The notes beneath the pieces are model-generated. The model saw nothing but the letters and a program-made list of their open reading frames with translations, ran no database searches and was not told where the DNA came from. Of a stretch of 37,247 nucleotides of DNA, positions 1 to 37,247 are shown piece by piece (position 1 is the first letter of the stretch; every line of letters starts with the position of its first letter). The stretch covers positions 1 through 37,247 of IMG/VR virus record IMGVR_UViG_3300037489_000065, one strand, 5' to 3'. The stretch comes from a virus. Position numbers and translations under genes: made by a program.

Positions 1-127
1 TCTGGAAATCGGCTACACTATACGGTACCAGATGATCGATTACATTGGACATTGGAGGAAGAGGACTGATGACAAGTCAAGCACCACAAGTGCCAGATAA
101 AACCGTTTCGGAAGTAAGAAACGGTGC
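1..127. repeat. Terminal direct repeat, left copy
   Basis: These 127 bases are identical to 37121-37247 at the other end. A perfect repeat of exactly 127 bases is the typical overlap left when a circular sequence is assembled with a k-mer of 127, so it is more likely an assembly join than a physical terminal repeat. It shows the genome is complete, with a unit length of 37,120 bp. It covers the last 69 bases of the repeat-protein gene (stop at 37187-37189, equal to 67-69) and the start of the gene at 69. Confidence 0.95.
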
Positions 128-410
128 GATTTCGTTTGTCGGGAAACTCGACGAGGGGGAGCTTTTAACCGGTACACCCACTATGTCAGAAGCGACCACT
201 AGTGATTTGACATTCAGCAATGCGGCCGTTAATACCTCTATTAGAAATATTAATGGGGTTGATGTACCGGTTGGAATGGCGGTTCAGTTTAAGGTAATTG
301 GTGGAACAGTGTTAAATTCTCCCTATACCATGTCGACTGAATGCGATACGGATGCAACACCAGCCCAAACGTTGATTGGTAAGGTATTGTTAGAAATTGA
401 GGCGGATTAA
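69..410 (+). CDS. Small accessory structural protein upstream of terminase
   Basis: 113 aa. An ATG at 45 is also in frame, but the ATG at 69 overlaps the stop of the upstream gene (across the contig join) as TGATG and has GGAGGAAGAGG in front, so 69 is preferred. The protein is rich in Thr, Ser and Val, with a beta-sandwich-like pattern in the second half (around SDLTFSNAAVNT, then VGMAVQFKV, then PAQTLIGKVLLEIEAD). Such proteins lie beside head or fibre genes in many siphophages, and I recall similar short structural proteins of unknown exact role. The gene closes a block of accessory structural genes (33659 onward) and overlaps terminase small subunit by one base, so it is probably co-translated. 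The function is inferred from pattern and position. Confidence 0.6.
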   Translation: MTSQAPQVPDKTVSEVRNGAISFVGKLDEGELLTGTPTMSEATTSDLTFSNAAVNTSIRNINGVDVPVGMAVQFKVIGGTVLNSPYTMSTECDTDATPAQTLIGKVLLEIEAD

Positions 411-901
411 TGAGTAAGTCGACGTTTACGACAACGAAAGGGAATCTATTTTGTAAACGGTTGATCGAATTGGGGTCAGTCAAGGCCGCATGTGATATTC
501 CAAGTCTACCGGCCGAGATTACGATCTATAAATGGTTGGCAAAATCAATAGAAGTGGATGCACCAAAGGGATTAAAAAAGTTTTATGATCAATACGTTAA
601 TGCTCAAGAGATAAGCGCGGATCGTGAAATTGATTCATTACTTGATGATATATTTAAAAACTCAAAATCACCATTAACGGTAAAAGGTGAACCGGTGATG
701 ATTAAAGGTGAACCGGTAATGACCATCACCGCTGGATCTGTGGCATATGCACGATTGATGTATGACGCCACAACATGGCGGGCGGGTCGCCGGAATAGTA
801 AATATTTGAACAGTGTAAAGGCGGGTGATGGTATGGATGAACGGGTGCCTGATTCTCAAGAGGTACGTATCGTGGTAGAAAATGCTTCAACCAAGGGCTA
901 A
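410..901 (+). CDS. terS: Terminase small subunit (probable)
   Basis: 163 aa. This is the presumed DNA-recognition subunit of the packaging motor, which binds the packaging start site and loads the large subunit. The N-terminal third has a helix-turn-helix-like pattern (residues about 10-45, including LIELGSVKAACDIP and ITIYKWLAKS), as in phage small terminases and homeodomain-like HTH proteins. It is followed by a charged helical segment. The gene lies directly before the large subunit and overlaps it by 20 bases; its ATG overlaps the upstream stop as TAATG. A seven-residue motif (KGEPVMI) occurs twice in tandem near residues 91-105, from a 21-nt duplication. Assignment rests on position plus the HTH-like pattern. 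Confidence 0.75.
   Translation: MSKSTFTTTKGNLFCKRLIELGSVKAACDIPSLPAEITIYKWLAKSIEVDAPKGLKKFYDQYVNAQEISADREIDSLLDDIFKNSKSPLTVKGEPVMIKGEPVMTITAGSVAYARLMYDATTWRAGRRNSKYLNSVKAGDGMDERVPDSQEVRIVVENASTKG
683..724 (+). repeat. 21-nt in-frame tandem duplication inside terS
   Basis: Two copies of a 21-base unit (683-703 and 704-724) beginning AAAGGTGAACCGGT differ at three or four positions near their ends. They duplicate KGEPVM in the protein without breaking the frame. It looks like a fairly recent slippage duplication in a linker. Confidence 0.8.
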
Positions 902-2156
902 TATACCACAAGGCCGATTTCTTGAAATGCCTAATAAGTTTAGGGGATTTGTTGGAGGGTTTGGAAGTGGTAAGACTTGGGTTGGTTGCATGGGTAAAGC
1001 GCAGCATTTTCTCAAGCATCCACAGGTGACACAGGGGTATTTCGCGCCAACGTACCCACATATTAGGGATATATTTTATCCTACCATGGAGGAAGTGGCG
1101 CACAATTTTGGTTTTAAAATTAAGGTTAAAACCGGCGACAAGGAAGTGGATTATTATCGGGGTCGAAAGTATTACGGTAGAACAATTTGCAGATCATTAG
1201 ATAATCCCGAAATGATCATCGGTTTTAAGATTGGTCATGGTCTAGTCGATGAGCTCGATGTATTACCGACCGATAAAGCATTGATGGCTTGGAAAAAAAT
1301 GATTGCTCGACTCAGGTGGGTCGATAATGACAAGGTAAAAAATGGCCTGGATGTAACAACAACACCCGAAGGGTTCAGATCAGTTTATAAAATATTTGTG
1401 GAGGATGTGCTTAAAAAGCCGGAACTGGTCAGGAATTACGGATTGATTCAAGCATCGACTTATGACAATGGTAAGAATTTACCAGATGATTACATTGATT
1501 CATTGTTAGAGGCATATCCTGATGAATTAATCAATGCTTATTTACATGGAAAATTTGTTAATCTTCAAAGTGGATCGGTATACAACGCTTACAATCGTGT
1601 GACACATCGATCGAATGAAACGATCAGGGAAAAAGAACTATTGCGGATCGGAATGGATTTTAACGTTACTAATATGAGCGCGGTTGTGTATGTATTACGG
1701 GGTGATGATCAAGTATGGCATGCTGTGGATGAATTGAAAGGGGTGTATGATACACCCGCCATGATTGCCCTAATTAGGGAACGATACAGCGAACATCATA
1801 TCAGAGTATACCCGGATGCATCGGGAAAGAGTAGGAAAACAGTGAATGCAAGCACATCAGACATCGGATTATTGGAGGCGATCGGTTTTAGTGTCTATGC
1901 GAACCCATCGAATCCATTGGTGCGGGATCGAGTGATTGCCACGAATAACGCATTTTCTAAAGGGATGTTAAAAATCAATGATGATAAATGCCCTGAATAT
2001 GCGAAATGTATGGAACAATTATCCTATGATAAAAATGGGGAACCTGATAAAACATCGAATATTGACCATTTACCGGATGCGGGTACGTATCCGATTGCAT
2101 TCTCAATGCCAGTGATCAAACCAGTGGCACAAATAAAAGTTAATTTTTCAAGGTGA
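882..2156 (+). CDS. terL: Terminase large subunit
   Basis: 424 aa, a typical length. This ATP-driven DNA translocase and headful or site-specific nuclease packages DNA at the portal. The Walker A loop is GGFGSGKT (Lys31), Walker B is GLVDELD (Asp123, Glu124), and the coupling motif is TTTPEGF (residues 159-165). The C-terminal RNase H-fold nuclease shows GMDFNV (Asp259), YPDASG (Asp312) and an Asp in NIDHLPDA (Asp395/Asp399). Start 882 keeps the PQGRFLEMPNKFRGFVGG segment that normally precedes Walker A in this family. A second ATG at 927 would remove it. The start lies 20 bases inside terS. All catalytic residues appear present. Confidence 0.96.
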   Translation: MLQPRANIPQGRFLEMPNKFRGFVGGFGSGKTWVGCMGKAQHFLKHPQVTQGYFAPTYPHIRDIFYPTMEEVAHNFGFKIKVKTGDKEVDYYRGRKYYGRTICRSLDNPEMIIGFKIGHGLVDELDVLPTDKALMAWKKMIARLRWVDNDKVKNGLDVTTTPEGFRSVYKIFVEDVLKKPELVRNYGLIQASTYDNGKNLPDDYIDSLLEAYPDELINAYLHGKFVNLQSGSVYNAYNRVTHRSNETIREKELLRIGMDFNVTNMSAVVYVLRGDDQVWHAVDELKGVYDTPAMIALIRERYSEHHIRVYPDASGKSRKTVNASTSDIGLLEAIGFSVYANPSNPLVRDRVIATNNAFSKGMLKINDDKCPEYAKCMEQLSYDKNGEPDKTSNIDHLPDAGTYPIAFSMPVIKPVAQIKVNFSR

Positions 2157-2162
2157 TCTATT

Positions 2163-3548
2163 ATGCCAGCTAGTGACCAGCACCCAGAATATAGAGCTAA
2201 TATTGATCAATGGGAAACTACACGGGATTGTGTGGATGGATCAACCGCCATCAAGCAAGCCGGGACCAAATACCTACCAAAACCGAATCGTGATGATATA
2301 TCACCTGAAAACAACACTAGATATAGTGATTATCTGAAACGTGCCAATTTCGTTAATTTCACAGGTAGTACATTGGATGGCATGCTCGGAATGGTATTTC
2401 GCAACCCAATTACTGTGGATATTAATGCGACCATTGAATATTTAGAGGAAAATATTAATGGTGCGGGTATTACATTGGATCAAATGGCGCGTAGTTTGGT
2501 GGGTGATCTATTAAAAACGGGTCGGTTCGGAATGTTGGTTGATTATCCAACATCCGATCCAGGTTTGACACAGGCAGAAGTAGCAGACCTTAATTTACGC
2601 GCCAATGTCCTATCGTATGAAGCCGAATGTGTGATCAATTGGCGAACCACTACGATTGGCGGCATTACTGTCTTATCATTGGTAGTGTTAGCCGAAGATC
2701 ACGAAGTAATAAGTGCCGACGGTTTCTCAGTCGAAACTAAAACATATCATCGCGTGTTACGACTTACTAAGGGTGTTTATACTCAAGAATTACTCAATGA
2801 AAATGATGAATTGGTTGAGTTAATGACGCCACGTAAAAATAATGGTTCTATGTGGGATCGTATACCCTTTGTTTTTGTTGGTGCTGAAAATAACGATGCT
2901 AATACAGATAAAGCACCACTCTATGATATCGCTGAAATTAATATCTCACATTATCGCAACAGTGCCGATTTTGAGGAATCGAGTTTCATGGTCGGCCAAC
3001 CGACGCCGGTAATTGCTGGATTATCTCAATCATGGGCAGATACTATATTGAAAAAAGGAGTCATTCTCGGATCGCGTCGGGCTGTATTATTACCCGAAGG
3101 CGGTAGTGCGGATTTATTACAGGCTGACCCGAATCAAATGCCTAGTGCCGGTATGGATCGCAAGGAACAACAAATGATCAAGATCGGTGCCCGGATCATA
3201 CAAGATACATCGGGGGTGGAAACGGCCGAGGCTGCGAGGATTCGTTTCGCTGGTCAAAATTCTAAGCTTGGCGCTATTGTGGGTAATGTGGAATCGGCAT
3301 TCCTTCAAGTGTTCATATGGGCGATGGATTTTATGGGTGGTGAAGGTGATCCAGAAATCGAGATAAATAAGGACTTCTATGAGAAAACCGCCGATCCTCA
3401 ATTGATAATGGCTTTAATTCAAACATTGGATCGTGGTGCTATAGCCATGACCGATTTTCGCGGATCACTACGTGATGTTGGTGTGATCGATAAAGACCGT
3501 ACCGATGAGGAAATCGAAGGTGAGGCCGAACGCCAGGAGGTGATATAA
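2163..3548 (+). CDS. Portal protein (DUF4055 type)
   Basis: 461 aa. Dodecameric portal at the packaging vertex, the docking point for terminase and later the connector. The N-terminal region with FVNFTGSTLDGMLGMVFRNP and the following LVGDLLKTGRFGMLVDYP segment are characteristic of the DUF4055 portal family, as is the C-terminal ETAEAARIRFAGQ segment. Length and position right after terL fit. The start is only six bases after the terL stop, and the stop overlaps the next ATG as TAATG. The C-terminus is acidic (TDEEIEGEAE). Confidence 0.92.
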   Translation: MPASDQHPEYRANIDQWETTRDCVDGSTAIKQAGTKYLPKPNRDDISPENNTRYSDYLKRANFVNFTGSTLDGMLGMVFRNPITVDINATIEYLEENINGAGITLDQMARSLVGDLLKTGRFGMLVDYPTSDPGLTQAEVADLNLRANVLSYEAECVINWRTTTIGGITVLSLVVLAEDHEVISADGFSVETKTYHRVLRLTKGVYTQELLNENDELVELMTPRKNNGSMWDRIPFVFVGAENNDANTDKAPLYDIAEINISHYRNSADFEESSFMVGQPTPVIAGLSQSWADTILKKGVILGSRRAVLLPEGGSADLLQADPNQMPSAGMDRKEQQMIKIGARIIQDTSGVETAEAARIRFAGQNSKLGAIVGNVESAFLQVFIWAMDFMGGEGDPEIEINKDFYEKTADPQLIMALIQTLDRGAIAMTDFRGSLRDVGVIDKDRTDEEIEGEAERQEVI

Positions 3549-3769
3549 TGAGTAAAGTAACTACAACCATGGCTTTTTGGCCTGAATTAGAAAAATTACT
3601 TGACTTACCAGATGAGGTATATGAACTAACCTTGCATTGTAAAGTCGATGAACTCGTTACTTTGGAATTAAAAACATATGTAAAACCTATTCAAATTAAA
3701 GAGGGTGATATAGTAAGAGAAATAAAAAAATATTATCTTACTGAGATCGAAGACGATGCCACTACCTAA
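3548..3769 (+). CDS. Hypothetical small protein after portal
   Basis: 73 aa, not recognised. It has a beta-rich pattern (VYELTLHCKVDELVTLELKTYV) ending in an acidic tail. It starts on the portal stop (TAATG) with a GGAGGTGATA ribosome-binding site at the end of the portal gene, and its last 14 bases overlap the next small gene. Translational coupling in the head operon suggests a virion or assembly role, but nothing in the sequence gives a biochemical function. Confidence 0.7.
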   Translation: MSKVTTTMAFWPELEKLLDLPDEVYELTLHCKVDELVTLELKTYVKPIQIKEGDIVREIKKYYLTEIEDDATT

Positions 3770-3905
3770 ACCACAAAAAGGTGAACGGTTACGTTTTTTC
3801 ATGGATCGCTGTAGGAGTAATCCTATAATGAATAAAGAATATCCGAAACGCGATGTACGCGCCGGTGTTTGCCGTTCGCAATTCGATAGAAAGGATAAAT
3901 CTTGA
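3756..3905 (+). CDS. Small Cys-containing head-operon protein
   Basis: 49 aa, basic. It begins MPLPKPQKGERLRFFMDRCR, continues with NKEYPKRDVRAGVC and ends SQFDRKDKS. This resembles a short conserved phage protein type that starts MPLPKPKKGE and carries one Cys in an RC segment and a second in a CYSQW-like segment, usually found between portal and the Mu-F or protease gene, or fused to the protease. Here the second segment reads CRSQF. The stop (3903-3905) overlaps the TTG start of the next gene as TTGA, which supports both starts. The role is unknown; a scaffold or head-morphogenesis accessory is plausible. Confidence 0.75.
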   Translation: MPLPKPQKGERLRFFMDRCRSNPIMNKEYPKRDVRAGVCRSQFDRKDKS

Positions 3906-4927
3906 GTTCGACCCAATTCCTAATCGATGCCGCTACTAGGCATCAAGTGTTTTTACAACGATATGGCGCAGGGCAGTCTCAACAGGCCCGTAAGACGCTC
4001 AACCGTTTACAACGTGACATTACAACCCGACTATCATTGGAACCTACAACGTTCCAACGACAACGGTTGGAGACTGTTTTGACGGATATCATGGCTTTAT
4101 CAACGGTTGCATTTGGTGATTTATCCGATCAGGTACGCGATGGTGCTAATGATTTGGCCATTAGTGAGGCGGAATTCTCCACCGAGTTATTTAATAAAAC
4201 GAATACCGGTGATTTATTCTCATTGCCGGCCGATGCTGCATTAATAAATGCTGTACAGTCGGCACCGATGGCAGTCGGTCGGGTTGGCATTAATATTGAG
4301 GATGCACTGCGAAATTTCGGAATAAATAAATCAAAACAGATTCAACAAGTTATTAGCGATTCGGTTGTGTTGGGTGATACCACACAACAAATCGGGTCTA
4401 AGGTTAATGCCATTGTTAGTACATTGCAGCGACGCCAAGCCGACGCATTGGTCAAAACGGTAACAAATCATGCATCGGCGGTGGCCCGAGAAAGTGTCTA
4501 TCAGGAAAATTCGGAAATTCTCGACGGTTATGAATGGGTCGCAACGCTTGATAATAGAACAACTCTAATTTGTGGCAGTCGTGATGGAATTGTCTACCAG
4601 GTTGGCGCCGGTCCATTACCACCCGCGCACTGGTCCTGCAGATCGACCACAATCCCCAGGGTAAAACCACAATTTACAACGGGATCGGAATTACAGGGCG
4701 ATCGTCCGTCGGTGGGTGAGGATGGCGCCAAGCGTGTGTCGTCAAATACCAGTTATGGCGGATGGTTGAAGAAACAACCTAAAGGATTTGTGGATGAAGC
4801 ACTCGGAGAGGAAAGATCCAAGCTATTTCGATCCGGTAAATTAGCTATTGATAAATTTGTCGATCCTACCGGTATCGTATATACCCTAGAACAATTAAGA
4901 GATATGAATCCTTTTGTATTTTTATAA
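3902..4927 (+). CDS. Minor head protein, Mu F / SPP1 gp7-like
   Basis: 341 aa. A portal-associated head morphogenesis protein packaged in the capsid, sometimes ejected with the DNA. The C-terminal half carries the family signature: WVATLDNRTTLICGSRDG (about residues 210-228), followed by GPLPPAHWSCRSTTIPR with the conserved PxHWxCR core. The N-terminal half is helical. The start codon is TTG, coupled to the preceding stop by TTGA and preceded by AAAGGAT. The gene lies in the normal portal - Mu F - scaffold order. Confidence 0.9.
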   Translation: MSSTQFLIDAATRHQVFLQRYGAGQSQQARKTLNRLQRDITTRLSLEPTTFQRQRLETVLTDIMALSTVAFGDLSDQVRDGANDLAISEAEFSTELFNKTNTGDLFSLPADAALINAVQSAPMAVGRVGINIEDALRNFGINKSKQIQQVISDSVVLGDTTQQIGSKVNAIVSTLQRRQADALVKTVTNHASAVARESVYQENSEILDGYEWVATLDNRTTLICGSRDGIVYQVGAGPLPPAHWSCRSTTIPRVKPQFTTGSELQGDRPSVGEDGAKRVSSNTSYGGWLKKQPKGFVDEALGEERSKLFRSGKLAIDKFVDPTGIVYTLEQLRDMNPFVFL

Positions 4928-4928
4928 C

Positions 4929-4958
4929 GCGGATGTTCCGCAAAAACGGTCAGTGACC
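4929..4958 (+). other. Two small hairpins before the scaffold gene
   Basis: GCGGA-TGT-TCCGC (4929-4941) is followed by the palindrome GGTCAGTGACC (4948-4958), which ends directly at the scaffold ribosome-binding site AAAGGTG. On the + strand no U-run follows, so these are not a standard terminator. They could be mRNA processing or translation-control structures between minor-head and scaffold/coat genes. The role is inferred only. Confidence 0.4.
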
Positions 4959-4971
4959 AAAGGTGATTAAA

Positions 4972-5664
4972 ATGTTTAAATTCAATAATATAAAGATGGA
5001 CGAAGCGGGTAATGATGGTGGCAAAGGTGGAGCCGGTGGTGCTGGCGATGATGCGCTCAAAGCATTACAAGGGAAATTAGATACCCTACAAAAACAATTC
5101 GACGATTCGCAAGCCGATAACCAACGATTAACCGCTAAAATTGGCGAAGCTAATAAACATGCCAAGAAAGCCGAAAAGGAAGCGGCCGACAAAGCCAAAG
5201 CGAACGCGACGGCTAGTCAAGATTATGAACAACTATTCAAATCGTCAGAGGCCGAACGTGTGGCCTCGGATGAGAGGTATGATAGTTTAGTGGCTAATAC
5301 TGCCAAAAAAGAAGAAAAGATTGCAGCTTTAAAAATGGCAGGTGAATTGTCCGAGGGTGTGAACGCTGAATTATTATCGGATTATATCGCCCGTAGGTTG
5401 AAATATACCGAGGATGGTATTAAAGTATTAGATGAAACAGGTAATTTAACCGTTTCAACCCCTGATCAATTAAAGACCGAATTTTCTGGCAGTGCTAGAT
5501 TTGGGTCACTTCTCAAGGGTAATCAATCCTCTGGCGGCGGTGCCTCTGGTGGGGCTAACGGTGGTGGTACTACCGGAAAAACAATTAGTCGCGCCGATTT
5601 TGACGCACTGGACGCAACCGCCCGTATGAAACATGTTAAGGACGGGGGCAAAATAATCGATTAA
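4972..5664 (+). CDS. Scaffolding protein (probable)
   Basis: 230 aa from ATG 4972, which has AAAGGTG six bases upstream; a GTG at 4963 is possible but lies inside that Shine-Dalgarno sequence. It has the typical scaffold make-up: a Gly-rich N-terminus (GNDGGKGGAGGAGDD), a long charged coiled coil (about residues 25-115, many Lys, Glu, Ala and Gln), a Gly-rich linker (GGGASGGANGGGTTGK) and a short C-terminal helix DFDALDATARMKHVKDGG, the usual coat-binding end. It sits immediately before the coat gene. It presumably directs coat assembly and leaves the prohead. No protease was recognised, so the scaffold may exit intact. Confidence 0.85.
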   Translation: MFKFNNIKMDEAGNDGGKGGAGGAGDDALKALQGKLDTLQKQFDDSQADNQRLTAKIGEANKHAKKAEKEAADKAKANATASQDYEQLFKSSEAERVASDERYDSLVANTAKKEEKIAALKMAGELSEGVNAELLSDYIARRLKYTEDGIKVLDETGNLTVSTPDQLKTEFSGSARFGSLLKGNQSSGGGASGGANGGGTTGKTISRADFDALDATARMKHVKDGGKIID

Positions 5665-5678
5665 TAGAGGATTGAACA

Positions 5679-6833
5679 ATGGCTGAAAATACTATTACCG
5701 CGATCGTGTCCGATATTTACGAAGGGCTCGATATGGTATCCCGTGAATTAACCGGGCTCATCCCCGCCGTAACCATGGCGGCATCGGCGGAACGCGCCGC
5801 AAAAGATCAGGAAATTATTGTTGATGTGGAACCCGCCGGAGTCGTCGGGGATATCACACCGGCAATGACCGTTCCCGATCCAACCGGGCAAACCAGTGGT
5901 GGTACCCCTGTTATCATCACCAAAAGTCGTGCCGCTGAATTTGGTTTTATTGGCGATGCTCAGAAAGAGCTTAATACCGGACCAGGTTATATGAATGTCC
6001 GGGCCAATAAGATCGCCCAGGCCATTCGTGCCGTGGTCAATGAAGTCGAAACGGATCTTGCTGCGTTACAATCTACGTTCCCTGTGGGTTATGGTGTGGC
6101 CGGGACTACCCCGTTCGCAACGGCGGCCGATCTGACATCGGCATCCCACACACTGGCGCTGTTAAAAGATGCGGGCGGAAACGTCGATCCACAATACGTT
6201 ATGGATACCGCTGCCGGTGCTAACTTCATCGGTAAGCAATCCGCCGCTAATATCCAAGGATCTGACTCGATCATGCGTCAAGGCGTGTTGCTCGATACAG
6301 CGGGTATGCCATTGCGTGAATCTGGTCAAATCGCTCAATCGGTAGTAGCTGGTACAGGTGCAAGTGGTACCACTGATACCGCCGGCTATGCTATTGGTGA
6401 TACTGTCATTACACTGGCATCGGCTGGTACTGGTACGATCCTTGTCGGTGATTTGCTTGTGTTTGCTGGCGATACCACTAAATACATGGTTGCATCGGGC
6501 GATGCTGATATATCCGGTGGTGGTACTATTACGCTGGTTTCCCCTGGATTACGCCAAGCTATCCCGGCGGCTGCTACGGCCATCACTTTGTCGGCGGCAA
6601 GCACTCGAAATATGTGTTTTGCACGTTCTGCAATAGTCCTTGCGGCTCGCGCCCCAGCGCGTCCGACCGAGGGTGATTTGGCCGATGATGTGATGATTAT
6701 CACCGATCCACGTAGCGGTTTGAGCCTTGAGTTTGCCTTGTACAAGGGTTATCGCAAGGTACGTTATGAGGTTGGTCTGGCTTGGGGTGTCAAGAATATC
6801 AAGCCGGAACATACCGCCATTTCACTTGGTTAA
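5679..6833 (+). CDS. Major capsid protein, P22 coat-like
   Basis: 384 aa. HK97-fold shell protein of the P22 gp5 type. It has an N-terminal arm and helix (residues 1-30), an EFGFIGDAQKEL segment near 87-98, and the end segment SLEFALYKGYRKVRYEVGLAWGVKNIKPE, a pattern I associate with this family. Residues about 220-306 form an inserted beta-rich, Gly/Thr-rich domain that matches the place of the P22 insertion domain. It follows the scaffold by 14 bases with GAGG before the ATG. Codons look even and GC-richer than in neighbouring genes, as expected for a highly expressed protein. Confidence 0.93.
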   Translation: MAENTITAIVSDIYEGLDMVSRELTGLIPAVTMAASAERAAKDQEIIVDVEPAGVVGDITPAMTVPDPTGQTSGGTPVIITKSRAAEFGFIGDAQKELNTGPGYMNVRANKIAQAIRAVVNEVETDLAALQSTFPVGYGVAGTTPFATAADLTSASHTLALLKDAGGNVDPQYVMDTAAGANFIGKQSAANIQGSDSIMRQGVLLDTAGMPLRESGQIAQSVVAGTGASGTTDTAGYAIGDTVITLASAGTGTILVGDLLVFAGDTTKYMVASGDADISGGGTITLVSPGLRQAIPAAATAITLSAASTRNMCFARSAIVLAARAPARPTEGDLADDVMIITDPRSGLSLEFALYKGYRKVRYEVGLAWGVKNIKPEHTAISLG

Positions 6834-6851
6834 TTAGTAGTGTTCTACGGT

Positions 6852-6879
6852 TGCCCATTCGGTTTATGGCGAATGGGCA
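6852..6879 (+). terminator. Hairpin after coat gene (partial terminator or processing site)
   Basis: A perfect 10-bp stem TGCCCATTCG / CGAATGGGCA (6852-6861 with 6870-6879) encloses an 8-nt loop, 19 bases after the coat stop. There is no real U-run afterwards (TCCTTGG), so full intrinsic termination is doubtful. A hairpin here would lower transcription of the connector genes relative to coat, or protect the coat mRNA 3' end. Confidence 0.6.
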
Positions 6880-6910
6880 TCCTTGGAAACACTAACCAGG
6901 GGACCACAAT

Positions 6911-7144
6911 ATGGCTTATGTAAAAACTGTGACGGTAGTTCGTAACAACCATCCAGATGGTAAAGTCACTATTAACGAATCAGATATGACCGCTGATGAT
7001 GTGTTATTCGGCGAGAATGAAGCACCAAAGGAAGGTTCAAAAGCATGGATTATTGAGCAATTGAAATTGCTTGATGTTGTATACCCTACAAATGGTAGCA
7101 AAGCAGAATTGGCCGAATATCTCGACGATGCATTGGGTGTGTAA
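6911..7144 (+). CDS. Small head-operon protein with HeH/LEM-like tail
   Basis: 77 aa. The C-terminal 38 residues (KAWIIEQLKLLDVVYPTNGSKAELAEYLDDAL) match the short SAP/HeH-like pattern helix - short loop - GSKAELAEYL helix that ends many phage head-region proteins. The N-terminus is beta-like (KTVTVVRNNHPDGKVTI). It lies between coat and the first connector protein. A head decoration or adaptor role is possible; no function can be assigned firmly. Confidence 0.7.
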   Translation: MAYVKTVTVVRNNHPDGKVTINESDMTADDVLFGENEAPKEGSKAWIIEQLKLLDVVYPTNGSKAELAEYLDDALGV

Positions 7145-7146
7145 TC

Positions 7147-7632
7147 ATGGCAACCATTGTCGTCGAAACAGGATCAGGATCGGCCACCGCAAATAGCTAC
7201 ATTTCCGAGCCTGATTTTCTTACCTATGCCACCGACCGGGACGTAACTATCACTGGTACCGAGGCTGTATTACTCATACAGGCGATGGATTACATCGAGC
7301 AGCAACCATTCAAAGGTGTTAAGGGAAGCGACGAGCAAGCCCTGCAATGGCCACGGTGGGGTGTTTTGATCGATGGTTACTATGTTGATACCGATGAAAT
7401 CCCCGTATTATTACAAGATGCCTTGTGTGAGGTAGCGATCGGTATCGATGGTGGCACCAACCCACTCGCTGATGAAGCAAGAGCCACCAAATCGGAAAAG
7501 GTGGGAGAAATTGCCGTTACCTATATGGATGGTGCCCGGAATTCCACATATTTAAAGGCCGCTGAAACCAAACTACAGAAATTATTAAAAGCAGGATCCG
7601 GCGGTATTAGCGCGGTGGCGATTCGTGGCTGA
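7147..7632 (+). CDS. Head-tail connector, DnaT-like family
   Basis: 161 aa. It matches the family annotated as putative DnaT-like single-strand binding protein, which in phages occupies the head-tail adaptor position (HK97 gp6 / SPP1 gp15-like helical adaptor). Visible hallmarks are the SGSATANSYISEPDFLTYA start, QAMDYIEQQPFKG, the LQWPRWGV segment, IPVLLQDALCEVAIGID, and a C-terminal helix. It probably binds under the portal ring. The gene begins two bases after the upstream stop and overlaps the next by eight bases. Confidence 0.82.
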   Translation: MATIVVETGSGSATANSYISEPDFLTYATDRDVTITGTEAVLLIQAMDYIEQQPFKGVKGSDEQALQWPRWGVLIDGYYVDTDEIPVLLQDALCEVAIGIDGGTNPLADEARATKSEKVGEIAVTYMDGARNSTYLKAAETKLQKLLKAGSGGISAVAIRG

Positions 7633-8002
7633 TTTCTATACCAGTTTATCGGTGACGGCGGTGTCATTGATTGCTGATAAAGGGAAGGACATTACGATAT
7701 CAAGGGATACTGGTCAGTTATTCGACCCGGTCACAGGTAAATATGGCGCCGGTACTACTGAAACGCAAACGGTTAAGGCTGCAGTATTACCGGCATCATC
7801 GAACGATATTAGATATAAACGCGATGAGTTAACCTTTGAAAAACTTAATAAATTACTTATGGCCGGTGCGGCTTTGACGTTCGATCCGGAACCCGGTCAA
7901 ACTGTGGTTATTGGCACCGATATCTGGTTCACAATTGAGGCCACGCCAACCAATCCAAATGATGGAACGCCGTTAATTTGGGAGGTATTCATAAAAATAT
8001 GA
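7625..8002 (+). CDS. Head closure (stopper-like) protein
   Basis: 125 aa starting with GTG at 7625, inside the end of the adaptor gene. The predicted beta-barrel composition (ITISRDTGQLFDPVTGKY, QTVKAAVLPASS, ALTFDPEPGQTVVIGTDIWFTIEATP) and position between adaptor and gp10-like protein fit the head-closure protein (HK97 gp7-like, SPP1 gp16-like), which plugs the portal channel and joins to the tail. The stop overlaps the next start as ATGA. Assignment rests on position and pattern. Confidence 0.72.
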   Translation: MADFYTSLSVTAVSLIADKGKDITISRDTGQLFDPVTGKYGAGTTETQTVKAAVLPASSNDIRYKRDELTFEKLNKLLMAGAALTFDPEPGQTVVIGTDIWFTIEATPTNPNDGTPLIWEVFIKI

Positions 8003-8415
8003 GCTTTTCGGATGATATTAAACGATTCAAAAAGAAAGCCGAAAAGGCGGCGACACTTATGTTACGTGGTACCGCCTTGGATATGTTTGGGCGGATTGTC
8101 AAACGGACTCCGGTCGGTAATCCTAGCTTGTGGAAGGGTCCGGCACCGGCTGGATATACAGGCGGGGCATTGCGATCCAATTGGCAGATAGGGATCAATT
8201 CACCAAAAGGTGGCATTCTACCTATAGAAAAAGATGTCACAAGAAAAACAATAAAATTAAATACGGTCAAATTAAAGGATGCTATATTCATCACTAACAA
8301 TCTACCCTATGCTAACGCCGTGGAATTTGGATCGAGTAGTCAGGCACCGGCGGGAATGTTGAGGGTAACGGTTGCCGAATTTAAAAAGATCGTTAATAAG
8401 AATGCAAAAAAATGA
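7999..8415 (+). CDS. HK97 gp10-like tail completion protein
   Basis: 138 aa from ATG 7999, which makes an ATGA overlap with the previous stop and has GGAGG at 7981-7985; an upstream TTG at 7978 is less likely. The family signature is visible: TALDMFGRIVKRTPVGNP, GGALRSNWQIG, then ITNNLPYANAVEFGSS with the conserved NxxPYAxxxExG core. These proteins act in head-tail joining or tail completion. Overlap by four bases with the tail terminator gene continues the coupled neck series. Confidence 0.87.
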   Translation: MSFSDDIKRFKKKAEKAATLMLRGTALDMFGRIVKRTPVGNPSLWKGPAPAGYTGGALRSNWQIGINSPKGGILPIEKDVTRKTIKLNTVKLKDAIFITNNLPYANAVEFGSSSQAPAGMLRVTVAEFKKIVNKNAKK

Positions 8416-8819
8416 CAGTTTTTTACGATATACAGGCGGCACTTGATTCGAGGTTGCATACCTTAAGTGGTACCACACCTGTCGCTTGGGAGAATACAAA
8501 TTATAAACCCGTGGTTGGGATCGCATATATCAGGCCCACATTTTTACCAGGTAATACAGTTGGGGCGACTACCGCAACTGATAAAAATATCGGAGTATAT
8601 CAAATTGATGTATTCATCAAAGCCAATGAAGGGAAAAATGAAGCGGTAAGATTAGCGGATAGAATTGCACAACATTTTAAACCGGTTACGGAATTGACCT
8701 ATAATGACAGAATAGTACGCTGTGTTACAGTATCCAGGGAAAGGGCGTTAATCGACGATGGTTGGTACCAAATACCCGTAACCATTACATATTTATCATT
8801 TACTACTAAAAGGGGATAA
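8412..8819 (+). CDS. Tail terminator protein (DUF4128-like)
   Basis: 135 aa. A ring protein that caps the tail tube at its head-proximal end, in the lambda gpU position. Features are FYDIQAALDSRLHTL, VAWENTNYKPV followed by YIRPTFLPGNTVGATT, and IGVYQIDVFIKANEGK, which match the DUF4128 pattern (W-N-Y-P, then P-gap-Q-DV). It overlaps the previous gene by ATGA and comes directly before the tube protein genes. Confidence 0.85.
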   Translation: MTVFYDIQAALDSRLHTLSGTTPVAWENTNYKPVVGIAYIRPTFLPGNTVGATTATDKNIGVYQIDVFIKANEGKNEAVRLADRIAQHFKPVTELTYNDRIVRCVTVSRERALIDDGWYQIPVTITYLSFTTKRG

Positions 8820-8823
8820 TTAA

Positions 8824-9216
8824 ATGGCTACACATATCGGAAACGCTGGATCGGTCGAAATAGGTGCCAACACCGTGGCCGAAATGATTAGTTGGTCATT
8901 AACCGAAAACGCCACCACGATGGATGATACCGTCGCGGGGGATGCCTCACAATCACATAAAACCGGTACATTATCATGGTCAGGATCGATTAATTGTTAT
9001 TGGGATGAAACCGATACCAATGGTCAAGAGGCTATGACCGTCGGGGCATCAGTTGCACTTCATCTATTACCGGATGGCGCGGTTGCTGATGATATTGATT
9101 TCAATGGCACCGCGACGATCGAGAGCATTGAACGTGCCCAGGCTAATGACGCCATCGTTACTGCCAATTTCACATTCAAGGGTAATGGTGACTTGACCAG
9201 GACCGTATTAACTTAA
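8824..9216 (+). CDS. Major tail tube protein, copy 1
   Basis: 130 aa, beta-rich, with VAEMISWSLTENA, LSWSGSINCYWDETD and ATIESIERAQANDAIVTANFTFKG. The pattern of alternating strands and the place between tail terminator and assembly chaperone indicate the tail tube subunit. It is about 80 percent identical to the next gene; differences cluster near residues 5-16, 31-66 and 79-90, while the last 38 residues are almost identical. It starts after a TAATTAA stop region with weak Shine-Dalgarno, or by coupling. Both copies may build a mixed tube, or one may be specialised. Confidence 0.85.
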   Translation: MATHIGNAGSVEIGANTVAEMISWSLTENATTMDDTVAGDASQSHKTGTLSWSGSINCYWDETDTNGQEAMTVGASVALHLLPDGAVADDIDFNGTATIESIERAQANDAIVTANFTFKGNGDLTRTVLT

Positions 9217-9225
9217 GGGGGCAAC

Positions 9226-9615
9226 ATGGCCACACATACAGGAAACGGCGGATTGGTAAAGATAGCCACCGCCACCGTAGCGGAAATGATTAGCTGGTCA
9301 TTAACCGAAAACGCAGTCACCGCCGATGATACTGTCTCGGGTGATTCTTCACAATCTCATTTGACCGGTACCAAATCATGGTCTGGATCGGTTAATTGCT
9401 TTTGGGACGAAACCGACGCAACAGGTCAGGAAGCTATGACTGTGGGTGCATCGGTGGATCTTAGCTTACATCCTGATGGTGCGAGTGGTGGTGATATCGA
9501 TTTCAATGGTACTGCAACAATTGAAAGTATCGAACGTGCCCAGGCTAATGATGCCATTGTGACTGCTAATTTTACATTCAAGGGCAGTGGTGACTTAACC
9601 AGGACTGTATTGTAA
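9226..9615 (+). CDS. Major tail tube protein, copy 2
   Basis: 129 aa, a tandem paralogue of the gene at 8824 and separated from it by nine bases that include AGGGGG. It keeps the same core (VAEMISWSLTENA, WSGSVNCFWDETD, IESIERAQANDAIVTANF). Changes such as Glu-to-Lys at residue 12, a Lys/Leu swap near residues 46-50, Tyr-to-Phe at 59 and a Gly-rich loop at 88-90 suggest surface divergence rather than decay. Both reading frames are intact. Its stop overlaps the chaperone start (TAATG). Confidence 0.85.
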   Translation: MATHTGNGGLVKIATATVAEMISWSLTENAVTADDTVSGDSSQSHLTGTKSWSGSVNCFWDETDATGQEAMTVGASVDLSLHPDGASGGDIDFNGTATIESIERAQANDAIVTANFTFKGSGDLTRTVL

Positions 9616-10001
9616 TGGATATCAATCAATTAAATACTAAGGAAGCGCACGACGAAGGCGCGGAAATGCGGGTCATTGGTCCAGATGGCAAAATGACGGA
9701 TGTATACATCAAGTTAGTCGGGGTTGATTCGGCGAAGTGGCGTAAAATTAAATCTCGCTTGGAACGGAAAACTATGATGGCCACATTGGACGATGATGAT
9801 AGTGATGATGAGGAAAACTCACTCAATGCGATAACCGATGCGACACTTGATTGGCGTGGTCTTACCAAGGATAGTAATTCATTACCATTTTCTAAAGTCG
9901 CCGCGAAAAATTTATATATTTCTGCACCATACATCCGGGACCAGGCGGATCGATTCATTGCAAAACGTATAAATTTTATCGAAACCTCTTTAATCGTATA
10001 G
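9615..10001 (+). CDS. Tail assembly chaperone, short form (gpG-like)
   Basis: 128 aa. The first of the two chaperone products encoded between tube and tape-measure genes, which coat the tape-measure protein during tail assembly. The protein is acidic with a DDDDSDDEE stretch, and contains a beta-like N-terminus (MRVIGPDGKMTDVYIKLVGV) seen in such chaperones. It carries the slippery heptamer AAATTTT at 9971-9977 near its end, so part of translation should continue in the -1 frame to 10309. The match to the lambda G/GT arrangement is by position and frameshift. Confidence 0.82.
   Translation: MDINQLNTKEAHDEGAEMRVIGPDGKMTDVYIKLVGVDSAKWRKIKSRLERKTMMATLDDDDSDDEENSLNAITDATLDWRGLTKDSNSLPFSKVAAKNLYISAPYIRDQADRFIAKRINFIETSLIV
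9971..9977 (+). promoter_or_regulatory. Programmed -1 frameshift slippery site
   Basis: A-AAT-TTT fits X-XXY-YYZ exactly in the zero frame (codons ATA AAT TTT). It lies eight codons before the zero-frame stop and inside the window where the -1 frame is open (from 9896). A competing weak site is G-AAA-AAT at 9905-9911. Pairing of tRNAs for Asn-Phe back by one base gives the next codon TAT (9977-9979). Confidence 0.8.
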
Positions 10002-10309
10002 CCAAATATGCCGAATGGCAATTTTATGCTAACGGATATGATAAAGGATCACAGATAACTCGGATAGAAATATGGCGGCGGGTTAGCGATCGAAGGGGTA
10101 TATTGCATGGGGAGTTGAGGGACGCGCCGGAATTACCAAAGCAATGTATTCAGATATGGGGTGTATATTGTCAATTGGTAAATAGTAAGGAACGATTGAC
10201 CTATACCGAAATTGATGCGTATCAGCGTTTAATGGTAACGGATCTAACACCGTTTGATATTGATGTATTAATGATGATCGAATCGAAAAGGCATAATAAA
10301 AATGGCTGA
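9977..10309 (+). CDS. Tail assembly chaperone, -1 frame extension (gpT-like)
   Basis: Read after slippage at 9971-9977 this gives 110 further residues, so the fusion (9615-9977 then 9977-10309) is 231 aa. The extension runs through NRIAKYAEWQFYANGYD and WRRVSDRRGILHGELRDAP without a stop. Only a TTG at 10103 lacking a ribosome-binding site could start it independently. Conserved T-domain-like features are helical with several Trp and Tyr. It overlaps the tape measure gene by eight bases. As known for lambda GT, the fusion would recruit tube subunits to the tape-measure complex. Confidence 0.8.
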   Translation, partial: YRNLFNRIAKYAEWQFYANGYDKGSQITRIEIWRRVSDRRGILHGELRDAPELPKQCIQIWGVYCQLVNSKERLTYTEIDAYQRLMVTDLTPFDIDVLMMIESKRHNKNG

Positions 10310-12152
10310 TATTGCCGAACTAGGAATCAAGATCGATAGCAAAGGAGTACGCACAGCGGTCAAGGAATTGGATCGGCTTGAAACTCAGTCTGGTAAAACG
10401 GAAAAGGCCACAAGTAGCCTAACAAAACAAGCCTTGAAACTTGCCGCCGCTGTGGGTGCCCTTGCCGCTATCAAGGCCACGATATCAGCCATCATTAGAA
10501 CCACCGCCGAATTCGAGCAATTAAACGCCAGTCTTGAAACCGTTACGGGGTCAATGGAAGGAGCCACCGAGGCCATGGACATGATTCGTGCAACGGCCAG
10601 CACCACGCCTTTTTCCGTTCAACAACTTACTGAATCATTCATAAAATTAAAAGCCCTGGGGCTTGACCCCTCAAGTGCCGCACTGGTTTCATATGGTAAT
10701 ACCGCGTCGGCAATGGGTAAGAGTTTGAACCAGGTTGTCGAAGCTGTGGCCGATGCAACCACCGGGGAATTTGAACGATTAAAAGAATTTGGTATAAAAG
10801 CAAAATCTGAAGGCGATCGAGTGTCGTTCACCTTCCAGGGCGTAACCACAAATATTGGTAAAAATGCTGCAGAAATTGAGCAATTCATCCGTAATATTGG
10901 TGATGTACAATTTGCGGGCGCCATGGAAAAACAAATGGATACCATCAATGGTGCCTTTTCTAACATGGGTGATAATCTCGATAACCTATTATTAAAGATG
11001 GGCGAAGCTGGGGTGGCCGGTGCAACCAAGGCATCTATTTTAGAACTGTCTGCACTTTTGTCTGATCCTGGATTGATTAATAAAGCCACGCAATTGACCA
11101 CGGCATTGATCGGAGGATTTACATTCCTTTCTAAAGCAGTAACCCAATTCATTTTGGAATTAACTGATTTAGGCGATATGATTGGAGCGGTTGCGGCCGC
11201 CACTGCTTCCGCATTCGCCCTTGATTTTGACGCGGCATCGGCAATTTTGGCAGCGAGAAAAGAGGAACGCGCCGAACTTGATAAGGTAATCGAAAAGATA
11301 TGGGAAAAGGAAAAAGCCACTAAAGCGGTAAATCAAGCCGAGGCCGAATCACCTGCTACCGGGTTGGCTGGTGGTGGTGTCACACAGGGCACAGTAGAAC
11401 CACCAGCAGACAAAGATCAGGAAAAATTAAGGGAGCGATTAGAACGTCGACTGGTGACGTTGGAGGATCATTTTGCAACCGAGACAGAGCGATCATTACA
11501 AGCATGGATGGATCGGGAAGAATTGATCGATGAGTTAGAGGAAGAAAGGATTATCACACAGGCGGAACGTGATGAATTGAAGGTTGCAAGCCAGGAAGAA
11601 TTAGAAAGCAGATTGACGGAAATAACCCGGCAAGGATTTACAGACCGTGAAAGGTTTGCGGCCATGTCATCGACACAACAAACAAAACATGTTGTCGGTG
11701 AAATGATTAAAATGACCCAAGGCGTGGCAACACATAGCAAAAAACTATTTGCCATAAACAAGGCTGCAGGTATTGCCAATGCTATCATTAATACATATCA
11801 GGGCGTTACACAAGCATTGGCAGCCTACCCGCCACCCCTATCATTTGCAATGGCCGCTATTCAATTGGCGGCGGGTCTAGTTCAAGTCAATAAAATCAAA
11901 TCAGCATCATTCGGTGGGGGTGGGGGTGGTGGCAGTGTGGGTGGCGGCGGAGGTGGTGGGGTTGTGCCGTCGGATATTGGCACCCCCACACCACAGCAAG
12001 CATTAAATGCACCTACAGCCGAACCCACGCGCATTGTAAATGTAACAGTTTTACCAGGGATCAGAACGGGGGAGGATGTTGTTACATTAATGGAAGAAAT
12101 TAATGAGCAGGTAGGTGATGGTGTGGAATTTAAAGCGACGGTATTAGCATAA
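10302..12152 (+). CDS. Tape measure protein
   Basis: 616 aa. It sets tail length and passes through the tube. The N-terminal segment has the tape-measure pattern IDSKGVRTAVKELDRLETQ, a helical hydrophobic part (LKLAAAVGALAAIKATISAI), then EFEQLNASLETVTGSMEGA and LTESFIKLKALGLDPSS, which are typical of this protein. There are hydrophobic stretches near residues 255-320, a coiled coil near 360-460, and a C-terminal Gly run (residues about 540-560). By the usual 0.15 nm per residue the tail would be near 90 nm. It starts inside the end of the chaperone -1 frame. Confidence 0.93.
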   Translation: MADIAELGIKIDSKGVRTAVKELDRLETQSGKTEKATSSLTKQALKLAAAVGALAAIKATISAIIRTTAEFEQLNASLETVTGSMEGATEAMDMIRATASTTPFSVQQLTESFIKLKALGLDPSSAALVSYGNTASAMGKSLNQVVEAVADATTGEFERLKEFGIKAKSEGDRVSFTFQGVTTNIGKNAAEIEQFIRNIGDVQFAGAMEKQMDTINGAFSNMGDNLDNLLLKMGEAGVAGATKASILELSALLSDPGLINKATQLTTALIGGFTFLSKAVTQFILELTDLGDMIGAVAAATASAFALDFDAASAILAARKEERAELDKVIEKIWEKEKATKAVNQAEAESPATGLAGGGVTQGTVEPPADKDQEKLRERLERRLVTLEDHFATETERSLQAWMDREELIDELEEERIITQAERDELKVASQEELESRLTEITRQGFTDRERFAAMSSTQQTKHVVGEMIKMTQGVATHSKKLFAINKAAGIANAIINTYQGVTQALAAYPPPLSFAMAAIQLAAGLVQVNKIKSASFGGGGGGGSVGGGGGGGVVPSDIGTPTPQQALNAPTAEPTRIVNVTVLPGIRTGEDVVTLMEEINEQVGDGVEFKATVLA

Positions 12153-13951
12153 TGGGAAATTCTCGAATTGGTTATGATAATTTATTAATTGATGCCACTG
12201 TGGCGGTTTCAAGTGAGGCGGAAGGATATGAAAAGGAAAATGCATATGATGGGTTATCATATGATTTTTGGAAGCCCAGCGGCGTACCGGCGCAACTTCA
12301 AGGTACTTTCTTAGGTAAAGTGTCAGGGATTAAAGGTCAATGGTTATCTGATACCACAGTCGAAACAGCGGTGGGAACTGAGCTTGCCACTGATGGTACG
12401 TTTGATACAGCTTGCAGTGTTACTTGGGCATGTGGAACGGGATGGAGCATTGCGGCGGGTGTTGCTACTCATTCCGCAGGGTCAGCTTCAGAGATTAGTC
12501 AAAATTTAGCTACTATTGATGGAATATCTTATATTGTTGAATTTACCGTTAGCGGAGTAACGGCGGGAAATGTACAACCTTTATTTACGGGAGGTGGTGT
12601 AAATATAGGTGGCGCTTTGCGATCAACTAACGACACTTTTATTGAAACAATAACATCAAATGGGAATCTTAGTTTTGTTCTCTCCTGCACATCAGATTTT
12701 GACGGTGATATTGATAATGTATCGGTTCGCCTCGCCGATCCAGACCGTACCGCTAATGATAATGGTTTAGGTGTCTATGGTTCTATAGACAAAACGTTGG
12801 TGGCCAGTCGTGCAACTATTGTTGGATACTCTAATTTTTCAGCCTCAAATTATCTTGAACAACCTTACAATTCTGATTTTGATCCCGGTACTGATGCATT
12901 CACCTGGTTAGGGCATTTCAATGAGTCGGCCAATTCAGCTATAGAAGTATTATTTGAAAGAGACAGTGCAGCAACAGCGCAGCGCGTTACAATTCAAATG
13001 AATGCCGATGGTACTATCTCATTCACTTGTGATGATGATACGACAGTTAGGACAGCGACAACAACAAACACATATGATGATGGAAATGACCACATTATAG
13101 AATGTGAATATTCAGCGGGTACATTGTCAATATATATCGATGCGGTTCTCACTGCAACTACCACCGGTGCGGCATTATTGACATTGACGAACACAAGCGC
13201 CGTATTGAGATTTGGCCTCGATGTCCAAGATTCAAACCCTCTAACAAATGGATCATTGTCATTGTGGAGATATGCAGATTACACAAGGACCAGTGAGGAA
13301 AGGCGGGAATTATATAATAAAGAAAAATGGTATTTCAAGGCCGGTGGTCCCGCACCCGATGCATGGTTGGATTGGCTACCAGGTGCCGACTATCTTGCGG
13401 TAGCCGCGCATGATTTGGCCGATAATGATGCAACGATTGTTTTGCAGTATTCAGATAATGGATCATCATGGACGGATGCACACGACCCCGTGACCCTACT
13501 CAATAATGATACCATCTATCGAACGTTTGATTTTGAGGCCCATGATTGGTGGCGAATAAATATGTCAGGGGGTGTGTCACGTATTGGTGCAGTATCATTT
13601 GGTAAACAAGTTACATTACCAGGGGTACGATCAGGCTTTAATCCGATAGTATTATCAAAAGAATCCGAGGTATTGAATCAAACATCGGAAGGTGGTCAAC
13701 TTATTGGCAAATCAGTGATCCGTACCGGTAAAAAAGGTTCAATATCATTAACCAATATGGAAGCTAATTTTGTTCGTCAACATTGGCCCCTATTATCCGC
13801 AGCTATTGAAACAGGTTCGTTTTTCTTTTTGGCAGAAGATGATAACTTTCCTGATGAAGCTGTATTTTGTTGGTCTGCCCGTGGCGTTAATACACCGGGA
13901 TATCAAGACGAAACATATATGAATGTGACGATCAGGGTTGATGCATTGTGA
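12152..13951 (+). CDS. Dit-like distal tail protein with two inserted modules
   Basis: 599 aa. The core is split: residues 1-48 (with AYDGLSYDFWKPSG) and residues about 402-599 (from AWLDWLPGADYLAVAAHDL to the end) form one protein of about 245 aa of the kind found between tape measure and tail hub. Two modules are inserted. Residues about 72-196 are a jelly-roll sugar-binding-like domain (DGTFDTACSVTWACGTGW, then DIDNVSVRLAD), and residues about 197-395 are a LamG/concanavalin-like domain (NYLEQPYNSDFDPGTDAFTW, then AGTLSIYIDAVLTATT, then LWRYADYTRT). The protein probably forms a tail-tip ring with glycan-binding arms. Start ATG overlaps the tape-measure stop. Domain names are pattern-based. 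Confidence 0.78.
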   Translation: MGNSRIGYDNLLIDATVAVSSEAEGYEKENAYDGLSYDFWKPSGVPAQLQGTFLGKVSGIKGQWLSDTTVETAVGTELATDGTFDTACSVTWACGTGWSIAAGVATHSAGSASEISQNLATIDGISYIVEFTVSGVTAGNVQPLFTGGGVNIGGALRSTNDTFIETITSNGNLSFVLSCTSDFDGDIDNVSVRLADPDRTANDNGLGVYGSIDKTLVASRATIVGYSNFSASNYLEQPYNSDFDPGTDAFTWLGHFNESANSAIEVLFERDSAATAQRVTIQMNADGTISFTCDDDTTVRTATTTNTYDDGNDHIIECEYSAGTLSIYIDAVLTATTTGAALLTLTNTSAVLRFGLDVQDSNPLTNGSLSLWRYADYTRTSEERRELYNKEKWYFKAGGPAPDAWLDWLPGADYLAVAAHDLADNDATIVLQYSDNGSSWTDAHDPVTLLNNDTIYRTFDFEAHDWWRINMSGGVSRIGAVSFGKQVTLPGVRSGFNPIVLSKESEVLNQTSEGGQLIGKSVIRTGKKGSISLTNMEANFVRQHWPLLSAAIETGSFFFLAEDDNFPDEAVFCWSARGVNTPGYQDETYMNVTIRVDAL

Positions 13952-16299
13952 CCTATGAAACACAAAAATTAATTGCTGGCCGAAAGCCTGTCATTCTATG
14001 CGAGCTTGAACTCGACAAGTGCAACAATGTATTTGGTGTCTCGCCTTGTACTGCAGTCATGCACAGTCTGGATGATGATTTTGTTACTAATGGCGATTTT
14101 GCCACCGATACGGATTGGTCAAAGGGTAGCGATTGGACTATCTCGGGTGGAGTGGCAAGTATCAATAATCCGTTTGGGAATTCGAGTCTAATCCAAGCGG
14201 TTGATGTAATATTATTCAGAAATTACAATGTAAGATTCACCATATCCAATTATTCCGCTGGCGCTTTGTTAGTATGGATAGGCAACCAAAATGCCGATGC
14301 AGTGTCGGCCGATGGTGTATATGAGGTGAGTATAAATTACACATCGCATGATGCACAATTGGAACTACAAGCGAGCGACGGATCTATCTTTGATATTGAT
14401 AATGTGGTTTTGGTAGAGCTTGATAGCGGTACTAAATGTTTTAATACCTTCCAAAATTGCAGGGATCGGGCCAATTTTCTGGCGAACCTAACCGGCACCG
14501 CTCAGAGTGGAGGCGCTACCACCATACAACTTGCATCCGGTGCGATCACCGATGATGATATGCTCAATGGAATGAAAATTGAAATCATCGACGGATTAGG
14601 TGAGGGTCAAGAGCGCACCATTACAGATAGTGTGGCATCAAGTGATACATGTACTGTGGCAACGTGGGACATTGATCCCGATTCGACCAGTGTATATAAA
14701 ATATCAAACCCAAAAATACATCGATTTGTAAAACCATTTTCGCCGATGCCTGATGTGCAAGCATTGCCATTTCTTGATGATATCAATTTACATCCGACAG
14801 AAATACAACCACAGAAAGGATTAAGCCGTCGCGCAACTATCACAGCATCATTTAACGATGCACCACATCATGACAGGGGTATTGACCCCTATGTGGATGA
14901 ACGAATCTACACGCCTTATGATCAGGGTACATATTTTGGAAAATTAAAAGCTAGAAATCCCAATTATATTGGTCGAACCATGCGTATAAGAACTGGTTAT
15001 CTAGATGCGGATGGTTTAGTCGATGTGTCTGCAGGTTCAACCGATTTTCAAGATAAATTATATTTCATCGATCGAATCGAGGGACCAGGTTCAAGTGGAA
15101 AGGTCACTATTAAAGGAAAAGATATTCTCACTATAACCGAGGATAAACGTGCCAAGGTTCCCATTCCGAATAGTGGTGAATTATCAATAGACATCAATGC
15201 TGTGGTCCCTGGTTTTATTGTTAAATCGGGTGATGGTGCCGCCTATTCGACAAGTGGTACCTTGCGAATCGGTTCAGAGGAAATGACATTCACACGGATC
15301 ACAGATACATTTACAGTAACCCGCGGGGTTAACAATACTACCGCAGCGGCACATTCGACCGATGATGTAGTTCAGGAATGCTATGTCAAAACCGCTGTGG
15401 CTATCGAGATTGTAATTGAAGATTTATTAACCAATTATGCTAGTGTACCAAGTAAATATATACCAACCGCAGATTGGGCCGTCGAGGCAACAGACTGGTT
15501 AAGTGGGTTCAATGTAACCACTGTAATATCCAAACCGATTGGCGTTAATAAGACTTTATCGTCATTATCTGAATCATTCGGTGTTGATTTATATTGGGAT
15601 GAAGTGAGCCAAACTATTATATTGAGCGCATTAAAACCGCCATTATCCACAGCGATTACATTAAACGATGATGATCATGCGGTGGCGGATTCACTTAGAA
15701 TAAAAGAAATTCCAAAGGATCGAATATCAAGGCTATACTATCATTATGATAAGATTGATTCTACAAAGGGTGAGGATGCGGCAAATTATGCCAAGGCTTT
15801 GGTAACGGTCGATGCATCCAGTGAGTCACCCGATGAATTTGATGAGCAACACGAACGGGTTATATTCGCCGCCCATGGTGCCGATGATGTGGTCGCTAAG
15901 GTTGTCTCAAATCGAATGATTGAAAGGTTTAGGGATAATCCAATTGTTATCGAATTGACAATGGATGCCAAAGACTCATCGGTGCGACCAGGTGATGAAT
16001 TATTTATCCAATCACGAATCCTGCAAGATGCTACGGGTGCTAAATTATTAAAAAATATGCAGGTGATTTCTGTTGATGAGGCGGTGATCGGTACCAAACA
16101 TAAATATAAACTATTGAGTAGTGCATTTGATACCGTTGGGGTTGGAATATTTGGTTATGTTACAGCGGTCGGCGCGGCGGCAAAAGAATATACAGCGGCA
16201 AGTGAAGCCGAAAAAACAGCACAACCAGGGGCCGGATGGATTTGTGATAACGGCAATGTATTTTTAAGTGATGGGCAACCAGCGTATAAAATAATATGA
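13948..16299 (+). CDS. Tail tip hub protein with inserted jelly-roll module
   Basis: 783 aa starting with GTG coupled to the previous stop (GTGA). It has a Cys-rich N-terminus: ELDKCNNVFGVSPCTA (Cys25, Cys34) and GTKCFNTFQNCRDRANF (Cys164, Cys171), a four-Cys set that in related tail proteins lies within a short stretch. Here residues about 38-160 separate the pairs and read as a sugar-binding-like jelly roll (VTNGDFATDTDW, DWTISGGVA, IDNVVLVELD). Residues about 270-400 and 480-740 fit the beta-barrel hub fold (for example DKLYFIDRIEGPG, RPGDELFIQSRIL). It ends with a small motif GNVFLSDGQPAYKI. It is likely the trimeric hub closing the tube. Confidence 0.8.
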   Translation: MTYETQKLIAGRKPVILCELELDKCNNVFGVSPCTAVMHSLDDDFVTNGDFATDTDWSKGSDWTISGGVASINNPFGNSSLIQAVDVILFRNYNVRFTISNYSAGALLVWIGNQNADAVSADGVYEVSINYTSHDAQLELQASDGSIFDIDNVVLVELDSGTKCFNTFQNCRDRANFLANLTGTAQSGGATTIQLASGAITDDDMLNGMKIEIIDGLGEGQERTITDSVASSDTCTVATWDIDPDSTSVYKISNPKIHRFVKPFSPMPDVQALPFLDDINLHPTEIQPQKGLSRRATITASFNDAPHHDRGIDPYVDERIYTPYDQGTYFGKLKARNPNYIGRTMRIRTGYLDADGLVDVSAGSTDFQDKLYFIDRIEGPGSSGKVTIKGKDILTITEDKRAKVPIPNSGELSIDINAVVPGFIVKSGDGAAYSTSGTLRIGSEEMTFTRITDTFTVTRGVNNTTAAAHSTDDVVQECYVKTAVAIEIVIEDLLTNYASVPSKYIPTADWAVEATDWLSGFNVTTVISKPIGVNKTLSSLSESFGVDLYWDEVSQTIILSALKPPLSTAITLNDDDHAVADSLRIKEIPKDRISRLYYHYDKIDSTKGEDAANYAKALVTVDASSESPDEFDEQHERVIFAAHGADDVVAKVVSNRMIERFRDNPIVIELTMDAKDSSVRPGDELFIQSRILQDATGAKLLKNMQVISVDEAVIGTKHKYKLLSSAFDTVGVGIFGYVTAVGAAAKEYTAASEAEKTAQPGAGWICDNGNVFLSDGQPAYKII

Positions 16300-16772
16300 C
16301 AACTTATACAGCAATACCAGATACCTCGATAGATCCCGATAGCCCATTAAATGAGGCTTTATTCACGTTATTAAGGGATAACCCGATCGCTCAAACCGAG
16401 GGATCAAGCGGGGCGTCTAAAACACAAACGGCTGCACTTGAACAAAGTGGTGGCAGTGAGGCGGTTACTAATACTTGTATACGTGATAATACTATTCAAT
16501 TAGGGGATAAAGTTAATACAGCTATCGGCTCGGCATCATCGGTTGCAATTGCTGATAATACAAGATGGACACCCTCGGCGGGTTTTTATAATTGGACTGT
16601 TGCTGGTGCATCAGATGCGGCAATGTATATTGAAATATTTGTATCAGGGGGTTGGCGTCAAAGTGGAATCGGTCAAGGAGGTGGTGGTTTCATGTGGTTT
16701 GATGGTACAAACATGAGAATTTATAATAATACCGGTATTAGTAGAACAGCTTATTATCAAAAACTAATATGA
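16296..16772 (+). CDS. Tail tip / fibre-associated protein
   Basis: 158 aa. The start TYTAIPDTSIDPDSPLNEAL followed by LRDNPIAQTEGSSGA is a common opening of small tail-fibre or tail-tip proteins in siphophages. The second half has a beta pattern ending in Tyr-rich NTGISRTAYYQKLI, with a Gly run GQGGGGFMWF. It is coupled to the hub gene by ATGA and is the last gene of the late operon. Its TGA stop abuts the stop codon of the opposing gene with no bases between. A receptor-binding accessory role is inferred. Confidence 0.72.
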   Translation: MTTYTAIPDTSIDPDSPLNEALFTLLRDNPIAQTEGSSGASKTQTAALEQSGGSEAVTNTCIRDNTIQLGDKVNTAIGSASSVAIADNTRWTPSAGFYNWTVAGASDAAMYIEIFVSGGWRQSGIGQGGGGFMWFDGTNMRIYNNTGISRTAYYQKLI

Positions 16773-17111
16773 TTAAGATATCGCATTAACATGCTTTTCC
16801 AATATAGTACCTAAATGATGAATGATTCCGTGAACCATGTCACCCGATCCATCGGGGATAATATAACCACCCTTTGGATCGAATGTTTCATACATATCTG
16901 CGATGATTAAATCAATTTTTCGACCCGCCTGACACTGGCGCGAGTATGATGTCATTAATGCCACAATCCATTGAAACGATTTCATTTCCTTACTATTGAT
17001 AAAAAATGACTCAGGGGCATCTTTACCAACGATAGTAAAGTAAATGGCATGATCACTGATAGGGGCTCGGAGCTTGTAAGTTTTCTCTGGTTTAATCCAT
17101 TCAATAGTCAT
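16773..17111 (-). CDS. NrdJb-like ribonucleotide-reductase-associated domain protein
   Basis: 112 aa. It resembles the small C-terminal partner domain of B12-dependent ribonucleotide reductase (NrdJb type, found as a separate polypeptide in many proteobacteria). Visible shared segments are KTYKLRAPISDHAIYFTI, SFFINSKEMKSFQWIVAL and ETFDPKGGYI near the C-terminus, then an IIHHLGTILEKH helix. No catalytic NrdJ subunit lies in this genome, so it may act with the host enzyme. It has AAGGAAA before the start. It is the last gene of the leftward replication operon. The family match is from memory of the pattern. Confidence 0.62.
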   Translation of the reverse strand: MTIEWIKPEKTYKLRAPISDHAIYFTIVGKDAPESFFINSKEMKSFQWIVALMTSYSRQCQAGRKIDLIIADMYETFDPKGGYIIPDGSGDMVHGIIHHLGTILEKHVNAIS

Positions 17112-17141
17112 CGTAATATTTCCTTAATATAATAATCATGA

Positions 17142-17423
17142 TTAATTTTTTAAATCAGCCAATGTTTCATGTACTCTATGCAAACAGACAGTAGCGGCTT
17201 CCTCTGGTGTGTCGTGAGTGAAATCTGATTTAATGTCGAAGGATGCACCTTTAGAAGTTACATACATGTCTACGGAAGCGTGCCAGCCTCCACTTAATAA
17301 TCCGACTCTCGGTTTCCCGTAATCCTGCAGGGCGCGTATTAGTTCGCCGAGGGATTGCCCAGGCATTACAGATTTTATTGATGGTAAACCCATGTTAAAG
17401 CTCTTCGTTTGTTTATCATTCAT
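17142..17423 (-). CDS. Hypothetical protein downstream of polymerase
   Basis: 93 aa, not recognised. There is a helix-strand pattern: MPGQSLGELIRALQDYGKPR, then a strand-rich middle (GGWHASVDMYV, GASFDIKSD) and a terminal helix with HRVHETLADL. It overlaps the polymerase end by four bases (ATGA), so it is likely co-translated with it. The composition fits a small soluble alpha-beta protein. Neighbours suggest a DNA-metabolism accessory role, but no motif confirms it. Confidence 0.7.
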   Translation of the reverse strand: MNDKQTKSFNMGLPSIKSVMPGQSLGELIRALQDYGKPRVGLLSGGWHASVDMYVTSKGASFDIKSDFTHDTPEEAATVCLHRVHETLADLKN

Positions 17424-19417
17424 CGCAACGGCTCCACAAGTTTTTTAACTTGATTAATATAATAATCAAAATTGATATTGTTGCGGTCGGCATCGTTGAT
17501 ATTGTTACAAGGTGCAACCACCCAACCGACATGATAATTTGTTCGACGTTCTACATATTTAGATTTATTTTTTGTATTGATTCGTTCGTCCCATGGTAAA
17601 TTTAATACATCCGTTATATCACCTATCAATTTTAAATCAGTAAGTACCGAATTATAATACGCATCGGTTAAACCATTCGCACGTTTCCATTGTCCAACCT
17701 GACACCCTTTTGTTGGTGGGCTTATCTTAGTTAATGTATCACCATTTACAGCGACATAGTATCGAGTGATGCGCTGCAGTTCGAGAGTTTTATCAAGGAT
17801 CAATTGATCTGATCGACCGACTTTGGTACGCAACATGAAATCATGGATATCATTGTGATTATAAATAAAATCAGCGATATCTTGACCATGTACCAGTGCA
17901 GCCTCGGCCGCTTTAGGTATCACCAATGCGGAATGGTTTTGGTGCCATTCAAGGTTATATTCATATGCACCCTTGCGTTTGATCTTGCCTGATTCATATT
18001 CAGCAATATAGTTGTTTACATCACGGATAAACATTCGAGAATATTCAGCGTATTCTAATTCAAGTTTGGTAAAATCTTGCCACCAATAACATAGGCTGTA
18101 ATATCTACCTAATTGACCACGGGGGCATTTGACCGTTAAACCATCCGTATTAATTTGAACCATTTCAAGACCGGGAATATACATTATCAAATATTCAGCC
18201 AATAGACATAATAATAATTGACCATTGATCGTAATTTTCATCGTATATAGCGGATCATAAAACGGGCTGTATTTACTGTTACTATCACCATACACACCAT
18301 TAAGCGCAAGTTTTAACATGGCATTTTCTGGCGTTCCCTTTGCATACTGGCGGCGCTGTTCAAATACATCCTTATAAATATCACAAAATTGCTCGCTTAA
18401 ATGTTCAGGGTATAATCGATTCGCTATCGCCAGATTTGGATAATAACTCGCGACGTCGGCATCAATGATCACAAAATCATCATCACTATATATCGTTTGT
18501 GATTCAATCGATCCATGGATACCACCCAGGCCGAATACAAAATCAAAACCATTCACCGTGGCTTTAAGATCATTAAATATTCCTTTGGTTTCGGTGATCA
18601 CTTGTGACGATAACCATTGTTTGATACGTTGAAACTCAGGTTGTTTAAATTGTATATAGGGGAGTATTGCATCGGCTAATCGGATCGATGGTCGAATTGT
18701 TTGCCGTGGTGTACGTTTATTATCAATATACATATAACATGAGCCAGGTATCTCTTGCTCAAGTTTCATAATAAAATAATCTTTGCCGATTTTAGTATCA
18801 TTATGATTCAGAAAATTACGACCATATTTCTCGCTCAATTGTTCGCGGAATTCGATCATTGGTATTGATTCAAAATAAAACTTTTCGGTTTCATCCACAT
18901 CATGGTTGTTGTATTCGATCAATACATCCTTTTGTGGATCGGTTAGCGGCGTACCCGGTGCATAGGGTAGATCCTTGATGTTGTCTGATCGCATATTGAA
19001 TTCGAGCATTTTTAATGATGTGCGGCGCGATTCATTATCGAAATGATGTATCTTATATAAATCAATTTGTGGGATGTGGATGTCTTGATCCCATATCACA
19101 TTATCGAATCGATGTTCCCATGGTGTGGCAATAATATCAGCCGCCTTATTGTAAATATCTGATACGGTCGGATTAAGATGATAGTTTTCAATGATGAAAT
19201 GAATGATTGGATAATCGAATCCGATGTTATTAAACCCCACCATACGGCACCGTGTGCCCTTGAGAGCCGTTAAAAAATCAATCAGGGTATAGATGTCATT
19301 GTGTCGGTCGGATATCTCAAATAACATCCGGGTACCCGTGGCGGGATGTTTGAATGCCGCCGTAAATACATTCGGATAGGTTTCAAGGTCATAAATCCAA
19401 TCGAGGGAGTTAGTCAT
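17420..19417 (-). CDS. Family B DNA polymerase
   Basis: 665 aa. Replicative polymerase with proofreading. Exonuclease motifs: DLE in Exo I (Asp10, Glu12), GFNNIGFDYP in Exo II (Asp68), YNNHD in Exo III (Tyr169, Asp173). Polymerase motifs: A is DADVASYYP (Asp319/Asp321), B is KLALNGVYG (Lys369, Tyr376, Gly377), C is INTDG (Asp425) instead of the common YGDTDS. All catalytic acids are present. The size is short for PolB and there is no obvious terminal-protein gene, so this belongs to the compact phage PolB type used with a separate primase (26571) and SSB (19770). Its start overlaps the upstream small gene by ATGA. Confidence 0.92.
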   Translation of the reverse strand: MTNSLDWIYDLETYPNVFTAAFKHPATGTRMLFEISDRHNDIYTLIDFLTALKGTRCRMVGFNNIGFDYPIIHFIIENYHLNPTVSDIYNKAADIIATPWEHRFDNVIWDQDIHIPQIDLYKIHHFDNESRRTSLKMLEFNMRSDNIKDLPYAPGTPLTDPQKDVLIEYNNHDVDETEKFYFESIPMIEFREQLSEKYGRNFLNHNDTKIGKDYFIMKLEQEIPGSCYMYIDNKRTPRQTIRPSIRLADAILPYIQFKQPEFQRIKQWLSSQVITETKGIFNDLKATVNGFDFVFGLGGIHGSIESQTIYSDDDFVIIDADVASYYPNLAIANRLYPEHLSEQFCDIYKDVFEQRRQYAKGTPENAMLKLALNGVYGDSNSKYSPFYDPLYTMKITINGQLLLCLLAEYLIMYIPGLEMVQINTDGLTVKCPRGQLGRYYSLCYWWQDFTKLELEYAEYSRMFIRDVNNYIAEYESGKIKRKGAYEYNLEWHQNHSALVIPKAAEAALVHGQDIADFIYNHNDIHDFMLRTKVGRSDQLILDKTLELQRITRYYVAVNGDTLTKISPPTKGCQVGQWKRANGLTDAYYNSVLTDLKLIGDITDVLNLPWDERINTKNKSKYVERRTNYHVGWVVAPCNNINDADRNNINFDYYINQVKKLVEPLR

Positions 19418-19647
19418 TTTATAAGACCTTTTATTTCGATCAATACTATTTCTAATCTTCTGAATGGTAAATTTTCCATAGTCATTGCATGGGCAGCTTT
19501 TCTAGACGCGATCATATTGCAGCGTTTTAATAAATATTTACGCTTTTTACCTATACAGTACCACGGTATTTTTTTAATTAATGACTGATAAGTTTGGTTA
19601 AAAATCTTTTCCCCATTTATTATCAGATAAGTTATAGGCAAAGACAT
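19414..19647 (-). CDS. Hypothetical basic protein upstream of polymerase
   Basis: 77 aa from the ATG at 19647, which has AAGGATTG just upstream on the minus strand; a longer frame from 19704 would run through the terminator hairpin and is rejected. The protein is basic with IKKIPWYCIGKKRKYLLKRC and ends RLEIVLIEIKGLIK. No family was recognised. It is translationally coupled to the polymerase (ATGA overlap) and starts only ten bases after the U-tract of a strong terminator-like hairpin, so its expression and that of polymerase may depend on readthrough. Confidence 0.65.
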   Translation of the reverse strand: MSLPITYLIINGEKIFNQTYQSLIKKIPWYCIGKKRKYLLKRCNMIASRKAAHAMTMENLPFRRLEIVLIEIKGLIK

Positions 19648-19657
19648 ATCAATCCTT

Positions 19658-19690
19658 AAAAATTGGGTGGTGCAGAGAGGTACACCACCC
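19658..19690 (-). terminator. Intrinsic terminator / attenuator before polymerase genes
   Basis: Read on the minus strand: an 8-bp perfect stem GGGTGGTG / CACCACCC (19690-19683 with 19672-19665) with a 10-nt loop, followed by AATTTTT. This is a standard Rho-independent terminator form. It follows the SSB gene (stop at 19770) and precedes the next ribosome-binding site by only a few bases. Confidence 0.85.
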
Positions 19691-19769
19691 GAGTTATTGA
19701 ACATTTATCATTATGCCCGGTTTTCGGCAACATCCACCGGATTAAGATGTTAGGGCGTAGTCCATAAAA

Positions 19770-20573
19770 CTACGTTGCCTTTGGTAGTGTCGCGATCTGT
19801 TGATCGGTCCATCCCGACGCTTTTAATTGTTCGGCGGTATACGTTTTACCATCTAGCATCGACATTTCAGGCTTTAGGAAATCCGGTGCAGGTGCGATGC
19901 CTGGACCTGTGGTTGGTGGTGGTGCCATAATATGGGCGGCCGATGCTGTGCCTGGAGCTGAACCGGGTAGCGGTGCACCCCCAAACACCTCGGCCGCTGA
20001 TGGTCCCGATTCGGAAATGATTACAGCACCGGCACGGGATAGCTCGAACTTTGTGGGGTTCACATAGATACCAGGTGATTGGCTGGGTCCGTTACCTTTG
20101 ACGTTGACCAATACGCGGGCATAATCACCGGTTTTAATTTCCTTGTCTACCTGGATTTGTTCAAGGGGATCGTATTTGCCCACATGGAAACATGATACAT
20201 GGAATTGAGTGGTGCAATGCACGATCCAATGACCGGGCCAACCTTCACGATCGCACGGCTTTTTACCTTTTTGATTAGGTACCTGACTATCACCATCGGT
20301 CACTTTCCATGCAAAGGTGGGTGATCCATGTTCACCATTGGGCCAATCTTGCACACCTGCAGCGTAGAATTGTTGACCCCAAGCTGATTGTTTCCAGTCC
20401 GATTCGGTTAGTTTAGGAATTGCGATACCGACATATACATCGGTTACAGGGGTACCATCGGCATTAATGACAGGCGTCTCGACTTTGGTGATCGGATCTC
20501 TTTTTTTAACGGGACGGCGGGTCATTGGATGGCCACACACTAGGCGACCTTCGATTAATACATCTATGCTCAT
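19770..20573 (-). CDS. ssb: Single-stranded DNA-binding protein
   Basis: 267 aa. The OB-fold type SSB of the phage DUF2815/gp2.5-like kind. Segments include DVYVGIAIPKLTESDWKQ, PGHWIVHCTTQF and the hallmark GDYARVLVNVKGNGPSQSPG followed by IYVNPTKFEL. A flexible Pro/Ala/Gly-rich linker (residues about 190-235) leads to a C-terminal YTAEQLKASGWTDQQIATLP motif often found at the end of such SSBs, instead of a plain acidic tail. It is coupled by ATGA to the nuclease gene upstream. It would protect templates for PolB. A strong terminator follows, probably raising SSB over polymerase. Confidence 0.87.
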   Translation of the reverse strand: MSIDVLIEGRLVCGHPMTRRPVKKRDPITKVETPVINADGTPVTDVYVGIAIPKLTESDWKQSAWGQQFYAAGVQDWPNGEHGSPTFAWKVTDGDSQVPNQKGKKPCDREGWPGHWIVHCTTQFHVSCFHVGKYDPLEQIQVDKEIKTGDYARVLVNVKGNGPSQSPGIYVNPTKFELSRAGAVIISESGPSAAEVFGGAPLPGSAPGTASAAHIMAPPPTTGPGIAPAPDFLKPEMSMLDGKTYTAEQLKASGWTDQQIATLPKAT

Positions 20574-21721
20574 GATTTAAATACCTCTCTTGTTTTGGTT
20601 TCATCATCCGGTACTAGGTTTAGTCCGGTGTTTGATTTACTACTATACGCCATAATGACGGATTCGTCAACACCTAATGCGATGGCTTGGGTTGGCGTTA
20701 TCGCTTCATTCTTGCGGAGGTCATGTTCCATCATATCGCCCATGGCAACCACTTCATTGATTGGCTTGTCCCATTTCAATCGACCGATCTTTGGTTCAAC
20801 CATCCAACCAGGTACACCAACACCCTTGCGTATCATTCCCATGATTTGTGCCTCGAATGCTGTCTCTAAACTTTCAAGATGTTTACGGGCACGATGGATG
20901 ATGGAGTATTGCAAACCAGTAGCGGCGGGGCTCATTTGTAATACTTGGGGTTTACTGGTCGCCTCAAATAATCCCATACCTGCAGTGATGGCCGCCTCGC
21001 ATCCATGTCGCGCTTGGCAGTGTTTGCAATGGGTGCCGCTATGGCATTCCGCTTCATTACTTAATGCCTTGTGGGCATTATGGTTTAGGGTGTTAATGTA
21101 ACCACGTAGATCGCTGGCCATGACTGACCATTCTCGAATTGGTCCATTTCGATGCATCGCCCGAGGTTGGACGATGCGGATAGTCACGCGGGTATGCTGG
21201 TCATCTATTCCAACAAGATCATCCAACAAGCCAGCAACATAATTAATACCTTGCCAGTTTTCAAACGCTTCGACAACTTCAAACCCGAATTTATAATCCC
21301 ACACGATCAGGTGTTTTTCCTTGTGATCATATAGACCAGCATCCACGGTGCCGAACGATAACGCATGTACTCGGGGCGCTTTGATCTTATATTCAACATA
21401 GGGATCAAAAACCCGGCGCTCCTGCATTTCAGTGATCACATTATCAGCGTACATTTTTGCGGCGTCGAACATATCATCACGAATGATAATACCATTAGAT
21501 GCTGTTTCATCGATGATGGCGCGAGTGGGCATTCCAATGTTGCCGCGAGTGGCGGCACTAATCATCTTGGCCGCTATTTCGTGCGATGCTTCACCTTCCA
21601 TGGCATGGATGGATTGTTCGGTCTCGGGGCATTGTTGGGCCATCATTACCCAACCGGTGCATCCATTGGTTTTACCCCATATACCTGCCGATGATGGTGG
21701 GATTATTGAATGTTCCGACAT
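20570..21721 (-). CDS. Cas4/RecB-like nuclease (DUF2800)
   Basis: 383 aa. A PD-(D/E)XK exonuclease with a probable iron-sulfur cluster. The N-terminal PPSSAGIWGKTNGCTGW segment and EGEASHEIA are DUF2800 hallmarks. The nuclease core is GTVDAGLYD followed by LIVWDYKFGFEVVEA (metal-binding Asp, then D-x-K), and QGINYVAGLLD supplies the QxxxY motif. Cys residues at CHSGTHCKHCQARHGC, with the early Cys21, could hold a 4Fe-4S cluster as in Cas4/AddB. It is translationally coupled to SSB by ATGA, which supports a recombination or replication-fork role. Confidence 0.87.
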   Translation of the reverse strand: MSEHSIIPPSSAGIWGKTNGCTGWVMMAQQCPETEQSIHAMEGEASHEIAAKMISAATRGNIGMPTRAIIDETASNGIIIRDDMFDAAKMYADNVITEMQERRVFDPYVEYKIKAPRVHALSFGTVDAGLYDHKEKHLIVWDYKFGFEVVEAFENWQGINYVAGLLDDLVGIDDQHTRVTIRIVQPRAMHRNGPIREWSVMASDLRGYINTLNHNAHKALSNEAECHSGTHCKHCQARHGCEAAITAGMGLFEATSKPQVLQMSPAATGLQYSIIHRARKHLESLETAFEAQIMGMIRKGVGVPGWMVEPKIGRLKWDKPINEVVAMGDMMEHDLRKNEAITPTQAIALGVDESVIMAYSSKSNTGLNLVPDDETKTREVFKS

Positions 21722-21722
21722 A

Positions 21723-22352
21723 TTAACCCCCGACGAACAATTCAGCTTGTACCGCTGGCACTAGATCAGGTCTAGCTGCTAACAATGACAATGCAGGAAG
21801 GCCGACATTTTTCACCGCTAATGCCACAGCATCCGGCGCTATCTGTGCCGATGTAATCGCTTGTAACAACTCGGGAAAGGTCATTGTGGTCGGTGGGGGT
21901 GGTGCTGCATCGTCCGCAATTGCATTAGATGTCGGTAAGGGGTTATTAACGAACGGATCAGATGCATCGATCGCCATAGCCGCACGTAATTCGCACTCGA
22001 CATGTTTGACCATTTCAGGGTCGATGTTGCGGATTTTCTTCCATTCACCGGTTGCCTTCTTTTTCCTTGCGATACCATGGATACGAGTATCATGTGGGAA
22101 ACCCTCGACATCTAATTCAACGGCAGTATCGGCACCACTGAGAACATCGATATTGTGTTCTACTTGTACACTATCACCACCTCGCTCGTTAATTTCATTA
22201 ATCACGGCATTGGCAATAGAGGCAGTCTTGTCTATTGCTTCCAATATGGGAGGTTTATCGCTGCGTAAATCTTCTGCCATTTTTTCAAGCATCCAAGATG
22301 CCCGCATTAGGGCGTTATATTCCATCGGTACGGTTACGCTCACATTATTCAT
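21723..22352 (-). CDS. Conserved phage protein of unknown function
   Basis: 209 aa. The central segment GFPHDTRIHGIARKKKATGE followed by WKKIRNIDPEMVKHVECEL recurs in phage proteins located near DUF2800 nucleases and SSBs, but I know no proven function. It has a Pro-rich hinge (residues about 150-156, APPPPTT) and a C-terminal helical domain. It is the first gene of the leftward operon. GAGGAAAAA precedes the ATG, and a divergent promoter pair with a palindromic site lies upstream (22374-22416). DNA binding is plausible from the basic central segment. Confidence 0.78.
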   Translation of the reverse strand: MNNVSVTVPMEYNALMRASWMLEKMAEDLRSDKPPILEAIDKTASIANAVINEINERGGDSVQVEHNIDVLSGADTAVELDVEGFPHDTRIHGIARKKKATGEWKKIRNIDPEMVKHVECELRAAMAIDASDPFVNNPLPTSNAIADDAAPPPPTTMTFPELLQAITSAQIAPDAVALAVKNVGLPALSLLAARPDLVPAVQAELFVGG

Positions 22353-22373
22353 TGATTTTTCCTCGTTTTGTTA

Positions 22374-22401
22374 TTGACGTGAACAAAGAGTATGCTATAT
22401 T
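22374..22401 (+). promoter_or_regulatory. Rightward early promoter
   Basis: TTGACG (22374-22379), a 16-base spacer, then TGC-TATATT (22393-22401), so an extended -10 is present. It is followed by the genes at 22440 and beyond. The palindrome ATTGTC-N6-GTCAAC starts within the -10 box. Confidence 0.75.
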
Positions 22402-22415
22402 GTCGATACTGTCAA
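22387..22415 (-). promoter_or_regulatory. Leftward promoter, overlapping the rightward one
   Basis: On the minus strand TTGACA (22415-22410), a 17-base spacer and TACTCT (22392-22387). The -35 is perfect and the -10 weak. It would transcribe the nuclease-SSB-polymerase operon. Both promoters share one palindrome, so a bound regulator would affect both. Confidence 0.55.
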
Positions 22416-22416
22416 C
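22399..22416. promoter_or_regulatory. Palindromic operator candidate, site A
   Basis: ATTGTC-GATACT-GTCAAC fits the form ATTGAC-N6-GTCAAT found at three other places in the genome (29238, 33006, 33047), each time at the 3' side of a TATATT box. It probably binds a dimeric regulator. Confidence 0.65.
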
Positions 22417-22439
22417 ATGAAATAATGGAGCGATTGAAA

Positions 22440-22559
22440 ATGATTAGCGATCTACAAAGAGAGGCGGAACTACGAATTAGAAATATTGAACGGCTTATCG
22501 TGTGGCGACGTCGTTATGATGCATATATAAAATCCCTTAAGAAGAAGGTTAAATTATGA
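22440..22559 (+). CDS. Small basic protein (39 aa)
   Basis: 39 aa, first gene of the rightward early operon. GGAG lies nine bases before the ATG, and its TGA overlaps the methyltransferase start (ATGA). The sequence is one charged helix with many Arg and Lys (IERLIVWRRRYDAYIKSLKK). No family was recognised. It could be a small nucleic-acid binding or regulatory protein, or a leader that couples translation of the methyltransferase. Confidence 0.65.
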   Translation: MISDLQREAELRIRNIERLIVWRRRYDAYIKSLKKKVKL

Positions 22560-23284
22560 ATTATCACTGGTTAATGCAAGGCGATTGTCTTGAAATGATG
22601 AAACAGATACCAGATGGGTCGATTGACATGGTATTGACTAGTCCCCCATATAACATGAATTTACGGATTAGAAACGGTAAATATTGTTCGCGGCAAATAG
22701 TAAAGGAACTCAGTACTAAATATGAAAATTTCGATGATAATTTATCGATGAACGATTATTTTGAGTTTAATAAAAAAGTAATATACGAGTTATTGCGGGT
22801 TTCCGATCTAATATTTTACAATGTGCAATTTCTTACCGGAAATAAACCTGCACTGTTCAAATTGATTGGTGAATTTAGCGATAAAATAAAAGAATTTATT
22901 ATTTGGGATAAATGTAATGCACAACCAGCCATTGGGCAGGGGGTTATGAATAGCCAATTTGAAACAGTGCTGGTGTTGCAAAATAGTGCACCAGAAAGTA
23001 GATCGTTTAACACTGCACAGTTTGACAGAGGAACATTATCAAATGTATGGAAAATAAAACGCGGTAAGAAAGTATGCAAATCACATGGTGCAATTTTTCC
23101 TGATGAATTGGCCGAAAAAGTGATTAAATCATTTTCTTCTGAATATGCGGTTATATTAGATCCTTTCATGGGTACAGGTACCACTGGTGTGGCTTGTATT
23201 AATTTAAATCGTGTATTCATCGGAATAGAAAAAGATAAGGAATATTTTAAAATTTCATGTGATCGGATTAACCGATGCAATTAA
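22556..23284 (+). CDS. DNA methyltransferase (beta class, adenine N6 or cytosine N4)
   Basis: 242 aa. Transfers methyl groups from S-adenosylmethionine to DNA bases. The catalytic motif IV is TSPPYN (residues about 29-34) and comes before the SAM-binding motif I DPFMGTGTTG (residues about 202-211), which is the beta-class order. GDCLEMMKQIPDGSIDMVLT is the usual opening segment. No matching restriction enzyme is nearby, so a solitary phage methylase protecting DNA from host restriction or marking phage DNA is likely. TSPPY fits N4-cytosine or N6-adenine, and target and base cannot be decided. It overlaps the helicase gene by ten bases. Confidence 0.9.
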   Translation: MNYHWLMQGDCLEMMKQIPDGSIDMVLTSPPYNMNLRIRNGKYCSRQIVKELSTKYENFDDNLSMNDYFEFNKKVIYELLRVSDLIFYNVQFLTGNKPALFKLIGEFSDKIKEFIIWDKCNAQPAIGQGVMNSQFETVLVLQNSAPESRSFNTAQFDRGTLSNVWKIKRGKKVCKSHGAIFPDELAEKVIKSFSSEYAVILDPFMGTGTTGVACINLNRVFIGIEKDKEYFKISCDRINRCN

Positions 23285-24912
23285 GACCTTATCAAAACGA
23301 AGCGAAACAAGCGATATACGATGCCTGGGGTGCAGGCGCTTCTAATGTCCTATCGGTATTGCCCACGGGTGGTGGCAAGACCGTGATTTTCTCGGATATA
23401 TTGAGGGAACATGCCGCTCCTAGTGTGGCAATTGCCCATCGTCAGGAATTAGTCACACAAGTATCATTAGCACTGGCAAAGGATGAAGTGAAACACCGCA
23501 TCATCGGACCAAAGTCAGTCATTAAATTAGCTGTAAGTCTCCATATGGAACATATCGGGCGATCTTATTTTGATCCATCGGCGGTATGTGCAGCGGCCGG
23601 GGTGGATACGCTGATCAGACGGCACAGTGAGCTGGCCCCCTGGTTGCGATCTGTAACATTATGGGTGCAAGATGAAGCGCATCACGTTTTAGAGGCCAAC
23701 AAGTGGGGTAAGGCGGCCGCTATGTTCCCCAATGCCAAAGGGCTCGGGGTGACTGCCACGCCGGTTAGGGCCGACGGTAAAGGCTTGGGACGGTATTCCG
23801 ACGGGTTGTTTGACACTATGATCGAAGGTCCAAGTATGCGCGATTTGATCAACATGGGGTATTTGACCGACTATCGAATATTTGCGCCGCCGTCGGATAT
23901 TGATATTAGTCAAGTACCGATCGGCGCGAGTGGTGATTATAACCCGGTCAAGTTAAAAAGCGCCGTCCGTAAATCACATGTAATCGGTGATGTGGTCAAG
24001 CATTACCTACGAATTGCATCGGGTAAACTGGGTATCACCTTTGCCACGGATGTCGAAACGGCCACAGATATCGCCGCGCAATTTAACGCTGCAGGTGTGT
24101 CGGCCGCCATGGTATGTGCCAAAACACCCGATGCGGAACGGGTGGCCATTTTACGGCGGTTTCGTAAACGTGAGTTATTACAATTAGTTAATGTCGATCT
24201 ATTTGGTGAGGGTTTTGACTTGCCCGCGATTGAAGTGGTAAGCATGGCCAGGCCCACACAATCCTATGCCTTATATGCCCAGCAATTCGGGCGGGCGCTT
24301 CGATTGCTTGATGGTAAAACCGAGGCCATTATTATCGATCATGTGGGTAATGTGGAGCGTCACGGCTTACCCGATGTGCGACGTAGTTGGACCTTGGACC
24401 GTCGAGAGAAACGCAGCAAAGACACGTCCGATGATGTGATACCGGTCAAGGCTTGCCCATCATGCACCGCTGTATATGAGCGGATCTATTCAGTTTGCCC
24501 TTACTGTGGATATAAATCCATTTCGGCCGGTCGGTCTGGTCCTGAATTTGTCGATGGTGATTTGTGTGAATTGGACCCTATGACATTAGCTATGATGCGC
24601 GGTGAGATTGAACGGGTAGATATGAGCATCCAGGATGCGCGTGTCGAAATGGAAGGCAAGTACATACCTGAGATTGGCATCCATGCGGGAATGAAACGCC
24701 ACAGGTTACGCCAGGAAGCACAAGAGGCGCTTAGGGCATCGATTGCATGGTGGGCGGGTTGGCAACGCGCACAGGGGCGACCAGATAGTGAGAGTTACCG
24801 ACGGTTTTACTTTGCATTTGGTACAGATGTAATGACCGCTCAAGCATTAAATACCCGCGAGGCGTACGACTTAGCGGATCGAATTAATCAACAATTGGGG
24901 AGTATGGCATGA
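23275..24912 (+). CDS. SF2 DEAH-box helicase with zinc ribbon
   Basis: 545 aa. ATP-dependent DNA helicase or translocase. Motifs: LRPYQNEA (Q-like), PTGGGKT (Walker A, near residue 30), DEAH (Walker B), TATPVRADG (motif III), GFDLPAIE (motif V region) and QQFGRALR (motif VI). A four-Cys zinc ribbon follows (CPSC and CPYC, residues about 396-418). The C-terminal domain of about 125 residues (ASIAWWAGWQRAQGRPDSES) is of the kind seen in phage helicases of this group. It probably serves replication or recombination. The start is inside the methyltransferase end. Confidence 0.92.
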   Translation: MQLRPYQNEAKQAIYDAWGAGASNVLSVLPTGGGKTVIFSDILREHAAPSVAIAHRQELVTQVSLALAKDEVKHRIIGPKSVIKLAVSLHMEHIGRSYFDPSAVCAAAGVDTLIRRHSELAPWLRSVTLWVQDEAHHVLEANKWGKAAAMFPNAKGLGVTATPVRADGKGLGRYSDGLFDTMIEGPSMRDLINMGYLTDYRIFAPPSDIDISQVPIGASGDYNPVKLKSAVRKSHVIGDVVKHYLRIASGKLGITFATDVETATDIAAQFNAAGVSAAMVCAKTPDAERVAILRRFRKRELLQLVNVDLFGEGFDLPAIEVVSMARPTQSYALYAQQFGRALRLLDGKTEAIIIDHVGNVERHGLPDVRRSWTLDRREKRSKDTSDDVIPVKACPSCTAVYERIYSVCPYCGYKSISAGRSGPEFVDGDLCELDPMTLAMMRGEIERVDMSIQDARVEMEGKYIPEIGIHAGMKRHRLRQEAQEALRASIAWWAGWQRAQGRPDSESYRRFYFAFGTDVMTAQALNTREAYDLADRINQQLGSMA

Positions 24913-24942
24913 AAAATCAAGCTGAAATATTTCAAGCGTTAT
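24909..24942 (+). repeat. 34-bp direct repeat, copy 1
   Basis: Identical to 25081-25114. It covers the start codon and codons 1-11 of two adjacent genes. It marks a local gene duplication that keeps [11 protein letters not shown] unchanged at the DNA level while the rest has diverged. Confidence 0.9.
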
Positions 24943-25097
24943 TGGATGGTAAAAAGATTCATCACCATACATGGGTCGAGAGTGGTGGATATGTTCACAT
25001 GGTTGATGGTGATGTGTATACCGCTGTGGGCAATCCATATATCGGTGGTTTTGCAATAGTAAAAAATTGGAGCGTGTACGATGAAAAATCAAGCTGA
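24909..25097 (+). CDS. Small protein, first of a duplicated pair
   Basis: 62 aa. N-terminal [17 protein letters not shown], then a beta pattern around GGYVHMVDGDVY and ending [12 protein letters not shown]. The first 34 bases are identical to the start of the next gene, and both share the plan helix - DGKKI - strands - NWxxYxE/QWEIYQE. It is coupled to the helicase gene (ATGA). The pattern recalls small phage proteins such as DUF2829-like proteins (some of which are anti-defence sponges), but the similarity is weak and no function is claimed. Its end overlaps the start of the next gene by 17 bases. Confidence 0.75.
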   Translation: MKNQAEIFQALLDGKKIHHHTWVESGGYVHMVDGDVYTAVGNPYIGGFAIVKNWSVYDEKSS

Positions 25098-25114
25098 AAT
25101 ATTTCAAGCGTTAT
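25081..25114 (+). repeat. 34-bp direct repeat, copy 2
   Basis: Identical to 24909-24942, 172 bases downstream. See the first copy. Confidence 0.9.
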
Positions 25115-25461
25115 CGAATGATGAGAAAATTCGATTTATTGGGTGGGATGGTGATTTATATTATTATTTGGTTAATGGTCAATTATGTAATCAAGATAAT
25201 ATCAAACGTTTATGCACATTTAATATACCGGAACAATGGGAAATTTACCAGGAATCAAAGTGGTACGATAATATCCCTGAAGGTGGGGTGTTGTGTTGGG
25301 TTGGCGAAGGGCGTTATTTACGAATAATCACGCGTGTTTTAACCAATACTATAAACGATTATTTTTACAGGGATGATGGTGATGTGGGATGGAATAGTGC
25401 CGAACCACTAACTTGTCAGGAAGTGAATAAAATATATCGTAATACATTGGCTGCATTATGA
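25081..25461 (+). CDS. Small protein, second of a duplicated pair, with extra C-terminal domain
   Basis: 126 aa. Residues 1-56 parallel the previous gene (same first eleven residues, later QWEIYQE in place of NWSVYDE). Residues 58-126 form an added domain, [18 protein letters not shown], then [17 protein letters not shown], a beta-rich segment commonly seen in phage accessory proteins. Start ATG is inside the upstream gene. The stop overlaps the VRR-NUC start as ATGA. Function unknown. Confidence 0.78.
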
Positions 25462-25889
25462 ATCTTAATCAGTGGGCAATTGAATGGAAAATACCCTTTC
25501 CGGCGATGGAGGATTTGCGGCGCCAATTGGGTATCGTTTCGACTGATCCAAAACCGATCGATGGTGCGAGCGAGGCGGCGGTGCAAACTCGGGTACGCCT
25601 TGAGGCATCGCAGCGTGGTGGTCGGTTATGGCGGAATAATGTCGGTGTGCTGCAAGATGATCGCGGCGTACCGGTTCGTTTTGGTTTGGCCAATGACTCG
25701 AAACAGATGAATAAGATAATTAAATCATCAGATCTTATCGGCATATCATCCACGGGTCAGTTTGTCGCTCGGGAGATAAAGCCCGAAGGATGGGTGTATA
25801 CCGGTACACCACGGGAACAGGCACAATTAAAATTTATAGAACTGATCACATCATTGGGTGGTGATGCTTCATTCACTACGTCATGTTGA
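25458..25889 (+). CDS. VRR-NUC domain nuclease
   Basis: 143 aa. Stand-alone phage VRR-NUC (PD-(D/E)XK) nuclease of the kind thought to cut branched DNA. Features in order: [20 protein letters not shown] with the N-terminal Glu, WRNNVG, SDLIGI (Asp at about residue 97), [10 protein letters not shown] giving the E-x-K pair, and [18 protein letters not shown]. Residues 1-45 precede the domain. It is coupled to the upstream gene by ATGA. Its TGA stop lies within the -35 box of the following promoter. Confidence 0.9.
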
Positions 25890-25914
25890 CATATTCGACA
25901 CTATGGCGTAATGT
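25886..25914 (+). promoter_or_regulatory. Promoter of the structured RNA candidate
   Basis: TTGACA (25886-25891), exact 17-base spacer, TAATGT (25909-25914). Predicted start is near 25921, one or two bases before the long closing stem begins at 25923. Confidence 0.65.
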
Positions 25915-25920
25915 TAGAAG

Positions 25921-26057
25921 ATTATGGTGGTGTTGGTGCAGGACGCAAGCATGGTTCGAGTCCATGGGAAGGTCGGGGATGTCCCGCATCATCCAAGAGA
26001 TGATATAAAAGTCGGTGTGTAGTGGTTCGAGTCCACTTGCCAACATCACTATATTTT
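25921..26057 (+). ncRNA. Structured RNA with two tRNA T-arm-like hairpins
   Basis: A 185-base gap between genes holds a fold closed by a 16-bp helix without mismatches (25923-25938 with 26038-26053, four G-U pairs), followed by TTTT. Inside are CATGG-TTCGAGT-CCATG (25950-25966) and AGTGG-TTCGAGT-CCACT (26021-26037), both with canonical T-loops. There is also ATCATC-CAAGA-GATGAT (25988-26004) and a small C-GGG hairpin (25974-25986). The 3' part matches a tRNA: T-arm followed directly by seven acceptor bases pairing with 25932-25938, then A73 and TCA. The 5' part is far too long for a D-arm, so it is not a normal tRNA. A 30-codon ORF at 25911-26003 is a competing reading. Confidence 0.55.
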
Positions 26058-26073
26058 ATAATGAGGGTAACAA

Positions 26074-26574
26074 ATGAATCGTGAACATGTAAAAAGAATA
26101 GCGTTAAAAATGGTTCAGGATATCGGGCTGATAAATTTATCTCGTAAGTCATTATGTGAGTCTGCAGGAATTGCCGATGGATCATTCCCGCATGTGATGG
26201 GGTGTAACTTTACGGAATTTATCGAAGAAATTAAACCCGAGGCGGAAAATGTATTGATCTATCAGGTTGGCAAAACTCGTACCGCCCCTGGATTACGCAA
26301 GGAACAGATTTTAAATGTGGCGATTGATCTCGCCCGTAATGATGGATATCATAATTTAACCCGTGATGGTATTGCCGAACAGGCGGGTGTATCGATGGGC
26401 CTAGTTACCCGCTATTTTGAAACAATGGCACAATTGAAACGTGCTGTCATGCAAGCGGCGATCCATCGAGAGATACCCGAGATTATCGCGCAAGGGTTGG
26501 TCATTGGTGATAAACAAGCCCGAAAAGCACCGGAGAAGTTAAAAGCGGCCGCCGCTGATATATTGATGAAATGA
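26074..26574 (+). CDS. Regulator with two TetR-type HTH domains in tandem
   Basis: 166 aa. Residues about 3-52 (REHVKRIALKMVQDIGLINL, then LCESAGIADGSFPHV) and residues about 75-128 (RKEQILNVAIDLARNDGYHN, then IAEQAGVSMGLVTRYF) each match the DNA-binding N-terminus of TetR proteins: an initial helix, then IA-x-x-AGVS and a Y/F-rich end. There is no ligand domain; a basic Lys/Ala-rich tail follows. GAGGGTAAC precedes the ATG. It overlaps the primase gene (ATGA). It probably binds an operator, and the four ATTGAC-N6-GTCAAT sites are candidate targets, which is inference only. Confidence 0.8.
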   Translation: MNREHVKRIALKMVQDIGLINLSRKSLCESAGIADGSFPHVMGCNFTEFIEEIKPEAENVLIYQVGKTRTAPGLRKEQILNVAIDLARNDGYHNLTRDGIAEQAGVSMGLVTRYFETMAQLKRAVMQAAIHREIPEIIAQGLVIGDKQARKAPEKLKAAAADILMK

Positions 26575-28904
26575 AGTCGCTACCGGATGCACTCGCCCCG
26601 CTGGCGGAATATAACCAGTTTATTGTCCGTAAGGATAAATTACCCGCAGATTATCGCACCGGTCGGGTAGGTGATGCCCACAATTCCGATCTATGGTGTG
26701 ATGCTCAAACCGCTATCGATACCGCTACAGCATATGGTTCTGATTACGGCGTCGGATTCGTATTTACCGAATCGGATCCTTTCTTTTTTGTCGATATCGA
26801 TAAGTGTCTGCAGAATGATAATACCTGGTCAGATAATGCCATAAAAATTATGTCGATGTTAAATGGTGCCGCCGTGGAAGTATCACAGTCAGGACGTGGA
26901 TTGCACATCATCGGCAAAGGTCAGGCGCCCGATCATGCGTGTAAGAATGTACCGCTTGGCATGGAGCTATATACGGCCGGCCGATATGTGGCCTTAACTG
27001 GCACCAATGCGATTGGATCGGCCGACATGAATTGTGGTCCGGTATTACCTGGATTGGTATCAACTTACTTCCCACCCAAGGTGGCAGCGGTTGAACAGGA
27101 ATGGACCATTGAACCAATAATGGAATGGTCAGGTCCGTTGGATGATAGCAAATTGATTGCCAAGGCACTCAAGGCCAAAAGTGCGGCGGCTGCATTTGGT
27201 GCCAGTGCATCATTTAGGGATCTATGGATTGCCGACGCCGATGTGTTGGCCGGGATATGGCCGGGTGAGGATCGACCCTATGATGAGTCAAGTGCCGATG
27301 CCGCCCTCGCGCAGCACCTTGCGTTTTGGACGGGTAACGATTGCGGACGTATCGAACGGTTGATGCGTCAATCGGGCCTGGTACGGGACAAATGGGACAA
27401 GCACAAGTCATATTTAACCATGACCATTACCCGTGCCATATCGCTACAGGGCACCCGTGTTTACTGTGATGGTCGGGTGCCGACTGAACCCTCTAATGCG
27501 ATCGATGTACCTATATTATTAACAGGTTTTCAATATTTAGCGGCACAGCAACAAATGGAATATTTCAAAGGTTGCGTATATATCCAGGATATGCACCGGA
27601 TTTTTATCCCGAATGGATCATTACTCAAATCGGAACAATTTAATGCCACCTATGGTGGATATGTATTTCAATTAGAAAGCGAAAAAAGCGGTAAAGTTAC
27701 ACGCAAGGCGTGGGAAGCATTCACCGAGTCTCAGGTAGTTAGATATCCCAAAGCCGAATCGATGTGTTTTAGACCCGATCTTGAATCTGGTTCATTAATT
27801 ACTTTCCATGGCAGGACATTCGTCAACACTTATGTTCCAATAGTGACGGCCCGTGCGTCCGGTGATATAACACCCTTCCTCTCTCATGTTGCAAAGGTGT
27901 TGCCGGACGTTCGGGACCAATCCATTCTATTGGCCTATATGGCGGCCTGTATCCAATATAAAGGCGTTAAATTCCAGTGGGCACCCTTGCTGCAGGGTGT
28001 CGAGGGTAACGGCAAGACGCTATTCACACAATGTGTGGTTGAGGCGATTGGCGAGCGGTACTCACACATGCCACCGGCCAATGAGATAGCCGAGAAATTT
28101 AACGAATGGTTATTTAATAAGTTATTTATCGGTGTTGAGGATGTATACGTTCCTGATCATAAAAAAGAAGTGATCGAGATACTTAAACCGATGATTACCA
28201 ATAGCCGTCTAGCTATGCGGGCAATGCAACAAAGCCAGGTCATGGGCGATAATGTTGCTAATTTTATGTTGAACAGCAACCATAAAGATGCCATCCGTAA
28301 AACCCGCACCGATCGCCGATTCTGTGTATTTTATACCGCGCAACAGGTTGATGGTGATCTGAAACGCGACGGTATGGATGGTGATTACTTCCCCAAGCTT
28401 TATAAATGGTTACGTAAAGATGGTTACGCCAGGGTGGCACAATACCTTGAGACTTATTCCATTCCTAATGAATTGAACCCAGCCGGTGCATGCCATAGAG
28501 CTCCAACCACTAGTAGCACACAGGAAGCCTTGGCGATGTCATTGGGTGCCGTGGAACAGGAGATAATGGAAGCGATCGACGAGGGGCGCCCAGGCTTTGC
28601 CGGTGGCTGGGTATCGTCTATGGCATTGGAGCGATTACTCAAGGCGACGCGGATGGATCGATTAATTCCCCATAATAAGCGTCGGGAAGTATTACAGGCG
28701 CTTGGTTACGATTGGCACCCGGCGCTCCATAATGGCCGGGTCAATACCGCTATTTTATGGGATGGTGGTAAAACTCGACTATTCATCAAGAAAGATCATC
28801 TCTATTGTAATCTGACATCCCCTAGCGAAGTATCCCGTATATATCAGGATTGCCAAGGTATAAACAATCTTACCAAAATGAGACTTGACACTGGTGCCCC
28901 ATAA
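26571..28904 (+). CDS. Primase-helicase (PrimPol plus SF3/D5-like)
   Basis: 777 aa. The N-terminal prim-pol domain (residues about 10-165) shows the metal motif FFFVDIDKC, then VEVSQSGRGLHIIGKG (the sGxGxH motif) and ELYTAGRYVALTG. The C-terminal helicase domain (residues about 440-640) has Walker A EGNGKTLF, an FNEWLFNKLFIGVEDV Walker B region, NFMLNSNHKDAI (motif C, Asn sensor) and RTDRRF (Arg finger region). The middle segment links the two. It would prime and unwind for PolB. The downstream gene overlaps its stop or starts 11 bases later. This is the core of the early replication block. Confidence 0.9.
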   Translation: MKSLPDALAPLAEYNQFIVRKDKLPADYRTGRVGDAHNSDLWCDAQTAIDTATAYGSDYGVGFVFTESDPFFFVDIDKCLQNDNTWSDNAIKIMSMLNGAAVEVSQSGRGLHIIGKGQAPDHACKNVPLGMELYTAGRYVALTGTNAIGSADMNCGPVLPGLVSTYFPPKVAAVEQEWTIEPIMEWSGPLDDSKLIAKALKAKSAAAAFGASASFRDLWIADADVLAGIWPGEDRPYDESSADAALAQHLAFWTGNDCGRIERLMRQSGLVRDKWDKHKSYLTMTITRAISLQGTRVYCDGRVPTEPSNAIDVPILLTGFQYLAAQQQMEYFKGCVYIQDMHRIFIPNGSLLKSEQFNATYGGYVFQLESEKSGKVTRKAWEAFTESQVVRYPKAESMCFRPDLESGSLITFHGRTFVNTYVPIVTARASGDITPFLSHVAKVLPDVRDQSILLAYMAACIQYKGVKFQWAPLLQGVEGNGKTLFTQCVVEAIGERYSHMPPANEIAEKFNEWLFNKLFIGVEDVYVPDHKKEVIEILKPMITNSRLAMRAMQQSQVMGDNVANFMLNSNHKDAIRKTRTDRRFCVFYTAQQVDGDLKRDGMDGDYFPKLYKWLRKDGYARVAQYLETYSIPNELNPAGACHRAPTTSSTQEALAMSLGAVEQEIMEAIDEGRPGFAGGWVSSMALERLLKATRMDRLIPHNKRREVLQALGYDWHPALHNGRVNTAILWDGGKTRLFIKKDHLYCNLTSPSEVSRIYQDCQGINNLTKMRLDTGAP

Positions 28905-28915
28905 TGGAGAACAAC

Positions 28916-29209
28916 ATGAAAATCAATGAAATAATTACGGCACTTGTGGAATTATCAAATGATGATAAATATGATTATTTTGATACGGTTCACGCCATTG
29001 CTTTAATTTTTCCTAAACATCTAATAGAACAACTTACACAACTTGTTAATGGTCCGGTTTGGGATGGTGATGTTATTAGCAAAGCAGACAGAAACATACT
29101 TTTTAAAATGGGTATTGTGACAAGAGTTTGCTATAAAGGTGAGCAAGGTTATACAGGTTCCAAATATATCGGTTATTCAATTTTAAAAGCAATTAAAGAT
29201 AAGGCTTGA
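28916..29209 (+). CDS. Hypothetical protein after primase
   Basis: 97 aa from ATG 28916, with GGAG six bases before it; an ATG at 28904 overlaps the primase stop and would add four residues. The protein is AT-rich at DNA level and ends with a winged-helix-like tail KGEQGYTGSKYIGYSILK preceded by ALVELSNDDKYDYFDTVHAI. No firm family was found. The TGA stop is part of a TTGACA -35 box (29206-29211). Confidence 0.7.
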   Translation: MKINEIITALVELSNDDKYDYFDTVHAIALIFPKHLIEQLTQLVNGPVWDGDVISKADRNILFKMGIVTRVCYKGEQGYTGSKYIGYSILKAIKDKA

Positions 29210-29233
29210 CACCGACACCCCATGGTCTATATT
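29206..29233 (+). promoter_or_regulatory. Promoter of the accessory gene block
   Basis: TTGACA (29206-29211), 16-base spacer, TATATT (29228-29233). It has the same 16-base spacing and the same TATATT as the promoter at 22374. The operator candidate 29238-29255 lies just downstream, over the likely start site. Confidence 0.75.
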
Positions 29234-29237
29234 GTAT

Positions 29238-29255
29238 AATGACACTATCGTCAAT
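29238..29255. promoter_or_regulatory. Palindromic operator candidate, site B
   Basis: AATGAC-ACTATC-GTCAAT: one mismatch to ATTGAC-N6-GTCAAT. It lies over the predicted transcription start, a good place for repression. Confidence 0.65.
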
Positions 29256-29268
29256 ATGGAATAATACA

Positions 29269-29310
29269 ATGACTAAAGAATTACAACATCAAGAGAAACA
29301 CGGGAGATAA
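29269..29310 (+). other. 13-codon leader ORF
   Basis: ATG at 29269 followed by thirteen sense codons in total and TAA. Its start (ATGACTAAAGAATTA) equals the start of the gene at 30189, and its end lies in a 30-bp leader that recurs at 29704. It may be a remnant of a duplicated gene fused to the leader, or a translated leader peptide. Confidence 0.4.
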
Positions 29311-29312
29311 GA
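29283..29312 (+). repeat. 30-bp leader repeat, copy 1
   Basis: Identical to 29704-29733. It ends with GGGAGATAAGA, which supplies the Shine-Dalgarno of the gene at 29315. Placement just before an ATG in both copies shows it is a shared 5' untranslated leader. Confidence 0.9.
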
Positions 29313-29314
29313 AA

Positions 29315-29659
29315 ATGAGCAGGTTTAAAGTATTAGGCGTAAATGATGATCAAAATTTTTGTGAGTGTTGTGGTAAAACTGGCCTAAAACGTGTTGTATG
29401 GGTTGAAGATACAGAAACAGGTGATATAAAACATTTCGGTACTACTTGTGCAATTAAGCCAGCAAAAGGATTTGATTGTGAAAAAGAAATTAAAAAAGCA
29501 ATCAATGCTTTCAATGGAAAAGAATCAGCTATCATGAGAATAGCTTTATCTAAATATCGCAAAGCTGGTTATCCGTTTATAGGTAATATAGTTGATGGAT
29601 TAAGCCCAATGGATAAGGAAATATTTAATCAATTTCTTGTTGAGGTTAGGAATAAATGA
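29315..29659 (+). CDS. Small zinc-binding protein (four Cys)
   Basis: 114 aa. The N-terminal part FCECCGKTGLKRVVWVEDTE followed by IKHFGTTCA has the C-x-x-C ... G-x-x-C arrangement of a treble-clef-like finger found in phage proteins of unknown function. The C-terminal part is helical and basic (EKEIKKAINAFNGKESAIMR). It has its own promoter (29206) and a leader shared with the next gene. No enzymatic motif is visible. Confidence 0.75.
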   Translation: MSRFKVLGVNDDQNFCECCGKTGLKRVVWVEDTETGDIKHFGTTCAIKPAKGFDCEKEIKKAINAFNGKESAIMRIALSKYRKAGYPFIGNIVDGLSPMDKEIFNQFLVEVRNK

Positions 29660-29670
29660 ATATTATTTCC

Positions 29671-29699
29671 TTGACAGTAACACGTTACTCAGCTATAAT
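29671..29699 (+). promoter_or_regulatory. Full-consensus promoter with internal palindrome
   Basis: TTGACA (29671-29676), 17 bases, TATAAT (29694-29699). Both boxes are perfect. The spacer holds AGTAAC-AC-GTTACT (29676-29689), an inverted repeat that could be a repressor site distinct from the ATTGAC type. Confidence 0.85.
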
Positions 29700-29703
29700 T
29701 ATA

Positions 29704-29733
29704 ACAACATCAAGAGAAACACGGGAGATAAGA
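29704..29733 (+). repeat. 30-bp leader repeat, copy 2
   Basis: Identical to 29283-29312. It lies directly downstream of the -10 box and ends two bases before the ATG at 29736. Confidence 0.9.
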
Positions 29734-29735
29734 CA

Positions 29736-30023
29736 ATGTTTGTTCAAACATTAGAAGAAATGAAAAGCTTAATACTTATCGAATCTGGTTTGTATCAAAC
29801 ATTAACTGCTTCTAATGTGGGTATTAATCCTGAGATTATTTCAGAAGGTGATTGTGAATATACATATCATGAAGCTCGTAACATTGTTGCCGCTTTTGAT
29901 AAAGCTCTCATTAGTTGCCCTAAATATTTACAGAAGCGTATTCGCGCGCAAAGAATGTCTTTTGTATTCGCTTTTGGTCCTGGAATGGAAGAAGTTTGTG
30001 GGTTGCCTCCAGCTATAAGGTAA
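29736..30023 (+). CDS. Hypothetical early protein
   Basis: 95 aa from ATG 29736, chosen because it follows the shared leader with GGGAGATAAG; a longer frame from 29637 would read through the promoter. It is helical (LEEMKSLILIESGLYQTLTA) with a Tyr-His-Glu segment (YTYHEARNIVAAFDKALISC). No family was recognised. The perfect promoter suggests early, strong expression. Confidence 0.72.
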   Translation: MFVQTLEEMKSLILIESGLYQTLTASNVGINPEIISEGDCEYTYHEARNIVAAFDKALISCPKYLQKRIRAQRMSFVFAFGPGMEEVCGLPPAIR

Positions 30024-30027
30024 TTAA

Positions 30028-30189
30028 ATGAAACCTAAATCAGAACTAATGGCCCGCAAGCGCCAGGAGAGGCGCGACAAGGGCTTAATAAAAGCCGAAG
30101 TGTATATCTATCCCCAGGACAGGGAGAAGCTTCATAAATACGTTACAAACCGTCTACATGGCGAATATTATGTCAAGAGGGTTAAATGA
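30028..30189 (+). CDS. Small ribbon-helix-helix-like protein
   Basis: 53 aa. The sequence contains ARKRQERRDKGLIKAEVYIY followed by PQDREKLHKYVTNRL. A basic N-terminus, a short strand (KAEVYIYP) and two helices are the layout of an Arc/MetJ-type ribbon-helix-helix repressor; similar short proteins are common in phages. It starts four bases after the previous stop. The stop overlaps the next start (ATGA). A DNA-binding regulatory role is likely but the target is unknown. Confidence 0.72.
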   Translation: MKPKSELMARKRQERRDKGLIKAEVYIYPQDREKLHKYVTNRLHGEYYVKRVK

Positions 30190-30353
30190 TGACTAAAGAA
30201 TTATTAAACTTCCTTAATCATGAATTTGACATGATCTGCGTAATGATGGACGCGGTGACTGATTCAGTGCCGCATAGTCTGGTCATTCTCAAGATTGATC
30301 AGGATTTGTTTTTTCAAGAAGTGGCAATGATGAAGATGGTGAGGGAATTATGA
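30186..30353 (+). CDS. Hypothetical small protein (55 aa)
   Basis: 55 aa (or 54 aa if the second ATG at 30189 is used). It is coupled on both sides: ATGA with the upstream gene, and the downstream ATG overlaps its stop. It is hydrophobic-helical with many Met (MICVMMDAVTDSVP; EVAMMKMVREL). Its first codons, from 30189, match the 13-codon leader ORF at 29269. Not recognised. Confidence 0.62.
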   Translation: MMTKELLNFLNHEFDMICVMMDAVTDSVPHSLVILKIDQDLFFQEVAMMKMVREL

Positions 30354-30523
30354 ATATGACACGTTGGACTCATGACAAAGATGACAATATTTTTTTGAGT
30401 GATAATGGAGATTGGGTGCCAGTCGAGGAAATATTATCACTTCTTAAAATAGTACAGGAATTGGCAGATTATCCGACAAAAACAGATATAGCATTACTTG
30501 TTAAGAAAGCACAAAATTATTAA
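30350..30523 (+). CDS. Hypothetical small protein (57 aa)
   Basis: 57 aa, coupled to the upstream gene by ATGA. It has an acidic N-terminal half with a strand pair (DDNIFLSDNGDWVPVEEI) and a C-terminal helix (ILSLLKIVQELADYP), with basic end KKAQNY. It resembles small phage proteins with a Trp-Val-Pro turn, but the family is not known to me. Confidence 0.62.
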   Translation: MNMTRWTHDKDDNIFLSDNGDWVPVEEILSLLKIVQELADYPTKTDIALLVKKAQNY

Positions 30524-30533
30524 AAGGTGAGTT

Positions 30534-30827
30534 ATGAAATCATCAGATGATCGGCTTATATATGCATTGCTTGGGGTGATAATAGGATTATTATCTATCA
30601 CACCGGCCTATGCTGAAATTGCAGAAGATAAGAAACAGCATTTCATAGCGGGTGGTCTGGTCTATACCGTGGCCAGGTTGGCCGGACAGAATCAATGGCA
30701 AGCCTTTGGGTGGTCGGTTGCTGCGGGTATTGCCAAGGAAGTATATGACGATAAACCCGACGCCAAGGATGCCTTTGCTACCGCGTTAGGTGGCGCCTCA
30801 CTTATGATAATTGAATGGAGTTTCTAA
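30534..30827 (+). CDS. YfiM-like (DUF2279) exported or membrane protein
   Basis: 97 aa. It has a signal-like hydrophobic start (LIYALLGVIIGLLSITPAYA, residues about 8-27). The mature part shows DKKQHFIAG, a Gly/Ala-rich helix and AKEVYDDKPDAKDAFATALG, the DKxQHF ... GxxKExxD ... D pattern of the YfiM/DUF2279 periplasmic family. AAGGTGAG precedes the ATG. It probably sits in the inner membrane or periplasm. Whether it serves lysis, exclusion or envelope changes cannot be said. Confidence 0.75.
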   Translation: MKSSDDRLIYALLGVIIGLLSITPAYAEIAEDKKQHFIAGGLVYTVARLAGQNQWQAFGWSVAAGIAKEVYDDKPDAKDAFATALGGASLMIIEWSF

Positions 30828-30907
30828 TGAAACCATTTATCACAATACTATGGTTCGACATCTTTACAGGCTTGATATATTTTAATTTGATTCTGTTGAG
30901 TAATTGA
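30827..30907 (+). CDS. Very small membrane protein (26 aa)
   Basis: 26 aa, almost entirely one hydrophobic helix (ITILWFDIFTGLIYFNLILL). The start overlaps the upstream stop (TAATG), which argues for coupled translation. Too short for family assignment. It could be a lysis, exclusion or regulatory small membrane protein. Confidence 0.5.
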   Translation: MKPFITILWFDIFTGLIYFNLILLSN

Positions 30908-30918
30908 GGATAAATAAT

Positions 30919-31152
30919 ATGGGTATTACATGTAAGCATGGCCATAATGATGGTGCGCTACATAAACCATGCTGGAGATGTCGGGCAGAAAATAAAGAAA
31001 ATGCAGCGAATGATTATGAGTTTGTTTTACGTTTATTAGTAAACCTCAAAGATTATAAAGATGAGCATGGTAAAGATGAGTATTACCGAGAGAATCAACC
31101 AAAAGCGTGGGATCTTGCGCGTAGAACTTTACACTCGAAAGAACAGTTTTAA
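30919..31152 (+). CDS. Small putative zinc-binding protein
   Basis: 77 aa from ATG 30919 with GAGGA upstream; a TTG at 30904 is less likely. The N-terminus contains CKHGHNDGALHKPCWRC (Cys, His, His, Cys, Cys), a compact metal-binding pattern. The rest is a charged helix. No known family. Confidence 0.68.
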   Translation: MGITCKHGHNDGALHKPCWRCRAENKENAANDYEFVLRLLVNLKDYKDEHGKDEYYRENQPKAWDLARRTLHSKEQF

Positions 31153-31160
31153 CTTTTGAC

Positions 31161-31451
31161 ATGAAATATATATTACTAATCATATTACTCACAGCATCTA
31201 CTTTCATTCATGCCGTGGATGCAACCTTATCACTGGGTATTTGTGATCATGATAGTGATTATTGTATCGAGCCCGCCGGACGTTTTACTTTGAATCAAAA
31301 TATATATTCCAAAGATGGGCATACGTTCAGTATCAGTGTCGAGCATACATCACAAATATGGAAGGATGGCAAGGCCGATGTATTTCCCGGTGAGGATTAC
31401 GGTAATAATTATCTATTTTTAAATTATAACGTAATTTTATGGGGTGATTGA
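31161..31451 (+). CDS. Exported protein of unknown function
   Basis: 96 aa. Clear signal peptide: MKYILLIILLTASTFIHA, with cleavage probably before VDATL. The mature part has two Cys (GICDHDSDYC), possibly a disulfide, and a beta pattern (FTLNQNIYS, HTFSISVEHTSQIWK, NYLFLNYNVILW). It would be periplasmic or outer-membrane associated. It belongs to the cluster of envelope-targeted small genes here. Confidence 0.7.
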   Translation: MKYILLIILLTASTFIHAVDATLSLGICDHDSDYCIEPAGRFTLNQNIYSKDGHTFSISVEHTSQIWKDGKADVFPGEDYGNNYLFLNYNVILWGD

Positions 31452-31452
31452 T

Positions 31453-31539
31453 ATGTATGAACTATCCCTAATTTTAATGGGTGTCGGAATTGGTTTACTA
31501 ATCGCTGTAATGTTGGCCTTTTGGGCTATGGAACCATAA
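31453..31539 (+). CDS. Very small membrane protein (28 aa)
   Basis: 28 aa: one transmembrane helix (LILMGVGIGLLIAVMLAF) with Gly spacing. It starts one base after the upstream stop and overlaps the next ATG (TAATG). Function unknown; pinholin-like size but no proof. Confidence 0.5.
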   Translation: MYELSLILMGVGIGLLIAVMLAFWAMEP

Positions 31540-31673
31540 TGTTCGGATGAATAATATTTTTCACCATTGTCATAACATTCTTCGTGATAGCTTTTTTTGC
31601 GCTTAGTCACCATGATCCATTAGCAGATTGTGGGGATCAGTGGGAAAAGAATGAGGCGTGTTTTATTGATTAA
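31539..31673 (+). pseudogene. Small membrane protein frame with in-frame TGA at codon 4
   Basis: The ATG at 31539 overlaps the upstream stop like its neighbours, but codon 4 is TGA (31548-31550). The same frame then stays open for 40 codons: a hydrophobic helix (FFTIVITFFVIAFFALS) and a short tail with two Cys (ADCGDQWEKNEACFID), ending TAA at 31671. No good alternative start is visible; a GTG at 31584 would cut the helix and lacks a ribosome-binding site. It reads as a recently broken gene, a sequencing error, or readthrough. The layout recalls a small exported lysis protein, without proof. Confidence 0.45.
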
Positions 31674-31685
31674 CGAGGTGGTGAG

Positions 31686-31958
31686 ATGAAAACTAAAACA
31701 GTAATGATGCCGAGAGAATTGACTGTTGAAAATGGTGCTAAGGCTTTACTATCTGGTGAATTTAAAGAAAGTATAGAATATCCCTGCCCAGATTGTGATG
31801 GTGATGGTATTGATTATCAATCATCTCTAATCCTCGGTGATTTTTTAGATGATTGTTCAACTTGCGGTGGATATGGAATTATTGACGTTACAACAACGGT
31901 TAGTTGGACAACAATTAAAGAAATCTATGCTATGGCAGTGAAGCATTTTGGAGAATAA
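31686..31958 (+). CDS. Small zinc-finger protein with DnaJ-like CxxC pairs
   Basis: 90 aa. Two pairs CPDCDGDGID and CSTCGGYGII (CxxCxGxG type) form the half-zinc finger pattern of DnaJ. The rest is mixed, with a C-terminal helix TIKEIYAMAVKHFGE. The start MKTKTVMMPRELTVENGAKA and an ALLSGEFKES segment are common in phage accessory proteins. GAGGTGGTGAG lies just before the ATG. Function unknown. Confidence 0.73.
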   Translation: MKTKTVMMPRELTVENGAKALLSGEFKESIEYPCPDCDGDGIDYQSSLILGDFLDDCSTCGGYGIIDVTTTVSWTTIKEIYAMAVKHFGE

Positions 31959-31961
31959 CCA

Positions 31962-32174
31962 ATGAACATAAAACAACACATAGATGACGGCGGTGAGGTG
32001 ATGACTAGGGATGGTAGAGAGGTGAGGATATATGCTACTGATGGCGGAGAAGTCTATCCTATTCATGGCTCTGTAGGTGGGTGGATAAGAAGCTGGAAAA
32101 TTGAAGGAACTCAATTAACTAATGGCGCTGAGTATGACGACCTCATACCCAAGCGCCCAAAACTAAAGGATTAG
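31962..32174 (+). CDS. Small beta-rich accessory protein
   Basis: 70 aa. TRDGREVRIYATDGGEVYPI is followed by HGSVGGWIRSWKIEGTQLTN and a Lys-rich end DLIPKRPKLKD. This pattern (strand - DG - strand - HG - W - G - DL) is a frequent small phage protein of unknown role. It starts three bases after the upstream stop. Confidence 0.72.
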   Translation: MNIKQHIDDGGEVMTRDGREVRIYATDGGEVYPIHGSVGGWIRSWKIEGTQLTNGAEYDDLIPKRPKLKD

Positions 32175-32176
32175 AT

Positions 32177-32356
32177 ATGAAGGAAATAAACTTTAATGAA
32201 TTAATAAACTCTAGTCTTCAAGAAAAAGATACACAAATTGATAAAATGGACTGGCCTTCTGTGGTGAAATTACGCAGTAATGCTGTTGATATAGTAAAAT
32301 TGTGTGATAGGTATGAACGAAAAATGGATGATTTTCTGGATAATGAATGTAGTTAA
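32177..32356 (+). CDS. Hypothetical helical protein (59 aa)
   Basis: 59 aa, charged and helical (NELINSSLQEKDTQIDKMDW; VKLRSNAVDIVKLCDRYERK). It starts two bases after the previous stop. No family recognised. Codon use is AT-rich like its neighbours. Confidence 0.6.
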   Translation: MKEINFNELINSSLQEKDTQIDKMDWPSVVKLRSNAVDIVKLCDRYERKMDDFLDNECS

Positions 32357-32427
32357 CCAAAAATAAGACTAGGAGAGCTCAATGAACTAAGATATTTACA
32401 CATCAATCATATTGTGAGTATCTTATC

Positions 32428-32736
32428 ATGAAAACCTTTTATTTATTGTTACTATTATTCCCTTCCCTGGTTGTGGCCGATTACAGGCACCATGACCACA
32501 ATCCCGACACCGTTACCAATGAGCTTAACTTGGCGCTACCCATGGCGGCCGCTGGGGTGCGTTTTGATCCTAACCGATATGGTATGCAGGGGGCCATTGC
32601 TATCGGTGGCCACGATGGTTCTCAGGCGTTCGCCTTTGGACTAGCGAGGCGAATGGATCAAGTATTATTAAGTGGATCTGTCAGTTTTGTTGACGGTAAT
32701 GAAGGGTGGAACGCTGGGCTTAGTTGGGGATTCTAA
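32428..32736 (+). CDS. Exported YadA-anchor-like outer-membrane protein
   Basis: 102 aa. A signal peptide (MKTFYLLLLLFPSLVVA) is followed by a His-rich stretch and then about 65 residues, from ALPMAAAGVRFDPNRYGMQG through AIAIGGHDGSQAFAFGLARR to SVSFVDGNEGWNAGLSWGF. This matches the four-strand membrane anchor of trimeric autotransporters (YadA C-terminus), ending in the typical aromatic residue. There is no passenger domain. It should form a trimeric barrel in the outer membrane. No good ribosome-binding site is visible; a weak hairpin with stems AAGATA/TATCTT (about 32389-32424) lies in front. Confidence 0.68.
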   Translation: MKTFYLLLLLFPSLVVADYRHHDHNPDTVTNELNLALPMAAAGVRFDPNRYGMQGAIAIGGHDGSQAFAFGLARRMDQVLLSGSVSFVDGNEGWNAGLSWGF

Positions 32737-32738
32737 TA

Positions 32739-32999
32739 ATGAAAGACGCCGCGTATAAATATATAAAGTTGGTGCTGGAAAACAAACCTATATCGGCGGT
32801 GATCGCTGTGGCAATATTGGCCCTGCTTACCTCGCTTGGGTTCAATGTCAATTATTGGATGGGGGAGGAAGTTGAGGTGGTTGAGCTGATAAAAGAACAT
32901 CCACACAATTTTGCATTACCAAATCATCCACATGATTTCGCTGAATCGGATCATTCCCACATTGAGATTAAGGAATTAATGCAAGATCATGGACGATGA
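32739..32999 (+). CDS. Membrane-anchored His-rich protein, possible holin or spanin-like
   Basis: 86 aa from ATG 32739 (GGGGATTC upstream; an in-frame TTG at 32724 is less likely). One transmembrane helix (PISAVIAVAILALLTSLGFN, residues about 18-37) is followed by a periplasmic-looking tail rich in His, Asp and Glu, with HPHNF, HPHDF and DHSHI repeats, possibly metal binding. It directly follows the outer-membrane gene, an arrangement reminiscent of envelope-spanning pairs. Lysis function is inference. Confidence 0.65.
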   Translation: MKDAAYKYIKLVLENKPISAVIAVAILALLTSLGFNVNYWMGEEVEVVELIKEHPHNFALPNHPHDFAESDHSHIEIKELMQDHGR

Positions 33000-33064
33000 T
33001 GCTATATTGACGGTGTAGTCATTAGAAAGTAAGTGGTCGATGCTATATTGATTATACAGTCAAT
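33000..33064 (+). promoter_or_regulatory. Two tandem extended -10 promoters with operator candidates, sites D and C
   Basis: TGC-TATATT occurs at 33000-33008 and again at 33041-33049, spaced 41 bases. Each runs into a palindrome: ATTGAC-GGTGTA-GTCATT (33006-33023) and ATTGAT-TATACA-GTCAAT (33047-33064). No good -35 is visible for either, so they would rely on the extended -10 or an activator. Transcription would enter the origin-like region. Confidence 0.6.
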
Positions 33065-33097
33065 ATGAAGTAAGTGCCCAATATAGGCCATTTTTCC

Positions 33098-33336
33098 ACC
33101 CCGCACTTGAGTCCGGGGTATTGTACGGGGTACGTATAAGTCATTGATTTATAAGGTTTACCCCGTACTTGCGAAATACCCCGTACAAAACTTATCTCTA
33201 GGAATCCTACGTGCTATACGCTACATACCTTCTATATATATTATTATTACTATTTAATAAAAGTAAGGGGTATAGAGGGTATAAGGGTATAAGTGTGGAA
33301 TTATCAATAACTTATAATACCCCGCACTGGGGGGTA
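33098..33336. other. Origin-like non-coding region with iteron-type repeats
   Basis: No gene lies between 33000 and 33437. The stretch holds a repeated ACCCCGYAC element: 33098 (forward), 33159 (forward), 33177 (forward), 33319 (forward) and inverted at 33123-33132. The inverted pair 33123-33132 / 33159-33168 has perfect 10-bp arms. Two other hairpins lie at CCCCG/CGGGG (33099-33118) and TACCCC/GGGGTA (33318-33336). An AT-only-like run (33231-33262) is followed by three GGGTATA copies (33268, 33277, 33285). Iterons beside an AT-rich run are the usual form of a replication origin. A packaging site is an alternative. Confidence 0.6.
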
Positions 33337-33377
33337 ATTGAGGGGTGTTACGGGCAATTAATATTTCGATATGATAA

Positions 33378-33406
33378 TTGACATATGCCTATCTGTGGTA
33401 TTAAAT
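33378..33406 (+). promoter_or_regulatory. Late-operon promoter candidate
   Basis: TTGACA (33378-33383), 17-base spacer, TTAAAT (33401-33406), followed after about 30 bases by the gene at 33438. It may start the long structural operon. Confidence 0.65.
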
Positions 33407-33437
33407 ATTTAGATATGTAATTTGAAAAGGTGTGATC

Positions 33438-33644
33438 ATGGCTGACATATTGGTGGAAATCGATGGTATAAGGGAAATGATAGATGAGAGTCGTTTGGTT
33501 AAAACGGAAGGTGTTTTAAATAACAAGAATGAATATACCACATGGACCGAATGGCGTCTTAACGGCGTGATTGTAAAGCGCGGCGCGCATGTGACACTTA
33601 AACGAAATGTGTGTGCCGAGGGTATAGCGGCAATGTTGAAATAA
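33438..33644 (+). CDS. Small protein at start of late operon
   Basis: 68 aa from ATG 33438 with AAAAGGTG six bases upstream; an overlapping GTG at 33432 is less likely. It is alpha-beta with LVEIDGIREMIDESRLVKTE and TEWRLNGVIVKRGAHVTLKR. No family recognised. As first gene of the late operon it may be a regulator or small structural protein. Confidence 0.68.
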   Translation: MADILVEIDGIREMIDESRLVKTEGVLNNKNEYTTWTEWRLNGVIVKRGAHVTLKRNVCAEGIAAMLK

Positions 33645-33658
33645 CAGGAGATTAAGAA

Positions 33659-34129
33659 ATGGCAAATGTTCAAGCAATGTGTACTTCAGCAAAACAGGAA
33701 TTTCTAAACGGATCTCATGCGTTTGGCGCTCAAGCAGCAAATGGTGTTCGAACTGTGACCACTAAAGATGTCTTTAATCTTGCTCTGTTCTTGGTATCAG
33801 CAAGTAGGGGCGTGGCTGATACTGTCTACAATACGACTGGTGAACTGGCGGCTAGTGGTAACTATACCCAGGGCGGACAGGCAGTAACGAATGCAACTGA
33901 ACCCACTACAACTGGAACTACGGCATTTTGGACCCCTTCGGCTAATCTTACTTGGACAAATCTAACGTCCAGTGCTGCCTTTGATGCTGCAGTGTTATAC
34001 AACGATTCTGCAATAGGTAAAGAGGAAATTTCTGTCCATACGTTCAGCTCTCAGGATATTACGGCGGCTGATTTCACCCTAACTATGCCTACTAATGATG
34101 CTAGTGATGGCCTTGTAAGGATTGCGTAA
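33659..34129 (+). CDS. Accessory structural protein (head or fibre)
   Basis: 156 aa. A phage structural protein type seen in many siphophages: a helical start (MCTSAKQEFLNGSHAFG), FNLALFLVSASRGV, then GNYTQGGQAVTNATEPTTTG, FWTPSANLTWTNL, AAVLYND and the end DFTLTMPTNDASDGLVRIA. This order of segments, ending in TLTMPxxDAxxGLVRIA, is typical. It has a good ribosome-binding site (AGGAGATTAAGAA). A virion decoration or fibre-base role is probable. It overlaps the next gene by one base (TAATG). Confidence 0.78.
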   Translation: MANVQAMCTSAKQEFLNGSHAFGAQAANGVRTVTTKDVFNLALFLVSASRGVADTVYNTTGELAASGNYTQGGQAVTNATEPTTTGTTAFWTPSANLTWTNLTSSAAFDAAVLYNDSAIGKEEISVHTFSSQDITAADFTLTMPTNDASDGLVRIA

Positions 34130-34650
34130 TGCCAGTAGATACTTACAGATACGAAACTGCACCTGCTGCGCCGGGGTTTCTGAGATTTAAATATTATTTT
34201 CATGTTATTCCTGAAGATTATGAATGGCTGAGATTTAATTTTATTGAAGTTGACACTTTCGATGCTGCTGCGGATATTATAACTAGGGTTGATCAAGTCA
34301 ACGAAGAATTAGGTATTGACGAGATACATAAGTATATGAACCTTGTTGACCAGCGTCAATTTGTTGACCATGTTGCTAATCACCAACCCCAAGCAGATTT
34401 TGATCGGCGTATGTTGGGGAGAATAATGCCTCTCATTGATTGTTTCGTATTTAATGACACGTTGAACTTTTTTCGTGAAATAGAAATTCGCTCAGGACTT
34501 CCACCACCTCAACGTCATAATTATTTAGGGGTACAGGCCGTGGATTATGAGTTAGTGGAGACTAGATATAATGAACACAGTGGCACCCAATCATTCTTTG
34601 ATGCTGAAGAATTGCGCGTTTGGCCTGAAACCCCCGAGGATTGGGAATAG
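34129..34650 (+). CDS. Accessory virion-region protein
   Basis: 173 aa, no known domain. It has a compact acidic alpha-beta composition with many Tyr, Phe and Asp: EVDTFDAAADIITRVDQVNE, ELGIDEIHKYMNLVDQ, and FRRML-like segments. Proteins of this type lie between structural genes, so a virion or assembly role is likely. The stop overlaps the next GTG (TAGTG). I cannot assign a function. Confidence 0.65.
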   Translation: MPVDTYRYETAPAAPGFLRFKYYFHVIPEDYEWLRFNFIEVDTFDAAADIITRVDQVNEELGIDEIHKYMNLVDQRQFVDHVANHQPQADFDRRMLGRIMPLIDCFVFNDTLNFFREIEIRSGLPPPQRHNYLGVQAVDYELVETRYNEHSGTQSFFDAEELRVWPETPEDWE

Positions 34651-35978
34651 TGGCGGTTATTTATTGTGACAGTAACGCATCCGGTGGTGATGATGGCACA
34701 GACTGGACAAATGCTTATGAAGACCTTCCGGCAGCTTTAACCGCATGGAATCCTGGAGACGTTATATGGCTGGCTCATAATAGCGCAGAGACTTCCGGTT
34801 CTGGTAAAACACTAGGCGCTACCAATGCCACTCGTGCTGTTCATTGTCCTGTATATAGGGTTAACTCTGGAACTGATGTTTATGACAATTCGGATGCTAC
34901 TGTAAATTATGCCGTTACTGGTGGTGCCGCCGATATTACAATTACTACTTTTATTGCTTTTCATGGGGTCAGGTTTAGTGGTGGTGATAATATTATTCCT
35001 GGGAATGGCGCAGATTCAGTTAAATTTATAGACTGTCACCTTACGTTAACGGGAGCATCTTCAATACTTCAGCATGGCTCCGCGAGTGCTGATAATTTCG
35101 CTTATTATAATAATTGCGTTATCAATTTTTCTAGTGGAAGTGGTGGGTGGATATTAAATACTAATAATAGTATTACTTTTGATAATTGTGAATTCCAAGG
35201 AAATGCAATCACTAATGGCCTTTTGAGAATAACTAGCGCAAGACATTCGACTTATGCATTTAATGCTTGTGATTTTTCAGCATTAACAAATGATACTTTG
35301 GTGGATATTTCGCCCGCCAATGATACGCAATTGCGAGTTGATTTTAATGCGTGTTCTTTGCCTTCAGGTGTATCTATAACGGATGGGGGTTTTCAAGGTG
35401 AGGGTCAGATAGTTGTTGTCAGCGGTTGTGATCAACCAGGATCAGGAAACGCAAAACGCTACAGAAACGAAGTTCACACGTTTAGAGGTGTAACCAGTTA
35501 TAATATAACAAGTTACCATAATAATGGTTTGGTTGATGAGGATGGATCTACTAGACTCTCATATGAAATGAACCCGAATTCTAATACAACAATACAAACC
35601 CCTTTAGAAGGGATTCCATTATATGTTTATGTAGATTCTATAGGGTCAACTATTTTCACCGTTGAGGTTGTTGAAAACTTTACAAGTGCATTAACGGATA
35701 CAGAGGCATGGATGGATATTTATGTTTATGACACTGCTGATGACGCAAAATGGGAAAAATACTCCACCAGAAATACAGATATTTCCAGCGCAGGAAGTTC
35801 TCTTGCTGCTGGTACTGGGTTGGCTAATTGGACAGGGGAACCCGGCAGTTCAAGATCAGCCAAGTTTGAAAAAACAATCACAATAAATGAAGTCGGTTAT
35901 GTAAAAGCAATCGTATATTTAGGTATAGAAGAGGCTGGACAAGTTCTACATTATGATGACAGCATAACGGTGTCATAA
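34650..35978 (+). CDS. Beta-helix structural protein (spike or fibre-like)
   Basis: 442 aa from GTG 34650, which overlaps the previous stop; a TTG at 34641 is less likely. The N-terminal part (VIYCDSNASGGDDGTDWTNA followed by AYEDLPAAL and DVIWLA) and repeated short strands with FIDCHL, YYNNCVI, FDNCEFQ and FNACDF rungs match a right-handed beta-helix of the pectate-lyase-like class. Residues about 320-442 form a beta-sandwich end domain. Such proteins are tailspikes, or decorations that bind or cut glycans. No catalytic site is identified. Confidence 0.78.
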   Translation: MAVIYCDSNASGGDDGTDWTNAYEDLPAALTAWNPGDVIWLAHNSAETSGSGKTLGATNATRAVHCPVYRVNSGTDVYDNSDATVNYAVTGGAADITITTFIAFHGVRFSGGDNIIPGNGADSVKFIDCHLTLTGASSILQHGSASADNFAYYNNCVINFSSGSGGWILNTNNSITFDNCEFQGNAITNGLLRITSARHSTYAFNACDFSALTNDTLVDISPANDTQLRVDFNACSLPSGVSITDGGFQGEGQIVVVSGCDQPGSGNAKRYRNEVHTFRGVTSYNITSYHNNGLVDEDGSTRLSYEMNPNSNTTIQTPLEGIPLYVYVDSIGSTIFTVEVVENFTSALTDTEAWMDIYVYDTADDAKWEKYSTRNTDISSAGSSLAAGTGLANWTGEPGSSRSAKFEKTITINEVGYVKAIVYLGIEEAGQVLHYDDSITVS

Positions 35979-37189
35979 TGGCCAGAAAAGGCACAGCTCC
36001 AGGCTTGGGTGTAATAACAGAAACCCAAAGCCAGAAAGGGACTGCGCCAGGATGGGGGATTTTACAAGAAACTGCTGTTGCCGCAGGAGAGGGGGCCACA
36101 TTAACAGGTAACTCTGGGGCAGGCGCAGAAGGAGATATTTCTGCCTCAATAAGTGTTGCAATAACAGGTAATCAAGGCACAGGTAATGAAGGAACATTAA
36201 TTCCTGGTGTTAGCGTCAATATACCCATTACTGGTAACGAAGGAACAGGAACGGAAGGTTCTTTTGCTACTGCAATAGCAGTCCCGTTGACAGGAGAAGA
36301 AGGTACAGGAGCAGAAGGAAGTTTAACTTCATCTATTAGCGTTCCCCTTACCGGCGAAGAGGGTGTCGGTGCGGAAGGCTCTTTCGCCACTGCAATATCT
36401 GTATCGTTAACTGGCGAGGAAGGCATAGGGTCAGAGGGCTCCCTATCTCCTGCAATATCAGTTTCGTTAACCGGGGAAGAGGCTACTGGCGCTGTTGGCA
36501 CCTTGGTTCCAAGTGCAGGGGTTTTCGTAGCTCTCACTGGTGAAGAGGGTACAGGGGCCGAGGGAAGTCTCTCACTTGCCATATCTGTGCCTTTAACTGG
36601 TGAAGAGGCCGCTGGTGCAGAAGGCACACTCACTCCCTCGGTGGGAGCAACAGAAGTTCCCATAACAGGTGTTGAAGGTACCGGAGCGGAAGGCTCTCTA
36701 TCCACTGCTATATCTGTATCTCTAACTGGGGAAGAAGCCACAGGAGCGGAAGGGGATTTCTCGCTTGCAGTATCTGTAAATCTTACTGGCGAAGAAGGAA
36801 CTGGTGCCGAGGGAACCATAACCCCTTCGGTAGGGGCACAAGTCGCTTTAACTGGTGAGGAAGGTATCGGTGTCGAGGGCTCTCTATCCCTTGCAATATC
36901 TGTATCTCTAACTGGTGAGGAAGGTACCGGAGCCATTGGAACAATCGTTCCGGAGGTGGGAATACAAGTCGCTTTAACTGGTGAGGAAGGTACCGGTGCT
37001 GTTGGTTCTGTATCACCTTCAATAACTGTCTCACTTACTGGTGTTGAAGGGGTTGGTGCCATCGGTACGGTTGGTCCACCAGGTTTAGAGCCAACCGTAC
37101 CAGGTCTGGAATATACGTTATCTGGAAATCGGCTACACTATACGGTACCAGATGATCGATTACATTGGACATTGGAGGAAGAGGACTGA
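35978..37189 (+). CDS. Repeat-rich surface protein with 16 LTGEEGTGAEGS-type repeats
   Basis: 403 aa. Residues about 40-360 consist of some 15 full repeats and one partial repeat of 20-23 residues of the form LTGEEGTGAEGSLxxAISVS, each strand-turn-strand, low in aromatic residues and Cys. This suggests a long thin beta-solenoid or stacked fibre. The C-terminal EYTLSGNRLHYTVPDDRLHW segment recurs at the ends of phage head-fibre or fibre-anchor proteins. The start overlaps the upstream stop (TAATG). The stop lies in the terminal repeat (equal to 67-69). Confidence 0.8.
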   Translation: MARKGTAPGLGVITETQSQKGTAPGWGILQETAVAAGEGATLTGNSGAGAEGDISASISVAITGNQGTGNEGTLIPGVSVNIPITGNEGTGTEGSFATAIAVPLTGEEGTGAEGSLTSSISVPLTGEEGVGAEGSFATAISVSLTGEEGIGSEGSLSPAISVSLTGEEATGAVGTLVPSAGVFVALTGEEGTGAEGSLSLAISVPLTGEEAAGAEGTLTPSVGATEVPITGVEGTGAEGSLSTAISVSLTGEEATGAEGDFSLAVSVNLTGEEGTGAEGTITPSVGAQVALTGEEGIGVEGSLSLAISVSLTGEEGTGAIGTIVPEVGIQVALTGEEGTGAVGSVSPSITVSLTGVEGVGAIGTVGPPGLEPTVPGLEYTLSGNRLHYTVPDDRLHWTLEEED

Positions 37190-37247
37190 TGACAAGTCAA
37201 GCACCACAAGTGCCAGATAAAACCGTTTCGGAAGTAAGAAACGGTGC
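37121..37247. repeat. Terminal direct repeat, right copy
   Basis: Identical to 1-127. See the left copy. Confidence 0.95.
37189..37247 (+). CDS. Partial copy of the gene at 69 (contig overlap)
   Basis: The first 59 bases of the gene at 69-410 reappear here because of the 127-base overlap. It is cut by the end of the contig and is not a second gene. Confidence 0.9.
   Translation, partial: MTSQAPQVPDKTVSEVRNG

Follow-up and report, generated by a model that had tools for sequence, protein, structure and literature searches.

What kind of RNA is encoded between two protein genes of a tailed phage, where two hairpins carrying tRNA-type T-loops are enclosed by one long helix? The window, the whole stretch of DNA analysed here, is an IMG/VR virus record of 37,247 bases from a tailed phage. 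Among annotated phages, its primase is closest to those of Shewanella phage SppYZU01 and the Klebsiella phage JD001-like phages. A preliminary description had proposed that the RNA is structured and mimics the 3′ half of a tRNA, a view upheld here by the sequence and by covariation within a family of homologues. The window RNA is a member of a conserved phage RNA family and not an isolated case or a product of chance.

The Operon Promoter and Leader

A conserved 143-aa gene (25458-25889; without a Pfam match) and a TetR_N-domain gene (26074..26574, plus strand; Pfam TetR_N, E 1e-9) are separated by a 184-nt gap, which holds most of a promoter and the RNA that we named the double T-arm (dT) RNA. 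Synteny marks the dT RNA as the 5′ leader of the TetR-like gene, whose operon also contains a primase/helicase-like gene (26571..28904, plus strand; Pfam NrS-1 HBD and DUF5906). Two overlapping ORFs in the neighborhood (24909-25097 and 25081-25461) share their first 11 residues and represent a tandem duplication. Elsewhere in the window lie two adjacent, very similar paralogues of ~130 aa (8824-9216 and 9226-9615), a protein made of LTGEEGTGAEGS-type repeats (35978-37189), and, on the minus strand, a 665-aa protein that looks DNA polymerase-like by eye (17420-19417; no Pfam match at E 1e-3).

The promoter (25886..25914, plus strand) consists of TTGACA (25886-25891), a 17-nt spacer, and TAATGT (25909-25914), with a predicted start at about 25921. 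This element, recorded in the preliminary description, is indeed present, but its TAATGT box matches the -10 consensus at only three of six positions, and the output of a generic promoter scan did not contain it. Its assignment as a promoter rests on its alignment with a TTGAC-17-TAnnnT element that precedes the same TetR-like gene in ~25 relatives. In these relatives the site is strongly conserved (TTGAC...TTAGTAT, often with GTCA within the spacer), and an operator for autoregulation may lie inside it.

The TTTT that had been noted after the closing helix also exists, but it is not a terminator-like site, and the attenuator/terminator reading was dropped. The dT RNA therefore reads as the leader of the downstream operon and not as a separate terminated transcript. 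Its transcription probably starts at the operon promoter, which would make it the opening segment of the regulator/primase mRNA.

Anatomy of the dT RNA

The RNA is closed by a 16-bp helix with four G-U pairs and no mismatch, formed by a 5′ strand at 25923..25938 and the 3′ strand TGCCAACATCACTATA at 26038..26053 (both plus strand), exactly as first described. It is the sole mismatch-free helix of at least 16 bp (span at most 150) in the window, and a helix of this length arose in one of 300 shuffles of the region. The fold energy of the RNA corresponds to z = -2.9. The inner 7 bp of the helix (5′ strand 25931-25937, plus strand) are the equivalent of a tRNA acceptor, and T-arm 2 is followed by TGCCAAC A TCA.

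An 11-nt linker precedes T-arm 1. Within it, folding places a mini D-arm-like element, GC-AGGAC-GC (25938..25946, plus strand), with GG in the loop; its pairing is weak (2 bp only), and all aligned family members have GG in this linker. T-arm 1, CATGG TTCGAGT CCATG (25950..25966, plus strand), and T-arm 2, AGTGG TTCGAGT CCACT (26021..26037, plus strand), carry the same loop on different 5-bp stems, confirming the two T-arm hairpins reported earlier. T-arm 2 occupies the normal tRNA T-arm position, and T-arm 1 sits roughly at the place of the tRNA anticodon arm. A second mini-hairpin, GTCG-GGGA-TGTC (25972..25983, plus strand), has GG in its loop and one T-T mismatch. It is followed by an extra hairpin, ATCATC-CAAGA-GATGAT (25988..26004, plus strand), which is specific to the window phage and replaces a short GGG/CCC hairpin of other family members.

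The dT RNAs are ~90-135 nt long. From 5′ to 3′ they comprise the acceptor-like helix, the 11-nt GG linker (a reduced D-arm), T-arm 1, GGAAGG, the mini-hairpin with its GG loop, a small hairpin, T-arm 2, and the acceptor strand; the corresponding span of a tRNA contains the D, anticodon, variable, and T elements. This arrangement would make two D/T-like contacts within the RNA possible.

Identification of the Family

We searched for two GGTTCGANTCC motifs with a spacing mostly too short for tandem tRNAs, and at least 120 viral stretches matched. Approximately half of the T-arm doublets found with this pattern involve ordinary tRNAs and were left out. Among 103 distinct doublets outside ARAGORN tRNAs, 43 had a helix (score at least 15) that abuts T-arm 2 and encloses both arms, whereas 7.7 were expected by chance from mispaired controls, in which the 5′ and 3′ flanks came from different loci. 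This set provides largely independent support for the dT family.

The family was defined from loci L193-L400. The window and loci L254, L193, and L336 share the core GGTTCGAGTCC-nnn-GGAAGGTCnnGGATGnC; in the window it reads GGTTCGAGTCC-nnn-GGAAGGTCGnGGATGTC (25953..25983, plus strand), with 27 of its 31 nt matching L254. A second IMG/VR motif scan used this core only, leaving the acceptor and T-arm 2 free. It returned 47 phage contigs, giving 27 distinct sequences with the window, compared with approximately one match expected by chance on our rough estimate. The acceptor helix and T-arm 2 occur throughout these matches, although both were free in the pattern. As the dT family requires, the window carries the core GGTTCGANTCC-nnn-GGAAGG-nnnn-GGATG and has an acceptor-like helix around two T-arms. 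The 31-nt core is conserved between the 37-kb window phage and phages of 100-430 kb.

Other searches delimited the distribution of the family. No exact match was found to 20-23-nt stretches of either T-arm region. BLASTN against annotated phages yielded generic T-arm matches only, and no match with four remote members; hence no isolate with a known host is available for the dT RNA. A loop-free core pattern detected no member in 85,000 prokaryote genomes, where only three unrelated chance matches appeared, and this absence fits a role in phage-host conflict.

Covariation and the Covariance Model

In an alignment of 18 sequences, 97.2% of the cells of the proposed structure were paired, compared with 35-55% in slid controls. 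Both sides had changed in 15 of 24 pairs, and none of 500 shuffles reached any of the covariation measures. Acceptor pairs were found in A-U, G-C, U-A, C-G, and G-U versions, and the stem of T-arm 1 also showed both-side changes. Covariation supports the acceptor-like helix as well as the two T-arms, and the check that had been suggested for the closing helix comes out in its favor. Mini-hairpin 2, helix 3 of the alignment, is the weakest of the helices (89% of cells paired). Since the family was collected with TTCGANTCC fixed in arm 1, the constancy of this loop carries no weight as separate evidence.

The covariance model R2, built without the window sequence and including the remote member L198, matched the window at 25928..26049 (plus strand) with 62.3 bits (E 3e-16). 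T4 tRNAs scored 17-18 bits with the family model. Weaker matches in phage arrays were tRNAs and other tRNA-like RNAs, mostly below 36 bits and reaching 43 bits at most; the remote members L198, L176, L259, L312, L322, and L248 had scored 35-49 bits with the first model.

A 30-codon ORF (25911-26003) overlaps the RNA, and its conservation at the protein level had been named as the competing possibility. The homologues differ by 1 nt in the length of linker 1 and show compensatory base-pair changes, and a small-protein gene was rejected on these indels and changes.

The Leader Site in Relatives

The relative loci were collected with the primase and the regulator as queries; a genome scan with the TetR-like regulator gave no match. 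Their gene order is a homologue of the 143-aa gene, often a 71-aa ORF, the TTGAC-17-TAnnnT promoter, the TetR-like gene, and the primase. In most of them the -10 box and the start codon lie 21-41 nt apart; in four, namely the window, L050, L029, and L003, the spacing is ~98-160 nt. The tRNA-like RNA in the L050 leader has two T-loop motifs, its acceptor and D-arm are perfect, and its excess of 44 nt is readable by ARAGORN only as an intron. In L029, the leader has a 9-bp acceptor, a perfect T-arm, and two extra hairpins, and ARAGORN makes no default tRNA call. L003 bears a leader hairpin, GGTGGT...ACCACC, without a T-arm at the same site (3571-3727). L027 and L031 have no insert, although their flanks are close to those of L029 and they come from the same metagenome.

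Tested with the family model, L050 (18.6 bits) and L029 (no match) failed as dT members; their leaders are other tRNA-like RNAs at the dT RNA site. The varied inserts and their absence among relatives imply that this leader repeatedly gains or loses tRNA-like RNAs. Separately, the DEAH box of a helicase ORF in L050 (163-2913) is interrupted by an intein-like insertion of ~300 aa (VQDEC-FPAGTLV...VVHN-CHH).

dT RNAs in tRNA Arrays

Each of 30 contigs searched in full had one high-scoring dT copy. The homologues of larger phages mostly lie inside tRNA arrays, and the tRNA genes of dT loci, where present, all share the strand of the dT RNA. The same arrays encode other RNAs that share the dT acceptor (AGTCAGG) and T-arm, with cores differing in length and sequence. 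A single pass of one detector, on which this class rests, collected 72 distinct variable-core RNAs of 68-180 nt, dT members included. Their identity is 87% over the last 24 nt, 62% over the first 24 nt, and ~29%, or near random, in the cores. A full 5-bp anticodon-like stem occurs in two of the 72, compared with 100 of 100 canonical tRNAs, the latter by definition; the AGTCAGG acceptor is found in only one of 100 canonical tRNAs of these loci. By the same detector, the 6.2-kb locus L445 (G031:C1:1-6200) has 12 non-canonical RNAs and one canonical tRNA. Such AGTCAGG/variable-core arrays were seen in L445, L363, L375, L359, and L364, and their RNAs are possibly a diversified tRNA-chassis RNA class. 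In another group of loci (L208, L210, L217, L221, and L229), a shared short motif, AGGnTACnTnCAGCAA, followed by a T-arm, lies directly after tRNA genes and is missed by ARAGORN; it had no non-tRNA Rfam match in the four loci scanned (all but L217).

From these arrays we draw a broader proposal, which we hold tentatively and give somewhat less than an even chance: tailed phages may carry a class of non-decoding tRNA-chassis RNAs with constant acceptor/T-arm ends, tRNA-like processing, and exchangeable cores directed at host factors. The dT RNA would be one conserved member, sited in tRNA arrays or an operon leader, and T4 rnaC an old member. Phage tRNA arrays are commonly explained by codon supply or by defence against tRNA cleavage. 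The covariation-supported dT family suggests that some of their "tRNA genes" cannot decode, and annotation tools miss dT RNAs or label them proline or histidine tRNAs.

Proposed Function

T-arms and elbows are recognition features for RNase P, RNase Z, and the CCA-adding and T-arm-modifying enzymes. The dT RNA should consequently engage these enzymes or a tRNA-sensing host defence enzyme. What is best conserved between the window and other phages is the module of T-arm 1, GGAAGG, and the mini-hairpin; the acceptor, second hairpin, and T-arm 2 stem vary in sequence, with the acceptor and T-arm 2 still paired. This pattern of conservation suggests that the work is done by the module, with the top half serving as a chassis. 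We infer that the dT RNA is non-decoding and is more likely to engage a host tRNA-binding factor than to act as a tRNA.

Our working proposal, to which we give a little less than an even chance, is that the dT RNA acts in trans as a mimic or decoy of the tRNA top half, the step from mimicry to titration being drawn from the anatomy. It would be transcribed from the operon promoter and fold co-transcriptionally into a form that cannot decode, and its paired ends and tRNA-like top half would confer stability. The acceptor/T-arm 2 part might recruit or resist tRNA-processing enzymes, while the conserved module would occupy, early in infection, a host factor that recognizes the T-arm or elbow. Candidate factors include a tRNA-acting defence enzyme, RNase P, and the T-arm-modifying enzymes. 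Cis protection or regulation of the operon mRNA may coexist with this trans role. An antisense function was rejected: the longest complementary match of the dT RNA to its own genome is 11 nt, the same as in shuffles, which argues against a self-targeting guide. The variable-core RNAs of contig G031 likewise showed no antisense excess, apart from one duplicated copy.

RNase P is hindered when a 5′ leader pairs with the 3′ trailer. Such pairing exists in the window, and a mature free RNA may therefore not form, which makes a cis role possible; the single copy and leader position are also compatible with mRNA stabilization. The tRNA-like fold could cap the 5′ end of the TetR/primase mRNA, blocking 5′-end-dependent decay or placing the operon under the control of a tRNA-binding protein, much as tRNA mimics regulate in some bacterial leaders. 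In line with this, the dT RNA begins a few nucleotides from the predicted transcript start, its 16-bp helix runs end to end with no terminator, and L050, L029, and L003 also have a structured insert at the exact site where most leaders span 21-41 nt. The homologues of larger phages, however, mostly reside in tRNA arrays instead, and the close relatives L027 and L031 lack an insert, so that the operon does not need one; we regard a purely cis-acting leader as unlikely, though worth keeping in mind. A device that binds tRNAs as a sponge or RNase P competitor, with its two T-loops interdigitated to receive the elbow, appears improbable. Two T-loops in one small RNA would suit it, and such a module is a known tRNA-elbow receptor (PMC4810234), but both loops are of the tRNA type TTCGANT, each with a GG-bearing partner loop, and two ordinary D/T contacts fit better.

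The remaining readings take the RNA for a tRNA or what is left of one. The suggestion of an atypical tRNA with an insertion has become less likely, as two T-arms without a canonical anticodon arm are the normal anatomy of the family. As a divergent tRNA, arm 1 would be an anticodon arm UU-CGA-GU (anticodon CGA, serine), flanked by a shortened D-arm and a very large variable region. U33 is present, the Rfam tRNA model equates arm 1 of L395 with the anticodon arm at 24 bits, short of the 29-bit cut-off, and ARAGORN calls some members tRNA-Pro or tRNA-His, among them the dT RNAs of L345, L358, and L372. These calls, however, rest on a different anticodon stem that is mismatched; N73 is A where serine would need G, position 37 is a pyrimidine in L372, L198, L176, and L248, the 11-nt linker before arm 1 leaves no room for a D-arm, and sibling array RNAs have no anticodon arm. 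Judged on sequences that were collected with TTCGANTCC fixed in arm 1, this identity seems improbable. Phage tRNA genes often degenerate, and the two identical T-loops suggest a duplication; with a patchy presence at the leader site (three of ~30 relatives), these points had made it worth weighing whether the RNA is a functionless relic left by the decay of tRNA genes that had fused or duplicated. Against it stand the perfect helices, compensatory changes in three helices over 18 sequences, and a 31-nt core kept between the 37-kb phage and the 100-430-kb phages. A family conserved by compensatory changes is hard to reconcile with decay, and we find the relic very improbable.

Comparison with Known RNAs

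The checks suggested for known RNA classes identified neither a tRNA nor a tmRNA in the window (ARAGORN), nor any Rfam match. With introns allowed, the sole ARAGORN call was a poor tRNA-Ala containing a 31-nt intron, and no Rfam family covers the dT RNA. Two dT members checked with the Rfam tRNA model scored 21 and 24 bits (cut-off 29), and the remote member L198 scored 31. The dT RNA resembles tRNA (RF00005) in its acceptor-like helix, its T-arm, and, in larger phages, its position next to tRNA genes; it differs in its truncated D-arm, second T-arm, and lack of a canonical anticodon arm. Membership among tRNAs was rejected, since neither ARAGORN nor Rfam found a cloverleaf with a D-arm and a 5-bp/7-nt anticodon arm at position 27, and tmRNA was dismissed because ARAGORN, which also seeks tmRNA, reports none. 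We found no account of phage RNAs with two T-arms in full-text searches of open-access papers, and provisionally regard the dT family as new.

YrlA, a bacterial Y RNA bound by Ro/TROVE, combines a long end-to-end stem with a tRNA-like module, as does the dT RNA. A Y RNA identity was rejected: Rfam gave no match, the window phage has no Ro gene, and Ro was absent in 13 of 15 contigs tested. Ro/TROVE genes do occur in G026 and G036, the contigs of L394 and L248, both with a dT RNA, and Ro could be supplied by the host.

The interdigitated T-loop modules of RNase P, the L1 stalk, and the T-box, which receive the tRNA elbow, likewise have two T-loops in one RNA (PMC4810234). They are pentaloop pairs, whereas the dT RNA has 7-nt tRNA-type T-loops on separate 5-bp stems. 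In mascRNA and viral tRNA-like structures, mimicry of the tRNA top half recruits processing enzymes (PMC4810234). The dT RNA shares this mimicry, but those RNAs are eukaryotic, form the 3′ ends of long RNAs, and have no second T-arm.

Phage T4 encodes two small stable RNAs of unknown role in its tRNA cluster, species 1 (rnaC) and species 2 (rnaD) (PMC3014915, PMC9697503). We observed a canonical T-arm, CCGGG-TTCGAAT-CCCGG, at the 3′ end of rnaC, with a 10-bp hairpin ahead of it. Unlike the dT RNA with its two T-arms, rnaC has one T-arm and a poor acceptor helix; it was rejected as a dT member because the family model gave it 19.8 bits, a score on a par with ordinary T4 tRNAs. The T4 species 1 RNA is the nearest known counterpart of the dT RNA, alike in kind without belonging to the family. 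The dT family offers a handle on a decades-old question, the role of the stable non-tRNA RNAs in phage tRNA clusters.
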